From NCBI GenBank assembly GCA_945885475.1, contig CAMCYR010000013.1:1-62233 (forward strand): a stretch of 62,233 bases of DNA. Reading direction: 5' to 3'. The DNA is from Chitinophaga pinensis (GTDB taxonomy: Bacteria; Bacteroidota; Bacteroidia; 2-12-FULL-35-15). This document shows positions 1-62,233 of this stretch, piece by piece. Within the stretch, counting starts at the first letter, position 1, and each line of letters starts with the position of its first letter. The notes under the pieces were generated by a model. That model was not told the origin of the DNA. It did not search any database and saw only the letters and a program-made list of their open reading frames with translations. The position numbers and the translations under genes were made by a program.

Positions 1-946
1 CATCATTTGAATTGATCTTCGCAGCACGCTCTAATAAACGACTATGTAAGTAGAATACATCACCAGGGTATGCCTCACGTCCCGGAGGTCTACGTAACAA
101 CAAAGAAACTTCACGGTAAGCAACCGCTTGTTTAGATAAATCATCATAAACAATTAATGCCGGTTTACCACAATCGCGGAAAAACTCACCAATTGCTGCA
201 CCTGCGAAGGGCGCGTAAAACTGCATTGGAGCAGGATCGGAAGCTGTTGCGGCAACGATAACCGTGTAAGGCATGGCACCGTTTTCTTCTAATACGCGCT
301 GAATATTCGCAACAGTCGAACCTTTTTGTCCGATTGCAACATAGATACAGAATACAGGTTGACCTGCTTCGTAAAATTCTTTTTGATTAATGATCGTATC
401 GATCGCTACTGCAGTTTTACCTGTTTGACGGTCACCAATGATCAACTCTCTCTGTCCACGTCCAATAGGAATCATCGCATCGATTGCTTTCAAACCTGTT
501 TGTAAGGGTTCAGTAACCGGTTGTCTGTAAATAACCCCTGGCGCTTTACGCTCCAATGGCATTTCATATAATTTTCCTGCGATTGGTCCTTTTCCGTCAA
601 TTGCGTTACCCATTGTATCAACAACACGACCCAACATTCCTTCACCAACCTGAATGGAAGCGATTTTTCCGGTACGTTTTACAACATCGCCTTCTTTAAT
701 ATCATTTGATGAACCTAATGTTACAGCTCCTACGTTATCTTCTTCAAGATTCAAAACGATTCCTTTCAATCCACTGGCGAATTCGATCAACTCACCCGAC
801 TGTACTTTTGAAAGTCCATAGATACGAGCGATACCATCACCTACTTGTAAAACGGTACCAACCTCTTCCAATTCCTGCTCAGATTTAAATCCTGATAATT
901 GTTGTCTTAAAATTGCAGATACTTCTGCGGGTTTTACTTCTGCCAT
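1..946 (-). CDS. atpA: ATP synthase F1 subunit alpha (3' part beyond window)
   Basis: This is the N-terminal 315 codons of the catalytic-head alpha subunit, which binds nucleotide in the F1 hexamer on the cytoplasmic side. The start ATG is at 944-946 ([17 protein letters not shown]). The P-loop GDRQTGKT lies at about residue 170, and the typical alpha stretch [20 protein letters not shown] surrounds it. The rest of the gene runs off the left edge. It follows atpH by about 85 bases on the same strand, so it belongs to the ATP synthase operon. No frame break was seen in the visible part. Confidence 0.97.
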
Positions 947-1030
947 TTTTATTTAGTTAAAAGTTATAAAGTTATAAAGTTCAAAGTTGAAGAGCTTTGT
1001 GTTCTTCTTCTTTTCTGTTTTTTATTTTAA

Positions 1031-1588
1031 TTAAAATTCCTTGATGAATGGGTTTTCTTTGAATGTGCGCTTTAAGTTGTTTATTTTTTTAGCGATGGTA
1101 GCATCTACTTGTTTGTCACCTACACGAATAATAAATCCACCGATAATGTCTTTGTCAATTTTTTCTTCCAACACCACTTCACTTGAGCTAGCTCCTTTTA
1201 CGATCTCCATTACTTTTTTGCGGATGATATCATCAATTCCATTTGCAGTAGTAACAACAGCTGTCAGGATTTTCTTTTTCTCTTTGTATTGGTTTACAAA
1301 TTCAACAGCGATCTCCGACAAATAAATCTCTCTTCTTTTAGCCGTGATCAATTGAATATACGTATCCGTTACTTTGTTTAATTTTCCTGCAAATATTTCT
1401 TTTAAAACAGCTTGTTTTTTATCTGTTTTAATAATAGGACTCTTTAAGAATGTTACAAAATCGTGATTTGATTTACATAGATCAACAATTGTTTTCATAT
1501 CGCCATAAGCCTGCTCGAAAACTCCTTGCTCCATTGTCAAGTCGATGAATGATTTTGCGTATCGCGATGCTACTCTGGTTCCTTGCAT
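1031..1588 (-). CDS. atpH: ATP synthase F1 subunit delta
   Basis: A 185-residue protein of normal length for the delta (OSCP) subunit, which ties the F1 head to the peripheral b stalk. The N-terminal half has the helical-bundle pattern starting MQGTRVASRYAKSFIDLT. The C-terminal part holds the family motif IIGGFIIRVGDKQVDATI at about residues 150-167. It lies between atpF (72 bases upstream) and atpA, as in other bacterial atp operons. Confidence 0.96.
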   Translation of the reverse strand: MQGTRVASRYAKSFIDLTMEQGVFEQAYGDMKTIVDLCKSNHDFVTFLKSPIIKTDKKQAVLKEIFAGKLNKVTDTYIQLITAKRREIYLSEIAVEFVNQYKEKKKILTAVVTTANGIDDIIRKKVMEIVKGASSSEVVLEEKIDKDIIGGFIIRVGDKQVDATIAKKINNLKRTFKENPFIKEF

Positions 1589-1660
1589 TGTTTGAGTATT
1601 GAATAGTGAGATTGAAATAGGAGATGCTATTTCTAAGATCTCCTATCTGAAATCTTATAT

Positions 1661-2155
1661 CTAGTTTAAGTTTACGTCTTTTAATAACGTATTTACCAAT
1701 GTTTTTTGTTTTTCGTCAGAAGACAATTCTGATTTAAGAATTTTCTCAGCAATTTCTATCGATAAGCTTGCCACCAGATTTTTAAGTTCAGTGATCGCAG
1801 CCATTTTTTCGTTTTGAATATTGTCCCGGGCAATTGTCAATAAACGTTCACCTTCTTTTGTTGCCAAACCTTTTGCGTCTGCAATCATTTTTTCTCTGAT
1901 CTCACGCGCATCTTTCAATAACTGATCACGTTCTGCTCTTGCTTCAACCAAAATACGTTCGTTGTTTGATTGTAATGCTTTCATTTCTTCTTTTGCATTT
2001 TCTGCAGCAGCTAGAGCATTTTCAATTGATTGCTCACGTTCTTTGATCATTCCAAGAATAGGTTTCCATGCAAATTTTTTCAACAAGAAAAGAATGATTG
2101 AAAAAGAAACAGCCATCCAAAAAATTAAGCCGATCGAGGGTTTTACTAATTCCAT
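1661..2155 (-). CDS. atpF: ATP synthase F0 subunit b
   Basis: A 164-residue peripheral-stalk subunit. One N-terminal membrane helix (about residues 8-26, GLIFWMAVSFSIILFLL) is followed by a long charged helix rich in Ala, Glu and Lys, as expected for the dimeric b coiled coil that holds the stator. Length and position between atpE and atpH are standard. A perfect hairpin separates it from atpE (2227-2265), so its transcription may be lower than that of atpE. Confidence 0.95.
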   Translation of the reverse strand: MELVKPSIGLIFWMAVSFSIILFLLKKFAWKPILGMIKEREQSIENALAAAENAKEEMKALQSNNERILVEARAERDQLLKDAREIREKMIADAKGLATKEGERLLTIARDNIQNEKMAAITELKNLVASLSIEIAEKILKSELSSDEKQKTLVNTLLKDVNLN

Positions 2156-2226
2156 TTATTTTAGTTTTTATATTTTATTGCCTAACGCTTTGCTTCTCGA
2201 AGTGACAGCGCAAAATGATTTCGTTT

Positions 2227-2265
2227 AAAAAAATTGTCTGCAGCAACCCTGCAGACAATTTTTTT
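2227..2265 (-). terminator. 17-bp perfect hairpin between atpE and atpF
   Basis: The left arm 2227-2243 and right arm 2249-2265 are exact reverse complements over 17 bases around a 5-base loop (core TTGTCTGCAG). Each arm ends in a run of A or T, so on either strand the hairpin is followed by U residues. It sits 7 bases past the atpE stop and 72 bases before the atpF start, inside an operon that should read through. It looks like a leaky intrinsic terminator or a 3' stabiliser of the atpE message. Confidence 0.75.
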
Positions 2266-2271
2266 TGTTTT

Positions 2272-2589
<318 letters not shown>

Positions 2590-2604
2590 TCAGAATTCAA
2601 TTTT

Positions 2605-3777
2605 TTAATGCTTTTCTAAAGCGTGATCGTCAACGTGATTGTGAACATCGTGTCCTTCATCGATCGCCGAACCAAAATAGATCGCTGATAAAAGCGTGAA
2701 CACGTAAGCTTGTAAGAACGCTACCAGCAATTCCAAAAAGCCCATAAATACAGTAAACACCAAAGAGAATATTGAAACACCGAAACCTAAGCCCGTATTC
2801 ATTTCACCAAAGATAAAGATCAAACTAAAAAATGCCAATGCAATGATATGACCGGCTGTAATGTTTGCAAACAATCGTATCATCAATACAAACGGACGAA
2901 GAAATACTCCAAGAATTTCAATTGGCGTAAGAATGATCAACACAGGAATCGGAACGCCCGGCATTGCAAAAACATGTCGCCAATAATGTTTGTTCGCTAC
3001 CACAAATGTGATCAAGAGCGTAAACCCTGCCAGCACCATTGCAATAGAAATGCTACCTGTTAAGTTTACTCCTCCCGGGAAAACTGGAATCAAACCCAAA
3101 TAATTACTGAACATAATAAAGAAGAACACCGTTAGAAGGAAAGGCATAAACTTTTCATATCTCTTATCACCAATACTTGGCTTTGCAACATCGTCACGAA
3201 CAAAAATGATCAATGGCTCAACAAACGACTGAAGACCACGTGGCGCTTTGCCCTGATTGTTTTTATATGCTTTTGCTACGGTAATGAAAACCCATAACAT
3301 CAATAACATCGTTACAAGCATAGATGCAACGTTTTTTGTAACTGAAAAATCTGTCAATTTTAATGTCGCTTCTTCATCAACAGTGCCGGTTATGTCATCA
3401 AAAACAACAAGACTTCCTTCGTGCAAACGGTAATTATATTTGCCTAGAAACGAAGCATGACCATGGTGAAACTGTGCAGATGAAAAAACATCAAAACCCT
3501 TGTCCGAATAAATAATAATCGGCAAAGGAATAGAAACAGAATGTTCTCCTTCACCCCACATGTGCCAATCGTGAGAATCAGCAACGTGCTCTAGGATCAT
3601 TTTACCGGCATCAAAAGTAGTGCTTTCTTCATGCGCTTTTTCGCCCTGTTCCTTCGGCTCAGCAGCATTTTCATGCTTCTCAGCATCGATCGGTTCGTAT
3701 GCAAAAGAGGTAAAAGTGACAAAAAATAGTGCCACAATTAGTAAAAAATGCTTGGATATATTGATTTTGTTAGCCAT
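2605..3777 (-). CDS. atpB: ATP synthase F0 subunit a
   Basis: A 390-residue proton-channel subunit. The N-terminus has a signal-peptide-like segment (residues 10-27) followed by an acidic, His/Glu-rich periplasmic region (about 28-150), the long N-terminal extension usual in Bacteroidota AtpB. Several membrane helices follow. The conserved helix with the essential Arg is seen in RPFVLMIRLFANITAGH (about residues 293-309). The C-terminus is His/Asp-rich (HDVHNHVDDH). It precedes atpE by 84 bases. Confidence 0.95.
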   Translation of the reverse strand: MANKINISKHFLLIVALFFVTFTSFAYEPIDAEKHENAAEPKEQGEKAHEESTTFDAGKMILEHVADSHDWHMWGEGEHSVSIPLPIIIYSDKGFDVFSSAQFHHGHASFLGKYNYRLHEGSLVVFDDITGTVDEEATLKLTDFSVTKNVASMLVTMLLMLWVFITVAKAYKNNQGKAPRGLQSFVEPLIIFVRDDVAKPSIGDKRYEKFMPFLLTVFFFIMFSNYLGLIPVFPGGVNLTGSISIAMVLAGFTLLITFVVANKHYWRHVFAMPGVPIPVLIILTPIEILGVFLRPFVLMIRLFANITAGHIIALAFFSLIFIFGEMNTGLGFGVSIFSLVFTVFMGFLELLVAFLQAYVFTLLSAIYFGSAIDEGHDVHNHVDDHALEKH

Positions 3778-3924
3778 TTCCGAAATACGTTTCTCCGTTT
3801 TTTAAATTCGGGTGCAAATTTAGGCAATTAAACAACGATTTGAAAAATTTTGGAGCTGTTTTTTTACTGATTTCTGTCAGTATAATAATCTGCAATGCAA
3901 AGCCTTGATTATGAGCGACAAATT

Positions 3925-4305
3925 TTATTTTTTGAACTGCTTCAGAAGCATAACTACTTCGAAACCACTATACAAAAGATATAAAACCAAAAACCAAAGC
4001 GTAAAACCCAAAGCGGCTTCTTTTTTGAGTAAAGCGTATACGGTTATGATAATCAAATATCCAAACAGTTTTATGCCGGTAATTCCCAAATAATAGCCGA
4101 TAAAACGCTTGGGATCCTTTTCCGATAAAGATATCAGGATATAATGAATAAATGCTGTACTTGCAAAAAAAAAGAACCATAAAACCCACATAAAATCGCT
4201 TTGAAAACGATCAGATGCGTACTTTTCCCAAATAAAAAGGATTCCTGAAGTAGATATTGAAAAAATAAGGAGTTTTAACAGAAAGGGTTTAAGGGTTGTA
4301 CTCAT
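3925..4305 (-). CDS. Small four-helix membrane protein of the atp operon
   Basis: 126 residues with about four hydrophobic helices (near 10-27, 36-55, 67-88 and 95-118), so it is an integral membrane protein with little else. It lies between the AtpZ-like gene (29 bases upstream) and atpB, the place where an atpI-type gene is found. In Bacteroidota a poorly conserved membrane protein commonly stands here. A role as an assembly aid for the c-ring (AtpI-like) is a positional guess; no motif proves it. Confidence 0.7.
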   Translation of the reverse strand: MSTTLKPFLLKLLIFSISTSGILFIWEKYASDRFQSDFMWVLWFFFFASTAFIHYILISLSEKDPKRFIGYYLGITGIKLFGYLIIITVYALLKKEAALGFTLWFLVLYLLYSGFEVVMLLKQFKK

Positions 4306-4334
4306 TTTTATATGAAGACCTCGGTCTCATTGAT

Positions 4335-4562
4335 TTATTTTTTTATAACGTCTTTGATAAAATAATAGATGGCCAGAAACACAGAGAGCAGCGTAAGCGA
4401 TAATGTGAACGCTGGAAATTTCAATGCCAGCCATTTATCTAATTTTATACCGCCCAATACACCGCCAACAATAATGGCGGCCATCTGAACCGCCATACCC
4501 GAATATTTCACATAGCCATTAAGCTGTTTTTTCGGCGGGCTGGGGTTTTTCTGTTGTTCCAC
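4335..4562 (-). CDS. AtpZ/AtpI-like membrane protein
   Basis: 75 residues. The short hydrophilic N-terminus is followed by YVKYSGMAVQMAAIIVGGVLGGIKLDKWL and a second membrane helix (about 53-70). That two-helix pattern, with Gly-rich first helix and the conserved K-x-D-x-W turn, is that of the AtpZ/AtpI family, which accompanies F0 assembly and in some species Mg/Ca transport. Its start overlaps the 3' end of the bactofilin gene by 44 bases in another frame. A later Met at 4496 would remove the overlap but cut into the conserved segment, so I keep 4562. Translational coupling is likely. Confidence 0.8.
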   Translation of the reverse strand: MEQQKNPSPPKKQLNGYVKYSGMAVQMAAIIVGGVLGGIKLDKWLALKFPAFTLSLTLLSVFLAIYYFIKDVIKK

Positions 4563-4932
4563 CTTTAATGTCTTTTATTACTCCGCCCATACTGCAAGAA
4601 CCCGAGAAAGCTGCTCCCGGCTCAATTGCAATTTTATTGGTTATTATCTCTCCACTCAATTTTGAGGATGCTTTTAGCGATAACAGTTCAGATACTCCGA
4701 TCTTTCCTTTAATTGTACCGGAAATATCCGCATTCTGACAAATGATCTCTCCTTCTATACTGCCGGAAATACCTACCACTAATTTTCCTTTTACATTTAT
4801 TGATCCCGTTAACGAGCCATCAATCCGTATATCGCCATTTGTAGTAATATCTCCTTCAATGATTGTACCCGCCCCGATCAAGTTTACCGATGGGCTATCC
4901 GTTGTGTTGTTTTTTACCATTTTATTGAACAT
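4519..4932 (-). CDS. Bactofilin (polymer-forming cytoskeletal protein)
   Basis: 137 residues. The core (about 18-115) has the repeating beta-helix signature of bactofilins: IEGDITTNGDIRIDGSLTGS, then KLVVGISGSIEGEIICQNADI and SGTIKGKIGVSELL. Bactofilins polymerise without nucleotide and organise envelope machinery. The tail (about 116-137) is Pro/Lys/Thr-rich. It lies between porW and the AtpZ-like gene on the same strand, 59 bases after the porW stop. A second in-frame Met at residue 5 is also possible. Confidence 0.9.
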   Translation of the reverse strand: MFNKMVKNNTTDSPSVNLIGAGTIIEGDITTNGDIRIDGSLTGSINVKGKLVVGISGSIEGEIICQNADISGTIKGKIGVSELLSLKASSKLSGEIITNKIAIEPGAAFSGSCSMGGVIKDIKGGTTEKPQPAEKTA

Positions 4933-4991
4933 TTTGATAGTTTTTAGTTCTTTTTGGGATAAAACTAGTCTTTTTTACACTAAAAGCCAAG

Positions 4992-7643
4992 TTATTTGAA
5001 ATATTGACTAAAAAATTCCTGATACGCTCCTATGTTTTTATCCTTATAAAAAATCGTGTAATTTTCTGCTGAAATGATAAATGACTGATAGGTTCCTTTT
5101 TCAAGATCCGCAAACAGTTCACTTTTTGATGACACGCTGCTGTAATAATTCATGCCTCTGTCTTTCCCCTCAAAAGTTTTTACACTCACTAACTGATGGG
5201 TAATGTCAAGGAAAATGCTTGATATTGAAATATCGGCAGTACTGAAAGATTCTGTATTAAAATCAGAAAGTTTGGTTTTAAATTTATTCAGGTCTCCTTT
5301 TCCGTTTTCAATTACAACCAAGCAATAATATTCTCCTTCTTCATTAAAATTAAATTTTGATTTGGGTTTAACAACAACAGAATCGGACAGCACTTTGGGC
5401 TGTTCAGGATTCTTTTGTTTCTTAATCATATCGATTATTTCCTGCGCCTTTCCCTTAACAGGATCTTTCGGGTATTGAATAACAACCTGCGTTAATGCAC
5501 TTTCAAAAGCGTTTATGTCTTGCGTTCTACCTATACATAGTGCTTTCAAAAAACTAAACCGAGGCATTAAACTACTTTTTGAATATAAAGAATCTGCTTT
5601 TTTACAATTTTCTAATGCCTGCGGATAGTTTCCTGATCCATAAAGCTGATATGTTTCGGTATAAAAATTTTCAACCTGACTTTTGCTCGCAGCGATATCT
5701 GCTGCATACCCTGGATTTTTAATGATGGCGGCATAATCCGAATCAGGGTAATCGTTTACTAAAAGATTTTTATAATAATCCGATTTCCGCTGATTGTTCA
5801 TCGCTAAATAAATACGATATAATTGATAATACGAATTTAGTTTATACTTGTTTTCGGGATAACGCTTGATCAACTCTTCAAACGTTTCTGTTGATTTCAG
5901 ATTATTCAGCAATTGTTCTTTATAAATGGATCCAACTTTATAATAAGCCTCTATGATTCTTCCATCAGATTTTGCAAGCGCATCGGGAGTGGTTGGTACA
6001 TTTTTCAAATAAAAATTTTTGTCTTTTTTCCCTTTTGTTTTAGAGGCCAGAGATGTGCCACCATTGAGCGTTTGCATCGAATCGGACAAATCAGCCGGGT
6101 TTTCGTCTCCGACATTTTGAACTACCTGCTCTTTTTCACTTCTTCTCCAGTTGTCTTCCAGTTTCCGCGCTGCCCACTTTTTATTAAATGCGCCAACACC
6201 AAAACTTACTGTTGAGGGATTATAAAAATACCAGGCGCTGGAACTGGGGTCGCTGTTATCGGTTTTTCCCGGACTTACAAGCTGTGGATTACTTAATTGA
6301 AATAGGCGCTCTTCTTCTTTTCTTTTTTCATCATCTTCCATCTTCGAGATCATTTTATCAACCAGCTGCTCCCGCTCTTTTTCCGACATCTTACCAATGC
6401 GCTGCAAACTGTCTTCAAGCGATATTATGTTCAGATTAATAACCAATGCTGTTAAACTGGTTTTCTTCTCATCTATAAGAGCATAATCAGGATAATCCTT
6501 CGGTAAAAAAGTTATTGAGCTGTCGTAATTAGCCTGTGCATTTTTATAATCCAGTTTTTCAAAATAAAGATCCGCTCGCTTTAAATAAGACAATGCTTTT
6601 TGAGTATTGTTGGAAGTGCTCGCCTGAATGGATTTTCCGAGGTAGGTCATTGCAAGCGGAGTATCATTTTCTTTTTGAGCGATATCTGACAATGCGTAAT
6701 AGATTTGATCCTGAAACTCAATGTTTTTATCGTCACGGAGCATTTTATTCAATTGCTTTTTAATGGTCTTACTTCCTCCGGAAGAGATGTCATATAACTT
6801 CGCACGGTTTATTTGTGCATTAAAGGCCATATCATAAGAAGGATGCAAACCGGGAACCAATGAATAGTACTGTGATGCTTTCGCATTATCTCCCAACTTT
6901 TCATACACCTGGGCTAAAACATAAGTATAACGGGCTTTTGTAGTTTTTTTACGTGTAAGTGCGATTGCTTTTGTAAGGTGTCTGATAGAAGGCGAGTAGT
7001 CCTCTCTCTTTAAGTAAAAATCTGCTGTAACAGCCGCTAATTCATTCTGATAGGAACGATCGTTTGGAAAATCGGTGGCATTTCTTATTTCGTCAATGCT
7101 CGCTTCTGAGAGAGAATAGCTGCCAATCTCATTGTTTGTTCGAATCATCCAAAGCATTCCATTGTATTTCGCCGAGGGGTTCGGATAGATCTTTGATACA
7201 TATTCGAATGCTTCCAACGCCGAAAAAAGATCACGCCTATAAAAGTGCGCTTTACCGATCAACATATAGTTTTCATCGATCCACTTACATGCGTTCGGAA
7301 TCTCTTTTTTAGATTTTTTTTCTGTAATCGCATGTCTTTGGATAACGACAGAAGACTTTTTTATTGTTTTGTCACAATCACTGAAATAGTTCTTTGACGA
7401 GGTGTTGTTGGTATAAATAAAAAGGGGGAGTATTTTCGAAAAATCATCTTTGTTCGCTTTTTCAATTTTCTTAACCGTTTCTTTTATATTTTCATTTGAA
7501 TAATAATAACCATTGAAACGGGAAGTCATATTGTGCCAACCACGATGCATAAAGGTGTTTTTATTTGTTTTACATGCATTCAAAAGAAATGCCGTGCAAA
7601 CAAATAAACTGACTTTAAAATAATAACTGATTTTATTTTTCAT
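4992..7643 (-). CDS. porW: PorW/SprE-type TPR lipoprotein (T9SS component)
   Basis: 883 residues from the ATG at 7643, which opens a clear lipoprotein signal (MKNKISYYFK, hydrophobic segment, NAC lipobox with Cys24). The frame extends to 7718, but that longer N-terminus would bury the signal and starts at a predicted -7 box. The body is helical with tetratricopeptide-like repeats (about 120-420 and 590-740). Conserved early text is HRGWHNMTSRFNGYYYSNE. PorW/SprE is needed for T9SS secretion and gliding in Porphyromonas and Flavobacterium. Position upstream of bactofilin and the atp genes fits other Bacteroidota. Assigned from memory of the family. Confidence 0.85.
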   Translation of the reverse strand: MKNKISYYFKVSLFVCTAFLLNACKTNKNTFMHRGWHNMTSRFNGYYYSNENIKETVKKIEKANKDDFSKILPLFIYTNNTSSKNYFSDCDKTIKKSSVVIQRHAITEKKSKKEIPNACKWIDENYMLIGKAHFYRRDLFSALEAFEYVSKIYPNPSAKYNGMLWMIRTNNEIGSYSLSEASIDEIRNATDFPNDRSYQNELAAVTADFYLKREDYSPSIRHLTKAIALTRKKTTKARYTYVLAQVYEKLGDNAKASQYYSLVPGLHPSYDMAFNAQINRAKLYDISSGGSKTIKKQLNKMLRDDKNIEFQDQIYYALSDIAQKENDTPLAMTYLGKSIQASTSNNTQKALSYLKRADLYFEKLDYKNAQANYDSSITFLPKDYPDYALIDEKKTSLTALVINLNIISLEDSLQRIGKMSEKEREQLVDKMISKMEDDEKRKEEERLFQLSNPQLVSPGKTDNSDPSSSAWYFYNPSTVSFGVGAFNKKWAARKLEDNWRRSEKEQVVQNVGDENPADLSDSMQTLNGGTSLASKTKGKKDKNFYLKNVPTTPDALAKSDGRIIEAYYKVGSIYKEQLLNNLKSTETFEELIKRYPENKYKLNSYYQLYRIYLAMNNQRKSDYYKNLLVNDYPDSDYAAIIKNPGYAADIAASKSQVENFYTETYQLYGSGNYPQALENCKKADSLYSKSSLMPRFSFLKALCIGRTQDINAFESALTQVVIQYPKDPVKGKAQEIIDMIKKQKNPEQPKVLSDSVVVKPKSKFNFNEEGEYYCLVVIENGKGDLNKFKTKLSDFNTESFSTADISISSIFLDITHQLVSVKTFEGKDRGMNYYSSVSSKSELFADLEKGTYQSFIISAENYTIFYKDKNIGAYQEFFSQYFK

Positions 7644-7717
7644 GCTTCGTGTTCGGTTTCTGCCTTTAAAAAAGATGTCGCTATCATTTGCCGCAACAAC
7701 ATATAACTGCAGAATCA

Positions 7718-7725
7718 CAAAAATA
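7718..7725 (-). promoter_or_regulatory. -7 box of porW promoter
   Basis: On the minus strand this reads TATTTTTG, an exact match to the Bacteroidota -7 element TAnnTTTG. A possible -33 element (complement of CAAA) begins at 7750, with a slightly long spacer of 24 bases. Transcription from about 7712 leaves a leader near 70 bases before the porW ATG at 7643, which supports that start. Confidence 0.5.
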
Positions 7726-7830
7726 TTTTATTTTTAGTAAAAAACACCACAAAATAGTAATTATTACGCAGAAAGCGATAGAAATAAATGCCCCCTTTAA
7801 CCAAAATATTTTGCGATATTTGTAACTAAT

Positions 7831-8700
7831 ATGAGTGATCAACAGGAACAAAAAAAGAAGTTTTTGCAGCGTTTGCGCCACCGCTACCGTTTGGTAGTGA
7901 TGAATGACGATACGTTTGAGGAAAATCTTTCTATTCGTCTAACTCCCCTAGGACTCGTAATATTACTAGGTTCTGTTACCATTGTAATGGTGATGTTAGT
8001 TACTTCACTGATTGCTTTTACCCCTATCCGCGAATATATTCCGGGATATGCGGATGTTGGCATGCGCAGAGAACTTATTAAAATGGCAGTGCATTCAGAT
8101 TCATTGGAACAAGCACTTACCGAACAGAACATGTTTAACAGCAACATTACCAGTGTTTTAAAAGGTAAAACAAAACCTGATACAACTAAAAATCGCCCTG
8201 ATAAAAGCAAAGAATACGAAAAATTGTCCTTGAATCCTTCGCAAAAAGAAGCTGCATTGCGACAGTCAATTGAATCACAGGACAAATATAGTTTGGCTTA
8301 TGGTTCCGAAAGCAACAAAAGTGGAATAAGCAACTTTTTCTTTTTTACACCTATAAAAGGAATTGTTTCTGAGCAATTCAAAAGTAAAGATCAACATTAC
8401 GGTATCGACATTGTCGGACCGGAGAACGAGCCCGTAAAGGCTACCTTAGACGGAACAGTTGTTTTGGCTACTTGGTCGTCAGAAACCGGTTATACGATAT
8501 CTGTTCAACATTCTAATAATTTAATTTCTGTTTATAAACACAATTCTGTTCTATTAAAAAAAGTAGGTGACTACGTAAAATCAGGTGAACCGATTGCGAT
8601 CATTGGAAATTCGGGTGAACAAACAACCGGACCGCATTTACATTTCGAATTGTGGTACAATGGAAGCGCGATCGATCCCCAAGGATATATGGTTTTTTAA
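7831..8700 (+). CDS. M23-family cell-wall metallopeptidase, membrane anchored
   Basis: 289 residues. A cytoplasmic N-terminus (to about 40) is followed by one membrane helix (about 43-70) and a periplasmic linker. The C-terminal LytM/M23 domain (about 170-289) carries both zinc motifs: HYGID (His189, Asp193) and HLHFE (His269, His271). Such proteins cut peptide cross-links in peptidoglycan or, if degenerate, regulate such enzymes; here the metal ligands are present. It is divergent from porW with 187 bases between the starts. Confidence 0.9.
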   Translation: MSDQQEQKKKFLQRLRHRYRLVVMNDDTFEENLSIRLTPLGLVILLGSVTIVMVMLVTSLIAFTPIREYIPGYADVGMRRELIKMAVHSDSLEQALTEQNMFNSNITSVLKGKTKPDTTKNRPDKSKEYEKLSLNPSQKEAALRQSIESQDKYSLAYGSESNKSGISNFFFFTPIKGIVSEQFKSKDQHYGIDIVGPENEPVKATLDGTVVLATWSSETGYTISVQHSNNLISVYKHNSVLLKKVGDYVKSGEPIAIIGNSGEQTTGPHLHFELWYNGSAIDPQGYMVF

Positions 8701-8784
8701 ATTTATAAATGAATAAGAAACCTGCGTTTTATAGAGCACGGTAGCTCTGAAGCGAATCACCTCAGCGAGGAAAAAGAAAGATAA

Positions 8785-9954
8785 ATGTTTGATACAAAAA
8801 TGACTGTTAAAAAAAACATAGCGATACTTGGTTCAACCGGTTCAATAGGTACACAAACACTGGATGTTATCCGGGCCAACCCCGATGCATTTGCGGTGGA
8901 GGTGCTAACAGGTAACGGAAACGCGGATCTACTTATAAAACAGGCCATCGAATTTGATCCGAATACCGTTGTTGTAGCTGATGAAAGCAAATACCAATAC
9001 GTTAAAGACGCTTTATCTTCCCACGATATTAAAGTGTTTGGTGGCAATAAAGCCATTACGGAAGTTGTACAGATGGACAACATCGATATTGTATTGGCAG
9101 CCATTGTAGGTTATGCCGGGCTGGAATCTACTTTGTCGGCAATCAATGCGGGCAAACAAATTGCATTGGCAAACAAAGAAACACTGGTTGTTGCAGGCGA
9201 TATTGTAACGGCTCTTGCAAAACAAAAAGGCGTTAACTTATATCCGGTGGATTCTGAACATTCGGCTATCTTTCAATGTTTGGTGGGTGAATTTCATAAC
9301 CCAATTGAAAAAATTTATTTAACCGCTTCGGGTGGACCCTTCAGAGGTAAAGACAGTGCTTTTTTAAGTTCAGTAAAAAAAGAACAAGCTCTCAAGCATC
9401 CGAACTGGGAGATGGGTGCAAAAATTACCATCGACTCTGCATCTTTGATGAATAAAGGATTAGAAGTTATTGAAGCAAAATGGCTATTCGGATTAAAACC
9501 GGAACAGATCGATGTGATTGTTCATCCGCAAAGTATAGTTCACTCACTTGTTCAGTTCACCGATGGCAGCATGAAAGCGCAAATGGGATTGCCCGATATG
9601 AAGTTACCGATACAATATGCAATTGGTTATCCCGACCGGATGAAATCGGATTTCCCGCGTTTTGATTTTATGAAATATCCCCATCTCACATTTGAACAAG
9701 CCGATACAAAAACATTTCGTAACCTTGCACTTGCGTTTGATGCAATGAACAAGGGTGGCAATGCACCTTGTGTTTTAAATGCCGCAAACGAGATTGCTGT
9801 TGCCGCATTTTTAAAAGATAAAATTGGGTTTTTACAGATGAGTGATGTGGTAGAAAAGTCTTTGCAAACGGTTTCACACATAGCAAAGCCAAGTTATGAA
9901 GATTATGTAGAAACTGATAAAGAAACAAGGAGAGTTGCAATAGCATTGATATAG
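8785..9954 (+). CDS. dxr: 1-deoxy-D-xylulose 5-phosphate reductoisomerase
   Basis: 389 residues, the usual length. It makes 2-C-methyl-D-erythritol 4-phosphate with NADPH, the committed step of the MEP isoprenoid pathway. The N-terminal NADPH site is IAILGSTGSIGTQTLDVI (about 12-29). The metal/substrate region is NLYPVDSEHSAIFQCL, and the flexible catalytic loop includes HPNWEMGAKITIDSASLMNK. The start could also be the Met six residues in. rseP follows after 142 bases, a common Bacteroidota pairing. Confidence 0.96.
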   Translation: MFDTKMTVKKNIAILGSTGSIGTQTLDVIRANPDAFAVEVLTGNGNADLLIKQAIEFDPNTVVVADESKYQYVKDALSSHDIKVFGGNKAITEVVQMDNIDIVLAAIVGYAGLESTLSAINAGKQIALANKETLVVAGDIVTALAKQKGVNLYPVDSEHSAIFQCLVGEFHNPIEKIYLTASGGPFRGKDSAFLSSVKKEQALKHPNWEMGAKITIDSASLMNKGLEVIEAKWLFGLKPEQIDVIVHPQSIVHSLVQFTDGSMKAQMGLPDMKLPIQYAIGYPDRMKSDFPRFDFMKYPHLTFEQADTKTFRNLALAFDAMNKGGNAPCVLNAANEIAVAAFLKDKIGFLQMSDVVEKSLQTVSHIAKPSYEDYVETDKETRRVAIALI

Positions 9955-10043
9955 TTGTAAATCGTCATTATTAAAGATGTCGTTTCGAGCAAATTCGAGA
10001 AACGGTATCTCATTATTTAGAACACGTTTGCCAATTGGCAGAC

Positions 10044-10061
10044 CCCGTGTCGTAGCACGGG
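10044..10061 (+). terminator. Small hairpin between dxr and rseP
   Basis: CCCGTG at 10044-10049 pairs with CACGGG at 10056-10061 around a 6-base loop. There is no clean T-run behind it (AAGACAGTTAATATTTT), so termination would be weak. A related string (CCCGTTTCGTAACGTGG) stands near 21447, in another gap, so this may be a dispersed palindromic element. Confidence 0.3.
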
Positions 10062-10096
10062 AAGACAGTTAATATTTTAATTAGTTATCCGTAACC

Positions 10097-11413
10097 ATGT
10101 TAACACAAGTAGCACAATTTATATTAAGTCTTTCAATACTTATCGTATTGCATGAATTAGGGCATTTTATCCCTGCACGAATTTTTAAAACCCGTGTAGA
10201 GAAATTTTATTTATTCTTCGATCCTTACTTTTCATTATTCAAAGTAAAAAAAGGAGATACTGAATATGGTATCGGCTGGCTTCCCTTAGGAGGATATGTG
10301 AAAATATCCGGAATGATCGATGAATCGATGGATAAGGAACAAATGAAATTGCCCCCACAAGATTGGGAATTCCGTTCGAAACCAGCTTGGCAGCGCTTGA
10401 TCATAATGATTGGCGGCGTAACCGTAAATGTTATTTTGGGTATTCTGATCTATGCAATGGTATTGTTCGCCTGGGGTGAAGAATATCTTCCAACACAAAA
10501 TGCGAGCTATGGTATCGCTTGTGATTCACTTGCATTAAAAATGGGATTAAAAGACGGAGATAAAATTGTTTCTGTAAATAACCAGGGCGTAGAAAACTTT
10601 TCAAGAATAACGGGTGAAATTGTGTTGAACGATTATAAAAGTATTCAGATCGACCGCGATGGAAGCAAACTTGACATCGCTGTTACGGAAGATAACATCA
10701 GTGAAATGATTAAAAATAGTAAGAGCCCTTTTATTGCTCCACGCATTCCTTGTATTGTGGATTCAGTTATTCCCGGCCTTGCTGCTGAAAAATCAGGATT
10801 TAAAAAAGGTGATAAAATAATTGCGATCAACGATAAGCCGGCAAGCTTTTTTAACGAAGTAACAAAAACGTTAAGAGCAAACACTTATACCCTTGCAAAC
10901 ATAGAAGTTTTAAGAGGTACAGATACGCTGTTGCTCCGGACACCAGTAAACAAAGACGGAACTATTGGTTTCCAGACGGCATCAATTAATAAATTTTTAA
11001 AGCTTGATACGATCAACTACTCCTTTTTTGAAGCATTCCCTGCAGGATTTTCTAAAGCCAAAAAGACACTTGTTGATTATGTAAAACAATTTTCTGTGAT
11101 CTTTACGGTTAAGGATGCTCACAAACAATTGGGCGGATTCGGAACCATTGCCAGTGCTTACAGCACATCATGGGACTGGGAAAACTTCTGGGGGTTTACC
11201 GCATTTTTAAGCATCGCTCTTGCAATCATGAACATATTACCAATCCCGGCTTTGGATGGCGGTCATGTGATGTTTTTGTTGTATGAAGTGATCACACGTA
11301 GAAAACCAAATGAAAAATTTATGGAGTACGCACAATATGTAGGAATGTTCTTGCTGCTGGCATTGTTATTGTATTCAAACGGAAACGATATAGTAAGAGC
11401 CCTATTTAAATAA
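10097..11413 (+). CDS. rseP: RIP metalloprotease RseP (site-2 protease)
   Basis: 438 residues, integral membrane. The zinc motif HELGH is at residues 19-23 in the first helix, and the third ligand region LDGGH (386-390) is in a C-terminal helix. Between them lie PDZ-like segments (about 135-200 and 210-285, the second with PGLAAEKSGFKKGDKIIAIN). The enzyme cleaves transmembrane anti-sigma factors and leftover signal peptides. It lies downstream of dxr and 18 bases before a secreted-protein gene, so these may be cotranscribed. Confidence 0.95.
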   Translation: MLTQVAQFILSLSILIVLHELGHFIPARIFKTRVEKFYLFFDPYFSLFKVKKGDTEYGIGWLPLGGYVKISGMIDESMDKEQMKLPPQDWEFRSKPAWQRLIIMIGGVTVNVILGILIYAMVLFAWGEEYLPTQNASYGIACDSLALKMGLKDGDKIVSVNNQGVENFSRITGEIVLNDYKSIQIDRDGSKLDIAVTEDNISEMIKNSKSPFIAPRIPCIVDSVIPGLAAEKSGFKKGDKIIAINDKPASFFNEVTKTLRANTYTLANIEVLRGTDTLLLRTPVNKDGTIGFQTASINKFLKLDTINYSFFEAFPAGFSKAKKTLVDYVKQFSVIFTVKDAHKQLGGFGTIASAYSTSWDWENFWGFTAFLSIALAIMNILPIPALDGGHVMFLLYEVITRRKPNEKFMEYAQYVGMFLLLALLLYSNGNDIVRALFK

Positions 11414-11431
11414 TTTATTAAGACCCTTAAA

Positions 11432-12214
11432 ATGATCTCCAAAAAATATTCTTCTCTCTTATTTTTTGTTTTGCTATGGTCCATTTCAGTTGCTCAGGAA
11501 GGAACACGTTCCAATGAAACTCTTGGAAAAACGGTTACCGGTAAAGTTTGTCTGGTCCCGTTCGAACCAAAATTATACATGAGTGAGATAGATCAGAAAA
11601 TCAATCAACAAACAAAATGGGAATGGGAAACCATTCGTGAAAATTTCAGATATCAACTGGATGCTCAACTAAAATTAAAACTGCAATCATCCATTTCTGT
11701 CGTATCGTTTTATGCCGATTCAGCAAAAATGTCTAAGGATCTTGAATATACCTACAAATCAACAAACCTGTCGTACGACCTTGTTGGAAAGCCTAGCGAT
11801 GCGAAAGCCGCAGGCAAATCACAAAGCGGAATTTCAAACGGACAAATTACTGTTCAGCAGAACAACGATAAAAAGTTCATGAACACAAAACTTACAAATA
11901 CAGAAGCGCTTTCGTATCTGAACAAAAAATACTTGAGCGAGTATTTTATTTTTGTGAATGAACTCGATATTAAAAATGACATGAACTCTTATGATATCAA
12001 CACCGATACATACCAGCGAGAGGTTGTTGTCCACTATTCCATTTTAGACAAAAGCGGTAAAACAATAAATGCCGGCATAGCAACCTCCAGGTTTTCATCG
12101 AAAGAAAACAATCCAAAGAAAATTGTTGCACAATGTTTCTCTCCTATTGCAACCTATATTGCTGCTAAGTTCTCAGCCATCGTTGAACCAAAGTCTATCC
12201 CTTCAAAAAACTAG
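11432..12214 (+). CDS. Secreted protein of unknown function
   Basis: 260 residues with a signal peptide (MISKKYSSLLFFVLLWSISVAQ, cut after Ala21 or near Gln22). The mature part begins with a beta-rich stretch (TGKVCLVPFEPKLYMSEID) and has an Asn/Gln/Ser-rich middle (about 125-155). No catalytic motif is visible and I do not recognise the family. It is probably periplasmic or outer-membrane associated. The gene starts 18 bases after rseP, so it may be in the same transcript; that hints at an envelope role and nothing more. Confidence 0.75.
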   Translation: MISKKYSSLLFFVLLWSISVAQEGTRSNETLGKTVTGKVCLVPFEPKLYMSEIDQKINQQTKWEWETIRENFRYQLDAQLKLKLQSSISVVSFYADSAKMSKDLEYTYKSTNLSYDLVGKPSDAKAAGKSQSGISNGQITVQQNNDKKFMNTKLTNTEALSYLNKKYLSEYFIFVNELDIKNDMNSYDINTDTYQREVVVHYSILDKSGKTINAGIATSRFSSKENNPKKIVAQCFSPIATYIAAKFSAIVEPKSIPSKN

Positions 12215-12237
12215 TCGAATTTTTATTCAATTTACGA

Positions 12238-12266
12238 TTTGCATTGACTGTTTTTGACTAAATTTG
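12238..12266 (+). promoter_or_regulatory. Promoter of the aldehyde dehydrogenase gene
   Basis: TTTG at 12238-12241 and TAAATTTG at 12259-12266 (exact TAnnTTTG) are separated by 17 bases, slightly short for the Bacteroidota consensus. The gene starts at 12290. Confidence 0.5.
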
Positions 12267-12289
12267 TTACCCAATAAAAAACAAATGCT

Positions 12290-13846
12290 ATGTCAGAAAC
12301 ATTAACCACAAAATCTTTTGGAATTGAATCTGTTCTCAACGAACTCGGTATCAAAGAAAATAATTACGGTGCATCTACCGGATTAAAACATACACACACA
12401 AAAGGGAAGAAGATCGATTCGTATTCTCCCGTTGACGGACAGTTAATCGGCAGTATCAACGCTGCTACCGCTGAAGATTATGTCAATGTAATGAAAACGG
12501 CTGATGAAGCGTTTAAAGTATGGCGATTAATGCCTGCACCTAAACGCGGAGAGATTGTTCGCCAAATGGGTGATCAATTGCGTAAATACAAAGAGCCTCT
12601 CGGTAAACTTGTTTCTTACGAAATGGGGAAAAGTTTGCAGGAAGGTTTGGGTGAAGTACAAGAGATGATCGATATCTGTGATTTTGCTGTTGGATTATCT
12701 CGTCAACTTTATGGTTTGACTATGCACAGCGAACGTCCTATGCACCGCATGTACGAGCAATGGCATCCATTCGGGGTTGTAGGAATTATTTCTGCATTTA
12801 ACTTTCCTGTTGCTGTTTGGAGCTGGAATGCCGCCTTAGCATGGGTTTGTGGAGATGTTTGTATCTGGAAACCTAGTTCAAAAACACCGCTCTGTGCTAT
12901 CGCTTGTCAGAATATAATTGCAGAGGTATTAAAAAACAATAATGTACCGGAAGGTGTTAGCTGTTTAATAATCGGTAACGAATCCGGTGATCTCATCAAC
13001 AATGATAAACGCATTCCTTTGGTTTCTTTCACCGGATCAACACGTATCGGAAGACACGTATCTAAAACCGTTGCAGAACGTTTTGGAAATACAATTTTGG
13101 AATTGGGTGGAAACAATGCAATCATTGTTTCTGAACATGCAGACTTGAGCATGGTATTGGTTGGTGCCGTATTTGGCGCCGTAGGTACAGCGGGCCAACG
13201 CTGCACGTCTACCCGCAGATTGATCATTCACGAAAGTGTCTACAATAAAACAATTGAAGTAATTAAAAATGCATATGCACAATTGAAAATTGGTAATCCT
13301 TTGGACTCAACGAATCATGTCGGACCATTGATTGATAAAAATGCAACTGTTGATTATTTGAACGCGATCGAGAAAGCAAAACTAGAAGGCGGGAAAATAC
13401 TTGTTGAAGGAGGCGTATTATCCGGTGACGGTTATGAGAGCGGATGTTACGTAAAGCCCTGCGTTATCGAAGCGAAAAACGAATACCATATCGTTCAGGA
13501 AGAAACATTTGCTCCGATATTATATGTAATGAAATACGCAACTATTGAAGAAGCAATTGCGATGCAAAATGGCGTTCCTCAAGGTTTATCTTCATCTATC
13601 TTTACTAACAACATGCGTGAAATGGAATTGTTCCTTTCACAGGCGGGATCCGATTGCGGAATTGCAAACGTGAACATTGGTACTTCGGGAGCTGAAATTG
13701 GTGGCGCTTTTGGTGGTGAAAAAGAAACCGGTGGTGGACGCGAATCGGGATCTGATGCGTGGAAAGCTTATATGCGCAGACAAACAAACACAATCAATTA
13801 CGGAACGAGTTTACCTTTAGCACAAGGAATTAATTTTACTATTTAA
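12290..13846 (+). CDS. amaB: ALDH7-type aldehyde dehydrogenase (aminoadipate semialdehyde / piperideine-6-carboxylate)
   Basis: 518 residues. The NAD-dependent ALDH fold is clear: FTGSTRIGRHVSK (coenzyme turn), ELGGNNAIIVSEHADLS with the general-base Glu, and GTAGQRCTSTRR with the catalytic Cys. The ELGGNNAI and GQRCT(S/T)xRR wording is that of the ALDH7/antiquitin branch, which oxidises alpha-aminoadipic semialdehyde in lysine breakdown. The branch call is firm and the exact substrate is inferred. It has its own likely promoter. No other lysine-pathway gene is nearby. Confidence 0.88.
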   Translation: MSETLTTKSFGIESVLNELGIKENNYGASTGLKHTHTKGKKIDSYSPVDGQLIGSINAATAEDYVNVMKTADEAFKVWRLMPAPKRGEIVRQMGDQLRKYKEPLGKLVSYEMGKSLQEGLGEVQEMIDICDFAVGLSRQLYGLTMHSERPMHRMYEQWHPFGVVGIISAFNFPVAVWSWNAALAWVCGDVCIWKPSSKTPLCAIACQNIIAEVLKNNNVPEGVSCLIIGNESGDLINNDKRIPLVSFTGSTRIGRHVSKTVAERFGNTILELGGNNAIIVSEHADLSMVLVGAVFGAVGTAGQRCTSTRRLIIHESVYNKTIEVIKNAYAQLKIGNPLDSTNHVGPLIDKNATVDYLNAIEKAKLEGGKILVEGGVLSGDGYESGCYVKPCVIEAKNEYHIVQEETFAPILYVMKYATIEEAIAMQNGVPQGLSSSIFTNNMREMELFLSQAGSDCGIANVNIGTSGAEIGGAFGGEKETGGGRESGSDAWKAYMRRQTNTINYGTSLPLAQGINFTI

Positions 13847-13919
13847 GTGTTTGCTCTGAAGATTTTCGTAGCATTATTATTCGAAAGGTCACTGCAAGAA
13901 AATAAAGTAATCTCTCACC

Positions 13920-15158
13920 ATGAAAAATAAAAATACATTTTACAAAAGCGGAATAACATTGGTTGTTTCGCTTTTGTTTTTTTGTCAGGTTAATTTTGCA
14001 CAACATAGTAATCTCCGCGCAGGAATTTGGAGAGGCGCACTTCAGCTTAATGACAGCACCGAACTGCCTTTTAATTTTCAGATCGAAGGAACAAAATTCG
14101 AAATTATAAATGGGGACGAACGTATTGCAGTAGATGAAATTACCTTTGCTCCTTACGATTCGGTATATATCAGAATGCCTTTTTTTGATTCAGAATTCAG
14201 AATTAAAATGACGGGAGATTCAATCATGAAGGGCAATTGGATCAACCATGCAAAAAAAACAAAAAATACCATTCCCTTTTTCGCTACCCACAACGAATCC
14301 AAACGATTCCTATTTATAGATGCAAAACAACCTGAAACTAACGAACGATATAAAGTAACGTTTGAAGCCGGCACAAAAGATCAATACTTTTCTGTTGGCA
14401 CTTTTTATTCAAAGGAAGGCAAAACGAATGGAACCTTTACAACCGAAACCGGTGATTATCGCTACCTGGAAGGTTATTCTTCAAACAGCAAATTAATGTT
14501 GTCGTGTTTTGACGGCTCTCATGCGTTCTTGTTTACAGCGATAAAAAGAAATGACAGTTTGGTAAACGGACAATTTTATTCCGGCATCTCCGGACACGAA
14601 AATTGGGTAGCAGTGAAAGATGAACGATTCGAGCTCCGTAACCCTGATTCACTTACCTTTTTGAAACCAGGCTATTCAAAAATAGCATTCAGTTTTAAAA
14701 ACCTTGAAGGTAAAATGGTTTCATTAAGCGATGCGGAATATAAAAATCAGGTCGTGATAATTCAGTTGATGGGCACATGGTGTCCAAACTGTGTAGATGA
14801 AACAAAATTCCTGTCCGGTTTTCAGGCACACTATTCGGAAAAAGGCTTAAAAGCGATAGCACTTGCTTTTGAAAGAACAGACGATTTTAACAAGGCGGTA
14901 GAACTTGTATCCAGACTAAAAAAACGATTTGCTGCCGGCTACGATTTTTTAATTACCGGTAAAACAGGCGCAGCACAAGCCTCTGAAGCGTTACCCATGC
15001 TAAATGCAGTGATGGCTTTTCCAACCACCATTTACATTGATAAAAAAGGAATTGTACGAAAGATTTATACCGGTTTTTATGGCCCAGCTACGGGAGAGGC
15101 ATACACGAAGTATGTGGAAGAAACGACACTTTTTATTGAAAAACTATTAGCGGAGTAG
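13920..15158 (+). CDS. Secreted TlpA-like thioredoxin-fold protein
   Basis: 412 residues. A signal peptide (about 1-27, ending NFAQ) is followed by a beta-rich N-terminal domain (about 30-240) and a C-terminal TlpA/ResA-like thioredoxin domain (about 250-410). The active site is W287-C288-P-N-C291, and the cis-Pro segment is AFPTTIYIDKKG. Such proteins reduce or shuffle disulfides in the periplasm. The N-terminal domain resembles the beta-sandwich often fused to Bacteroidota TlpA proteins. Convergent with the broken HTH gene, stop to stop 3 bases apart. Confidence 0.88.
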   Translation: MKNKNTFYKSGITLVVSLLFFCQVNFAQHSNLRAGIWRGALQLNDSTELPFNFQIEGTKFEIINGDERIAVDEITFAPYDSVYIRMPFFDSEFRIKMTGDSIMKGNWINHAKKTKNTIPFFATHNESKRFLFIDAKQPETNERYKVTFEAGTKDQYFSVGTFYSKEGKTNGTFTTETGDYRYLEGYSSNSKLMLSCFDGSHAFLFTAIKRNDSLVNGQFYSGISGHENWVAVKDERFELRNPDSLTFLKPGYSKIAFSFKNLEGKMVSLSDAEYKNQVVIIQLMGTWCPNCVDETKFLSGFQAHYSEKGLKAIALAFERTDDFNKAVELVSRLKKRFAAGYDFLITGKTGAAQASEALPMLNAVMAFPTTIYIDKKGIVRKIYTGFYGPATGEAYTKYVEETTLFIEKLLAE

Positions 15159-15161
15159 CCT

Positions 15162-15481
15162 TTATTTTTTCGCTCTTTTACCGGGACCCTTCTTCTTGTT
15201 CTTTTCCTCCATCAAATCAACAATTTTTTTTAGGTAAGAAATTTCACTTACAAAAGTTCGTTTTGTTTTTCGAGCGCCTTCATTTGATCGGAAATCGTAT
15301 TGTATAATTGCTTTTCATCTTTTACATACAAAGATTGTACGCCCTCTTTTTTATATTCTTTCTGATCAGAATAAATTGAAAAGAAATCTAAACGCAAGAT
15401 AATCCCGATTTTATTGAGCAAAGCGGTATCGATACTTTCTCTATCAAAAATATCATAAACCACATTCCGACTACGAAACAT
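15162..15481 (-). pseudogene. Frameshifted HTH (Xre-like) regulator remnant
   Basis: The frame from 15481 reads FRSRNVVYDIFDRESIDTAL and then LNKIGIILRLDFFSIYS, the second half of a helix-turn-helix domain common in Bacteroidota (pattern R-x-N-V-Y-x-I-F-x-x-x-S-I-D-T-x-L-L). The first half of the domain is absent; the frame has a stop upstream and no candidate helix. The frame ends at 15248, but shifting one base in the T run there continues with FVSEISYLKKIVDLMEEK and a basic tail ending at 15162, the coiled-coil tail typical of these proteins. So the gene is both 5'-truncated and frameshifted, or the T run was misread. Confidence 0.6.
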
Positions 15482-15845
15482 CCTATAAATTATTTTATGA
15501 AAGTAAAATACTATTTATATCAGGCAACTCCATTGATACAATTGTTACAATAGATGCGCGGTAAATAGAACAACAATTCGAATTAATACTAAATAGGCAA
15601 TAAAGAAGACTTTTTATCCACCAAAAGGAGCTATGTGATTTTTAATGTTAGGGTCGGACCTAGCAGGAGATCGGACAGTTTTCAAAAACACTTTCTGTCT
15701 TTAAAACGAAAGAGCCATAGCTATTTAAACATACAAACGACGCTCTATTTATACGGTTCATTTAAATGAACCATGCTTATCCCATTACTTCGGTCGGATA
15801 AAAAAAGAAAGCAACAGCAACAAAAAAGTGGTAAAGAAAAAAGCA
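15482..15845. other. Gene-free stretch with an 18-bp palindrome
   Basis: No coding remnant was recognised on either strand in these 364 bases. It contains the perfect palindrome GGTTCATTTAAATGAACC at 15755-15772, listed separately, and presumably the lost 5' half of the HTH gene. Confidence 0.5.
15755..15772. promoter_or_regulatory. 18-bp perfect palindrome (possible operator)
   Basis: GGTTCATTTAAATGAACC equals its own reverse complement. It lies 74 bases past the 3' end of the methyltransferase gene and about 270 bases upstream of the broken HTH gene. A dimeric regulator site is one reading; no partner gene is identified. Confidence 0.3.
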
Positions 15846-16721
15846 CTAAAAATTTTTCCATCTGCCAAAAACACCTAAGGGCAGCTTATTCCCTTCTGTT
15901 GCCTGCAAATATAATTCACCAACATTTAAATTTTTACCCGCTTTTGCTTTGAGTAAGTTTTCAATGATGAGTGATGAAAAACCTAATGAGTAGGCGTTTA
16001 AAATCAAGAAGTGCTCTTTATCGTCCAGCAAATTCAAAACACCCTGAATCATTTCACCAATATTATCTTCGAGTTTCCATTTTTCTCCGTTAGGCCCATG
16101 ACCAAATGCTGGGGGATCAAGAATAATTCCATTGTATTTGTTTCCTCTTTTTTCTTCGCGTTTTACAAATTTCAAAGCATCTTCAACAACCCAGCGGATA
16201 TTATCCAACCCAGAAAGTTCCATATTCTCTTTACTCCAAGTAACAACCTGTTTAATAGAATCAACGTGCGTAACATCTGCTCCTGCAGCTTTTGCAGCCA
16301 ATGATGCACCACCGGTATATGCAAACAGATTCAACACCTTCGGTTGAGGCGTGGACATTTTTTTTATTGTCTCAAAAATAAAATCCCAGTTAGATGCCTG
16401 CTCCGGAAAGATCCCAACATGCTTGAAAGAAGTCAATCCTAAACGGAATTTTATTACCGCATCAGAGTTGTTTATCGCATATTTAACGGGCCACTGATCG
16501 GGCATTTGCTTCAATTTTTTCCACTCTCCTGAAGAGCTGGAACGCGACATGAACTTGATGTGTGCCCGTCTTTCCCAGTCAGTATTGCTTAGTGTTTTGT
16601 CCCACACTGCTTGTGGTTCAGGTCGGATTGTAATGTATTGGCCAAAACGTTCGAGTTTCTCGAAATTTCCGACATCTATTAATTCGTAATCGGAAAAATT
16701 GTGTGGTGTAAGTAATTGCAT
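15846..16721 (-). CDS. Class I SAM-dependent methyltransferase (RlmI/COG1092-like)
   Basis: 291 residues. The SAM-binding motif is VLNLFAYTGGASLAAKAAGA (about 125-144), followed by the acidic end of strand 2 (THVDSIKQVVTW). The catalytic NPP-like motif is LDPPAFGHGPNGEKW. This DPPAFG form is that of the RlmI/RlmK-type 23S rRNA cytosine methyltransferases, but the N-terminal PUA domain of RlmI is not seen; the first about 100 residues are beta-rich and different. Substrate therefore unknown, with RNA most likely. Confidence 0.82.
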   Translation of the reverse strand: MQLLTPHNFSDYELIDVGNFEKLERFGQYITIRPEPQAVWDKTLSNTDWERRAHIKFMSRSSSSGEWKKLKQMPDQWPVKYAINNSDAVIKFRLGLTSFKHVGIFPEQASNWDFIFETIKKMSTPQPKVLNLFAYTGGASLAAKAAGADVTHVDSIKQVVTWSKENMELSGLDNIRWVVEDALKFVKREEKRGNKYNGIILDPPAFGHGPNGEKWKLEDNIGEMIQGVLNLLDDKEHFLILNAYSLGFSSLIIENLLKAKAGKNLNVGELYLQATEGNKLPLGVFGRWKNF

Positions 16722-16751
16722 TTTTAAAGTATCTGTTGCAAAGGTATGATT

Positions 16752-16920
16752 TTATGCTATTCGCATTTCGGTAACACAAATATCATCTCCTTGAACTTGG
16801 TCACCTTTCCAGCCTTCGGATTTTTTTATTAAGGCATCCCGCTGCAAATCAAGTGGCTGTGGGGCAATTTTAGCCAAGGCAAGGTAATGAAAACGAATAC
16901 TTTGTGTTTTTTTTCAAGCG
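16752..16920 (-). pseudogene. C-terminal remnant of a SpoIIE-type (PP2C) phosphatase
   Basis: Minus-strand codons ending at the TAA 16752-16754 read LDLQRDALIKKSEGWKGDQV followed by QGDDICVTEMRIA. This matches the usual end of Bacteroidota SpoIIE-family phosphatases (E-Q-K-x-x-L-x-x-x-x-x-x-W-x-G-x-x-x-Q-x-D-D-[IV]-x-[IV]). The frame closes with a stop near 16910 and has no start, so only about 55 residues survive. It lies between the methyltransferase and gltX, downstream of nothing that could supply the rest. Confidence 0.5.
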
Positions 16921-16931
16921 GCAATTAATTC

Positions 16932-16963
16932 TTGATTCGGTTTTAAATATACCATTATCTTTG
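16932..16963 (+). promoter_or_regulatory. gltX promoter
   Basis: TTG at 16932-16934, 21 bases, then TATCTTTG at 16956-16963, an exact TAnnTTTG. The ATG of gltX is at 16981, giving a leader of about 12 bases. Confidence 0.6.
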
Positions 16964-16980
16964 CGAATCTAAAAAAAACT

Positions 16981-18513
16981 ATGGAAAACAGAAGAGTAAG
17001 GTTGCGATTTGCACCAAGTCCAACAGGCGGTTTGCACATGGGTGGCGTTAGAACAGCGCTATTCAGCTATTTATTTGCAAAAAAACATGGAGGTGATTTT
17101 ATCCTCCGCATTGAAGATACAGACCAAACCCGCTATGTAAAGGGCGCAGAAGAGTATATCATTGAAGCACTAAAATGGTGTGGCATAGAACCAAACGAAG
17201 GCGTAGGATTCGGAGACGGCCCTCATGCGCCCTACCGCCAAAGCGAACGAAAAGAATTGGGCATTTATGCCAAATATTCAAAACAGTTGATTGATGCCGG
17301 TCATGCTTATTACGCCTTTGATACATCGGAAGAGCTGGATGCGATGCGGAAACGGTTGGAAGCGGCAAAAGTAGCTGCGCCTCAATATAATTCTGTAAGT
17401 CGCCAAAACATGCGCAACTCCCTAACCTTGTCGGAAGATGAGGTAAATAAATTGATGGAGGCAGGAACGCCTTATGTTATCCGATTAAAGGTTCCCCGCA
17501 ACGAAGAGATCCGTTTTCACGATATCATCCGTGGATGGGTTGTTGTGAACTCAACGCAAGTGGATGATAAAGTATTGATCAAAAGTGATGGAATGCCAAC
17601 ATACCACATGGCGCATATTGTTGATGATATTGAAATGGAAGTGTCCCACTGCGTTCGTGCAGAAGAATGGTTGCCTTCCGCTCCGGCACACATATTAATT
17701 TACAAGTATTTAGGATTGGAAGATAAAATGCCACTGTTGGCGCACCTTCCGTTGATCTTGAAAACGGATGGAAATGGAAAACTATCAAAACGGGACAAAT
17801 CGGGAATTCCGATGTTTCCACTCGACTGGCATGATGAGCGCACCGGAGAAACATATATGGGCTATAAAGAAATGGGCTTTTTCCCGGAAGCATTTATTAA
17901 CATGCTTGCTTTGCTCGGCTGGAATCCCGGAACAACACAGGAGATCTTTTCTTTGTCTGAGCTAGAACAAGCTTTTTCATTTGAACGAGTAAATAAATCA
18001 GGTGCAAAATTTGATCCCGAAAAAACAAAATGGTTCAACCAACAATACCTGAGAATGAAAAGTAATGAGGAGCTGGCCGAATTATTTTCACCAATCCTGA
18101 AAGAGAAAGGCATTGTTGCAGAAACAAAATTTGTTGAAGGTGTTTGTAACCTGGTTAAAGAGAAAGCACATTTTGTTTCGGAATTCTGGACAAACGGGAA
18201 TTACTTTTTTATTGCCCCTACTACTTTTGATGCAGATGTAATTAAAAAACGCTGGAACGAGCAAACAGCAGGATTCATAAAGGAAATAGCTACAGCATAT
18301 AAAGGAATAAATACGTTTACCACTGCTGAAGCAGAAGCTACATTTAAGGCTGTAGCAGAAAAAATGGGGCTTGGACCCGGACAAGTTATGCAATTATTTC
18401 GCGTGTGTTTAAGCGGTGTTGGCGGTGGCCCGATGTTGTTTGAAATGGCTGAATTGTTGGGAAAAGAAGAGGTTGTGAAACGTTTGGAAACCGCAAGTGC
18501 AATTATAAAATAA
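16981..18513 (+). CDS. gltX: Glutamyl-tRNA synthetase
   Basis: 510 residues. It charges tRNA-Glu with glutamate in the cytoplasm. The class I HIGH motif appears as HMGG (19-22) within FAPSPTGGLHMGGVRTALF, and the KMSKS motif as KLSKR (267-271). The helical anticodon-binding half follows to the end. Full length, no break. It has a clear promoter just upstream and folB 110 bases downstream. Confidence 0.97.
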   Translation: MENRRVRLRFAPSPTGGLHMGGVRTALFSYLFAKKHGGDFILRIEDTDQTRYVKGAEEYIIEALKWCGIEPNEGVGFGDGPHAPYRQSERKELGIYAKYSKQLIDAGHAYYAFDTSEELDAMRKRLEAAKVAAPQYNSVSRQNMRNSLTLSEDEVNKLMEAGTPYVIRLKVPRNEEIRFHDIIRGWVVVNSTQVDDKVLIKSDGMPTYHMAHIVDDIEMEVSHCVRAEEWLPSAPAHILIYKYLGLEDKMPLLAHLPLILKTDGNGKLSKRDKSGIPMFPLDWHDERTGETYMGYKEMGFFPEAFINMLALLGWNPGTTQEIFSLSELEQAFSFERVNKSGAKFDPEKTKWFNQQYLRMKSNEELAELFSPILKEKGIVAETKFVEGVCNLVKEKAHFVSEFWTNGNYFFIAPTTFDADVIKKRWNEQTAGFIKEIATAYKGINTFTTAEAEATFKAVAEKMGLGPGQVMQLFRVCLSGVGGGPMLFEMAELLGKEEVVKRLETASAIIK

Positions 18514-18623
18514 ATTACAGTTACAAATTCGGGATTACTCAAAAACATTCTTCCAAGAGAAGCCCGCTCTGAAAAACGGGCAAGGGCGGACGAAGAAGGA
18601 TCATTAAAAAAATATAAATCATC

Positions 18624-18974
18624 ATGCATAAAATTACAGTAGAGGGAATTAAGGTATATGCTTATCATGGTTGTCTGGAAGAAGAAAGTAAAATTGGCAG
18701 CAACTACACGGTTGATGTGCTAATGGATACTGATTTTTCCGAAGCGGCAAAAACAGATGACCTCGAAAAAACAATCGACTATGTGATTGTTTATACTATT
18801 GTAAAAACGCAAATGGCGATAAGGTCAAAATTAATTGAGCAGGTAGGACAGCGCATTGTAAATGAACTGAAAAAACAATTCGACACACTCAAAAAAGTAG
18901 AAGTGAAAGTGACGAAGATCAACCCACCAATGAACGGGAATGTAGAACGTGTAAGTATTATTATAACAGAATAG
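18624..18974 (+). CDS. folB: Dihydroneopterin aldolase
   Basis: 116 residues, the normal size. It cleaves 7,8-dihydroneopterin to the hydroxymethyl pterin and glycolaldehyde in folate synthesis. The family pattern is complete: KITVEGIKVYAYHGCLEEE with Tyr/His early, the TIDYVIVY segment, the Glu of LIEQVGQRI, and VKVTKINPPMNGNVERVSI at the end. It follows gltX, with a GC-richer hairpin (GCCCG/CGGGC at 18562-18581) between them that lacks a T-run. Confidence 0.95.
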   Translation: MHKITVEGIKVYAYHGCLEEESKIGSNYTVDVLMDTDFSEAAKTDDLEKTIDYVIVYTIVKTQMAIRSKLIEQVGQRIVNELKKQFDTLKKVEVKVTKINPPMNGNVERVSIIITE

Positions 18975-19105
18975 ATGCTTGGAAAAACGTGTTCGAATTG
19001 TCAATAGGACTTTGAGTGCGGCGTCGGGCAGAAAGAGTGTTAGTATGAAAGCATGTTGATTGACTTTGAAACACTCCAGTCGCTGCGGTTTAAATTCGAC
19101 AACTG

Positions 19106-19144
19106 TTTGTATCAAAACTGCCTCAAAGAGTATCCTGATACAAA
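19106..19144. repeat. 9-bp inverted repeat upstream of tRNA-Cys
   Basis: TTTGTATCA at 19106-19114 and TGATACAAA at 19136-19144 are exact reverse complements around 21 bases. The 236-base gap between folB and the tRNA holds no recognisable gene. It could be an operator or a processing hairpin. Confidence 0.3.
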
Positions 19145-19163
19145 TAATAAGAATAAAAAATAA

Positions 19164-19192
19164 TTGTTTTTTACTGAATTTTCGTATTTTTG
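19164..19192 (+). promoter_or_regulatory. tRNA-Cys promoter
   Basis: TTG at 19164-19166, 18 bases, then TATTTTTG at 19185-19192 (exact TAnnTTTG). The tRNA starts at 19211, about 12 bases after the expected start of transcription. Confidence 0.65.
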
Positions 19193-19210
19193 TGTTCTAT
19201 TAAAACAAAA

Positions 19211-19281
19211 GGTCCTGTGGCCGAGCGGTTAGGCTGAGCTCTGCAAAAGCTCCTACTGCGGTTCAAATCCGCACGGGACCT
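19211..19281 (+). tRNA. tRNA-Cys (anticodon GCA)
   Basis: A 71-base cloverleaf. The acceptor arms GGTCCTG (19211-19217) and CGGGACC (19274-19280) pair with one G-T. The D arm is GGCCGAGCGGTTAGGC. The anticodon loop CTGCAAA gives GCA, and the T arm is GCGGTTCAAATCCGC. The discriminator is U (19281), the known identity base of tRNA-Cys. The CCA end is not encoded. A strong terminator hairpin follows. Confidence 0.95.
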
Positions 19282-19284
19282 CAA

Positions 19285-19320
19285 AAAGGATGAAATTAGA
19301 TTTATCTAGTTTCATCCTTT
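19285..19320 (+). terminator. Terminator after tRNA-Cys
   Basis: AAAGGATGAAA (19285-19295) pairs perfectly with TTTCATCCTTT (19310-19320), and inside it TAGAT pairs with ATCTA, so the stem is almost unbroken. It begins 3 bases after the tRNA. Confidence 0.75.
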
Positions 19321-19639
19321 ATCACAAAATCAAATCGGTTTTTTATTTTATTAATATCCATTAGTAAAACTTCCTTTTTAAAATTTCGTAGATAGATGAA
19401 ATTTATATCTTTTCTGATATATTTGCAGACTAGTTTGGCGGACCGAACGGAAAAAAATTAAAGTATAATTATTTCCGTAAGCTCTTGTTGCACAATCATA
19501 AAAAACCTGTGCTTAAAAAAAGGAAACAATCAATACCTTTTTTGAGGCGTGGCACAGCGGATTCGAGCAGATTGATAATGTTTGTATCATTGGTGTGGCG
19601 ATATAAAAAGATTAAACTAAACCTAAAAAAATAAAAACT
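19321..19639. other. Gene-free stretch before the repeat-protein gene
   Basis: 319 AT-rich bases between the tRNA terminator and the repeat protein. I see no tRNA-like fold, no coding remnant and no exact -7 box. Confidence 0.4.
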
Positions 19640-20047
19640 ATGAAAAAACTACTTCTAACGCTATGCGCAATCGCTGGATTCACATTTGTGAACGGACAAA
19701 CAATTTCTTCTTCAAGTCACTCAACAACAGGTTATGTTAAAAGTGACGGAACAATTGAAAACTCGAGCCACAGCACAAAAGGATATATTAAAAGTAATGG
19801 TACCATTGAGAACTCAAGCCACAGCACAATCGGGTACATCAAAGATAACGGGACAATTGAAAACTCAAGTCACTCCACAGTAGGATATGTAAAAGACAAT
19901 GGAACCGTTGAAAACAGCAGCCACAGCACGATTGGATACGTAAAAAGTGACGGAACTGTTGAAAATAGAAGTCACAGCACGATTGGACACGCAAGCGGAG
20001 TTAAAAAAGAATGGGCAGCAGTTGTCTTCTTTTTCTTTGAATTCTAA
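19640..20047 (+). CDS. Secreted protein of six 17-residue repeats
   Basis: 135 residues. A signal peptide (1-20, ending VNGQ) is followed by five near-identical 17-residue units at 25-109 with the pattern S-S-H-S-T-x-G-Y-[VI]-K-x-x-G-T-[VI]-E-N, then a sixth decayed unit (RSHSTIGHASG) and the end KKEWAAVVFFFFEF. Five repeats plus a closing strand and an aromatic C-terminus resemble the small proteins I recall being named '5-fold beta-flower', but I could not verify this. The gene is flanked by terminators on both sides, so it is monocistronic. Function unknown. Confidence 0.85.
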   Translation: MKKLLLTLCAIAGFTFVNGQTISSSSHSTTGYVKSDGTIENSSHSTKGYIKSNGTIENSSHSTIGYIKDNGTIENSSHSTVGYVKDNGTVENSSHSTIGYVKSDGTVENRSHSTIGHASGVKKEWAAVVFFFFEF

Positions 20048-20065
20048 CTTTCATTTGATCTTATT

Positions 20066-20103
20066 AAAATCCATTTGCTTCAATGAATCAAATGGATTTT
20101 TTT
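20066..20103 (+). terminator. Terminator after the 17-residue-repeat gene
   Basis: AAAATCCATTTG (20066-20077) pairs with CAAATGGATTTT (20089-20100) over 12 bases around an 11-base loop, and the T run extends to 20103. It lies 19 bases past the stop codon. Confidence 0.8.
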
Positions 20104-20176
20104 ATGTTTATATTTCAAATTACTGCCAATTATAATTTATCCGACACCCTACCCCGCTAAATTCCTAAGAATGATG

Positions 20177-20184
20177 TATTTTTG
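20177..20184 (+). promoter_or_regulatory. -7 box of the serine hydrolase gene
   Basis: TATTTTTG matches TAnnTTTG exactly, 24 bases before the ATG at 20209. No good -33 element is seen. Confidence 0.45.
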
Positions 20185-20208
20185 ATAAGCGTTTAAACTA
20201 CATCAAAA

Positions 20209-21378
20209 ATGAAAGTGCTAAAAAAAACAGGGAAATGGTTCTTGATCATTTTAGTTGTTCTCAATCTTGCGATCATCATTTCAGGAAGATCATATTTGTA
20301 TAAGGCCATCGGAAATACTTATATGAAAGGACGATCCGGACCGAGTATAGATGAATACAAGATCTTCGAAAACAGAGAAGTTCCAGCGGGAACCTACATC
20401 GCCTGGCACCATTCAAAAAAATACAACTCCAAAAGAATTTCCCCGGAAGCTGAACAAGAATTTGAGACCCTTGGCTCTGTAGCATACGTAATTGTGAAAA
20501 ACGATTCATTGATACATGAACAATATTGGGACGGATACGGAGAAGACTCCTATTCCAACTCCTTTTCGATGGCAAAAACGTTTGTCGGAATACTTATCGG
20601 AATTGCCATTGATGAAGGAAAGATAAAAAGCACAGAGCAAGCTGTAGGCGATTTTTTGCCTGAATTTAAAGCAGGTGAAAATGCAAAACTTACAATAAAA
20701 CACCTGCTAACCATGTCTTCCGGTATTGATTTTGACGAAAACTATGTGAGTCCGTTTGCCTACCCTGCCCTTGCATATTACGGGTCGGATCTAAAAAAAC
20801 TGACCGACAAGTACTCTGTTAAAGAAGAACCCGGAAAAGTTTTTAAGTACCTCAGCGGTAACACTGTTTTGCTTGGTTTTATTTTGGAAAAAGCTACCGG
20901 TAAAAAAGTAAGTGAATATGCTTCAGAAAAACTATGGAAACCTTTGGGAGCAAAAAATTCCGCATTCTGGAGTATGGATCATGAAAATGGAATGGAAAAA
21001 GTTTACTGCTGCTTTAACTCCAATGCGCCTGATTTTGCCCGCATTGGCGAACTTTTTCTGGACAGTGGAAAAGTAAATGGCAAACAAATTATTTCTCCGG
21101 ATTACGTTTTGAACTCCGTAAAGATTGCTGATTTATCAGATACAAACGGGAAGCCACAAAAAAAATATGGTTATGCCTGGTGGTTGATTCCGGATTACAA
21201 AGGGCATACTATTTATTATGCCCGTGGAATTTTAGGTCAATACATTTTGTGTATTTCCGACCAAAAAATGGTGGTTGTCCGTTTAGGGAAAAAGCGACAC
21301 AAACAATTACCAACAGAAGAGCATCCGAAAGATGTTTACACATATATTGATGCTGCACTTGAGATGTATGGGAATTAG
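20209..21378 (+). CDS. Serine hydrolase of the beta-lactamase (class C/DD-peptidase-like) family
   Basis: 389 residues. An N-terminal membrane or signal segment (about 8-25) is followed by the catalytic domain (about 85-380). The nucleophile motif is S120-M-A-K123 within NSFSMAKTFVG. The second motif is Y214-L-S-G-N218 (KYLSGNTVLLG), and the region GYAWWLIPDY matches esterase/DD-peptidase relatives. Such proteins hydrolyse peptides or esters in the periplasm; true beta-lactamase activity is not implied. The gene stands alone with its own -7 box. Confidence 0.88.
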   Translation: MKVLKKTGKWFLIILVVLNLAIIISGRSYLYKAIGNTYMKGRSGPSIDEYKIFENREVPAGTYIAWHHSKKYNSKRISPEAEQEFETLGSVAYVIVKNDSLIHEQYWDGYGEDSYSNSFSMAKTFVGILIGIAIDEGKIKSTEQAVGDFLPEFKAGENAKLTIKHLLTMSSGIDFDENYVSPFAYPALAYYGSDLKKLTDKYSVKEEPGKVFKYLSGNTVLLGFILEKATGKKVSEYASEKLWKPLGAKNSAFWSMDHENGMEKVYCCFNSNAPDFARIGELFLDSGKVNGKQIISPDYVLNSVKIADLSDTNGKPQKKYGYAWWLIPDYKGHTIYYARGILGQYILCISDQKMVVVRLGKKRHKQLPTEEHPKDVYTYIDAALEMYGN

Positions 21379-21490
21379 TTAGAATGCTAAAGTAGTTACA
21401 ATTGCGGCATACCCGCGGTTAGATTGAATTCAGAGAAAAGAGTTCCCGTTTCGTAACGTGGAATTATATTAAAAAGATTATTATCTATTT

Positions 21491-21895
21491 ATGAAAAAAG
21501 ACATTACACCGCCTGCGGTTGAAAACGTTGCTGTTGCCATAGTTAAAGAAATGAATGACCTCAATGACTTGGAGTGGAATGTTTATTTGCTTAATTTGAA
21601 AGACGAAAAAATAGAAAAAGTACTTGTTTCGTCTCATGGTTATGGTTCTGTAAATGAAGAAATGGTAAAAACATCAACACTGCGCCATTTTTTAGATGAT
21701 ATTGAACCAAACGCATTCGTGAAATTTGAGCCCATCATGGAAAGCCTTTTTGGCATAAACAACGAATATTGGGTTAGCTTTTTTGTCGACAATGTGATGT
21801 ACGATAAAAAATATGTCTTCCTCCCCGAAACAATAAAAGAAGAAAATTTTATTCTAATACCACATATCAATAAACCGGGTGTAATGATTAAATAA
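21491..21895 (+). CDS. Conserved hypothetical protein next to an exonuclease
   Basis: 134 residues, soluble, no signal peptide. The sequence alternates acidic and hydrophobic residues (for example MNDLNDLEWNVYLLNLKDEK and NAFVKFEPIMESLFGINNEY), suggesting a small alpha/beta domain. I do not recognise a known family, though I believe similar proteins are common in Bacteroidota. Its stop is 6 bases before the exonuclease start, so the two are almost certainly cotranscribed. Confidence 0.8.
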   Translation: MKKDITPPAVENVAVAIVKEMNDLNDLEWNVYLLNLKDEKIEKVLVSSHGYGSVNEEMVKTSTLRHFLDDIEPNAFVKFEPIMESLFGINNEYWVSFFVDNVMYDKKYVFLPETIKEENFILIPHINKPGVMIK

Positions 21896-21901
21896 AAAAC
21901 T

Positions 21902-22600
21902 ATGCTGGAAAATATAAAAATTACAAATGTTCTTTTTTTAGATATTGAAACTGCTCCCCTCGTTTACAAATACAAAGATCTGAGCGAAAAAATGAAGCCC
22001 TTGTGGGATTCTAAATTTCGTTTTCAACAAGCAGAAACCCCTGAGTCGCTTTACAAAAAAGCGGGTGTTTATGCTGAATTTTCAAAAATAATCTGCATCT
22101 CTGTCGGGTTTTTTAACGATAGCACTTTTCGTGTGAAATCATTTTCCGGTCATGATGAAAAAGTTATTCTGGAAGATTTTTCCAGCTTATTGAACAAACA
22201 TTTTAACCGCAAGGAACACCTACTCTGTGCACATAATGGAAAAGAGTTTGACTTTCCTTTTTTATGCAGACGCATGCTGATAAACGGAGTTAGGCTTCCG
22301 AAAGCATTGAACATTTCTGGAAAAAAACCTTGGGAAATCAACCACTTGGACACCATGGAATTGTGGAAGTTTGGAGATTATAAAAACTATACATCGCTGA
22401 ATTTACTCGCCAACATTTTTGATATTCCCACACCAAAAGACGATATCGATGGCTCTGATGTGGCACGTGTTTATTGGGAGGAAAAAAATCTCAAGCGAAT
22501 CGCTGCCTACTGCCAGAAAGATGTTTTGACTGTTGCGCAATTGTTGCTTCGTTTTATGGGACAGCCTTTAATGGAAGAGAAAAATGTGGTGGTCGCCTGA
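21902..22600 (+). CDS. DEDD-type 3'-5' exonuclease (PolB-like)
   Basis: 232 residues with an RNase H fold. Exo I is LDIET (Asp14, Glu16), Exo II is AHNGKEFDFPFL with its Asp, and Exo III is YCQKDVLTV with Asp, so all four metal ligands are present. The family (predicted PolB-like 3'-5' exonuclease) degrades single-stranded nucleic acid; the natural substrate is unknown. It lies in a two-gene operon with the preceding hypothetical gene. Confidence 0.88.
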   Translation: MLENIKITNVLFLDIETAPLVYKYKDLSEKMKPLWDSKFRFQQAETPESLYKKAGVYAEFSKIICISVGFFNDSTFRVKSFSGHDEKVILEDFSSLLNKHFNRKEHLLCAHNGKEFDFPFLCRRMLINGVRLPKALNISGKKPWEINHLDTMELWKFGDYKNYTSLNLLANIFDIPTPKDDIDGSDVARVYWEEKNLKRIAAYCQKDVLTVAQLLLRFMGQPLMEEKNVVVA

Positions 22601-22715
22601 TGCATATAAAACGGCATGTTTTATCCATTTCTATCTCTAGACACAAAAAGCCTTTTACAGAAAGGGGTGATGCGCGTAACTTAAATTTAGTATCTTTACT
22701 GTATAAATCATTTAG

Positions 22716-23255
22716 ATGTCTTTCTCAAAAAAACTATTCGTTTTAAATTCCTTTTTTCTCTCACTTATTATATACTCCTGTTCAGAATCTAAATCTCCTT
22801 TGGATAAATATGGAGAAGAACTAAAGGGTGTTATGCGCAGTGAATTTCGCACATTCCGAGGTTTTAATTTAGGGGAAAAAATGGATTCAATTCTTGCAAA
22901 AGAGAGCGGAAACGCAATTGAAGCGGATGAAGGATATTTGTATTATGAATTTAAACTCAACGATTCCAACTCCTACAACGTTTCTTATAATTTTGACGAT
23001 GAAGGTTTAAATGAAATTCAATCCGATATATATATTCACAATCAAAACAATACCGAAAAAGTATTCAACGCTTTTAAATCTTATTTTGATGATCATATTG
23101 GAAAAAGTGAGTCCCATCAGGGTTTTACTGTGTGGACGGTAAAATCAGAAAAGTTTGGGGACGTCCGCATCAACCTGAGTGACGAAAGCGCTGACCTTAC
23201 CATACCCGGCAGTCCAGGAAAAATTGCCCTCTGGATCTATCCCGACAAGGAGTAA
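22716..23255 (+). CDS. Predicted lipoprotein of unknown function
   Basis: 179 residues. The signal (MSFSKKLFVLNSFFLSLIIYSC) ends in a lipobox-like IIYSC, so Cys22 would carry the lipid. The mature part has two similar halves rich in Asp and Asn with beta character. No family recognised. A near -7 box (TATCTTTA) precedes it. Confidence 0.75.
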   Translation: MSFSKKLFVLNSFFLSLIIYSCSESKSPLDKYGEELKGVMRSEFRTFRGFNLGEKMDSILAKESGNAIEADEGYLYYEFKLNDSNSYNVSYNFDDEGLNEIQSDIYIHNQNNTEKVFNAFKSYFDDHIGKSESHQGFTVWTVKSEKFGDVRINLSDESADLTIPGSPGKIALWIYPDKE

Positions 23256-23363
23256 TTCTATTTCGTACTCTCCTTCTTTACTGCCTTGGGCGCTTCGGGC
23301 TTCTGTATTTGCATATTTACATAACAAAACGTACTTTTAACACTCTTTGGAAAAAATCCCTGG

Positions 23364-25172
23364 ATGAAGGCAAAAGAAATATTACTTGAAGTAAAAAATT
23401 TAGTTACTGAATTTCGTTCAGAAGAGGAAACCATAAAAGCTGTAAACGGTATTTCATTTACCTTGTCAAAGGGTGAAACAATCGGTATTGTTGGCGAATC
23501 GGGCTCAGGCAAATCCGTTACTTCTCTTTCTGTGATGCGCCTTATTCCAAACCCTCCAGGCAAAATTACCGGCGGACAAATAATTTATCATTCCAAAACG
23601 AAAGGTCCTGTTGACATTGTAACGCTTTCGGAAAAAGAGATGCGACAACTTCGTGGAAACGAGATTGCAATGATCTTTCAGGAACCAATGACTTCTTTGA
23701 ATCCGGTTTATACCTGTGGCGATCAAGTAATGGAAGCTATTTTATTACACCAGAAAGTTTCAAAAAAAGTTGCTAAAGAACTTACAATCGACCTTTTTAA
23801 AGAAGTACAATTACCTCGTCCAGAAAATATTTTTGAAAGTTACCCGCACCAGATATCCGGTGGACAAAAGCAACGTGTGATGATAGCGATGGCGATGAGC
23901 TGTAAGCCCAACATCTTGATTGCCGATGAGCCTACCACGGCCTTGGATGTAACGGTGCAAGCAACGATTTTAGATCTGATGCTGAAACTACAGCGCGAAC
24001 ACGATATGGGAATTATGTTCATCACCCACGATCTAGGCGTAATTGCCGAACTTGCCGATAAGGTGGTGGTGATGTACAAAGGGAAAATTGTTGAACAAGG
24101 CAGTGTGATGGAGATTTTCGAGAATCCGCGACACCCTTATACAAAAGGACTTTTAGCCTGTCGTCCTCCATTGAATAAACGCTTACACTGGCTTCCGACA
24201 GTTGCTGACTTTATGCAAACCAGCGAAGCGGGTGAGATGATCGAAAGCAAACAGTCCGTTTCTGACCTTACTGAAAAACTTGTTGTTTCCGCTGGAGAGC
24301 GCCAAGATGCGCACAAGAAATTATATGCGAAGGCACCGATCTTACAGATCAAAAATTTAAAGACCTATTTCCCAATCAAAAAGGGAATTTTTGGTAAAGC
24401 CAAAGATTTTGTAAAAGCTGTTGATGACGTTTCGTTTGATGTATATCCTGGTGAAACACTTGGTCTCGTTGGTGAATCCGGTTGCGGCAAAACAACACTC
24501 GGAAGAACCGTCTTACGTTTAATTGAACCAACTGCTGGTGAAATCATTTTTAATGGCATTCGTGTTACCGGTCTCGATAACAAAAAAATGCGTGAACTCC
24601 GCAAAGACATACAAATTATTTTTCAGGATCCTTATTCTTCTTTAAACCCACGTATCACAATCGGACAAGCTATTATGGAGCCGATGCAAGTCCATGGCAT
24701 TTTAGAAAACGATAAAGCACGCAAAGCGCGTGTTGTTGAATTGCTGCAACGTGTGAATATGAATGAGTCACATTTTTATCGTTACCCGCACGAATTTTCT
24801 GGAGGACAGCGGCAACGGATCTGTATTGCAAGAGCATTGGCACTCCAACCTAAGTTTATCATTTGTGACGAATCGGTTTCCGCATTAGATGTATCTGTTC
24901 AAGCACAAGTATTGAACCTTTTAAACGAGCTGAAAAGAGAATTTGACTTCACATATATTTTCATATCACATGATCTTTCTGTCGTGAAATTCATGAGCGA
25001 TCGCATGGTGGTTATGAATAAAGGAAAAGTAGAAGAAATGGGTGATGCCGATGCAATTTACAACAACCCTCAAACAGAATATACCAAGAATTTAATTAAT
25101 GCCATTCCAAAAGGACAACTTGAAGATATTAAAGCGTCTATTATTAAAAAGAATAGCGTGCGTGTCAGTTAA
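23364..25172 (+). CDS. Fused double ATPase of a peptide-type ABC transporter (DppD-DppF/YejF-like)
   Basis: 602 residues with two complete ABC domains. Domain 1 (about 5-265) has Walker A GESGSGKS, signature SGGQKQR and Walker [13 protein letters not shown]. Domain 2 (about 318-590) has [15 protein letters not shown] and [12 protein letters not shown]. Both show the peptide/nickel subfamily features, including the C-terminal NP(Q/R)HPYT(K)-like tails. It would power import of oligopeptides with separate permeases, which are not in this window, so its partners must be elsewhere. Full length. Confidence 0.95.
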
Positions 25173-25193
25173 TTTCACCTGCTATCACGGAAG

Positions 25194-27173
25194 ATGAACA
25201 TGCAAAAAAAACGACTTCTTATTTATGTCCTCTTGATCCTTTCCGGATTACTTGGCGCCTACCTATTTTTACGGACTAAACCCAATCAATCTGCAAACAA
25301 TACTGTTGTTACAGCAATTAAAAAAGACTCCATCATCTATATTTCCTTGTTAAATGAGTTTTTTGACTTTGAAAACAATGATGGTGCATTTGTCTCAGCG
25401 GACGTTTTTTCTTCCGGAAAAAAAAGCTGCCAACTTTCTCCGCAAATAGAATACGGTATTTCAGTCACAAAAATAATGAAGGACATTCCTTCCTTCCAAA
25501 ACTTAAAAAGCCTAACTGTTTCATTTAACTGCCAGTTCAGAAAAGATAATCCTGATGCACTCTATGTTTTATCGATTGATGATGGAAGTGGTAAAAACAT
25601 TCATTGGGACGGACAACCAATTGTTTTTAAATCTAAAAATGAATGGTCAACCTCCTCTATTAACTTCGAAATTGCTCCTGAGTTTTTGAATGAAACAAAT
25701 AAAATTTCTGTCTACCCTTGGAACAGAAACAAAAAAGATTTTTTTATTGATGATGTTTCAATCGATTATAAAGGCATAACTGTATTCAATAGCACAGAAA
25801 AATCCGTTGCGGCAGAAAAATCGAACCTTTACTTTGATTTTGAAACAGACACCCCTGTTTCCGGATCCGAGAATATAAAGGTAACCAAAGCGCATTCGGG
25901 GACAAGAGCGTTTGACTTAAGCGGTGGCAAAGAATGTGGTCCTTCTGTAACTAAAAAATTGAGCGAACTCGGAAACCCTTTTCCAAAAAAAATAAGTATG
26001 AGCGCATGGATATATCCACTGAGCGACAACCCGAATTTAGTGCTTACAGGCTCCGTTGTTAATTCAAAAAACGAAACAGTTTATTGGGAAGGCAAGAGTA
26101 CTGAAAATAAATCGTTCCAAAAAAACCAGTGGACAAAAATAAACGCATCCTACTTTCTTCCTGTCGAAAAATTAGCGGCCGATGATATATTGGGTGCTGG
26201 GATATGGAACAAGGGCAAAACAGATGTCATTATTGATGATCTTGAAATCGTATATGGGGAAAGTGCGGACAGAAGAGGACGCGCCTCCACAATTGATCCA
26301 AAAGCTATCTATGAAAAAAGATTTATTGGAGAGAAAAATAAACCTCCTTTTCAAGCGATCATTTTTGATAAACAAGAAATTAATAATAGTGACCACTTTT
26401 CTATAACACCAAAACACAAACCCAATGGAACAGAAAACTTTTCACCTAATGATGTCTATCTCGTTGGCGATTTTTTTCCTGATAAATACAATTTAGAAGA
26501 GATCATTTGCTTCAAAGAAAAAAGCCGTGGCATGTTTTCCTATTCTCCGGAATCGAAACAATTTAACAAGCTTTGGGAAAATACGGTAGCAGCTGATCCT
26601 CTTTGGAACTCAAACAACAACGCCTATCCCGGAGACTTTAATTCAGATGGAAAGACAGATATTTTGTTGGTTGACAAAAAAACAAACATGTGGAAAATCC
26701 TTAATTTCAATGGAAAAGAATGGATCCTTGTTTCAGAAGGAAAAGATCCTAAAAAGGAATGGATCAGCAACAAGAAAACGAATGTAGCAGGAATTATAAC
26801 CCCTGATGATAAACTTTTTCCCGGAAATTATACGGAAGAGAAACAAACGTTTTTAAAATTAAATACCGAGTGGCGTTTCGACCTCAAGTTGCTTGAAAAA
26901 GAAGACTCCGAATATCTGATCATCGGGAATGTCGATTTTAAAGGTTATCCCAAAGATTACAATCCGAAGTATTTTGAATTTGTTAAATTGATAACAGGAA
27001 AATTTCTGTCCAAAGAAAAAACGTCTGTACTGATTGTCATGTGTAACTGTGCGGATGCGGACTTTAGTGGGAAAAAATGTGATCAAATCGAGAACTTGCC
27101 TTTTTTGCCGAATAGTGTTCAACTGTACAACATTTCACCACAGATGACACAGATTTTCACAGATAAATATTAA
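25194..27173 (+). CDS. Membrane-anchored surface protein with two beta-sandwich-like domains and an FG-GAP-like segment
   Basis: 659 residues. A single N-terminal membrane helix (about 8-26) anchors it. Two related domains follow (about 55-195 and 205-355): both run from a 'F(D)FE...' start, through a W-rich middle, to 'I-x-V-Y-P-W-N-R-N-K-K' or 'G-A-G-I-W-N-K-G-K-T' and 'FFIDDVSIDY' / 'VIIDDLEIVY', like carbohydrate-binding modules. Near 480-520 is YPGDFNSDGKTDILLVD, an FG-GAP/VCBS-type Ca-binding repeat. The last 13 residues (ISPQMTQIFTDKY) are encoded by a copy of the dispersed repeat at 27136. It likely binds glycan at the surface. Confidence 0.75.
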   Translation: MNMQKKRLLIYVLLILSGLLGAYLFLRTKPNQSANNTVVTAIKKDSIIYISLLNEFFDFENNDGAFVSADVFSSGKKSCQLSPQIEYGISVTKIMKDIPSFQNLKSLTVSFNCQFRKDNPDALYVLSIDDGSGKNIHWDGQPIVFKSKNEWSTSSINFEIAPEFLNETNKISVYPWNRNKKDFFIDDVSIDYKGITVFNSTEKSVAAEKSNLYFDFETDTPVSGSENIKVTKAHSGTRAFDLSGGKECGPSVTKKLSELGNPFPKKISMSAWIYPLSDNPNLVLTGSVVNSKNETVYWEGKSTENKSFQKNQWTKINASYFLPVEKLAADDILGAGIWNKGKTDVIIDDLEIVYGESADRRGRASTIDPKAIYEKRFIGEKNKPPFQAIIFDKQEINNSDHFSITPKHKPNGTENFSPNDVYLVGDFFPDKYNLEEIICFKEKSRGMFSYSPESKQFNKLWENTVAADPLWNSNNNAYPGDFNSDGKTDILLVDKKTNMWKILNFNGKEWILVSEGKDPKKEWISNKKTNVAGIITPDDKLFPGNYTEEKQTFLKLNTEWRFDLKLLEKEDSEYLIIGNVDFKGYPKDYNPKYFEFVKLITGKFLSKEKTSVLIVMCNCADADFSGKKCDQIENLPFLPNSVQLYNISPQMTQIFTDKY

Positions 27174-27175
27174 AT
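27136..27175 (+). repeat. Solo copy of the CACCACAGAT repeat, overlapping a gene end
   Basis: The 40 bases from CACCACAGAT match the start of the repeat unit at 27619 with few differences. They encode the end of the preceding protein, including its stop codon, and lie just before the GxxExxY gene, so this gene has a repeat copy on each side. Confidence 0.75.
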
Positions 27176-27185
27176 TTTTAAAATC

Positions 27186-27611
27186 ATGGATATTACTTTT
27201 GAAGAATACAATATTGTAGAAGAGGGTGTCTCGGAATATAAAACCCCGAATGGAATTACTTATGGAATTATCGGTTGCGCATTCAGAGTTCACAAAGCCT
27301 TAGGGCCGGGATTATTGGAATCTTCTTATGAATCGTGTTTGAATTATGAATTAACTGAAGCGGGCTTCTTCGTAGAACGACAAAAAGAGCTTGAGTTGAT
27401 TTATAACAAAGTAAAAATGGATGTTGGTTATAGATTAGATTTGGTAGTCAACAAGTCGGTAATAATTGAAATCAAATCTGTAGCGGCGCTTGCGCCTATT
27501 CATAAAGCACAAGTCTTAACATATTTAAAATTATCAAAAATAAAATTAGGACTGCTAATAAACTTTAACACTGTAGATTTGAAAGAAGGAATTCAGAGAT
27601 TAATAATGTAA
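27186..27611 (+). CDS. GxxExxY protein (PD-(D/E)XK nuclease-like)
   Basis: 141 residues. The name motif is present as G-L-L-E-S-S-Y in HKALGPGLLESSYESCL (about 39-55). Later RLDLVVNKSVIIEIKSV (about 84-100) has the D-x(n)-E-x-K layout of PD-(D/E)XK nucleases. Such genes are widespread orphans in environmental Bacteroidota and their function is unknown. The last codons and stop (ATTAATAATGTAA) recur in each downstream repeat unit, so the gene and array form one element. It is inserted between two genes of a glycan locus. Confidence 0.88.
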   Translation: MDITFEEYNIVEEGVSEYKTPNGITYGIIGCAFRVHKALGPGLLESSYESCLNYELTEAGFFVERQKELELIYNKVKMDVGYRLDLVVNKSVIIEIKSVAALAPIHKAQVLTYLKLSKIKLGLLINFNTVDLKEGIQRLIM

Positions 27612-27618
27612 GATAATT

Positions 27619-28449
27619 CACCACAGATTACGCAGATTAACACAGATAAGAATTAAATGAAAAACAATAACCACATATATAAAATAAACAATCTGTGCCT
27701 ATCTGTGCAATCTGTGGTAAAAATAAATATATTGGATTTTACAATTAATAATGTAAAAGAAGACACCACAGATTACGCAGATAAACACAGATAAAATTAA
27801 ATGAAAAAACATTTTTATATAGATATTACAAAAAACAATCTGTGCCTATCTGTGCAATCTGTGGTAAAAATAAATTTATTATATTTTACAATTAATAATG
27901 TAAGATAATTCACCACAGATTACGCAGATTAACACAGATAGAAATTAAATGAAAAACAATAACCACATATATACAAAAAACAATCTGTGCAAATCTGTGC
28001 AATCTGTGGTAAAAAATCAATTTATTGGATTTTACAATTAATAATGTAAAAGAAGACACCACAGATTACGCAGATTAACACAGATAGAAATTAAATGAAA
28101 AAACCTTTTTATATAGATATTACAAAAAACAATCTGTGCAAATCTATGGTAAAAATAAATTTATTATATTTTACAATTAATTATGTAATATAATTCACCA
28201 CAGATTACGCAGATTAACACAGATAAGAATTAAATGAAAAACAATAACCACATATATAAAATAAACAATCTGTGCCTATCTGTGAAATCTGTGGTAAAAA
28301 TAAATATATTGGTTTTTACAATTAATAATGTAAAAAAAGACACCACAGATTACTCAGATTAACACAGATAAGAATTAAATGAAAAAACCTTTTTATATAG
28401 ATATTACAAAAAACAATCTGTGCAAATCTGTGCAATCTGTGGTAAAAAT
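27619..28449 (+). repeat. Array of six about 145-bp units in alternating A/B order
   Basis: Units begin (at CACCACAGATTAC) at 27619, 27764, 27911, 28057, 28196 and 28341. Odd units (A) share AATAACCACATATAT; even units (B) share TTTTTATATAGATATTAC, so the array is three copies of an A+B dimer of about 290 bp. Within each unit the left end ACCACAGATT pairs with the right end AATCTGTGGT, and inner CAGAT/ATCTG strings also pair, giving a large hairpin. The fourth unit has lost about 8 bases near its right arm. This fills the 767 bases between the GxxExxY gene and the GH16-like gene. Confidence 0.92.
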
Positions 28450-30352
28450 CACACTGCTCATTGCTGCCTCCTGCTTTTATTATGCCTGTAAAAATTCAAG
28501 CTCGTCAACTGAAACCCTATCCTGCTCAGAATTTACGATACAAGATTTTTCTCCAATCACTAATTGGCAGAAAGACAGTATCACTCACAAAACCATTTTC
28601 CTTGATTATAACAATGCTAATAGTGGATTTATTATTCCTTCGATAAAAGATGTTCCCAATGGTTTATTTTCGTTTGAGTTTGAAATAAAAAACAATACTT
28701 CTTCCTCACAAAATCTGTATTATAAAATTTATTACCAAAACGAAAGTTATAAGTTTGAAGAATTTGATTCAGTCTCAATGGCCCAAAACGTTTATGCGGA
28801 AGAAAACTTCTATGGAAGTTGGGAAAATACATCTACCGCATTTAAGAAAATCACAGTCGCTAATGACAATAATTTCCATAAAATCGAAGATGCGTTTCGG
28901 ATAGTTGGAAATCCGCGTAACGAAGAACGATATATCCGCGATGGAGAGAACAACAGATGGCAGCGTAATCCACGTGTAGGTAAATATAGTTTTCTGTTGG
29001 TTGTTGCTACCGAAAATGATCTTAAAAATATTCCTTCCTATATTCAAAACATCAACCAGAAAAACAAAGAACACTTTGTGAATCCTTATTATTTCTTTCG
29101 TTATGGAGGAGGAAAAGATCTAAAAGCAACAATTGCAAATACGTCGCAAACAGAGCTTAAGGCTATTGCTCAGCCCAACTTAGGAGCAGGAATTTATATT
29201 GATGGCTCACGTTTTGGAGGTGAATTTGATAATTCAAATTTTTGCGCCACCTGCGGACAAGATAGTAATTTATATAAAAATGCACCCATTCAACAGTTTA
29301 TTAACTATGTTGACATCTCCACCAAAATGGACAATATCCCGGTGATCGCCGACATTCTAAAAGATAATTATTCTAAAATGGATTACAACTGGAACCGTTC
29401 CTTTTACTCCAAAGAAGAATTGATTCCGACCATTCTTCAAACATCTAAACATCCCTGCACAACTGTTTTTTCTGATCCGATAGAAAAAAAGATCATCATA
29501 AAAAATCCAAAAACAAAATTCGGAGAATGGAAAAAGGAAAGTGTTGGAATTATCACGCGGCATGGTTTTACTTATGGAAAATACAGAGTCAAAGTAAAAT
29601 TGACAGAGCTCTTGAATAAAAACAATGTGTGGAATGGTTTGACAAACGCCATCTGGCTAATTACACAAGGCGGTGGAGAGTGGAACTTCCGGAGAAACTG
29701 CAACAAAGACGGAGGCTATATGGCAACCTATTGGGGCGGACCAAACGACAAACGTGTTCCTGCAGTTGATTATTCAGAGATTGATTTCGAAATCTTAAAA
29801 ACACCCCCCTATTGTCCGGATAATGTTTTTCCTCCAGTTTTTAAAAATACAGGTGATAATGCAAAGAACAACAGCAGTTGGAATATTCCCCTTCCGGAAG
29901 AAATTACAAATGCTGACGGTTCAGTAACGGTTGCTTGCACCAACTGGGACATGGCCTGTCATGAACCGAAAAACTTTGGCGTGGGCTGTCATCCTGTTCC
30001 GTATCAAAATCAAATTTTTGAAGCACACCGTTGGGATCATAACTATAGAGCGCTTACTGAAAAGAAAGAAGAAAGTGATGACGAATTATTTGGGGCTGAA
30101 TATTTTTATTTTGAAATTGATTGGCGCCCGACAGAAATTATTTGGAGAATTGGTGCAGAACCAAATAAAATGCGAGTTGTTGGTTATATGAACGACCAGG
30201 TTACTTCCATTCCTAACAACCAAATGTTGCTCATCATTACGCAGGAATATCACAATACGAAATGGTGGCCGGGTGCGCCCTATTCCCAAGATAATTTACC
30301 TTTTCCCTTGAATGATATTCCTGGGGAAATTTATGACTTAACGATTGAGTAA
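28379..30352 (+). CDS. GH16-like glycoside hydrolase lipoprotein with repeat-derived N-terminus
   Basis: 657 residues. Residues 1-23 (MKKPFYIDITKNNLCKSVQS...) are encoded by the last repeat unit; the hydrophobic lipoprotein-like segment ITLLIAASCFYYAC follows. The N-terminal half (about 45-330) is an unassigned beta-rich domain. The C-terminal half looks like a GH16 beta-jelly-roll: YGKYRVKVKL, SEIDFEIL with the ExDxE active-site pattern (Glu467, Asp469, Glu471), and YFEIDWRPTEIIWRIG. GH16 enzymes cut beta-1,3/1,4-glucans or galactans. The start codon used in the cell is uncertain because of the repeat. Confidence 0.8.
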   Translation: MKKPFYIDITKNNLCKSVQSVVKITLLIAASCFYYACKNSSSSTETLSCSEFTIQDFSPITNWQKDSITHKTIFLDYNNANSGFIIPSIKDVPNGLFSFEFEIKNNTSSSQNLYYKIYYQNESYKFEEFDSVSMAQNVYAEENFYGSWENTSTAFKKITVANDNNFHKIEDAFRIVGNPRNEERYIRDGENNRWQRNPRVGKYSFLLVVATENDLKNIPSYIQNINQKNKEHFVNPYYFFRYGGGKDLKATIANTSQTELKAIAQPNLGAGIYIDGSRFGGEFDNSNFCATCGQDSNLYKNAPIQQFINYVDISTKMDNIPVIADILKDNYSKMDYNWNRSFYSKEELIPTILQTSKHPCTTVFSDPIEKKIIIKNPKTKFGEWKKESVGIITRHGFTYGKYRVKVKLTELLNKNNVWNGLTNAIWLITQGGGEWNFRRNCNKDGGYMATYWGGPNDKRVPAVDYSEIDFEILKTPPYCPDNVFPPVFKNTGDNAKNNSSWNIPLPEEITNADGSVTVACTNWDMACHEPKNFGVGCHPVPYQNQIFEAHRWDHNYRALTEKKEESDDELFGAEYFYFEIDWRPTEIIWRIGAEPNKMRVVGYMNDQVTSIPNNQMLLIITQEYHNTKWWPGAPYSQDNLPFPLNDIPGEIYDLTIE

Positions 30353-30368
30353 TTTGTCTACAACTCCC

Positions 30369-30399
30369 TTGTTTATTAATATTTATTACGATAAATTTG
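30369..30399 (+). promoter_or_regulatory. Promoter of mntA-hepT
   Basis: TTG at 30369-30371, 20 bases, then TAAATTTG at 30392-30399, matching the Bacteroidota consensus exactly. The mntA ATG is at 30404, so transcription should begin at or next to the start codon and the mRNA would be leaderless. Confidence 0.6.
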
Positions 30400-30403
30400 T
30401 AAT

Positions 30404-30715
30404 ATGAAACAAAAAGTTCAAAACAAAGAAATGCTTTTCGCATTAATAGAAAGCAATCGAATGCGAATACGCGATTATGGCGTGCGCACAATCGGGCTTT
30501 TTGGTTCATTTGCTAGGAACGAACAAAACGACCATAGTGATGTTGATTTGTTAGTTGACTTTGAGACAGATAAAGAAACCTACCGCAATTTTATTAGTCT
30601 TGCTTACTATATGGAAGAGTTGCTGGGGAGAAAAGTAGAAGTTGTTACACGCAATGGCCTTAGTCCATATATTGGTCCTCGAATTTTAAAGGAGGTGCAA
30701 AATGTCCCACTCTAA
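30404..30715 (+). CDS. mntA: MntA-type nucleotidyltransferase antitoxin
   Basis: 103 residues. The minimal nucleotidyltransferase signature G34-S-F-A-R(x)7-D46-V-D48 is intact. In characterised MntA/HepT pairs this enzyme adds AMP to a tyrosine of HepT and so neutralises it. The gene overlaps hepT by 14 bases, the usual arrangement. A good promoter lies directly at its start. It sits between the GH16-like gene and a broken MBOAT gene, consistent with arrival as a small mobile module. Confidence 0.9.
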   Translation: MKQKVQNKEMLFALIESNRMRIRDYGVRTIGLFGSFARNEQNDHSDVDLLVDFETDKETYRNFISLAYYMEELLGRKVEVVTRNGLSPYIGPRILKEVQNVPL

Positions 30716-31043
30716 CTCAGAGCTTTTAAATCATATTCTAGACGAGATTCGTTTTGTGTTGCATGCTACTAATGCAAAAACGAAAGATGAACTTATTGAG
30801 AATGAAATTCTTAAACGTGCCGTAATACGAAGCCTTGAAATAATTGGAGAGGCTAGCAAAAAAATAAACCCCGATTTTAAACTTCTGAATCCACATATTG
30901 ACTGGCGTGGAATGGCTGGAACCAGGGACAAACTCATTCATGATTATTTTGGAGTAAACTACAATATCGTTTGGGATATTATTGAAAACGAACTGCCTTC
31001 GTTAAACGATTTCATTGGCGATTTGCTTTTAGGGGAAAAATAA
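30702..31043 (+). CDS. hepT: HepT-type HEPN ribonuclease toxin (DUF86)
   Basis: 113 residues, all helical. The HEPN catalytic motif R-x4-H-x-Y is present as R75-DKLI-H80-D-Y82 (GTRDKLIHDYFGV). Arg and His form the RNase site and Tyr82 is the residue expected to be AMPylated by MntA. A strong Shine-Dalgarno (GGAGG at 30691-30695, 6 bases before the ATG) stands inside the mntA end, unusual for this phylum. The MBOAT fragment starts 3 bases after its stop. Confidence 0.9.
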   Translation: MSHSNSELLNHILDEIRFVLHATNAKTKDELIENEILKRAVIRSLEIIGEASKKINPDFKLLNPHIDWRGMAGTRDKLIHDYFGVNYNIVWDIIENELPSLNDFIGDLLLGEK

Positions 31044-31046
31044 CTA

Positions 31047-31547
31047 ATGGTTTTTAGCAGCGCGCTCTTTCTCCTTTACTTCTTCCCGATTTTCTTTCTG
31101 GCTTACTTTTCTATTCCTACAAATTTTAAAAATGCATTTCTATTATTCGCTAGCATTCTGTTTTTTGCTTGGGGGGCTCCAATTTTTACTGGTTTTGAAC
31201 TTTTGTCAATTATTGTTGACTATTTTCTTGTTCAACAAATTTTCAATGCTACTGGAAAAAGAAGAAAAGTGTTTTTGTTTCTTTCTGTTTTCTTCAACTT
31301 GGCGCTAATCGCTTATTTCAAGTACGCAAACTTTTTTGTTGAAAATGTGAATGGTCTTGTTTCTAACTGGGGAGCAAACGGAATTGTTGGCTGGAAAGAT
31401 GTTATTCTTCCTATCGGTATTTCGTTTTTTACTTTTAAAAAAATCAGTTATACCGTGGATGTTTATCGGAACACTCATGCACCCTTCAAAAGTATTGTAA
31501 ACTATTCTTTATTCACACTTTTGTTTCCTGAAAAATTCTGTTTCTGA
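31047..31547 (+). pseudogene. Truncated MBOAT O-acyltransferase (N-terminal third)
   Basis: 166 codons. The reading starts like an AlgI/DltB-type MBOAT protein (MVFSSALFLLYFFPIFFLAY) and continues through DVILPIGISFFTFKKISYTV and NYSLFTLLFPE (to about residue 162), where intact relatives go on with the conserved pocket and catalytic His. Here four unrelated codons and a stop follow. Normal length is about 450-500 residues, so two thirds are missing. The downstream frame belongs to another gene, so this is a deletion or fusion, not a simple frameshift. Confidence 0.85.
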
Positions 31548-32031
31548 TGAAGATAAACGTTGGCTAGAACCACGTCAATATCCTGATGGTAAAGATGTGC
31601 TTCCAAATAATGGAACAGCCTTCGGTTCTGTTTATTCTTCTGCATTATTACTTGACGATTATACTGCCAATTTAAATTCTGGTAATGCTTTCTCTAAACC
31701 ATTAGTAACACCAAGCGGACTGGGATATGATGTAAAAAATCATTACGTGATAACTTCGATAAAAGTGGACACACTAGAAGCTAACACATCTAAAGATATT
31801 ACAGGCCACATTGTTACTTGTATCAATAAAAAGGGGAAATTATATGAATACAGGTCGCGTGATTTTTCATCTGCTGACTTGCTTGCAAATGATGGAACCG
31901 TTGAACTGTCTGTTCTTATTCCACCACAAGCAAATGGTATTCAATACGAAATCCGGTCTTATGTATATATTGATGGGGAGAAAAAAATGAAACTATTAAA
32001 GCTCTCTAATAGTGTTCTCACTTCTATTTGA
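31531..32031 (+). pseudogene. 3' remnant of a glycan-locus gene (C-terminal beta-domain)
   Basis: A frame open from inside the MBOAT fragment (KNSVSDEDKRWLEPRQYPDG...) to a stop at 32031, with no proper start; a GTG at 31597 gives 144 residues. The end LYEYRSRDFSSADLLANDGT and IQYEIRSYVYIDGEKKMKLL has the same layout as the C-terminal domain of the GT-C protein at 34718-36619. It is probably what is left of a paralogous gene after a deletion that also removed the MBOAT 3' part. It overlaps the convergent gene by 8 bases. Confidence 0.6.
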
Positions 32032-33973
32032 TAAAAACAAACTGTTGCTCTTTTCCTGCAGTATCAGAATCTGCCCTTAGCACATTCCCTTCGCTTTCTT
32101 TAAAAGAAACATATTTGCCATTTACTGCCTTTAGAGCAAATCCTCCATTGGGTAAATCTTCCATATCAAACACTTCCCATGCGCCCATCCAAGCAGAAGT
32201 AACTACTATTTTTCCATTATTGTTCATATCACACGAAACAAAATCTCCGTTTGGGGATTTTATCGCAACCGCGCCACCACCCAAACTTAATAGAAACAAT
32301 TGACACGATGAAAGAGAATCTGCACCAACAATATGCCGCTGACCATCTTGTTCTTTTTGTGTTAGGAAAAAACGTTCCGCAATTTTTATCGCTCCGTTTC
32401 TGTTTTTCGAGTTGGCTTGCCCTTCACCGAATTTGTAAACATAAAAATTTTCGTAATGTCCCACATAGTTACCAGTATAATTACCAAGTGCTGGCTCCGA
32501 AAGAATGAATGGATTTTGAACAATTAAATATTTTGCACCTGCTTTTACTAGATTATTAATTGCAACTGTATCTTCTCTATTAAAATTATATTCACTCCAC
32601 CCTTGACGGCCAATAATACACAATAATCCGTCTGGAGTTTTATCGGGCAAACAAATAACCCGATCTGTTTTTGGGATTTCGATACTATCAATAAATGCTC
32701 TAAATTTTTTCTGATTAAAGCTTTCGTCTGTTACACGATGGTGTTGCACTCCATGGTGGTAAAATGTGTCTAAGGTTCCTTTCGCATATTTCACATTTAC
32801 AAGCAAAAACACAAAGATGATACTTCTGAAAACAATAGAATTAAATGTAACAGGGTATTTGTTTTTAATGATCTGAATCGCAGAAATGAAAATAAACACG
32901 GGTAATATCATCAGGTTAATACAATAGTAAATGTTATCTTTTATTCCAAAGAAAAAGGTGAATGTAAACAACGCAACACCAACTAATATCAATAAAAAAA
33001 TGTTAAATGTAAACCAGTCGGCACGACTCCTATTCGCAATAACAAAAATCAACAAAAATAACATCAAGGCATACGTAGGTTGAAAAAAGATGTATACAGA
33101 ATCTGCAAAGAAGCCATTTATTGTGTCTAAAAAAGCTTCGTCAGAAGTTTCCCAAATGGGCCATCCTGGCCACGTTTTTGTTCCAAGAAATGATACACTG
33201 TGCTTTTCGTTATAATGAATCGCCCACCAATACCAAATAAAAATAACGAGCAACGCCAAACCAAATCCAAGAATGTTGTTTTTTATATGCTTAAAAATGT
33301 TGTTTTCTTTTGCTTTCTGCCACCCGTTTAACTCAATGAAGAAAATGGCTCCTAGTGCTACAAAACTGATTGCTGCATTTAGTTTTAATAAGGATGCAAA
33401 AGCAAACAATACGATGCTTATCCAAAAATTTTTTTGTTTACTATCATCTCGATATCTCAAAATAAAATCCCAAGCAATAAATGTTAAACTTAAAGATGGA
33501 ATATCACACAAGAAATTATTCGCATACAGCATAATAAGTGGTGAAGAGAATAACAGCAGAGGAATCACAAAAGCAAAAAATCGATCTTTTGTAAAGCGCA
33601 ATGTCAAATTGTATAATGAAAACAATCCAATAATAAAAAATGAAAAGATGACCATACGAAATATAAATTCGCTAGGACCGAAGAGTTTATATAGGCAAGC
33701 AACAAAGTAATAAATGATAGGACATTCACCAACAGCATGACCTTCACCAACCAAAAGATTAAAAACCTTGGGTTCGAAAAAATTCATCCCGTGGTCGTAA
33801 TACATCATGGCAAACGCAACACAATCCGATTGCCGCCAATTGTGCATTGAATGTGGCACAAGTGACATGGTTTTATGGTATTCAAACTGAAAAAAGAGAA
33901 TTATTAATGCAAATAAAAAAAGTAGTTTATCGTACTTTTTTATTTTTGAGAATATGTTTATCGTGGCGCTCAT
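32024..33973 (-). CDS. GT-C-type membrane glycosyltransferase with C-terminal fascin-like beta-trefoil
   Basis: About 649 residues. Residues to about 400 hold some ten membrane helices with the early loop HSMHNWRQSDCVAFAMMYYD, in the place where GT39/ArnT-type enzymes have their catalytic acidic residues. A soluble part follows, and the last about 115 residues carry lobes such as VAIKSPNGDFVSCD and FALKAVNGKYVSFKESEGN, the pattern of fascin/actin-crosslinker beta-trefoils. I chose the Met at 33973, 4 bases after the preceding stop; a start at 33991 would overlap that gene by 14 bases. Donor would be a polyprenyl-phosphate sugar. Confidence 0.75.
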   Translation of the reverse strand: MSATINIFSKIKKYDKLLFLFALIILFFQFEYHKTMSLVPHSMHNWRQSDCVAFAMMYYDHGMNFFEPKVFNLLVGEGHAVGECPIIYYFVACLYKLFGPSEFIFRMVIFSFFIIGLFSLYNLTLRFTKDRFFAFVIPLLLFSSPLIMLYANNFLCDIPSLSLTFIAWDFILRYRDDSKQKNFWISIVLFAFASLLKLNAAISFVALGAIFFIELNGWQKAKENNIFKHIKNNILGFGLALLVIFIWYWWAIHYNEKHSVSFLGTKTWPGWPIWETSDEAFLDTINGFFADSVYIFFQPTYALMLFLLIFVIANRSRADWFTFNIFLLILVGVALFTFTFFFGIKDNIYYCINLMILPVFIFISAIQIIKNKYPVTFNSIVFRSIIFVFLLVNVKYAKGTLDTFYHHGVQHHRVTDESFNQKKFRAFIDSIEIPKTDRVICLPDKTPDGLLCIIGRQGWSEYNFNREDTVAINNLVKAGAKYLIVQNPFILSEPALGNYTGNYVGHYENFYVYKFGEGQANSKNRNGAIKIAERFFLTQKEQDGQRHIVGADSLSSCQLFLLSLGGGAVAIKSPNGDFVSCDMNNNGKIVVTSAWMGAWEVFDMEDLPNGGFALKAVNGKYVSFKESEGNVLRADSDTAGKEQQFVFIK

Positions 33974-33977
33974 TAAA

Positions 33978-34703
33978 TTATCTGAATACATTATACTTTA
34001 AAACACACCACATCGCTCTGAATGCATCTTTCCAGCCAATTTTTTTCCCTTCTTCGTAAGTACGGCCATAATAAGATATGCCGACCTCGTATATTCTAAT
34101 TTTTGGAACCTTTGAAATTTTGGCGGTCACCTCCGGCTCAAATCCGAAGCGTTTTTCTTTTAGTTTAATATTCTGAACAATGTCTGTTCTGAATAACTTA
34201 TAACACGTTTCCATATCTGTTAAATTCAAATTGGTAAACATGTTGGATAAAGACGTAAGGAATTTATTACCGATAGAATGCCAGAAGAACAAGATTCTAT
34301 GTGGCTTTCCGCCCATAAAACGAGATCCAAATACCACATCGGCAAAATCGTTAATAATCGGCTTTAAAAGAATATTATACTCTTCCGGGTCGTATTCCAA
34401 ATCCGCATCTTGGATAATTAAACACTCGCCTGTTGCAAGTGAAATTCCCTTGTGCAACGCAGCACCTTTTCCCTGGTTATATTCCTGATTAAAAAGACGG
34501 ATATTGTGCTCTTTATTATTCTGAATATATGCCTCAATTACTTCCTGCGTTTTATCTTTCGAACAGTCATTCACAATAATGATCTCCTTCTGAATGTCGT
34601 TGATAAGTTTAACAGCTAAAACTTTGTTTAAAATGAAATGTATCGTTGCTGCTTCATTGTATGCAGGAATAACGATTGATAATGTTTTTACTGGTACTGC
34701 CAT
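33978..34703 (-). CDS. GT2 glycosyltransferase, polyprenyl-phosphate sugar synthase type
   Basis: 241 residues. GT-A fold: [13 protein letters not shown] (about 9-21), [16 protein letters not shown] with the nucleotide Asp, and [12 protein letters not shown] containing the D-x-D metal motif (DAD). [11 protein letters not shown] and a C-terminal region without membrane helices fit the dolichyl/undecaprenyl-phosphate mannose or glucose synthase group (DPM1-like). It would load sugar on the lipid carrier used by the neighbouring GT-C proteins. Downstream of the 633-residue gene by 14 bases, same operon. Confidence 0.88.
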
Positions 34704-34717
34704 TTTCTTTTATAAAA

Positions 34718-36619
34718 TTATGGTTTCGACAACCATTTTATTTCCATCTCTTTTACAAACAATTTGTGTTTGTTTGGATTCCAAATATAACACTTTAACT
34801 GGTCGCCAACCAAACAATTTTTGGGTACTGGAACAGAAAAACGAACATCCATCCACTCGTTATTTCTAACAATATAATCCTTAATAAATGCTCTTTTCCA
34901 TTCATAGAGTCCATTTGCATTATCAAAGGAAATAATCACATACAAATTGCTTTTAAAAATGCTTTCTGCCATTATTTCTGCCGAGAAAACGACCTCTCCA
35001 TTTCTATCGGGTGTTATGCTGTCGTTTACAGTATAATTAAACCCTTGCGAATATTCCACCTTTTCGTCTATCACATATTTTTCTCCTTCGGTGTTTTCAA
35101 AATTGAGTTTTTCAGAAAAGCGGATCCGCGAATAATCCGGGGGAGATTTCGGCTTCGCTAATATGTTATTTGTCAAAGGGTATACATTCATGATTTCAAG
35201 CGAATCCATGTTTTTTCCAGCATATTGTTTCGGCTCTATATATAAATAATCAGAAAGCAAATTGATCTCTGCCGATCGTTCTACCGTATTGATCCAGGTT
35301 AGGTTGTTTGCCGCACGGTAATAATTTATGCTCTGAACAAAGGAAAGTGGAGCGCAAATGTTAATACTCTTTTTCTGCTTCGGTATGGATTTTATTTTTT
35401 CGAGATCGCTGAGCATTTCTTTTACATCCGCATTCGATTTCCACTCTAATACGTAGTTAAAGTTGAATGACATAACAAAATGATAAACAAGAAAAAGACA
35501 TGAAACGTAAGAAACAATCGCGCTCTTTCTATTTTCTTTACAAAGCTCATTTATAAAAAACACCAAAGTCAAATTAAACAATACAACAAGAAACATCGCT
35601 GTCCGATCCAGCATATAAAGGGTTTCGAAAAGATAATGTTGTACAATTGTTGAAAGTGAACACAGTCCAAGCAGCAGCAACAGTGCTCCCAAAAACAAAT
35701 TGTGTTCGTTCGTTTTTTTTGTTACTTGTTTCCAACCAACAAATACACTTCCTGCTAATGCAATTAAAATTACAAAACCTTTTGCAAATCTTTGAAACCA
35801 ATAGTTGTATCCAAGTTCATAAAAACTTCTGTCGGTGATCGAGCTAAACGTGTCGGTCCAAAACCCCTTGTTCCCCCCATAAAAAAGTGCTCCGGCTTCT
35901 TTTAATTTTAAAGCAATGGGAAGCAACAGAAACAATGATATAAAAACAACCACCGTTGGAAGAATCATTTGGGCAAAGAGCTGAACCGTTTTTTGTATAA
36001 CCGTTTTATCACCCTTTAGCAACTGGTATCCTGTCATCAGAAAAATCAGTCCGTAAGAAACAATAAAATAATTCAATACAACAAAATTTGCTGTTGTTGC
36101 TAATGCCGCGAAGATGCACGACACGAAAGCGTGTTTTGCTTTAAATCCCTCCTTTATAAATGCATATAAAAAATAAATGCTCCCCATCATTAAGCCCAAA
36201 GACATTGCGTATCCGCGGGACAAAGAAAAAAAGTCGAGAACATAGGGGTTTAGGTTAAGAATCAAAAATGAAGCAACAATCAACCAACGTGTTTGAAAAT
36301 CGCGAACAAGTTTGTATGAAAAGAAAAGAAAGAATAGGTGTGCGAACAAAGAAGGAGTCCGCAATACAAATTCGCTGACACCGAAAAACCTTGTGAATTG
36401 AATATTCAGCCACGTATTTAATATATGGTTATTCGCATCCATTTGTTCATACTTATCAGGAATAATAATCTCGTTGCGAACGTATTGTAAATAAGAATAG
36501 GCTTCATCCCAGGTGATAGAAAGAACAATTGCTCTGTAAGCTGTATAAGCAAAAAGAAGGCCGCCAAGGAAAAAAATTATCCCGGCATTTTTTTTCGAAT
36601 TTATTTGTGCTTCGTTCAT
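34718..36619 (-). CDS. GT-C-type membrane protein with C-terminal beta-domain
   Basis: 633 residues. Around ten to eleven membrane helices fill about 12-400. The first loop ITWDEAYSYLQYVRNE has the D-E pair expected in GT39-type enzymes (WDEA). After the membrane part, the C-terminal domain (about 495-633) ends in VGDQLKCYIWNPNKHKLFVK and is similar in layout to the two domains of the surface protein at 25194-27173. Its start codon lies directly next to the stop of the preceding gene (36619/36620), so translation is coupled. Confidence 0.8.
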   Translation of the reverse strand: MNEAQINSKKNAGIIFFLGGLLFAYTAYRAIVLSITWDEAYSYLQYVRNEIIIPDKYEQMDANNHILNTWLNIQFTRFFGVSEFVLRTPSLFAHLFFLFFSYKLVRDFQTRWLIVASFLILNLNPYVLDFFSLSRGYAMSLGLMMGSIYFLYAFIKEGFKAKHAFVSCIFAALATTANFVVLNYFIVSYGLIFLMTGYQLLKGDKTVIQKTVQLFAQMILPTVVVFISLFLLLPIALKLKEAGALFYGGNKGFWTDTFSSITDRSFYELGYNYWFQRFAKGFVILIALAGSVFVGWKQVTKKTNEHNLFLGALLLLLGLCSLSTIVQHYLFETLYMLDRTAMFLVVLFNLTLVFFINELCKENRKSAIVSYVSCLFLVYHFVMSFNFNYVLEWKSNADVKEMLSDLEKIKSIPKQKKSINICAPLSFVQSINYYRAANNLTWINTVERSAEINLLSDYLYIEPKQYAGKNMDSLEIMNVYPLTNNILAKPKSPPDYSRIRFSEKLNFENTEGEKYVIDEKVEYSQGFNYTVNDSITPDRNGEVVFSAEIMAESIFKSNLYVIISFDNANGLYEWKRAFIKDYIVRNNEWMDVRFSVPVPKNCLVGDQLKCYIWNPNKHKLFVKEMEIKWLSKP

Positions 36620-38188
36620 TTATTGCTTCCGCTTATACAATTCCATTTTTTTATTTTCTGAAAGATAGATCAATTCGAATCGTTTTTTTAACTCTAGTTC
36701 TATCAATGCTGTGCACGAGTCTTTGCTGTCTCCATTAAAACAAAAGCGACTCAAATAATCTATTTTGTGATGAGTCGACTGTTCATAATTATCGATGTCG
36801 ATACATGGTGGGTTTCGGTTTCCGTATTTCGGCATCAGATCATATACCTGTTCGCCCTGTTTCCAGATCAGCGGAAAATGTGGTTTTGTGGGTTCATAAT
36901 TATCCAAACTAACAATGTTTTTTTGTGTGGCCATATAACAGGCGTGGTTGATCTGTATCCAATTATTAGAATAATTTAGCGGCAGCAAAACCGTATTGTC
37001 TTCCATAAACTCTTCTGCCCTGACAAGCGTGGCTGCATCATCACTTAAAATCTTCGTCTGCTCATTATGATACGAAACAAAAAACACGTGTGTCGTCAGG
37101 AGCACCGCAACAGGAAGAAACAATTGATTCGGAGGAAGACCTTTTGCCGCGATCAAAACAATGAGCATCAAAAAAAAGAATAAGGCCCAACGGATAGAGA
37201 TAAAGCCTCCTGAGGCAATCCAATCGGGGAATACAAAAAACAATAACAAAACGATCAACGAAGATACCAGCCAATAGGGGCGGAAGTGCAAAGCCTGTTT
37301 TCTTTTTCTGAAAAAATCAATGATAACCATTAAAAGCAAAACACATAGCGCATATAAAATAATATGCGCAAAGCCGACTTCGCTATCATAATTGAGTGTA
37401 ATAACCGGACTCAAATCAATGATTGTTTGAAGCAGCCTATCGCTGCTTAAATATGTAGGAGGAGAATGCTTAAAGGTGCTGTTAGAAACAACAAACAACA
37501 CCGACAGAATAACACCAGGCAGCACGATCAATGTTGGAAAAAGAAACTGCTTAAACGCTTGTCTGATCTTTCGGAAATAAAGAGCATATTGTATTTCGTT
37601 CACGAAAATAATTATCCCCAATAACATAAAATTAAAAATATGCGATAAGTAAACGATCGTTGAAAGGCTGGCCAACAAAAAGATTTTTCCGGTACTTAAT
37701 TGATCTCTGTTTTTGATCCACAAGCCCAAGGTCCAAAACAGAACAGGTATTCCTACACAAAAATTAAAAAAACCGATGCGGAAAGTAAAGGAATAAACAA
37801 ACGAAAAAATAAGATAAGACGAGAGCCTTGCTGACCTTTCGTCTGCCACAAGTCGCTTCACTAAAAAACGAAAAGAGAAAGGAAGCGACAGCACATAAAA
37901 AAGAAGGATGCTTTTTTCAACCAGACTTACAGGAAGAAACAAGCCAAACAGAGCGAACCAAAGGTGGTCAAGAAAATTTGAATTGAGGTGTTTGTTAAAA
38001 TCAAAAAAGTCGCGAGGAAAATCGTTATTTAAAAACCATAAATGTTTTAAAAGATTCGCATTGTGAAGGTGTGCAGGACCATCTACGGTTGGGAAATACG
38101 TATTAAAAAGAACAGGAACGGCTGTAAAAAAAACAAAAAGTGCGAAGAAATAACGTTCGTACTTCCACAAAAATTCAATCCTTTTCAT
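36620..38188 (-). CDS. Polytopic membrane protein, GT-C-like
   Basis: 522 residues with about ten membrane helices. The first periplasmic loop has YFPTVDGPAHLHNANLLKHL, where the Asp of DGPAHLHN could serve as the GT-C catalytic acid; this loop is seen in uncharacterised Bacteroidota membrane proteins. The C-terminal part (about 385-522) is soluble. It is the first gene of a four-gene minus-strand operon reading into two further GT-C proteins and a GT2 enzyme. Glycosyltransferase activity is inferred from fold and context only. Confidence 0.7.
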   Translation of the reverse strand: MKRIEFLWKYERYFFALFVFFTAVPVLFNTYFPTVDGPAHLHNANLLKHLWFLNNDFPRDFFDFNKHLNSNFLDHLWFALFGLFLPVSLVEKSILLFYVLSLPFSFRFLVKRLVADERSARLSSYLIFSFVYSFTFRIGFFNFCVGIPVLFWTLGLWIKNRDQLSTGKIFLLASLSTIVYLSHIFNFMLLGIIIFVNEIQYALYFRKIRQAFKQFLFPTLIVLPGVILSVLFVVSNSTFKHSPPTYLSSDRLLQTIIDLSPVITLNYDSEVGFAHIILYALCVLLLMVIIDFFRKRKQALHFRPYWLVSSLIVLLLFFVFPDWIASGGFISIRWALFFFLMLIVLIAAKGLPPNQLFLPVAVLLTTHVFFVSYHNEQTKILSDDAATLVRAEEFMEDNTVLLPLNYSNNWIQINHACYMATQKNIVSLDNYEPTKPHFPLIWKQGEQVYDLMPKYGNRNPPCIDIDNYEQSTHHKIDYLSRFCFNGDSKDSCTALIELELKKRFELIYLSENKKMELYKRKQ

Positions 38189-38277
38189 TCTGCTTTTTTA
38201 TTGACCTGTTGAATGGGCTATTAAAATACAAACCATATGAATTTATAAAGAAGAAAACGGTTTATTCCTGATTCAAT

Positions 38278-38934
38278 TTAATCAATGATCATTTCCGGGA
38301 TCTCACCTTCAACGATCAATCTTCCCTGTGTTGCTTTTTTAATTTCCTCAACGCTGACTCCCGGAGCGCGCTCCAGTAGTCTGAATCCCTGTGGAGTAAC
38401 GTCCAGAACAGCCAGCTCCGTAACAATCTTCTTAACGCAATTTACACCCGTTAATGGCAAGTCACATTTTGACAAAAGCTTGGATTCCCCGGATTTATTC
38501 ACATGCTGCATCGCAACAATAATGTTTTTTGCTGATGCAACAAGATCCATCGCTCCGCCCATTCCTTTTACCATTTTTCCGGGGATTTTCCAGTTTGCTA
38601 TATCACCATTTTCCGACACCTCCATTGCTCCCAAAATAGTGAGATCTACTTTCCGAGAACGAATCATTCCAAAACTCATTGCCGAATCAAAAAAAGCGGA
38701 ACCCGGAACGGTAGTTATTGTTTGTTTTCCGGCATTGATCAGATCCGCATCTTCTGCTCCTTCAAATGGGAATGGACCCATACCTAAAAGGCCGTTTTCG
38801 GACTGCAGAACAACGTTCATTCCTTGTGGAATATAATTTGCCACCAAGGTCGGAATACCGATCCCTAAATTCACGTAATAGCCGTCTTTTATTTCTTTTG
38901 CGATACGTTTCGCGATTCCAGTTTTATCTAACAT
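38278..38934 (-). CDS. scoB: 3-oxoacid CoA-transferase subunit B
   Basis: 218 residues. It moves CoA between succinyl-CoA and acetoacetate (or similar acids) with subunit A. The catalytic Glu is in [10 protein letters not shown] (about 43-52). Further family text is [20 protein letters not shown] and [14 protein letters not shown]. Normally scoA and scoB are adjacent; here 606 bases with another gene stand between them. Confidence 0.95.
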
Positions 38935-38955
38935 ATTAATTTGAATATTTTTAAG

Positions 38956-39516
38956 TGTGTTAATTTGAAAAATCTCCTCGCTTTAACACGTTGTTTGTTC
39001 TTGTTCGATGTTGTATTCTTCTTGTTAATTTACTTTTACTTTAATTGGATGACCTCTTCAACTTTTCAAATTCATTCATTATCAAATTTAATTTTTGATC
39101 GTACTGATTCTATTTGTTTTAGAAGATGCAATGATCTTCGACACTATTTTTACAATCTCCTTAACCTCTTTCTGAAGCGCTTCGCAATCAGGATAGTTTT
39201 CTGATTTTTGACACAACAACAACCAATACTCTGTTTCATCCGCTTCTTTCGCTGCAATTTTCATCTTGTGAATGAAATCGGCTTTGCTTTCAGCATTTTG
39301 TACCTCTCTAACATTTGCTCCAACGGATGTTCCCGACTTCAAAAGTTGATTGGCAATTACATATTTTCTATTATTCTCCAGCTTTTCTGCTAATTCAACA
39401 ATCATTAAAGCGAACTCGAAAGTCTTGTCAACAATAACATTCGGCTTCTCCTGCATATATTTTTAATTATTTTAATTATTTTGTTTCAATTGTCTCTTCA
39501 TTTTCAAATTGACACA
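38956..39516. mobile_element. Segment bounded by 16-bp inverted repeats inside the sco operon
   Basis: TGTGTTAATTTGAAAA at 38956-38971 and TTTTCAAATTGACACA at 39501-39516 are reverse complements with one mismatch. They enclose the four-helix-bundle gene. More short copies (CAAATTGACAAATTTCCAAA) follow the right end up to 39542. The arrangement is that of an inserted cassette, but no transposase is present. Mobility is inferred. Confidence 0.5.
39088..39456 (-). CDS. Four-helix-bundle protein (S23/23S rRNA intervening-sequence family)
   Basis: 122 residues. The text IANQLLKSGTSVGANVREVQ followed by NAESKADFIHKMKIAAKEADETEYWL is the hallmark of the four-helix-bundle family first seen in intervening sequences of 23S rRNA genes and now known as scattered orphans. 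The role is unknown; the fold binds as a homopentamer in a known structure. It separates scoA and scoB on the same strand and lies between imperfect inverted repeats. Confidence 0.93.
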   Translation of the reverse strand: MQEKPNVIVDKTFEFALMIVELAEKLENNRKYVIANQLLKSGTSVGANVREVQNAESKADFIHKMKIAAKEADETEYWLLLCQKSENYPDCEALQKEVKEIVKIVSKIIASSKTNRISTIKN

Positions 39517-39540
39517 TTTCCAAATTGACAAATTTCCAAA

Positions 39541-40248
39541 TTATTTTTTTCGCACTGTTCTCTGTTCAATTCTCTTTTCATAATTTGTTCCCTGGAAAAT
39601 TCGGTGAACATAAATTCCCGGCGTGTGAATTTGATCCGGATCCAATGTTCCTGCCGGAACCAACTCTTCCACCTCAGCAATGGTAACTCTTCCGGCCATC
39701 GCCATCATCGGGTTAAAATTTCTTGCTGTTTCGCGGAATATTAAATTACCATGCGGATCTCCTTTCCATGCTTTTACAAGCGCAAAATCTGCATCAAAAG
39801 CCATCTCCATCAAAAACTCTTTTTCTTGTCCGTCCACCATAAACATACGCGACTCTTTGCCAATAGCCACTTCTGTTCCTACTCCGGCGGGAGTGAAGAT
39901 CGCAGGCATTCCATAGCCCGCAGCTAAACAACGGGTTGCCAATGTTCCTTGTGGAATTAATTCTACTTCTAATTCACCGCTCAATAATTGTCGCTCAAAC
40001 TCCGCATTTTCACCCACATACGATGAGATCATTTTTTTTACCTGACGCGTTTGCAACATCAAACCAATTCCAAAATCATCTACTCCGGCATTGTTGGAGA
40101 TACAAGTCAAACCCTTTACTCCTTTTTTAACAAGCGCTGTGATGCAATTTTCGGGAATGCCACACAAACCAAAACCACCAAGCATTATGGTTGCGTTGTC
40201 CTGAATGTCTTTTATCGCCTCTTCGGCATTTTTTACTGTTTTGTTCAT
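39541..40248 (-). CDS. scoA: 3-oxoacid CoA-transferase subunit A
   Basis: 235 residues, the usual length. The glycine-rich start [16 protein letters not shown] (about 19-34), the loop [16 protein letters not shown] and the PTFxPAGVGT-like stretch ([13 protein letters not shown]) identify the alpha subunit of succinyl-CoA:3-oxoacid CoA-transferase. It acts with scoB, found 606 bases downstream past an inserted gene. Expression of scoB then depends on read-through of the insert. Confidence 0.95.
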
Positions 40249-40336
40249 GGTACAAATAACTGATCTTTATAATTTATTAATCTGCTCTGTCTTTCGATTT
40301 TGTCCGGTTTGCGATTTGATCCGAACCGGTTTCCGT

Positions 40337-42589
40337 TTACTCTCCTTCTTCCGTGTTAAATTGATCCTCTTCTGCTTCCAGTTCTTTATTATACTTGCTG
40401 CAATCCATTTCGATCTCGATCTTTTTTGACGGTTTTTCGAAATCACTTTGAGTTAGTTTTATCGACTTGTCGGCATATACTTTTTGCATGTATTTCGCCC
40501 AGATAGGAAGCGCCATCTCTGCTCCTTGTCCGTAAAGTGTATTATCAAAATGTACCGCACGATCCTCTGCACCTGTCCAACAGCCCGAAACCAGGTCCGG
40601 TGTTATTCCCATAAACCATCCATCTGAATTGTTTTGGGTCGTTCCCGTCTTACCGGCTATCGGCATATTCAACTTGAAGCGATAACGCAGACGTGAACCT
40701 GTTCCGATCTGAACAACACCTTTCATTAGCTGCAGCATCACATATGCTTTTTCTTCGTTCATTACCTCTTCTGTTCGGGGGGCGAAGTCTGCTAGTACTT
40801 TTCCGTTTTTATCTTCGATACGTGTAACAAATGTCGGCTCTACCCATGTTCCTTTGTTTGCAAATGTTGCGTTGGCGCCCACCATTTCAAACACGGAAAT
40901 TTCTGGGGTTCCCAGGCAGATTGCCGGCACAGGATCTATTGGAGCGACAACACCCATTCTTCTGCAAAGATCAACTGTTGCCTGCGGACCGAATTGTTTC
41001 ATCAGATAAGCGGTAATGTAGTTTACCGAATTCGCTAACGCCTGCTGCAGCGTCATCATGCGCCCGTTCTTTTTATTATCCGAGTTTTTGGGTGTCCACT
41101 CTTTCCCATCATATACAATTGTTGTAGGAACGTTTGGTATGCGGTAACAAGGAGAATAACCTTCTTGTATCGCCAAGGCGTATATAAAGGGTTTGAACGT
41201 TGATCCTACTTGTCGCGCATGACCGATCTGAACGTGATCGTATTGAAAAAACTTGTGATTAATTCCGCCTACCCATGCCTTTACATAGCCCGTTTGTGGC
41301 TCCATCGACATAAAGCCGCTTTGTAAAAACCCTTTGTAATAACGGATCGAATCTTTTGGTGACATCAGCGTATCTTTTTGACCTTTCCAAGTAAAAATGG
41401 TCATGTCGATCTTCTTCTCAAAATTTTCCGCTATTTCCGGCTCCGTCATTCCCGCTTTTTTCAAAACACGGTAACGCTCCGAACGCTTCATTCCTTGTCG
41501 CAGAATGCTTGCAATCTCTTCTTTGTTTACGTTCCACGCGAATGGTGCGTTTCTTTTTTTCTTCAACTCCTTTTCAAATTGTGCCTGCAATACAGGGAGG
41601 TGCTCGCTAACGGCCTCTTCCGCATAACGCTGCATCCGAGAATCGATGGTTGTATAAATTTTTAATCCGTCACGATACACATCGTATTTTCTTCCATCCG
41701 GCTTTCGGTTTTCTGCACACCACTTTTTCAAAAACACATCCCTTAAATATTCACGGAAGTAGGGCGCTAATCCTTCGTTGTGATCCTCGGGATGAAAACT
41801 TAATTTCAGAGGAATCTGTTGCAGCGAGTCCGATTGAACTTTATTCAGGTAGCCGTATTTCTCCATTTGCTGGAGAACCGTATTTCTTCGTCCTTCTGCT
41901 CTTTCACGAAAACGATTGGGATTAAAATATGCTGGATTTTTGGCCATTCCAACAAGTGTTGCCGCCTCCTCAATACGAAGTGAATCTGGTGTGGTAGCAA
42001 AGTAAATTTGTGCTGCGGATTTTATTCCCACTGCATTGTTCACATAATCAAACTTATTCAAATACATGGCAAGAATCTCCTGCTTTGTATACTCGCGTTC
42101 CAGCTTAACAGCAATGATCCACTCTTTGAATTTCCGAAGCACCAATTGAACCTTACTCAGATCTTCTCGGGGGAAAAGCATTTTTGCTAACTGCTGTGTA
42201 ATCGTGCTTCCACCTCCACTGGATGAACTTCCTGTTGCTGCACCCAAAATAGCTCTTCCAAGCGCACGAAGATCGATACCTGAATGATCATAAAAACGCA
42301 CATCCTCTGTTGCCACAAGGGCGTTGATAATGTTTGGCGAAATGTCTTTGAATTTTACATTCGTCCTGTTTTCAGCATAAAATTTTCCAAGCACCTTCAT
42401 ATCGCTTGAGTAAATTTCGGTCGCTAAAAATGTTTTCGGGTTTTGCAGTTCTTCGGTATCCGGGAGATCGCTGAACAATCGTATAAACAAAACAAAAAGC
42501 AGCAAACCCGCTACCGGACCTCCAAATAGGAGCCAAAACCAAATAATGTATTTTCTGTTATTGTTTTGTTTTCCTTTTCCTGCACTCAT
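40337..42589 (-). CDS. Penicillin-binding protein 1A-type bifunctional peptidoglycan synthase
   Basis: 750 residues. One N-terminal membrane helix (about 14-38). The GT51 glycosyltransferase domain has the catalytic Glu95 in ATEDVRFYDHSG and then GGSTITQQLAKMLF. The transpeptidase domain has S463-TFK (motif SxxK), SVN in LANSVNYITAYL, and K647-TGT. All active-site residues are present, so it should both polymerise and cross-link peptidoglycan. The acidic tail (about 727-750) is rich in Glu. Downstream of gldH on the same strand. Confidence 0.95.
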   Translation of the reverse strand: MSAGKGKQNNNRKYIIWFWLLFGGPVAGLLLFVLFIRLFSDLPDTEELQNPKTFLATEIYSSDMKVLGKFYAENRTNVKFKDISPNIINALVATEDVRFYDHSGIDLRALGRAILGAATGSSSSGGGSTITQQLAKMLFPREDLSKVQLVLRKFKEWIIAVKLEREYTKQEILAMYLNKFDYVNNAVGIKSAAQIYFATTPDSLRIEEAATLVGMAKNPAYFNPNRFRERAEGRRNTVLQQMEKYGYLNKVQSDSLQQIPLKLSFHPEDHNEGLAPYFREYLRDVFLKKWCAENRKPDGRKYDVYRDGLKIYTTIDSRMQRYAEEAVSEHLPVLQAQFEKELKKKRNAPFAWNVNKEEIASILRQGMKRSERYRVLKKAGMTEPEIAENFEKKIDMTIFTWKGQKDTLMSPKDSIRYYKGFLQSGFMSMEPQTGYVKAWVGGINHKFFQYDHVQIGHARQVGSTFKPFIYALAIQEGYSPCYRIPNVPTTIVYDGKEWTPKNSDNKKNGRMMTLQQALANSVNYITAYLMKQFGPQATVDLCRRMGVVAPIDPVPAICLGTPEISVFEMVGANATFANKGTWVEPTFVTRIEDKNGKVLADFAPRTEEVMNEEKAYVMLQLMKGVVQIGTGSRLRYRFKLNMPIAGKTGTTQNNSDGWFMGITPDLVSGCWTGAEDRAVHFDNTLYGQGAEMALPIWAKYMQKVYADKSIKLTQSDFEKPSKKIEIEMDCSKYNKELEAEEDQFNTEEGE

Positions 42590-42681
42590 TTTTTTTCTCT
42601 GGTTTCTTCAAAATAAACCGGCTCCGTTATTTTATTTCTTGTTTATAATTTACTGACCTCGGTTTATAATTTCTTTTTTTC

Positions 42682-43164
42682 TTATTCTGATTTTTCAATT
42701 CGTAAACCAATGTCCAAAATCAATGGAACGGTTTCTAGCCTCATGCCTTGTTCTATTTCAAACCGATAGGTACCTGCCATCGGAAAGCGCACATTGCGTT
42801 TAAAGGGTATTTGATTGTCGTAAATATCACCCAGTCCCGTTCCGAGCCACTTTCCCTTTTCGTCTGCTAATATGCACTCCAGCGTATCCGTAGCGTGTTT
42901 ACCGTTTGGGAAAACAGTTTTGATGAACAAAAAAAGATTTGCATATGGATAGCCATCTGCATTGCGGACGTTGATATAAAAGTTTGCGGGTGTTGCGGGA
43001 TCTTTGATCTCAACATCAAACTTTACTGTATTTGTTTGCGCCCATCCACTTACGGGCATTTCCTGGTTTTTTTCAAAAATCCGCCTGCTGTCACAGGATG
43101 TAAGGAACAGCAAGAGAACCGCTGCAGCAACACAAGTGATTGAATTCAGGTTTTTTCGATTCAT
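42682..43164 (-). CDS. gldH: Gliding motility lipoprotein GldH
   Basis: 160 residues. A lipoprotein signal ends at Cys24 (LLLFLTSC). The family core FYINVRNADGYPYANLFLFI (about 62-81), then TLECILADEKGKWLGTGLGD and the end RFPMAGTYRFEIEQGMR, identify GldH, needed for gliding and T9SS function in Flavobacterium. Many non-gliding Bacteroidota keep it. It is followed by the PBP1A-like gene and preceded by ricT (18 bases), a common order in the phylum. Confidence 0.93.
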   Translation of the reverse strand: MNRKNLNSITCVAAAVLLLFLTSCDSRRIFEKNQEMPVSGWAQTNTVKFDVEIKDPATPANFYINVRNADGYPYANLFLFIKTVFPNGKHATDTLECILADEKGKWLGTGLGDIYDNQIPFKRNVRFPMAGTYRFEIEQGMRLETVPLILDIGLRIEKSE

Positions 43165-43182
43165 AAAACGCTTCTTACTTTT

Positions 43183-44574
43183 CTATGGATTCTGTGGCGG
43201 GTTATTCGGGTTTGTTGTATTTGTCGGGTTGCTATTGTTTGGTCGCGGGCGATTGTTGTTTGGACGCGGACGGTTATTGTTCGGTCTGTTGGGGTTGTTT
43301 GGATTATTCGGCCTGTTCGGGGTGTTCGGGGCATTTGCCGGATTTGGTTTATTCGGATTTGGCCCACCAACATTTTTGTTTGCGTTTGGATTAGCTGCTC
43401 CTGCCGGTTTGTTCGGGTTAGGCGGACCGTTTCTTTTTTTGCTTTTGCTTTTCGGTTTTTTACTCTTATCGAATCGCGTTAAACTATCTTGTCCAACAAC
43501 ATTTTCATAATCCGGTTTCTTCTCAATCACCTTCGGAGTCATCTTAATTAAAAGATCATCCGGCTTCACACTGTTTTTGTTCATCTCCATAATTTCCTTC
43601 ACACGAGCGACAGGAAGCGGAATAAAATTATCGGGTTCATGTGTATAGGAAAAGAACATGGTGCGTCTGAAAATGTCTGTTTTTTGATGAAACGCTCTTC
43701 CTCTTTCCGTTTCTAATTTCACATTGTTTACTTCCGGAAAATCATGAAGCGCATCCATGTAACTGTCTAATTCAAAGTTTAAGCAACACTTCAACTTCCC
43801 ACATTGTCCGGCAAGTTTAAGCGGGTTCAACGATAGTTGCTGGTAGCGTGCTGCACTGGTAGAAACAGATCTAAAATCCGTTAACCACGTTGAACAGCAC
43901 AATTCGCGACCGCAAGAACCAATTGCACCCAATCGCCCCGCCTCTTGTCTTGCTCCGATTTGTCGCATTTCAATGCGCACCTTAAATTCGTCTGCAAGCA
44001 CTTTTATAAGTTCACGGAAATCAACACGGTCTTCTGCCGTATAATAAAATACAGCTTTTGTTCTGTCGCCCTGATATTCAACATCACTGATCTTCATTTG
44101 TAAGTTCAGTTTTACTGCACAGGTTCTTGCGCGATACATCGTTTCTTGTTCCAGCCCTTGGGCCTCTTGCCACTTTTCTATATCAACCTGTTTGGCTTTT
44201 CGGTAAACTTTTTTTATTTCTTCTGAATCCGATTTTACATTTCGTTTCTTCATCTGCAAACGAACAAGTTCACCGGAAATCGAAATCACCCCGATATCGT
44301 GTCCGCCCGTTGCCTCAACAGCAACAACATCTCCGACATTGAGCTGAAGTGCATTTACATTTCTGTAAAACCCTTTTCTGCTGTTCTTGAAACGAATTTC
44401 AACAATATCGCAAACAGCTTGTCCGCTCGGCAACTCCATGTTTGCCAACCAGTCGAAAACATTTAATTTATTACAACCTCCGGCACCACACGATCCGTTA
44501 TTTTTACAGCCACCCGGCAAACCATTGCTTGCTGTGCTGCATCCTCTGCCTGTTGAACATCCGCTACATCCCAT
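43183..44574 (-). CDS. ricT: PSP1-domain protein RicT (YaaT-like) with Asn/Pro-rich tail
   Basis: 463 residues. The N-terminus is Cys-rich (MGCSGCSTGRGCSTASNG, eight Cys within the first about 35), unlike Bacillus RicT. The PSP1 domain (about 50-280) holds AVKLNLQMKISDVEYQGDRT, GSCGRELCCSTWL and QCGKLKCCLNFE with the Fe-S-ligand cysteines. From about residue 375 the chain becomes basic and then repeats N, P, R and T (RPNNNRPRPNN). RicT partners in Bacillus act on RNase Y specificity; the role here is inferred. It lies between holB and gldH. Confidence 0.88.
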   Translation of the reverse strand: MGCSGCSTGRGCSTASNGLPGGCKNNGSCGAGGCNKLNVFDWLANMELPSGQAVCDIVEIRFKNSRKGFYRNVNALQLNVGDVVAVEATGGHDIGVISISGELVRLQMKKRNVKSDSEEIKKVYRKAKQVDIEKWQEAQGLEQETMYRARTCAVKLNLQMKISDVEYQGDRTKAVFYYTAEDRVDFRELIKVLADEFKVRIEMRQIGARQEAGRLGAIGSCGRELCCSTWLTDFRSVSTSAARYQQLSLNPLKLAGQCGKLKCCLNFELDSYMDALHDFPEVNNVKLETERGRAFHQKTDIFRRTMFFSYTHEPDNFIPLPVARVKEIMEMNKNSVKPDDLLIKMTPKVIEKKPDYENVVGQDSLTRFDKSKKPKSKSKKRNGPPNPNKPAGAANPNANKNVGGPNPNKPNPANAPNTPNRPNNPNNPNRPNNNRPRPNNNRPRPNNSNPTNTTNPNNPPQNP

Positions 44575-44726
44575 ATTTTAATATCTGAGTCGAATAAGCT
44601 AAATAAAGGCCGGGAATTGCCCGAACCAATCAACTAACTTAACCTTCTACTTTCTTTTTTGGTTTTGTAAATCGGTTTTGGGTGTTGTCTGAAATGAACC
44701 CAATCAACCGAATTACTTTTTAAAAT

Positions 44727-45866
44727 TTAATTAACTAAGTCCGGCTTCGGCACATTCAACAATTCGCTAAACTTACATGCCAGGTCCATAAATAATATTT
44801 TTGCATTTGCATTTCTCTCCATATGATAATGCGCTTTGTTCAATTCATCAATAAATCGTTCGATGTTTCTTCCATGAATGAATGGCGAGAATTTTTTTAC
44901 AAAATCCTGCTCATCGGCACCCAATTTTACTAAGATGGTATCGCCATAATTTACAATCATACTTTCGCGCATAATGTGCAAAGCATAATTCAAAAAATTC
45001 TTTTGTCGCTCTCTTCCCGCTACGCTGATATCATCGATCCATGCCATCACCGCTTTCGGATCAAACTTTAAACTGGCGCGCATTAGTTTCTGAAAACTTG
45101 CCAGATTTTGCCCTGCATTTTCATTTTCACTCAGCAACAATTGTGCTTCTGCATAACTTCCGTCCGCCAAATGTGCTACTTTTTCAGCAGCATCCGGTGT
45201 TTGGTTGTGGCGCGAAACAAGCGCGTCAATCAGATCGCGGTCACTGATTTTGTTGATCTTTATAAGCTGTGTTCTGGATACAATGGTTCTTAATAATTGA
45301 TCTTCATTTTCACAAACGAGCAAAAACAATGTTTTGTCAGGTGGCTCCTCTAATATTTTTAAAAGCTTATTTGCTGCAGCCGGATTCATTTTTTCGGCCT
45401 GCCAGATGATCATAATTTTGTATTCCGCTTCGTAGGTTGTAAGGCTCAGCTTTCTCAGGATCTCGCCACTTTCTTCGACACCGATTACAGCTTGTTTATT
45501 TTCCGCAGACAACTGTTCAAACCAATTAAACAGCGTGATGTATGGGTTGTCTAAAAACGCTTCCCTCCAGTTTGCAGCAACATCCGTACTTGTTTTTACA
45601 TCCTTAGAAAGTGCAACAGGATAAACAAAATGCAAATCCGGGTGAACCAACTTATTGTATTTCACGCAAGAGGAACATTGCCCACAAGAATCTTCATTTG
45701 TTTTATTTTTGCAGGAAATATACTGAGCATAAGCGAGTGCCATTGGCAAACTGCCGGAACCTTCGGGACCAAGAAACAATTGAGCATGACTTATTCGTCC
45801 TTCTTTGAAGGAGCGAACAAGCCTATCTTTTACTGCTTGCTGACCTATGATTTCTTTGAACAACAT
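44727..45866 (-). CDS. holB: DNA polymerase III delta' subunit (HolB)
   Basis: 379 residues from the Met at 45866 (MLFKEIIGQQAVKDRLVRSF), the usual family start; the frame is open 9 codons further. The P-loop is altered (GPEGSGSLPMALAYA), as in non-ATPase delta' proteins. Four cysteines (CKN...CGQCSSC) form the zinc module. The arginine-finger region reads VSRTQLIKI. It is part of the clamp loader at the replication fork. Upstream of ricT by 152 bases. Confidence 0.92.
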   Translation of the reverse strand: MLFKEIIGQQAVKDRLVRSFKEGRISHAQLFLGPEGSGSLPMALAYAQYISCKNKTNEDSCGQCSSCVKYNKLVHPDLHFVYPVALSKDVKTSTDVAANWREAFLDNPYITLFNWFEQLSAENKQAVIGVEESGEILRKLSLTTYEAEYKIMIIWQAEKMNPAAANKLLKILEEPPDKTLFLLVCENEDQLLRTIVSRTQLIKINKISDRDLIDALVSRHNQTPDAAEKVAHLADGSYAEAQLLLSENENAGQNLASFQKLMRASLKFDPKAVMAWIDDISVAGRERQKNFLNYALHIMRESMIVNYGDTILVKLGADEQDFVKKFSPFIHGRNIERFIDELNKAHYHMERNANAKILFMDLACKFSELLNVPKPDLVN

Positions 45867-46119
45867 TGTTTTTAACGCTTTCAAAGATAACAAATCATTT
45901 CACGCAAAAAACGGGTTTTCAAGAAATTTTGAACAGTAAATTGTGTCTAAGTTAGCGTCCCTTCTTTAAACTTAATTTTTTATAGACAAGGAAAGAATAA
46001 ACGAACGGGGCAATCGGAATCACTCTAATCCCTGAAGCGCTGGGACGCTCGCAATTGGGGATTGTGTTAACTTTTTTTCACTTCGCATCAAATTCATTTT
46101 TTCGTTTGAAGAGAAAAGT

Positions 46120-46127
46120 TATTTTTG
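46120..46127 (+). promoter_or_regulatory. -7 box of pgk
   Basis: TATTTTTG, an exact TAnnTTTG, 25 bases before the pgk ATG. A TTTG at 46105 is too close to serve as the -33 element. The 259-base gap between holB and pgk otherwise holds nothing I recognise. Confidence 0.5.
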
Positions 46128-46152
46128 CAGCACAGAATTAAATCTATATCTT

Positions 46153-47343
46153 ATGAAAACGGTCGACAACTATAACTTCTCTGGACAAAAAGCACTGATC
46201 CGCGTGGACTTTAATGTTCCTTTGGATGCCCACTATAACATCACTGACGACACGCGCATTCGCGCGGCACTTCCGACTATTAATAAGATCTTAAAAGAAG
46301 GAGGAGCCGTTATTTTAATGTCGCATTTGGGTAGACCAAAAGAAGGTCCGACCGAAAAATATTCCTTAAAACATGTTGTAGATCATTTGAGTAAGTTGTT
46401 AAATGTTCCGGTTTCATTTGCTGCTGATTGTATCGGTTCTGTTGCAAAAGAGGCCTCAAGCGCCTTGAATCCTGGAGGGGTTTTATTGTTAGAGAATCTG
46501 CGTTTTCACAAAGAAGAAGAAAAGGGTGATGTTGCTTTTGCAAAACAACTTTCGGAACTTGGAACATTTTATGTGAATGATGCTTTCGGAACAGCTCATC
46601 GCGCTCACGCTTCAACAGCTGTTATTGCCCAGTTTTTTCCAAATAATAAATGTTTTGGATATGTAATGAGCGGAGAGATTGCAAGCGTTAACAAGGTCTT
46701 GAACAGTGCAGAAAAACCATTCACCGCCATTATGGGGGGTGCAAAGGTTTCGGATAAAATTCTGATCTTAGAACAATTAATCAACAAAGCCGACAATATT
46801 ATCATTGGCGGAGGTATGGCATTCACTTTCGTGAAAGCGCAGGGAGGAAAAATCGGTAAATCTTTGGTAGAAGAAGACAAATTAGAAACCGCCTTAAACA
46901 TTCTTAAAACAGCCAAAGAAAAAGGTGTAAACATTTATATTCCTATTGATGCTGTTGTGGCAGATAATTTTGCAAACGATGCCAACAAGCAAACCATCGA
47001 TATCAGTGTGATTCCCGACGGTTGGATGGGTTTGGATATCGGACCGAAAACAGAAGCTATTTATGCAGCTGTAATTGCAAATTCTAAAACTGTTTTGTGG
47101 AACGGGCCAATGGGTGTTTTTGAAATGAGCAGTTTCGAAAGCGGCACTAAATCTGTTGCAGAAGCAATTGTTGCCGCTACAAAAAAAGGTGCATACTCTT
47201 TAATTGGTGGTGGCGATTCTGTGGCGGCTATTAATAAATATAAATTCGGAAAAGATGTTTCTTACGTTTCAACTGGCGGTGGCGCACTTTTAGAATACAT
47301 TGAAAGTGGTAGCTTGCCGGGTGTCGAGGCGATTGAAAAATAA
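46153..47343 (+). CDS. pgk: Phosphoglycerate kinase
   Basis: 396 residues. It makes ATP from 1,3-bisphosphoglycerate in glycolysis. Key text: RVDFNVPLD (20-28), [17 protein letters not shown] (substrate Arg), [12 protein letters not shown], the hinge region [21 protein letters not shown] and the nucleotide loop [10 protein letters not shown]. It is full length and is the only plus-strand gene in the 32024-51384 stretch. Confidence 0.98.
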
Positions 47344-47370
47344 GTGTTACATAAAGCTGTTTCGGTTTTT

Positions 47371-47844
47371 TTAGTTGATCTTTTTTAGTTGAGACAAACA
47401 AAGGTCCTCCTGCTTTGTCATCTCCGCTTTTGCAATTTTTGTTTTGTCTTTATAGCCCAACAAATGCAGTGTGCCGTGAATTATTACCCGGTGTAATTCG
47501 TTTTCAAATCGACCACGTTTCTCTTGCTGGCTGTCGCCCTCTGCAGATTTTTTAATTGAAAATTTTTCTGCATTCTCTTTTACTCTCTCAATGCTAATAA
47601 AAATATCCCCGGATATCGGCAGCATATTGTCTTCAATTGAATAATCAAAAGTTATTATATCGGTGTACGTATCGTGGTTCAGGTATTCCTTATTCATCTT
47701 TATCAAAAAAGAATCCGAACAAAAAACATATGAAATATCTCCCACATTGCGCTTCTTTTTTTCGATCGTCGCAACAATCCATTTTTTTAACCGCGTTTTG
47801 TTTTTTAATTTAAATTCAAGGCCTTCTGTATGGAAACTGATCAT
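47371..47844 (-). CDS. ybeY: Endoribonuclease YbeY
   Basis: 157 residues. It trims and checks rRNA in 16S maturation. The metal motif reads HGTLHLLGYKD (His, His, and Asp in place of the third His, as in many Bacteroidota relatives), preceded by ELHRVII. Other features are the DTYTDIITFDYS segment and SGDIFISIERVKENA. It is convergent with pgk, whose stop is 27 bases away. Confidence 0.95.
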   Translation of the reverse strand: MISFHTEGLEFKLKNKTRLKKWIVATIEKKKRNVGDISYVFCSDSFLIKMNKEYLNHDTYTDIITFDYSIEDNMLPISGDIFISIERVKENAEKFSIKKSAEGDSQQEKRGRFENELHRVIIHGTLHLLGYKDKTKIAKAEMTKQEDLCLSQLKKIN

Positions 47845-47919
47845 GATTTAAAAGGAACAAGTATGAAAATATTAATTTTTATTAACCGTCTGAATAGCCC
47901 TACATAATAGGAAAAGCTC

Positions 47920-49302
47920 TTACTTGATTCCTTTGCGTTCTCTCCAGATCTGGTTGAATGATTTTGCGGTTACCTGCGGTAATTCTCTGCGCTCTCCCCA
48001 TTGCTTTTTGAAGAACTGCTTGATCATAAAATTTTTTAATTTCGCACCACCCTTGTCCATTTTGCTTCTTTTTAGCATCGCTTTTTTCCAAAAATGCCAG
48101 ACCCAATTTTCCGTTTTTGTAGACATCTTCTGATCAATGGTTTGTTTTCTGTTGACTAATAAAAGTTTATGAATGTCTATTTTAACGGGACACACTTCGG
48201 TACATTTTCCGCACAATGTAGAAGCAAAACTCAAATGCTTAAACTCCTCCATTCCTTTAAAATGTGGTGTTATAATAGAGCCGATCGGGCCAGTATAGGT
48301 TGTTCCGTAAGCATGCCCACCAACAGTTTGGTAAACGGGACAAGCATTCAAGCACGCTCCGCAACGAATGCAGGAAAGCGCCCTTCTTTGTTCGGTTTCT
48401 GCCAATAAATTTGTCCTTCCGTTATCTAAAAGGATCACATACATTTCATCCGGACCATCTGTCTCTCCCTGTTGTTTCGGACCCGTATAAATTGTGTTGT
48501 ATACCGTTAATCCCTGACCCGTTCCGTAAGTTGACAGCAGAGGCCAAAAAAGATCAAGATCCACAATAGAAGGTATTATTTTTTCTATGCCAACAATAGC
48601 GATTTGAATCTTTGGAAAAGCGCTTGACATCAACCCGTTGCCTTCATTTTCAGTAACAGCGATTGCACCAACATCGGCTATTAAAAAGTTTCCTCCGCTT
48701 ACACCAACTTCTGCTTTACTATATTTTAAGCGTAGTTCCTGACGCACAAAGCTGGTTATTTGTTCGGGCGACCAGTCGAGCGGTGTTTGTTTTTTCTCAT
48801 TGAATGTTTTTGCAACCTCTTCTTTCGAAAGGTGCATTGCTGGCGTTACAATGTGGTATGGCGGCTCTTTTCGGAGCTGCACAATGTATTCACCAAGATC
48901 TGTTTCAATACTCTCTATCCCTTCCGCTTCCAGGCCTTCATTAAAGTGTATTTCTTCCGTAGCCATCGACTTTGCCTTCACAACCGTTTTTGCCTTGGCT
49001 TTTTTCATAATCTGAAGTGCCTCTTTTACCGCCTCCTCTGAATCTACTGCCCAGATAACTTTTCCACCTCGTCTTAAAAAGTTTGCTTCAAATTCGATTA
49101 AATATTTATCAAGATTTTCAATCGACTTTTGTTTTGTGGCAGCAGCCCTGGTTTTCGCCAATTCTAAATTGCCGAATTGCTGTTTTCCCTCCACCACTTT
49201 TTTATCATACTGCGAAATGTTGTACAGCAATGTTTTGCGGTGTTCCGCATCGAATGATTTTTTTTCTGATGCTTCTAAAAATAATTCTAATGACTTTGAC
49301 AT
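47920..49302 (-). CDS. lutB: Lactate utilization protein B (LutB), Fe-S/LUD protein
   Basis: 460 residues. The N-terminal LUD domain (about 65-290) is followed by a ferredoxin-like part with two 4Fe-4S motifs: CIRCGACLNACPVYQTVGG and CGKCTEVCPVKID. LutB is the redox core of the LutABC L-lactate dehydrogenase complex. The lutA and lutC partners are not in the window, unless encoded elsewhere. It lies between ybeY and an M28 peptidase on the same strand. Its start gap to the M28 gene is 45 bases. Confidence 0.92.
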   Translation of the reverse strand: MSKSLELFLEASEKKSFDAEHRKTLLYNISQYDKKVVEGKQQFGNLELAKTRAAATKQKSIENLDKYLIEFEANFLRRGGKVIWAVDSEEAVKEALQIMKKAKAKTVVKAKSMATEEIHFNEGLEAEGIESIETDLGEYIVQLRKEPPYHIVTPAMHLSKEEVAKTFNEKKQTPLDWSPEQITSFVRQELRLKYSKAEVGVSGGNFLIADVGAIAVTENEGNGLMSSAFPKIQIAIVGIEKIIPSIVDLDLFWPLLSTYGTGQGLTVYNTIYTGPKQQGETDGPDEMYVILLDNGRTNLLAETEQRRALSCIRCGACLNACPVYQTVGGHAYGTTYTGPIGSIITPHFKGMEEFKHLSFASTLCGKCTEVCPVKIDIHKLLLVNRKQTIDQKMSTKTENWVWHFWKKAMLKRSKMDKGGAKLKNFMIKQFFKKQWGERRELPQVTAKSFNQIWRERKGIK

Positions 49303-49347
49303 GCTTATTATTTTTTTGTTCTACTCCTATTAAACACCTTCCGTGAT

Positions 49348-50886
49348 TTACTTTTTGTTGGAGTCTATAATTATTCGGTCTTTTCTGTTCGCCAATTCCC
49401 ATGCGGTAAAAAATACCAAACGGGTGATTTTCTCCATCTTTTCGAAATTAATTTTTTCTACTTCATCTGTCTCTTTGTGATAATCCGCGTGGACACCATT
49501 AAAATAAAAGATCACCGGAATTCCTTTTTTAACAAAGTTGTAATGATCCGAGCGATAATAAAAACGGTTCTTATCTTTTTCATCGTTAAACGTATAATCC
49601 AATTCTATATTTGTATACGTTTTATTTGCTTGTTCGCTTATTGAATGTAGCTCAGAGCTTAGCTTGTCTGAGCCTATTAAATAAACATAATTCGTGTTGT
49701 CTGCGTGTTTTTCATCCAACCTTCCGATCATATCTATATTGAGATCACATACCGTTTTCGATAATGGAAAAACCGGATTTTCTGTATAATAAGCCGATCC
49801 CAGCAACCCTTTTTCTTCACCGGACACAGTCATGAACAGCATACTCCTCCGCGGTCCTTTTCCCTCTTTTTTTGCTTTAGCAAACGCTTGCGCAAGATTA
49901 ATCACAGCAACGGTTCCAGAGCCGTCATCATCTGCACCATTGTAAACAACGCCACCATCTATTCCCAAATGATCGTAATGTGCTGTCAGCACGATCAGCT
50001 CCTCTTTCAGATCCGTGCCCTCAATATAACCCAACACATTTTCTGATTCGATTTTTTGAACATTGTTTTTAATGTCAATTAATAGTGTACTCTTTGCGCT
50101 TATGTTCAACGGTTTCGAGCTCTTTGAAATTTTTTCAGTAATTTGTTTTGTGTTTTTCTTTCTCAAAATTGCATCTGCAACTTCCTTCGAAATATAAATT
50201 ACAGGCATTTCTTTTTGCGAGAGCTCTAGCTTCATTGACGGTGATTCTAGGCGGTGCTTGTTGTCTGTAATTGCTTTTTCTATGTCCTCAACTATAACTA
50301 AAAGCGCCTTTGCTCCCGATGCCCGAGCCTTTTCTATTTTCGTTTTATAATAGGTCGTCCAAATCGATGGTGCTTTGCTTCCGGTAATAAATGATTTTCC
50401 ATCAACACCATAAGGTTCCCCGGGAAGAATCATTATTACTTTGTTTTTCACATCGACTCCTTTATAGTCGTTATATGTTTCCTCTTCAATCCCAAAGCCT
50501 AAAAACAAAACACTTGCAGCAGCGATGGTTTGTTCCCCTATTCCGGGAAAATTATAGTAATCTTTATTGCCGGTATATTTTTTATCGTTTATGTTCAGCT
50601 CTGCCGGCACCGGCAAAATCATCTTGAGAGGATAGGTTTGGTAGTAGAAGGTATCTTTATAAGGAGGAATACCAAAACTGCTGAATTGTTTCTTGATATA
50701 TTCTGCAGCCATTTTTTGACCCTTTTTTCCTGTTTCTCTTCCCTCATATTCATCCGAAGCCAATACGTGAAGGTTTTTGCTCATTTCCGCAGCAGAAATT
50801 GTTTTAGAAAAGCGAATTGCCGCAGAGTCTTGTTGTGCAAAAAGCACAAAAGGAAAAAGTAATGTGAAAAATGTTGTTTTAATCAT
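49348..50886 (-). CDS. Secreted M28-family zinc aminopeptidase with PA-like insert
   Basis: 512 residues. Signal peptide at 1-18 (FFTLLFPFVLFAQQ). The catalytic domain carries TAHYDHLGI (zinc His and Asp), NGADDDGSGT (bridging Asp), SGEEKGLLGS (Glu-Glu) and YYRSDHYNF (His). A PA-type insert sits in the first half (about 110-275). It would trim peptides outside the cytoplasm. A C-terminal T9SS domain is absent. Confidence 0.92.
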   Translation of the reverse strand: MIKTTFFTLLFPFVLFAQQDSAAIRFSKTISAAEMSKNLHVLASDEYEGRETGKKGQKMAAEYIKKQFSSFGIPPYKDTFYYQTYPLKMILPVPAELNINDKKYTGNKDYYNFPGIGEQTIAAASVLFLGFGIEEETYNDYKGVDVKNKVIMILPGEPYGVDGKSFITGSKAPSIWTTYYKTKIEKARASGAKALLVIVEDIEKAITDNKHRLESPSMKLELSQKEMPVIYISKEVADAILRKKNTKQITEKISKSSKPLNISAKSTLLIDIKNNVQKIESENVLGYIEGTDLKEELIVLTAHYDHLGIDGGVVYNGADDDGSGTVAVINLAQAFAKAKKEGKGPRRSMLFMTVSGEEKGLLGSAYYTENPVFPLSKTVCDLNIDMIGRLDEKHADNTNYVYLIGSDKLSSELHSISEQANKTYTNIELDYTFNDEKDKNRFYYRSDHYNFVKKGIPVIFYFNGVHADYHKETDEVEKINFEKMEKITRLVFFTAWELANRKDRIIIDSNKK

Positions 50887-50946
50887 GGTTTTTATTGACC
50901 CAAATAGTTTTTAAGAAGGGTTTCATCTTATTTAACTTGTTTTACT

Positions 50947-51384
50947 TTAGCAACCTTCTGATATTTTTGCTACCCTGTCGGTATGTCTACCCCCTTCAAA
51001 TGCTTTAGAATAAAACGCATCAATACACTTTTTTGCTTCTTCTTCAGAAACGTAGCGTGCTGGCAAGGTTAATATGTTCGCATCATTGTGCTGTCTGGCA
51101 AGTGCAGCAATTTCTGCATTCCAACAAAGTGCTGAACGGATACCTTTATGTTTATTGGCGGTCATATTGATTCCATTTCCACTTCCACACATTAGTAAAC
51201 CAAAATCAAAATCTTTATTTTCAAGCGCACCGGCAACTTGGTGGGCAAAATCAGGATAATCTGCGCGCTCTTCGGAATAACAGCCAAAATCTTTTATTTC
51301 ATACCCTTTTGATATCAAATAAAGCTTTAGCTTTTCTTTTAATTGAAATGCTGCGTGGTCACAACCAATCGCTATTTTTATCAT
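50947..51384 (-). CDS. rpiB: Ribose-5-phosphate isomerase B
   Basis: 145 residues. It interconverts ribulose 5-phosphate and ribose 5-phosphate. The RpiB/LacA text IAIGCDHAAFQLKEKL at the start, ADYPDFAHQVA, the active-site loop LLMCGSGNGINMTANKH and the later GGRHTDRV are present. It is the last minus-strand gene before the gene-free region at 51385. Confidence 0.96.
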   Translation of the reverse strand: MIKIAIGCDHAAFQLKEKLKLYLISKGYEIKDFGCYSEERADYPDFAHQVAGALENKDFDFGLLMCGSGNGINMTANKHKGIRSALCWNAEIAALARQHNDANILTLPARYVSEEEAKKCIDAFYSKAFEGGRHTDRVAKISEGC

Positions 51385-51934
51385 TTTACTTTATTTTAAC
51401 ATGAATTAGACTGTTCCTCTTTTTGATTTGTGCGTGTTTTTTTGATATTCACAACGTAATTAACAGCTTTTTTGGCTTATTAACACGCTTGTAAAGTTGA
51501 AAAATAAAGTGCTGATAACGAGACTTCTAGTTTTTAACTTATCAACACGGTTTCTGTTGATAACAAAAGACTTTGTTATAAATGTGTAGAACATTTTTCT
51601 TGCTTTGTTAAAATACATTATCCGTTACATTAATTTTTGAATAAGCTATCATTATAACTTACCAACTTAACACAATTAATCAACAATTTCGTAACACAAA
51701 TTAACGTATTTTTGTCGAGAAGTTATTAGACAACAAGCATACTAACATCCTGTTAATAAAGTGAAACAAATCTACTAATCAAGATGTTATAGTCTAATAA
51801 CTTATTAAGTAATGTTTGTTGTATGTTAGAACTCATAAATGCAACGGTTTTATTCTTTTTTTTTACATTGTACTAACAGACCAATAACAACAATAAATTT
51901 TTAAATATTTTAAATAAAAATATATATTATTATT
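51385..51934. other. Candidate replication origin (oriC) region
   Basis: 550 AT-rich bases with no coding sense. DnaA-box-like 9-mers (TTATYAACA) lie at 51477-51485 (plus, TTATTAACA), 51539-51547 (plus, TTATCAACA), 51555-51563 (minus, TTATCAACA) and 51751-51759 (minus, TTATTAACA). The middle two face each other 7 bases apart. The last 50 bases before nadA are almost only A and T, as in an unwinding element. Genes run away from this region on both sides, and mnmG (gidA), a classical oriC neighbour, is close. A cluster of parS-like sites lies 3-4 kb to the right. Inference from combined features. Confidence 0.55.
51707..51714 (+). promoter_or_regulatory. Possible -7 box upstream of nadA
   Basis: TATTTTTG matches TAnnTTTG, about 220 bases ahead of nadA, inside the candidate origin. 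There is no clear -33 partner. Confidence 0.3.
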
Positions 51935-52921
51935 ATGGGTGGAAAAAATTTGTCAAAAGGGTTTTTGGATGTGCCGATTGATTATTCGCTAGATTTGTTT
52001 TCAGAAATAAATAAACTGAAAAAAGAAAAAAATGCAATCATCCTTGCCCATTATTACCAAGATGCCGACATCCAAGATATTGCGGACTACATCGGCGATA
52101 GCCTCGGACTCTCGCAGGAAGCTGCGAAAACGAGTGCAGATATCATTGTTTTTGCAGGAGTTCATTTTATGGCGGAAACAGCAAAAATTCTTTCTCCTAA
52201 AAAAAAAGTTTTACTACCTGATCTCAATGCAGGTTGTTCATTAGCAGATTCTTGTCCAGCTGAAAAGTTTGCTGAATTCAAAAATGCACATCCGCATCAT
52301 TTGGTAATTTCTTATATAAATTGTTCTGCAGAATTGAAAACTCTGACTGATATTGTTTGTACTTCTACGAATGCAGTGCAAATAGTTGAAAGTTTACGCA
52401 AAGATCAAAAAATAATATTCGCTCCTGATAAAAATTTGGGTGCTTATATTAACAAACTTACCGGGAGAAACATGGTGCTTTGGAATGGTGCCTGCATGGT
52501 TCATGAGATATTTTCTTTGGAGAAAATTATAAAATTAAAGAATCAACATCCTGGAGCTTTATTATTGGCACACCCTGAATGCGAAGCAAATGTGCTTGAT
52601 GTTGCTGATTATATTGGGAGCACAACAGGTATTTTAACATATGCTACGAAATCGGATGCTAAAGAATTTATTGTCGCTACAGAAGCTGGTATTATTCATC
52701 AAATGCAAAAAGCTAATCCTAATAAGTCATTTATACCCGCTCCACCGAATAATTCTTGTGCATGCAACGATTGTCCACACATGAAATTAAACACCTTGGA
52801 AAAGCTTTATAATTGCCTTAAATTCGAAGAGGCGGAAATAGTATTAGCAAATGAACTGATCGAAAATGCGAAAAAACCAATTTTAAGAATGCTGGAGTTA
52901 TCTGCGCAATTTGGCTTATAG
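51935..52921 (+). CDS. nadA: Quinolinate synthase A
   Basis: 328 residues. It joins iminoaspartate and dihydroxyacetone phosphate to quinolinate, using a 4Fe-4S cluster. The three expected cysteine regions are [19 protein letters not shown] and [14 protein letters not shown]; further text [20 protein letters not shown] is typical. The first gene to the right of the candidate origin, on the leading strand. nadB and nadC are not in this window. Confidence 0.96.
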
Positions 52922-53034
52922 ATTTATAAATTATTGATTATCAAATACTTATTAATATATTAGTATTTCAACTGCCAGCGTTTTCGGGAAATGCTGATAA
53001 ATCATTACTTTTACCGACTTTTTAATATATAAAA

Positions 53035-54939
53035 ATGTTTAAAGAATACGATGTAATTGTGGTTGGTGCCGGTCATGCTGGTTGTGAAGCTGCTGCTGCT
53101 GCTGCTAATATGGGATCTTCTACCCTATTGATTACCATGAATATGCAGACAATTGCCCAAATGAGTTGCAACCCAGCAATGGGAGGAATCGCCAAAGGTC
53201 AAATTGTTCGTGAAATAGATGCTATGGGCGGCTATTCTGGTATTGTTACCGACAGGACTGCTGTGCAATTTAGAATGTTAAACAGATCAAAGGGTCCTGC
53301 GATGTGGAGTCCCAGAGCTCAGAGTGATAGATGGAAGTTTGCTGAAGAATGGAGATTGATGTTAGAGGCAACACCTAACCTTGATTTTTGGCAGGACATG
53401 GTAAAATCTTTAATTATAGAAGATAATAAAGTTTGTGGCGTGATTACGGGTATGGATATTGAAGTTCGTTCAAAAGCGGTTGTTCTGACAAATGGAACTT
53501 TTTTGAATGGATTAATACACCTTGGTGAAAAGCAATATGGTGGCGGTCGTGCAGGTGAAAAATCTTCTACCGGGATTACTGAGCAGTTAGTTTCTTTGGG
53601 ATTTGAAGCAGGTAGAATGAAGACAGGAACGCCTCCCCGGATTGATGGACGATCTCTTGATTATTCTAAAATGGAAGTGCAGCACGGTGACGAAAATCCG
53701 AATAAATTTTCTTACTTAGATGTTGATCAGTTTGGTTTTAAAGTAGAACGTAAGGACGCTTTTAAAAATGGTCCAGAAGGGCAAATTCCTTGTTTTGTTA
53801 CTTATACAAACGAAGATGTACACGAAATATTAAGAACAGGTTTTGAAAAATCTCCTATGTTTTCTGGTAGGATTCAAGGTTTAGGTCCAAGATATTGTCC
53901 GAGTATAGAAGACAAAATTACCCGTTTTGCGGAAAGGGAAAGACATCAGATATTCGTCGAACCTGAAGGATGGAATACAGTCGAAATCTATGTAAACGGG
54001 TTTTCGACCTCTCTTCCAGAAGATGTTCAGTTTAGGGCATTGAGAAAAATTCCTGGTTTTGAAAACGCTAAAATGTTTCGTCCAGGTTATGCAATTGAAT
54101 ATGATTATTTTCCTCCTCAACAATTGAATCTCACGCTTGAAACCAAGTTGGTTGGCAATCTTTATTTTGCTGGGCAAATTAATGGTACGACGGGATATGA
54201 AGAAGCCGCTTGTCAGGGATTAATGGCCGGAATAAATGCGCATCTAAAAGTAAAGGGCAAGGAACCATTAATTCTTCAAAGATCTGAAGCATATATTGGA
54301 GTTTTGATTGATGATTTAGTAACGAAAGGAACGGATGAGCCCTACCGCATGTTTACGTCGCGTGCAGAATATCGAATATTATTGCGCCAAGACAATGCAG
54401 ACATGCGATTAACACCTAAGTCGTTTGAAATAGGCTTAGCTAAAAAAGAGCGTTTGGATAGAGTTAATATTAAGCAAAAGAACACGCAGGAAATTATATC
54501 TTATTTCAAGAAGGAGAGTATCGACCCAGCTGAAATGAACCCGGTATTAGAGACCATTAGTTCTGCTCCCATTTCGCAGAAAGTTAAAATGTTTGGAGTG
54601 TTAACGAGACCAACAATTACCTTATTAGACTTTGCCATTGCTTCAGCAAAGGTTAAGGAATTTATTTCCAATTACGATTTAGAAAGTATTGAACAAGCAG
54701 AGATTTTAATGAAGTATGAAGGTTATATTTCCAGGGAGCACGACTTAGCTGATAAACAGTCAAGATTAGAAGACTTGATTTTACACGATGATTTTGACTA
54801 TAAAAGACTAACTTCTTTATCAGCCGAAGCAAGAGAAAAGTTTTCAAAGATTAAACCAAGAACGATCGGGCAAGCATCTCGTATTTCCGGAGTTACACCA
54901 TCCGATATTTCTGTCTTGATGGTTTATTTGGGCCGATAG
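53035..54939 (+). CDS. mnmG: tRNA uridine-5-carboxymethylaminomethyl modification enzyme MnmG (GidA)
   Basis: 634 residues. With MnmE it modifies U34 of several tRNAs. The FAD site is [18 protein letters not shown] (7-24). The family text [34 protein letters not shown] and the C-terminal helical domain with [14 protein letters not shown] are all present, so it is full length. The stop codon overlaps the first parS-like site (54938-54953). mnmG is often close to oriC in bacteria. Confidence 0.97.
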
Positions 54940-54953
54940 TTCCACGTGGAACC
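54938..54953. promoter_or_regulatory. parS-like site 1
   Basis: AGTTCCACGTGGAACC: the central 14 bases GTTCCACGTGGAAC form a perfect palindrome and match the parS consensus TGTTNCACGTGNAACA in 14 of 16 positions. It overlaps the mnmG stop codon. Confidence 0.75.
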
Positions 54954-55004
54954 ATCTAAGAAAGAGTGAAGTACTTGTTTTATACTTTATAATAGTTGAA
55001 TTAT

Positions 55005-55020
55005 GGTTCCATGTGGAACA
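55005..55020. promoter_or_regulatory. parS-like site 2
   Basis: GGTTCCATGTGGAACA: matches the parS consensus except the first base and one base of the central CACGTG (CATGTG). It lies just before the methyltransferase start. Confidence 0.6.
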
Positions 55021-55030
55021 AAAGATAGTT

Positions 55031-55915
55031 ATGGAAAAATTAGAGAATTGTCCCGTTTGTAATTCTATTAGAAATAAGCCGTTTCTGACTTGTAAGGATC
55101 ACACCGTTTCACGTGAAACATTCTCGATTGTTGCGTGTGAATCTTGTGGTTTTAAATTTACCAATCCCCGACCCAACGACTCGGATATAGGGAAATATTA
55201 CAAGTCTGAAGAGTATGTTTCCCACTCAAACACCAAGAAAGGTTTTATTAATTCCACCTACCAGTCGGTTCGTAAATACACCTTATTAAAAAAATTACAA
55301 CTCATTTCTTCGTATTATAAGACAGGTAAGATTCTAGATATTGGATGCGGAACGGGTGAGTTTTTGAATACCTGCAAAAATGCAAAATGGGACACATTTG
55401 GAATTGAACCCGATGATGATGCTCGGAATATGGCAATCAATACGTACGGATTAACCGTGCAACCGGAGGCAAGTTTAAGAAGCTTTTCTGATGAGAGTTT
55501 TGATGTTATTTCAATGTGGCATGTACTGGAGCATGTTCCTAAATTAAACGAACGCGTAGAAGAATTAAAGCGCTTACTTAAACCGAATGGTATTATTATC
55601 ATTGCTGTTCCAAACTGTAATTCCTTGGATGCAAAAATATACAAAGAGAATTGGGCAGCTTTCGATGTTCCTCGTCATCTTTATCATTTTACCCCAAGGG
55701 ATATGGAGGCCCTTTTCAGCAAATACAACATGAAGGTTTTTCAAATCTTACCGATGATCTTCGATGCTTTTTATGTTTCAATGCTTAGTGAAAAGATAAA
55801 ATCCGGTAAAACGAATATAATACGTTCCACGTGGAACGGACTTCGTTCAAACCTTTCTGCGATTAAGTTCGCAAACACCTCTTCTAGCCAAATATACCTA
55901 ATTCGCAAAAAATAA
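55031..55915 (+). CDS. Class I SAM-dependent methyltransferase with N-terminal zinc-ribbon-like region
   Basis: 294 residues from the ATG at 55031; a GTG at 55013 lies in parS-like site 2 and is less likely. The N-terminal part has CPVC and CESC pairs (residues about 6-40, NCPVCNS and CESCGFKFTNPRP), likely binding zinc. The methyltransferase domain has ILDIGCGTGEFLN (motif I) and DVISMWHVLEHVP (motif III-like). The target is unknown; the type is common after mnmG in this phylum as far as I recall. Two parS-like sites lie inside the coding sequence, one of them encoding TVSRET. Confidence 0.85.
   Translation: MEKLENCPVCNSIRNKPFLTCKDHTVSRETFSIVACESCGFKFTNPRPNDSDIGKYYKSEEYVSHSNTKKGFINSTYQSVRKYTLLKKLQLISSYYKTGKILDIGCGTGEFLNTCKNAKWDTFGIEPDDDARNMAINTYGLTVQPEASLRSFSDESFDVISMWHVLEHVPKLNERVEELKRLLKPNGIIIIAVPNCNSLDAKIYKENWAAFDVPRHLYHFTPRDMEALFSKYNMKVFQILPMIFDAFYVSMLSEKIKSGKTNIIRSTWNGLRSNLSAIKFANTSSSQIYLIRKK
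55105..55120. promoter_or_regulatory. parS-like site 3 (in coding sequence)
   Basis: CGTTTCACGTGAAACA matches TGTTTCACGTGAAACA, the classical Bacillus-type parS, in 15 of 16 positions. It encodes part of the motif T-V-S-R-E-T of the methyltransferase. Confidence 0.8.
55823..55838. promoter_or_regulatory. parS-like site 4 (in coding sequence)
   Basis: CGTTCCACGTGGAACG is a perfect 16-bp palindrome and matches the parS consensus except its two end bases. Confidence 0.75.
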
Positions 55916-55966
55916 TAGTGTTTTCTTCTTTTGTATTTTCTCCCTTTTTCTCTTATATAAGTCCTT

Positions 55967-55992
55967 AAAAACCACATGATGTGGTTTTTTTT
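55967..55992 (+). terminator. Terminator of the methyltransferase gene
   Basis: AAAAACCAC (55967-55975) pairs with GTGGTTTTT (55981-55989) around the loop ATGAT, and the T run extends further. It lies 51 bases past the stop codon. Confidence 0.8.
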
Positions 55993-56127
55993 ATTTCTCT
56001 GTTTATATCATTTATTGACGCCATTTCAATTTTTGCCCTTTCTTTGTACTTTGTTTGCCGACTAATGTTTGTCATTATCGTCAAGTTTTTATTTTCCGTT
56101 TCTTACTTTCAGAAAGTGAAATTTCCT

Positions 56128-56143
56128 TGTTTCACGTGGAACA
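56128..56143. promoter_or_regulatory. parS-like site 5
   Basis: TGTTTCACGTGGAACA matches TGTTNCACGTGNAACA at all 16 positions. It lies in the intergenic region. Confidence 0.85.
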
Positions 56144-56505
56144 GAAGTTTAAAAACGAAATCAATGGACGCATAAACATATCAATGAAATAATCGCACAG
56201 TTATTTTAATTTGGCATTTTATCTAAAAGGTGTTTAAATTGATACACAAGCATTCAACCTAAAATCATAAAAAATAGTTAAATAAACGTTTAAGTTTAAA
56301 AAAACACGAAAGATCTCCTCGATTGATAAAAAAACAGCTGCTGAAGCGAAATTAGGCGCCCTGCTGGCTTGGGGGCCCTCGATAGTGCGTTTGGGTGTCT
56401 GGAAGGTGTAGTGGCTCTTAAATCGCCTTTAAACACCGCGCCTTGTGTGTCTTTGTGGCTGCTGCTTCCGCGGATTTGCGCCTATTTTGTACTTTGTTTT
56501 CAAAA

Positions 56506-56543
56506 ATCGTTGCCGTTTTTCTATTTTCAAAAACGGCAACGAT
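56506..56543. repeat. 15-bp perfect inverted repeat
   Basis: ATCGTTGCCGTTTTT (56506-56520) and AAAAACGGCAACGAT (56529-56543) pair fully around an 8-base loop. It is followed by a few mixed bases rather than a long T-run. It may end the transcript of the GC-rich island. Confidence 0.5.
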
Positions 56544-56602
56544 AGAAATTTGTCAAATGCAAAAAATAGTATACTGAATTTCAATCCAAGAATAAAAAGA
56601 CC

Positions 56603-56632
56603 TTGCTACATTTTGGAAAAAAAGTAATTTTG
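56603..56632 (+). promoter_or_regulatory. Promoter of the PLP trans-sulfuration gene
   Basis: TTG at 56603-56605, 19 bases, then TAATTTTG at 56625-56632, matching the Bacteroidota consensus. The leader to the ATG at 56723 would be about 85 bases. Confidence 0.6.
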
Positions 56633-56722
56633 ATTTTATGCCTAGATTTTGGTCATAGGCGTATTTTATAATTAAGAAACAATAAAAAGATCACTATTTA
56701 GACAAACCTTATTTTAAATTCT

Positions 56723-57880
56723 ATGGACAATTCTTTTATTCTAAATCATCTTGGCGAAGAACGCGATGAATACTATGGTTCTGTTGCGCCTCCGATATTT
56801 CAAAGCACGAACTTTTGTTTTAAAACCGTCGCAGAAATGCGTCAAAAACTTACAAAAGAGTTAGAAACGCCCTTCTACACGAGGGGCTATAATCCAACAG
56901 TAGGTACACTTCGCAAGAAGCTTGCTGCTCTAGAAAAAACAGAAGATGCACTCGTTTTTTCTAGCGGTAGCGCGGCTGTTGCTGCTGCCGTAATGAGTGT
57001 TGTGAAGGCGGGTGATCATGTTGTATGCGTTCAAAAGCCGTATAGCTGGACAAATAATTTATTTACTAAATACCTTTCTAAATACGGTGTAACGCACTCA
57101 TTCGTTAGTGGAGGAGAGGCTCACGATTTTGAAAGGGCCATTCAGGCCAATACCAAACTGATCTATCTGGAGAGTCCGAACTCCTTGACATTTGAGATGC
57201 AGGACATTGTTGCAATCACCAACCTTGCAAAAGAAAAGGGAATCACAACAATCATCGATAACAGTTACAATTCACCAATCAATCAAAATCCAATTACCAT
57301 GGGTGTTGATCTTGTTGTTCATTCTGGCACTAAATATATAAATGGACACAGTGATGTTGTTTGTGGCGTTGTTTGTGGTTCACGCGCACGGATCATGAAA
57401 ATGATGGCCGAGGAATACATGACAATTGGTAGCTGTATTTCTCCACACGATGCCGCACTTGTTTTGAGAGGTTTAAGGACAATTGAGCTTCGCGTTAACC
57501 AAAGTTCCGCAAGTGCAAAAAAAGTCGCAGAATTCTTAGAAAACCACCCCCAAATAAAACACGTAAACTACCCCTTCTCTCCCCAAAACCCTCAACTTGA
57601 ACTCGCAAAAAGGCAGATGAAACAAGGCGGTGGTCTGTTGTCAATCGTTTTAGACGCAACTGACGAAGCCGGAGTAGAGCGTTTTTGCGATAATCTTAAG
57701 CGTTTTATAATGGCCACATCTTGGGGTGGTTATGAATCTCTTTTGTTTCCCCTTTGCGCGCTGGCCGCGAGTAAGAGTTTTGAAAACCCCTTGCCCTGGA
57801 ATATGGTCCGCTTGTATATTGGTTTGGAGGACGCTGATCTTTTAATTGAAGACCTTCAACAGGCACTGAACAAGATCTGA
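56723..57880 (+). CDS. Cys/Met-metabolism PLP enzyme (cystathionine gamma-synthase/lyase family)
   Basis: 385 residues. The PLP Lys is K204 in HSGTKYINGHSDVV. Other family text is TPFYTRGYNPTVGTLRKKLA, FSSGSAAVAAAVMSVVKAGD and IIDNSYNSP. The fold-type I trans-sulfuration family includes cystathionine beta-lyase, gamma-lyase and gamma-synthase; the sequence alone does not decide among them. It carries its own promoter. Convergent with the acyltransferase, 11 bases apart. Confidence 0.88.
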   Translation: MDNSFILNHLGEERDEYYGSVAPPIFQSTNFCFKTVAEMRQKLTKELETPFYTRGYNPTVGTLRKKLAALEKTEDALVFSSGSAAVAAAVMSVVKAGDHVVCVQKPYSWTNNLFTKYLSKYGVTHSFVSGGEAHDFERAIQANTKLIYLESPNSLTFEMQDIVAITNLAKEKGITTIIDNSYNSPINQNPITMGVDLVVHSGTKYINGHSDVVCGVVCGSRARIMKMMAEEYMTIGSCISPHDAALVLRGLRTIELRVNQSSASAKKVAEFLENHPQIKHVNYPFSPQNPQLELAKRQMKQGGGLLSIVLDATDEAGVERFCDNLKRFIMATSWGGYESLLFPLCALAASKSFENPLPWNMVRLYIGLEDADLLIEDLQQALNKI

Positions 57881-57891
57881 TTAACCTGATT

Positions 57892-58887
57892 TTAGGTGAT
57901 CAACAGCTTTTTAATTTGTTTTGCTGCAGGCTTTTCAAAAGCGAAAGTGGAAATGGCAGCAATCAACATTGTTGTTGTTAGTGCTATTAAAAAGCAGAGC
58001 GGGCTGGTTCCCAACAGCGATTTCCAGATCTCTATTATTGGCCGGTGAATCAAATAAAATGCAAAAGAAATTTCTCCCAGAAATAATAAGGGCCTTGTTT
58101 TTAAGAATCTGAAATTGTGTGGGTTTGTAATAATGAAAAGAAAGGTTGAAATAACTAAAATCAATTTTGTAGGATCGAACCGTGCTGCTAGATGATACAC
58201 AAAAAATTTTCTGAACAAGGGGATTATTGTGAGTGTTAAAATAAAAACACTAACGGAAAAATAAGCAGGTGTTTTTTTTACACGTTCAAATACCCACTTA
58301 TTGTTGACCAAATAAGCTATCGCCGTTCCAATAAAAAAGGTAATTGCAAACAGCCAAATGGTGTGAGCGCGACCGCTTTCAAAATAAAATTTTACTCCCA
58401 ATGCACCCATTGAAAGCGGTATTAACAAAAGAACCAAAAAGTTTTTCGATACTTTTTGATACAGCAACCAAATAAAAATAAATGTAAAATAAAATTGTAC
58501 TTCTACCGGTATCGACCACAACTCGTAGGGGGAAGAAATAAAAAATAGAGCAAATAGAAGCTTTCGTTCGTTTTGAAAATTATAGTGAAACTCGGGGTAG
58601 ATAAACGAAGATATTACATACGACAACAAGAGCACAAGTACAAAAGCGGGGAAAATTCGGGATGCTCTTGATACGATATAATTATAAACGTTCTTCGTGG
58701 TAAACGCCTTATTTAAATAGTGCTGAGAAAGCAAAAAGCCGCTGAGCACAAAGAGGATCAAAAGGGCTATTTGGCCGTATTGTTTTTCAAGGTAAGCAGA
58801 AAGGAATCCGGCTTTAGCCGCATGTGCAAGAAAGATGATCAGCGCCGCGATTCCTCTTAGTCCGTTTAGTTCTAAAACTTTACCCAT
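57892..58887 (-). CDS. Acyltransferase 3 (OafA-like) membrane protein
   Basis: 331 residues with about ten membrane helices. The family start is ELNGLRGIAALIIFLAHAAK with the active His (about residue 22). A second signature is the segment SIPVEVQFYFTFIFIWLL. Such proteins add acetyl or other acyl groups to surface sugars or peptidoglycan; acceptor unknown. No soluble extra domain. Confidence 0.88.
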   Translation of the reverse strand: MGKVLELNGLRGIAALIIFLAHAAKAGFLSAYLEKQYGQIALLILFVLSGFLLSQHYLNKAFTTKNVYNYIVSRASRIFPAFVLVLLLSYVISSFIYPEFHYNFQNERKLLFALFFISSPYELWSIPVEVQFYFTFIFIWLLYQKVSKNFLVLLLIPLSMGALGVKFYFESGRAHTIWLFAITFFIGTAIAYLVNNKWVFERVKKTPAYFSVSVFILTLTIIPLFRKFFVYHLAARFDPTKLILVISTFLFIITNPHNFRFLKTRPLLFLGEISFAFYLIHRPIIEIWKSLLGTSPLCFLIALTTTMLIAAISTFAFEKPAAKQIKKLLIT

Positions 58888-58943
58888 TAAAAAACTGTTT
58901 TTGCTGGCACTACCTCGTAAAAAGAGAAGGTGAGCATAAAAGA

Positions 58944-59756
58944 TTAATTTTTTATAAAACGCAGGTGTGAAATTTCTTCCCCGTCATTTGTTTCAATAAA
59001 ATAAATACCCGCTGACAAGTCGGAAACAGCAACAGAGTGATCGGTTCCGCTTATGTTGCTTTCTTGTTTTACCAGCTCTCCTGCCGTACTAAAAACACGA
59101 ACAGTGCCGTTTGATACAAACTTGTTAAAGGTGATTGTAAGAGTTGCTGATGCGGGATTGGGAAAAATGCTTGAGTTTTTTTGAGATACATCAGATGCAA
59201 TTCCCGTTGCAAGCGCGCAGCATGTTCCTCCTGCTGAAAGTGATTGATTTCCTGTCCAGCAACCATATTGTACTTTGTGTGCGTAAAGTTGGCTTCCGGG
59301 AAAATAGTTTAAAAAATAATCTTCTATCTGATCCACGGTGTTGCACCCTCCTTGGTTTGTGGTGGTTGAACAACTGTAACCGCAGATGATTGAGCCGTAT
59401 CCGAATGAGTTTGAAAGTGTTGCTGTCGGTGCAAGGGCTATGTTTGTTGTGGCGCTTCCCGCTCCGGAGATTGATGTTGAAATGGAGCCTCCGCAGTGTG
59501 GGTTGCTGCTGTTAAATCCAGCATAGGCAACGCTTGTTACATTACCAGCAAATGCACCGCTTATCGTTATTGCTGTTCCTTCATAACTTACAATGCCAAT
59601 TTTTAAATTTGGGATATTCGCGTCTACGTCAATATTCAGGTTGCCACCGTCATAGTTCGTAAAAACCATAAGGTTTCCGGATGGGTTACAAACTGTTTGG
59701 GCAACAGCAAAAAGAGAATAAAAAAAAAGAATTAAAATGGAGTAGTTTTTTTTCAT
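58944..59756 (-). CDS. Secreted protein with C-terminal T9SS sorting domain
   Basis: 270 residues. Signal peptide at 1-19 (ending FAVAQ). The middle (about 20-195) is Gly/Ser/Thr/Cys-rich with CGYSCSTTTNQGGCN and further cysteines, likely beta-rich. The last about 75 residues are a type A sorting domain: SIFPNPASATLTITF through LSAGIYFIETND and the ending HLRFIKN. The T9SS would export and anchor it. Function unknown. Part of a cluster of four secreted-protein genes. Confidence 0.88.
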   Translation of the reverse strand: MKKNYSILILFFYSLFAVAQTVCNPSGNLMVFTNYDGGNLNIDVDANIPNLKIGIVSYEGTAITISGAFAGNVTSVAYAGFNSSNPHCGGSISTSISGAGSATTNIALAPTATLSNSFGYGSIICGYSCSTTTNQGGCNTVDQIEDYFLNYFPGSQLYAHKVQYGCWTGNQSLSAGGTCCALATGIASDVSQKNSSIFPNPASATLTITFNKFVSNGTVRVFSTAGELVKQESNISGTDHSVAVSDLSAGIYFIETNDGEEISHLRFIKN

Positions 59757-59772
59757 ATTGAATTGTTTTTGG

Positions 59773-60327
59773 TTAATTTTTTACAAACCTTGTTCTTGAA
59801 ATGCTTCCTGGCGTTTTTATTTCAATGAAATAAATTCCTGAAGCTTGCTCTGAAACATCAAAAAGAAAGGCGTTTCCGGCAATCTCTTTTTTCTCAAACA
59901 CAACTTGTCCGGAAATATTGATGATCTTTACGCTTGCGTCCTTCAATGTTTTTTCTGACGTGATATTTATAAAACCGTTTGCCGGATTTGGAAAAACAGA
60001 AACAACATTTCCGTTGTTTTCTAAAATACTGCTTACAATATCATTGTCAACAAGGACTGTTGTTGTTGCGATTCCACAATATTTATCTGTCACCGTAACG
60101 GTATATATTCCAGATGGAAGCCCACCAAGATCTTCAGTTGTTGCTGTAAAACCAGACGGCCCCGTCCAGCTATAAGTGAACGGCCCAACGCCACCAGAAA
60201 CCGACAAGTCTATAGAGCCTGTACTCATGCCAGGTGTCGTATTGATTACCGTGAAAGTTAAATCGCTTCCGAAAGCAAAGCCGGCAAACAGAAGGAGGGC
60301 GAACGAAAGTGTAATTTTTTTTATCAT
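59773..60327 (-). CDS. Small SprB-repeat protein with T9SS sorting domain
   Basis: 184 residues. I chose the Met at 60327 because it opens the signal peptide [20 protein letters not shown]; the frame goes back to 60351. Residues about 25-95 form one SprB-like/PKD-like repeat ([20 protein letters not shown] and [15 protein letters not shown]). The C-terminal domain (about 110-184) has [13 protein letters not shown] and [20 protein letters not shown] with the final KN. One repeat is small compared with large adhesins such as SprB. Confidence 0.88.
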
Positions 60328-60351
60328 TTTAATATTTAATTTTATAAGCAT

Positions 60352-61176
60352 TTAAAAAATACGGATTGCTTTTTTTGTTATTAATTCATTCAATGCTGTA
60401 CGCTGATTCAGGTCGTTTTTTTTCATAAATGAAACCGTATTTTCGTCTTTGTTTATGACCAGAAAGCCACTCGGCAAAGAGGAGCCGCAATCTTTATTTA
60501 CAGGCAAAAGACCATTCATTGTTGCTTCATAGACCATTCCTGAATTTAATATTAAATATGTTTTTTTATCTTTTTCAAAAAGTGAAAAATATCCATCTAC
60601 AGGAAATTTAAACATATCTCCGTGTTTCCATGTTGTTCCATTGTATTTCCAAATACTAAGTTCACCACCATTTGATATCGCCATTGTGTAGGCTTTATCG
60701 CTTGTTACAATAGCATCATAAAAAAAGCCGCTGATAATGTTTGATCTTCTTGTTACAAACAAATAAGGATCATTGTATGCAAAAGGATTTGTTTCAACAC
60801 TCTGCATTATTAGGTTAAGGGGTGTTACTGTTGTGCTCCATTCTTTTAATGAAGAAATGTTCAATCGCTTGATTGCTTCGTTTCTGTCGTTCAAGGGGTG
60901 AAGTAAAAAGCTAATAGCAAAAACACTTGTGTCTTCAATGTCCCAGGAAAAAGGAACAATGGGATCATCGTAGTTTCTTCCTGCCGGCATTGCAAGCTTT
61001 TTTGAATCGGCGATCGCATCGTTTACTTTCCCCGTGTTTAAGGTTGCAAGCTGATTGCTATCATCGATCGTGCTGAAAAAATAATTTCCGTTTTCAATTA
61101 TTATTTTCCGCTCGATTGCCTGCGCAGAAAGTTTCGCTGCAACAAGAATGAAAAAAGAAACAAAGAACGTTCTCAT
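60352..61176 (-). CDS. Secreted protein of unknown function
   Basis: 274 residues from the ATG at 61176, which opens a signal peptide (MRTFFVSFFILVAAKLSAQ). The frame extends to 61251 but would overlap the upstream gene. The mature part is beta-rich with repeated short strands (for example GELSIWKYNGTTWKHGDMF), suggesting a propeller-like or lectin-like fold. No sorting domain. One base separates it from the preceding stop (61178), so the pair is translationally coupled. Confidence 0.75.
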   Translation of the reverse strand: MRTFFVSFFILVAAKLSAQAIERKIIIENGNYFFSTIDDSNQLATLNTGKVNDAIADSKKLAMPAGRNYDDPIVPFSWDIEDTSVFAISFLLHPLNDRNEAIKRLNISSLKEWSTTVTPLNLIMQSVETNPFAYNDPYLFVTRRSNIISGFFYDAIVTSDKAYTMAISNGGELSIWKYNGTTWKHGDMFKFPVDGYFSLFEKDKKTYLILNSGMVYEATMNGLLPVNKDCGSSLPSGFLVINKDENTVSFMKKNDLNQRTALNELITKKAIRIF

Positions 61177-61177
61177 T

Positions 61178-62233
61178 TTAAAATGTACTGATTGACTCCG
61201 AAAGATTGGACTGTGACATGTCGTTTGTAAAAAAACAATTGGTTGTTCCACTGGTTGTATAGCGGAAGCTCCATCCGCTAAATGCTGCCGTTTTTATGGA
61301 AACAAGTGTTGGAAATGTCGTCCCGTAGCAGGCATCGTAATATACACCATCAATTTTTGCTATTTGATGGTTGTTGAAATAGGATGCCGGACGGATGTTA
61401 CACGATCCCGGTATTCCTGATTGGTCGGTTACATCAGCTGTTATAAAAACGTATTGATCGTATGGTGCCGGAATCGATCCGGTCGTTGAGTTATAGGTGT
61501 TTTTGTATGGAAAACTTGGACAGGTTGCTGCGGCTGATGGTGTTCCGAAGTTCCAGTTTTTGACGATGAATCTATTTACTGTATATCCACAAACGGTGTT
61601 GTTGATGGGTGTGATGTATACGTAGTTGTTGGTTCGCACAACACCTTGTATTTTTATTGATGCCAGAAAAAGTTGAGCAAACGTATAGCACTCAGCATCG
61701 CGGAATTGTAAAAGACTTCCCAGTGTCACGTTTGGAGAGTTCATGATCTTATAATAAAACAAGCTATCGTTGTTGTAATTTAAAACGATGTGGTCGGTAA
61801 ATTCGCTCCAAACCTTTGAAATGATTGCGGTGTCAAGGCTTTTGTATTGTGCATTTCTGCAGCTCAGGTCAAAAACGGTGTGATACCACTTGTAGTTTGT
61901 CCCCTCTGCCTGCGGTGCACTGCGTGTTACATATAAGGTGTTGTTGCTCGCTCCGATCTGTTTCCAGGTCGTTCCGTTATTAAAAGAAATTTCCCAATTG
62001 ATTGTATAGGGTTTAAAGAAACGAACAATTGATGCCGTAAACACGTGAGAACCAGTTGTTGCGGGGTAGTTAAATGTGTGAATACTTCCTGCTGCTGGAT
62101 TTACAATTATTTTTACAGCAGAAAAAATAATTGAGTCAGAGCCAATGCCCCTTACGGTAACCGAATCGGGTACCGTTGGACAATCGATCGTGAATGCTGC
62201 AGCTGCACGTGGAGCGTTACCGCTAATATATGC
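61178..62233 (-). CDS. Large secreted protein, transglutaminase-like C-terminal part (5' part beyond window)
   Basis: The frame is open from the right edge to the stop at 61178 (about 351 codons). The first visible part (VPDSVTVRGIGSDSIIFSAV and so on) is beta-rich adhesin-like. Then LQFRDAECYTFAQLFLASIK carries a Cys (codon 61688-61690) in the layout of transglutaminase-fold enzymes, and NNHQIAKIDGVYYDACYG supplies His (61367-61369) and Asp (61334-61336). This would be a Cys-His-Asp triad. No sorting domain at its C-terminus. The start lies outside the window. Confidence 0.65.
   Translation of the reverse strand, partial: AYISGNAPRAAAAFTIDCPTVPDSVTVRGIGSDSIIFSAVKIIVNPAAGSIHTFNYPATTGSHVFTASIVRFFKPYTINWEISFNNGTTWKQIGASNNTLYVTRSAPQAEGTNYKWYHTVFDLSCRNAQYKSLDTAIISKVWSEFTDHIVLNYNNDSLFYYKIMNSPNVTLGSLLQFRDAECYTFAQLFLASIKIQGVVRTNNYVYITPINNTVCGYTVNRFIVKNWNFGTPSAAATCPSFPYKNTYNSTTGSIPAPYDQYVFITADVTDQSGIPGSCNIRPASYFNNHQIAKIDGVYYDACYGTTFPTLVSIKTAAFSGWSFRYTTSGTTNCFFTNDMSQSNLSESISTF

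Follow-up and report, generated by a model that had tools for sequence, protein, structure and literature searches.

Introduction

The closest described systems to the locus analyzed here are the RAYT/REP pairs (REPtrons). As outlined in three papers (PMC2817692, PMC3116915, and PMC8266576), the RAYT gene lies between two inverted palindromic repeats, and repeat doublets form hairpins. The protein and its repeats co-evolve, and the abundance of the cognate repeat follows the presence of the gene.

The DNA under study was a stretch of 62,233 nucleotides from Chitinophaga pinensis (contig CAMCYR010000013.1), hereafter the window, which carries a GxxExxY gene among repeats. Of 148 genomes sampled from the window's phylum, 75 carried GxxExxY genes, which had no known role. 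Like a REPtron, as defined in PMC2817692, the GxxExxY gene is flanked by two inverted repeats, and these repeats co-vary with the protein and correlate with gene presence. Unlike RAYT, which is an HUH/tyrosine enzyme (Y1, IS200/IS605-related), the GxxExxY enzyme is of the PD-(D/E)XK type. Its arms are iterons of three words at a spacing of 8–11 nt, in contrast to REPs, which are short palindromes after GTAG; the words in the arms that were read follow CRCRRAK. Several different GxxExxY systems also occur per genome, and archaea are included.

Two further comparisons apply. The short gene-less hairpins resemble MITEs in sharing the ends of a gene-bearing element, in lying between genes, and in occupying polymorphic sites, whereas their gene-bearing partner lacks any known transposase, and inspection by eye of two sites, whose compared flanks were mostly 70–90% identical, revealed no target duplication. 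As with free-standing homing endonuclease genes, a small intergenic nuclease gene has empty sites in relatives and could spread by recombination. However, GxxExxY lies between inverted iterons and occurs together with gene-less copies, and no long recognition site common with the empty sites was identified for it.

A literature search on GxxExxY, PDDEXK_3/PF13366, iteron strings, and the topic found no earlier report, within a range that took in no bioRxiv preprints and only a minority of subscription papers. In its available text, the GxxExxY literature that was found is not about repeats.

GxxExxY gene and arms in the window

The features of the locus are listed in Table 1. In profile searches, the gene product was matched by PF13366 (E 6.5e-42) and TIGR04256 (E 1.4e-43), and it scored above the curated cut-offs of these two profiles (143 bits vs 22, and 147.9 vs 35). 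The motif is G42xxE45xxY48, and the PD-(D/E)XK residues are D85, E95, and K97, together with Q109xxxY113. Across 198 aligned GxxExxY proteins, conservation was 1.00 for D85, 0.99 for E95, and 1.00 for K97, and the catalytic D/E/K were also invariant in a second alignment set of 75 proteins (A2).

Table 1. Features of the GxxExxY locus, in positions of the window.
Feature	Position	Strand	Details
Left arm	27133-27164	+	Three iterons CACAGAT, starts 9 and 10 nt apart; pattern place 27139
GxxExxY / PDDEXK_3 gene	27186-27611	+	141 aa; profile matches, alignment, model
Tandem array, six hairpin units, A/B alternating	27599-28449	+	Dimer about 285-292 bp
Hairpin unit A1	27617-27721	+	Arms 27617-27647 and 27691-27721
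Hairpin unit B1	27765-27865	+	Arms 27765-27792 and 27838-27865
Hairpin unit A2	27909-28013	+	Arms 27909-27939 and 27983-28013
Hairpin unit B2	28058-28150	+	Left arm 28058-28085; right arm shortened, about 28131-28150
Hairpin unit A3	28194-28298	+	Arms 28194-28224 and 28268-28298
Hairpin unit B3	28342-28443	+	Arms 28342-28369 and 28416-28443; element's outer right end

The predicted model of the protein (pLDDT 92) has a restriction-endonuclease-like fold, with 4ic1 (SSO0001) as the best match (Z 9.8 over 98 residues); only SSO0001 was used, and Hjc and restriction enzymes, which matched below Z 8, were left out. The D...ExK and QxxxY residues correspond to the Cas4/RecB-family motif. In its predicted structure GxxExxY is small and Cas4/RecB-like, and its catalytic triad is intact. 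Unlike Cas4/RecB nucleases, it is very short and bordered by its own repeats, and the sequence relationship is marginal: the best E values for Cas4 were 0.0007 (PADLOC) and 0.005 (Pfam), and the Pfam Cas_Cas4 profile reached 17.4 bits, below its cut-off of 22.7. No significant relative was found by sequence among solved structures (best E 0.55). Pfam detected PDDEXK_3 and no Y1_Tnp in the protein, and this PDDEXK_3 gene, not a DDE transposase, lies between the arms. The only Rfam match in the window was a tRNA away from the GxxExxY locus, where no RNA family matched.

The arms of the window are inverted and made of three words of about 7 nt spaced 8–11 nt apart. An earlier note on this DNA had described a solo repeat copy at 27136. 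Rather than a complete unit, this is a single arm, the inverted left partner of the downstream right arms, to which it is 81–88% complementary. The upstream ORF reads through this arm and stops just beyond it, at 27173.

Inverted arms at other GxxExxY loci

The association of GxxExxY genes with palindromic repeats is real and far wider than the window. An inverted-flank test was applied to 76 of 80 loci, the remainder having short or N-rich flanks. A score of at least 16 was obtained for 51 of these 76 loci, compared to 17 of 429 control ORFs taken from these loci and 3 of 380 shuffles. Another 16 loci scored below 14, a level reached by 49 of the 429 control ORFs.

Upstream and downstream flanks were also compared for 198 of 205 GxxExxY genes. 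The median score was 20.75 against the gene's own downstream flank and 11.0 against the flanks of other loci; the own flank was the best match among all 198 for 70 genes and among the top five for 131. Identical 6-mers recurred at distances of 8, 9, and 10 nt 181, 137, and 120 times (14.7, 26.2, and 10.4 expected). The arms lay a median of 23.5 nt from the profile start and 10.5 nt from the stop codon. The arm-gene-arm linkage holds over GxxExxY loci of bacteria and archaea, and the earlier claim that gene and repeat form one element is supported.

Mismatches between the gene-flanking arms of loci scoring at least 16 comprised 330 of G.T type and 380 of A.C type. There was no RNA wobble excess, which argues against selection as RNA hairpins, and a reading of the repeats as RNA hairpins was unsupported by these counts.

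Arm sequence and protein sequence

Co-variation, like wobble, was analyzed in 156 loci with an own score of at least 16, and words were typed in 112 of them. Arm similarity was 0.24 between paralogs of the same genome and 0.44 with the nearest protein from a different genus. In 11,212 pairs drawn from different genera, protein and arm similarity correlated with a Spearman coefficient of 0.26, a value reached in none of 1000 permutations. Among 73 loci with paralogs, 61 had arms nearer to those of the closest foreign protein than to those of the paralogs (p 3e-11). Arm sequence therefore tracks the GxxExxY protein rather than the host. Because word and spacing differ from one protein lineage to the next, several systems are found side by side within a genome.

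Particular residues were paired with particular word letters. At word position 5, E26 occurred with G in 23 of 23 cases and K26 with A in 20 of 21; T25 occurred with G in 46 of 47. Mutual information and sister pairs point to residues 25 and 26. The sister-pair value for residue 26 was p 0.0025, uncorrected for over 100 columns, with lower p values for L71 and E64. Tree-based independent pairs supported residue 26 twice, in the same direction, which is too few for power.

Dispersed hairpins and polymorphic sites

Dispersed hairpin words were detected in 45 of the 75 genomes with a GxxExxY gene, compared to 6 of the 73 without it, and the association persisted when labels were shuffled within family (p 0.00025). 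Both search patterns, which represent only some word types, were absent from 30 of the 75 gene-bearing genomes. Outside Bacteroidota, where only gene-holding genomes were searched, a pattern occurred in 25 of 27, at up to 105 places. Reversed control patterns gave about zero in most genomes.

The earlier note had named, as evidence against linkage, repeats mostly far from GxxExxY genes with no co-variation. Distances were counted for 235 merged pattern places among those listed, in genomes with a listed gene. "Mostly far" was true of the dispersed copies, since 198 of these 235 places lay more than 3 kb from a GxxExxY gene or on another contig, though 30 lay within 600 bp (0.3 expected); "no co-variation" was false. 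In nine genomes chosen for a pattern place near a listed gene, 64 of 95 far copies bore the signature of an arm that flanks a GxxExxY gene in that genome, compared to 16 expected (0 of 5000 permutations). GxxExxY relatives were present on plasmids (6 plasmid records), and none was found at E 1e-5 among 50,697 phage records.

Following the earlier suggestion to search for empty sites, we found orthologous sites in relatives that were empty, hairpin-only, or gene-bearing. The inspected hairpins were located at gene ends. At one site (C3), 14 of 24 genomes had the gene, intact or broken. Most occurrences of the element there are due to inheritance, so jumps are rare. The own arm pair of these orthologs scored above the mean of the others (p 0.005), yet it was the best in only 5 of 14. 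Arms were worse where the gene was broken (4 broken vs 10 intact loci, p 0.01, a small sample).

Proposed explanation and alternatives

A gene between mirror-image arms, with gene-less hairpins scattered in gene-carrying genomes, looks like an unrecognized mobile repeat system. We propose, with a probability of roughly 0.6, that the GxxExxY nuclease recognizes the iterons cognate to it and is responsible for their maintenance and spread, in a REPtron-like manner with an unrelated enzyme. GxxExxY would read the iterons, as DNA, in both inverted arms bordering its own gene. Arm-gene-arm elements and their shorter gene-less arm-loop-arm derivatives would enter short intergenic gaps, where the repeats would be kept alive by the nuclease. 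Its target would be the iteron palindrome, which replication might extrude as a hairpin or cruciform. Once the palindrome had been nicked or cut, the repeat could be restored, converted, expanded in tandem, or transplanted through repair or strand transfer that draws on another copy. We infer the binding, the cutting, the repair route, and a spread driven by GxxExxY itself rather than another enzyme from computed observations, namely the paired arms, iteron spacing, protein co-variation, matching dispersed copies, gene correlation, polymorphic sites, worse arms in a small sample of broken-gene loci, and conserved catalytic residues. The earlier note suggested a gene that moves along with the repeat or acts on it. 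Linkage, co-variation, and the empty and hairpin-only sites favor the association, and the action on the repeat is the part that we infer.

A stronger version, to which we give slightly less than even odds, would make GxxExxY the sole enzyme of an unrecognized class of mobile element in bacteria and archaea. It would move arm-gene-arm and, in trans, gene-less hairpins, and would read the iteron word by a protein–DNA code with residues 25 and 26 as part of the readout.

The hairpins might instead be moved by a different enzyme, for example an HUH (Y1/RAYT/IS200-type) transposase. GxxExxY would then be a passenger, or a host nuclease trimming or resolving palindromes at any place where such repeats are plentiful. 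REP hairpins are tied to Y1 enzymes (PMC2817692). Y1_Tnp was present in 106 of the 148 genomes, and repeats occurred in 46 of these 106 compared to 5 of the 42 without Y1 (p 2e-4). Among gene-bearing genomes, the figures were 42 of 62 with Y1 and 3 of 13 without (p 0.004), these three, not all closed, having gene and repeats without a Y1 match. Since repeats are commoner with Y1 in gene-bearing genomes, a second enzyme may help. However, Y1 had no effect on repeats in gene-less genomes (4 of 44 vs 2 of 29), whereas among Y1-bearing genomes repeats were found in 42 of 62 with GxxExxY and 4 of 44 without (p 7e-10). The arms, moreover, border the GxxExxY gene and track its protein. We therefore regard this explanation as unlikely; Y1 adds to the association, and Y1 transposase as the sole driver was unsupported. 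An operator function, in which GxxExxY binds the iterons to control its own gene and the dispersed copies are regulatory sites or terminators with incidental mobility, would suit the short distances between arms and gene and the hairpins at gene ends. The nearly invariant catalytic residues, the inverted arms on both sides of the gene, the gain and loss of hairpins at sites, and the lack of a wobble signal in gene-flanking arms and of an Rfam family at the locus make it improbable.

Terminator-like hairpins are widespread in bacteria, and GxxExxY could simply be located between genes where such hairpins are common. This chance or compositional origin was refuted by the far lower scores of control ORFs, shuffles, and cross-pairs, by the reversed patterns, and by the co-variation of arms with the protein, and its remaining probability is minimal. 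A defence role, with repeats that mark self or bait invaders while a Cas4-like nuclease destroys foreign DNA, draws on the weak Cas4 similarity given above. It would leave the gene-less dispersed copies unexplained, and no relative appeared in the phage records, so we consider it very improbable.

For GxxExxY as the nuclease of its own iterons, the arms supply a candidate substrate that can be tested by one binding assay. The finding accounts for a large body of hairpins dispersed in bacterial and archaeal genomes, and its numerous natural pairings of a nuclease with its cognate word could allow a recognition code to be read. If nuclease-driven movement is true, these would be mobile repeats driven by an enzyme that belongs to none of the known transposase and recombinase classes.

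Tandem array in the window

The earlier note had described the GxxExxY gene and the A/B array as one element. In a related genome (G158), the corresponding site has gene and arms but lacks an array. The array is a young, local, secondary expansion, and the core element is arm-gene-arm, a general family.

Other details of the array agreed with the earlier description. TRF reported a period of 145 (5.9 copies, 82% match) and a period of 285 (2.9 copies, 92% match, score 1435), which indicates six units in A/B alternation and growth as a dimer. Unit lengths were 145, 146, and 145 for A and 147, 139, and 121 for B. All six units fold into hairpins, at -17.5 to -33.4 kcal/mol. Every unit boundary repeats the last codons and stop of the GxxExxY gene: ATTAATAATGTAA occurs six times, at the gene's own end and at five unit boundaries, with a single mismatch at one of these boundaries, compared to 0.38 expected, and none of 100 shuffles reached six.

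The called start of the downstream ORF is at 28379, within the last unit (B3). By eye, an in-frame GTG was seen in this ORF at 28439.

The GxxExxY element in the window

Contig C13 of a 3.06-Mb genome (G000) contains the window, and all claims here were computed or read from sequence. By the GxxExxY protein, the nearest relatives with a name are Bacteroidota, and the phylum is therefore taken to be Bacteroidota.

Features of the GxxExxY element
Feature	Position	Description
Left arm	27133-27164	5' of GxxExxY gene
GxxExxY gene	27186-27611	TIGR04256; Pfam PDDEXK_3
Array	27599-28449	Six hairpin units in A/B alternation, 3' of GxxExxY gene

The profile matches of the gene, together with array periods of 285 (2.9 copies, 92% match) and 145 (5.9 copies, 82% match), bore out the earlier note, which had described a GxxExxY gene followed by six A/B hairpin units. 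Each unit consisted of a left arm, a loop and a right arm; every unit began with a copy of the last codons of the gene, as had also been claimed. The supposed solo repeat copy 5' of the gene was in fact a single arm, not a unit. The window arms contained three CACAGAT-like iterons, spaced 9 and 10 nt from start to start, and one right arm, that of unit B2, was shortened.

The element end at 27173 gives the upstream ORF its stop, and an element end gives the downstream ORF its start codons (28379/28439). At other loci, the outer end TTAACC includes TAA, and TTTAACC was found in 15 of 80 flanks compared to 3.0 expected.

Paired arms around GxxExxY genes

Four PDDEXK_3 matches were found in G000, each judged by eye to have its own short periodic flanking words. 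The fourth copy (contig C44, 1465-1871; L024) was broken into two ORFs with one TGA inside the profile match, and its flanks carried words of type TTACGAAT. A scan of GTDB contigs provided 80 more loci. By eye, most of them carried iterated words in inverted orientation on either side of the gene; the records concerned are named as Bacteroidota, Cyanobacteria, Proteobacteria, Acidobacteria, Verrucomicrobia, Chloroflexi, Dojkabacteria and archaea.

For 76 testable loci, the two 250-bp flanks were compared and their best inverted match was scored. The median score was 19.75, and it was 10.5 both for 429 other ORFs of these loci and for 380 shuffles; scores of at least 16 were reached by 51/76, 17/429 and 3/380, respectively. 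Identical 6-mers were repeated at 8, 9 and 10 nt in 181, 137 and 120 cases, where distant DNA from these loci predicted 14.7, 26.2 and 10.4. In a larger set of 205 distinct GxxExxY genes (198 usable), the own downstream flank was the best or tied best of all 198 in 70 cases and among the top five in 131. Outside Bacteroidota, 17 of 28 genes reached the 95% level of cross pairs; the other eleven were below it, and some of these had, by eye, arms on one side only. GxxExxY genes and their cognate iteron arms almost certainly form one unit.

Arms track the protein

Arm similarity was compared with protein identity across 156 loci with arms. Among 11,212 pairs from different genera, the Spearman correlation was 0.26, a value reached in 0 of 1000 permutations. 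At the 73 loci with paralogs, mean arm similarity was 0.44 to the closest protein of another genus and 0.24 to same-genome paralogs, and the arms were nearer those of the closest foreign protein in 61 of them (p 3e-11). Therefore, the repeat belongs to the protein rather than the host.

The core word switched frequently on the protein tree, with 22 changes at word position 5 (112 loci). Glu at residue 26 occurred with G at this position in 23/23 cases, Lys at residue 26 with A in 20/21, and Thr at residue 25 with G in 46/47. Residues 26 and 25 are thus candidates for the readout of the word, the independent pairs on the tree being too few for proof. The GxxExxY protein is likely to recognise the arms.

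Arm mismatches comprised 330 G.T types and 380 A.C types. Since G.T was not favoured, RNA pairing is not what is kept, which points to recognition of the arms as DNA.

The protein

D85 (1.00), E95 (0.99), K97 (1.00), N126 (1.00), Q109 (0.96) and Y113 (0.95) were conserved over 198 aligned sequences. The AlphaFold2 model of the window protein (mean pLDDT 92) had its best solved structural match in 4ic1, SSO0001 (Z 9.8, rmsd 3.1, 98 residues; Foldseek E 9.9e-4), which we take to be Cas4. The Pfam Cas_Cas4 profile scored below its cut-off, and a sequence search for solved relatives found none. The remaining matches of the model, including archaeal Hjc, had Z below 8 and may reflect a common fold only.

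Dispersed hairpins and their possible driver

Dispersed hairpins with the window's word also occurred in G000, e.g. at C25:20900, 3' of a stop codon. A survey of two three-iteron patterns covered 148 genomes from the phylum, of which 75 had a GxxExxY gene. The patterns were found in 45/75 gene-bearing and 6/73 gene-less genomes (433 and 12 occurrences), and reversed control patterns were almost absent. The effect persisted under a family-wise label shuffle (45 observed, mean 38.6, p 0.00025), and with the largest gene-poor family left out the counts were 45/72 and 5/46. Among 235 merged listed places, 30 had a listed gene no more than 600 bp away, compared to 0.3 expected, and 198 were on a different contig or separated from such a gene by over 3 kb. 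Of the 95 far places in nine chosen genomes, 64 matched the word and spacing of an arm borne by a gene in that genome, compared to 16 expected (0/5000 permutations). Among the matches listed within the window's genus to a hairpin-locus query, flank matches and the window's own array included, G000 had 41, G154 33 and G158 32, and the next genome 17; these three are the genomes with a window-type gene joined to this site's flanking DNA.

Outside Bacteroidota, where gene-bearing genomes were searched, the pattern was found in 25/27 genomes with a GxxExxY locus, including 105 places in an Acidobacteria genome and 55 in a 2.0-Mb Methanosarcinales genome; a few reversed-control counts were non-zero. 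Many hairpins of opposite polarity (CTCTGTG words, then CACAGAG), unlike GxxExxY arms, were seen in the Acidobacteria genome G214 (L297 and listed places). Five clustered iteron places at C46:166438-166986 of G045, a genome without a PDDEXK_3 match, could reflect a missed gene or a remnant, or be an exception.

Another enzyme may act as a helper. The Y1 transposase, present in 106/148 genomes, was examined as a rival driver. Y1 was linked to the repeats in gene-bearing genomes (42/62 with Y1, 3/13 without; p 0.004), but not in gene-less ones (4/44 and 2/29), and among Y1-bearing genomes the effect of the GxxExxY gene was strong (42/62 compared to 4/44). We favour, at a probability of about 0.6, the reading that the GxxExxY protein drives maintenance or spread of the arms; its acting on its own in this, as the enzyme of a mobile element, we place slightly under even odds.

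According to PMC2817692, RAYT/REP systems have a gene between two inverted repeats, co-evolution of the two and repeat abundance that follows the gene, and GxxExxY systems follow the same logic. The hairpin doublets resemble REPINs as described in PMC3116915. However, the enzyme, the defining feature of RAYT/REP, is a different one here, and therefore the GxxExxY system was not assigned to it. The enzyme class and repeat design matched no described repeat-mobilising system that we found, while the working logic has this known analogue. No report of a GxxExxY-repeat association was found in our incomplete coverage of the literature.

Polymorphic sites in relatives

The site on contig C3 of G000 lies between two amidohydrolase-like genes (named by eye). 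Among 24 genus genomes with a match, classed by eye, 14 had the gene (intact or broken), two had remnants, seven had none and one was unclassed. Arm pairs were poorer at the four broken-gene loci than at the ten intact ones (p 0.01).

At the window site (12 genomes), the gene was present in G000 and in G158, the latter without the array. G150, G153 and G152 had gene-less hairpins of broadly this type, G162, G163 and G151 had unrelated sequence, and G171, G161, G160 and G167 had nothing hairpin-like.

At the C25 hairpin site (15 genomes), stop and start codons nearly touched in G151, G187, G155, G161 and G159. G000 and G153 had the window-type hairpin, G164, G150 and G158 had other hairpins, G162 had one arm only, and G165, G149, G148 and G163 had other sequence. 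From this comparison across relatives, different hairpin families appear to have filled one gap independently. Target duplication was not evident at the compared sites, where divergence was high. The equivalent gap in G163 (L262) contained a 0.9-kb insert with an ORF like an IS200/Y1 transposase (by eye) and other repeats, and may thus be a hotspot.

Other features of the window

Directly 3' of the gene that comes after the element, a nucleotidyltransferase (PF01909) and HepT-like (PF01934) pair at 30404-31043 is likely an MNT/HepT toxin-antitoxin module. A small secreted-looking ORF at 19640-20047 contains a 51-bp repeat (5.2 copies) that encodes repeated ENSSHSTxGYIK-like units.

Follow-up and report, generated by a model that had tools for sequence, protein, structure and literature searches.

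DnaA-dependent chromosomal origins of the DoriC/Ori-Finder type, as in Bacillus subtilis and Escherichia coli, have a cluster of DnaA boxes with an inverted pair and an AT-rich unwinding side, and lie at a GC-skew minimum; mnmG (gidA) is nearby in E. coli and parS is nearby in B. subtilis. The parS site of ParABS systems lies near the origin and is a palindrome of 16 bp similar to TGTTTCACGTGAAACA. The basal unwinding system (BUS) consists of a DnaA box, a spacer and at least three 3'-NAN-5' trios (PMC8287927). In B. subtilis some trios start with A, and Asn187 of DnaA contacts the central adenine of the trio (PMC10721633). The stretch of 62,233 nt analysed here (the window) contains an intergenic gap that is predicted from its sequence to be, very probably, a DnaA-dependent origin with a deviant trio array. 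That this gap is the chromosomal origin, unlinked to dnaA and working through the DnaA, unwinding and ParB steps proposed below, is predicted with high confidence. The sequence-only reading had put a candidate chromosomal origin at this place, and the skew, the parS sites, the box spacing and the congeners without nadA support it. An origin distant from dnaA is of a known kind; an array without a central adenine at the trio position is a variant.

The gap was described in the earlier reading as an AT-rich stretch of 550 bp with divergent transcription on both sides, mnmG nearby and an A/T tract before nadA, and each of these points holds. The A+T content is 75%, the ORF positions place rpiB on the minus and nadA on the plus strand, and the tract is a run of pure A/T that lies beside the boxes, as the AT-rich unwinding element does in oriC (Table 1). 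The four TTATYAACA 9-mers are present as claimed, two copies each of TTATTAACA and TTATCAACA, with the middle two facing each other 7 bases apart; they form an intergenic cluster with conserved positions, as expected of oriC. Each of the gap boxes has one or two mismatches to TTATCCACA, and the locus is unlike origins of the B. subtilis/E. coli type in having the consensus TTATYAACA in place of TTATCCACA and in being flanked by rpiB and nadA.

Table 1. Features of the predicted origin region (positions in the window)
Feature	Position	Strand	Basis or remark
rpiB, left flank of the predicted origin	50947..51384	-	PF02502
Predicted oriC (AT-rich gap with divergent rpiB and nadA on either side)	51385..51934	.	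composition, genes, skew, conserved boxes
Conserved half-box-like block ATTAACAGCTTT	51459..51470	+	94% identity to the window across congeners
DnaA-box-like 9-mer 1, TTATTAACA	51477..51485	+	conservation percentile 96.9
DnaA-box-like 9-mer 2, TTATCAACA, 62 bp after box 1	51539..51547	+	conservation percentile 98.9
DnaA-box-like 9-mer 3, TTATCAACA, facing box 2	51555..51563	-	conservation percentile 96.5
Weaker box-like site TACTAACA, facing box 4	51740..51747	+	sequence
DnaA-box-like 9-mer 4, TTATTAACA, 196 bp after box 3	51751..51759	-	conservation percentile 94.5
Weak DnaA-box-like site GTACTAACA beside the array	51870..51878	+	two mismatches to TTATTAACA
Array CAA TAA CAA CAA TAA, candidate deviant DnaA-trios	51882..51896	+	21/21 genus loci
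45-bp pure A/T run, candidate DNA unwinding element	51892..51936	.	longest A/T run in the window
nadA, right flank, replaceable	51935..52921	+	PF02445; absent here in some congeners
mnmG (gidA), origin-region gene	53035..54939	+	PF01134
parS-like site CGTTTCACGTGAAACA	55105..55120	.	one mismatch; same position in relatives
parS-like site TGTTTCACGTGGAACA	56128..56143	.	one mismatch; same place in relatives

The pattern TTATYAACA occurs 146 times in the 3.06-Mb draft genome, which is below the count of the reversed control pattern, and a Poisson model gives a chance expectation of about 6e-5 clusters of four in 283 bp. Two such 9-mers that face each other within 30 bp are found at two places in the 3.06 Mb, the gap and one other. 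An array of perfect TTATCCACA boxes at another locus had been named beforehand as evidence that would tell against the gap; genome-wide, 25 perfect sites are scattered without a tight cluster, and they are fewer than those of the reversed control pattern.

The cumulative GC-skew minimum of the 62,233-nt window is at 51780, inside the gap; the genome itself is a draft of 84 contigs, and the position refers to the window and not to the whole chromosome. Third-codon skew on the shown strand is -0.103 in plus-strand genes and -0.117 in minus-strand genes to the left of the gap, and +0.068 and +0.229, respectively, to the right. Since the sign changes in both orientations, the skew switch at the gap is not due to gene orientation alone. 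The base counts quoted earlier for two segments were exact (37 G and 17 C at 58081-58260; 39 G and 38 C at 37081-37260). A minimum near nadA was also obtained for congener G014 (981,078 in the 280 kb scanned, nadA at 980,672) and for the complete chromosome of Chitinophaga sp. E66 (5,614,431 in the 400 kb scanned, nadA at 5,617,386). Of 20 samples taken round the E66 chromosome, most of those from 5.66 Mb on to 2.3 Mb have a positive skew, and negative values prevail between 2.6 and 5.56 Mb. GC skew is weak across the clade: congener G015 has only a local minimum at the nadA locus and a deeper one 100 kb off, and in G002 the nadA locus lies within a broad valley.

A parS cluster had been reported 3-4 kb from the gap; its position was right, and the cluster amounts to two sites with one mismatch each, close to the 16-bp palindrome. 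No other site in the genome comes within one mismatch of TGTTTCACGTGAAACA. In E66, G014 and G015 (280-400 kb scanned in each) parS-like sites were found only 3.0-4.5 kb from nadA, and the sampled contig of G002 has three near nadA and one weak match 203 kb away.

The absence of dnaA from the window was borne out: the single DnaA gene is on another contig (C24) at 39.6 kb. An origin at dnaA was considered and rejected, as this contig has one TTATYAACA, no box cluster and no clear skew minimum. In E66 dnaA is at 108 kb, about 778 kb from the nadA locus. The predicted origin is thus not adjacent to dnaA, unlike origins of the B. subtilis/E. coli type, being on a separate contig here and about 0.78 Mb away in the complete relative.

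Some bacterial DnaA-box clusters are not origins, and the skew places the origin only to within several kb. On these grounds the cluster might be a DnaA-titrating or regulatory locus of the datA/DARS kind, lying near a true origin at another place, such as dnaA or the vicinity of mnmG. Such a reading is very improbable, as the dnaA locus has no box cluster, no other TTATYAACA cluster was present among the first 100 of the 146 sites, and the A/T run and the array at the trio position lie directly beside a weak box-like site, the arrangement published for the basal unwinding system.

Where the rpiB-nadA gap of a congener is complete, most of the boxes are found at unchanged distances, chiefly +62, +16 and +196. 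In the genus alignment, identity to the window is 94% over the four boxes and 64% over the whole gap; the conservation of the boxes was not reached by any of 20,000 random draws of four 9-mers. The most conserved stretch in the gap is ACTAACAGACCAATAACAACAA (51872-51893), which is followed by the pure A/T run. The elements are also kept where nadA is missing. Congener G027, without nadA at this place, has four boxes (+64, +16, +196) and also retains the CAA array and the A/T run; the gene that follows is unrelated. Four others (G009, G010, G019 and G020) have box clusters beside rpiB, and in each of them the array and A/T run are likewise present, followed by genes other than nadA. In G013 the boxes are kept and the contig ends before the position of the array. 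A purely regulatory role, in which the conserved elements would serve the divergent rpiB and nadA as a promoter, leader or other control region and not as an origin, is still less probable: the gap does lie between two divergent genes, and its most conserved block sits just upstream of the nadA start, but the elements are not a nadA promoter because they are kept in congeners without nadA (boxes at similar spacing, and in these five also the array and A/T run, before an unrelated gene), the skew minimum and the parS sites would be left unexplained, and Rfam gives no known RNA element above threshold (the best match, psRNA6, scores 13.8 bits against 60 and was rejected). The gap next to rpiB in G017 has no box cluster, and the origin of this congener may therefore have moved or decayed. 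Many copies of a short repeat like AGTACAGTATAACCTGACTAT were seen in this G017 gap (L284).

The unwinding side of the predicted origin has the order of the basal unwinding system: a box-like site, a 3-nt spacer, at least four trinucleotides and an A/T run (PMC8287927, PMC10721633). In the window these are GTACTAACA, the spacer GAC and the (C/T)AA repeats. Where the described system has a DnaA box at most 16 bp from the trios, GTACTAACA is 3 bp away and is a weak box-like site, with two mismatches to the local consensus and four to TTATCCACA. It is placed as the TATTCACA and TATCCACA boxes of Chitinophagaceae, and the most conserved 12-mer of the gap starts within it, at 51872. The complement of the array reads 3'-GTT ATT GTT GTT ATT-5' in the window. 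At all 21 genus loci the complementary units are 3'-GTT-5' (90 units) or 3'-ATT-5' (12 units); the search pattern fixed the AA, and the actual finding is at least four such units at every locus (21/21). Unlike the described system, which has at least three 3'-NAN-5' trios opposite the box strand, the genus has no central adenine in the equivalent strand, 3'-(G/A)TT-5'. The variation between G and A at the first position resembles the trios of B. subtilis (PMC10721633).

Near-canonical trios are present in a genome of a neighbouring family (G035), with CTATTATTACTACTATA and its complement 3'-GAT AAT AAT GAT GAT AT-5'. The trios are taken here to lie on the strand complementary to the box, as presumably in B. 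subtilis, and G035 supports this assignment. Just upstream of nadA in Chitinophagaceae, a DnaA box and a short spacer are followed by NTA repeats, which agrees with the basal unwinding system as published (PMC8287927). Examples of the module are TATTCACACCCCTAATAGTAGTGGG from Chitinophaga sp. YR573, with a nearly identical one in E66, and ATTCACAGCCGTAATAATAATAGG from Niastella, and the near-canonical trios at the nadA locus of Chitinophaga read CTAATAGTAGTG. Of 79 relatives, 27 have a box, a spacer and (NTA)3 upstream of nadA; the rate in random windows is 1.5%. A similar box with a ATTATTATTA array was seen in the Bacteroidales symbiont L073.

In the mechanism proposed for the predicted origin, DnaA would bind the TTATYAACA boxes and the weaker box beside the array. 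From the weaker box a DnaA filament would extend over the trinucleotides and melt the adjoining 45-bp A/T run, which would permit helicase loading, with two forks leaving divergently. The new origins would then be segregated by ParB bound at the parS sites, 3-4 kb from the gap. The CAA array is a concrete natural case in which the ability of DnaA to use a trio lacking the central adenine can be tested.

At DnaA position 187, in B. subtilis numbering, the sampled Chitinophagaceae have Asn and the source genus has Gln, with Ser in G021; several neighbours have His, Thr or Ala. The numbering is based on what we take to be the B. subtilis DnaA sequence. Its residues 183, 187, 196, 202 and 228 match those named in PMC10721633. 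In domain IV the source genus has HATVLHA where Chitinophagaceae have HTTVIHS, a difference that parallels their boxes (TTATYAACA and TTATCCACA, respectively). It is conceivable, though somewhat doubtful, that the trio of the genus diverged to 3'-(G/A)TT-5' together with the change of DnaA from Asn187 to Gln (Ser in one genome). Strict covariation between residue 187 and trio type was not supported, with Gln and canonical-looking trios in G048 and His and canonical trios in G035. Because the link is not strict (G048), a joint shift of initiator and motif is offered only as a hypothesis; if true, the genus would be an example from nature of an initiator that changed jointly with the single-strand motif it recognises. 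Such a joint change was suspected, not demonstrated, in PMC8287927.

The predicted origin also resembles those predicted upstream of nadA in Chitinophagaceae and Sphingobacteriaceae, which have boxes, and mnmG and parS within several kb. These differ in having, in many cases, perfect TTATCCACA boxes and in lacking rpiB as a neighbour, and those of Chitinophagaceae differ further from the genus in having NTA repeats as trios and Asn at DnaA position 187. Upstream DnaA boxes, often perfect TTATCCACA, were observed at many nadA loci of the two families (L006, L008, L012-L016, L021, L037, L063 and others), many with parS near mnmG. This distribution suggests that linkage of the origin to nadA arose early in the phylum. 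A report of an origin position upstream of nadA in Bacteroidota was not found in the part of the literature covered, which does not extend to the DoriC entries. The region upstream of nadA is a usable origin landmark in Chitinophagaceae, Sphingobacteriaceae and the source lineage. Origin callers that rely on dnaA adjacency and on TTATCCACA could miss the origin predicted in the gap, and a missed origin would affect replication-rate estimates and the interpretation of gene dosage for a large group of uncultured Bacteroidia.

Two further ORFs of the window were noted. By eye, the 166-aa ORF at 31047-31547 resembles the first part of a membrane O-acyltransferase of much greater length; it is probably a broken gene, with no continuation in the ORF list. 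The ORF at 43183-44574 is Cys-rich and has a long low-complexity tail of Asn, Pro and Arg (PNNPNRPNNNRPRP).
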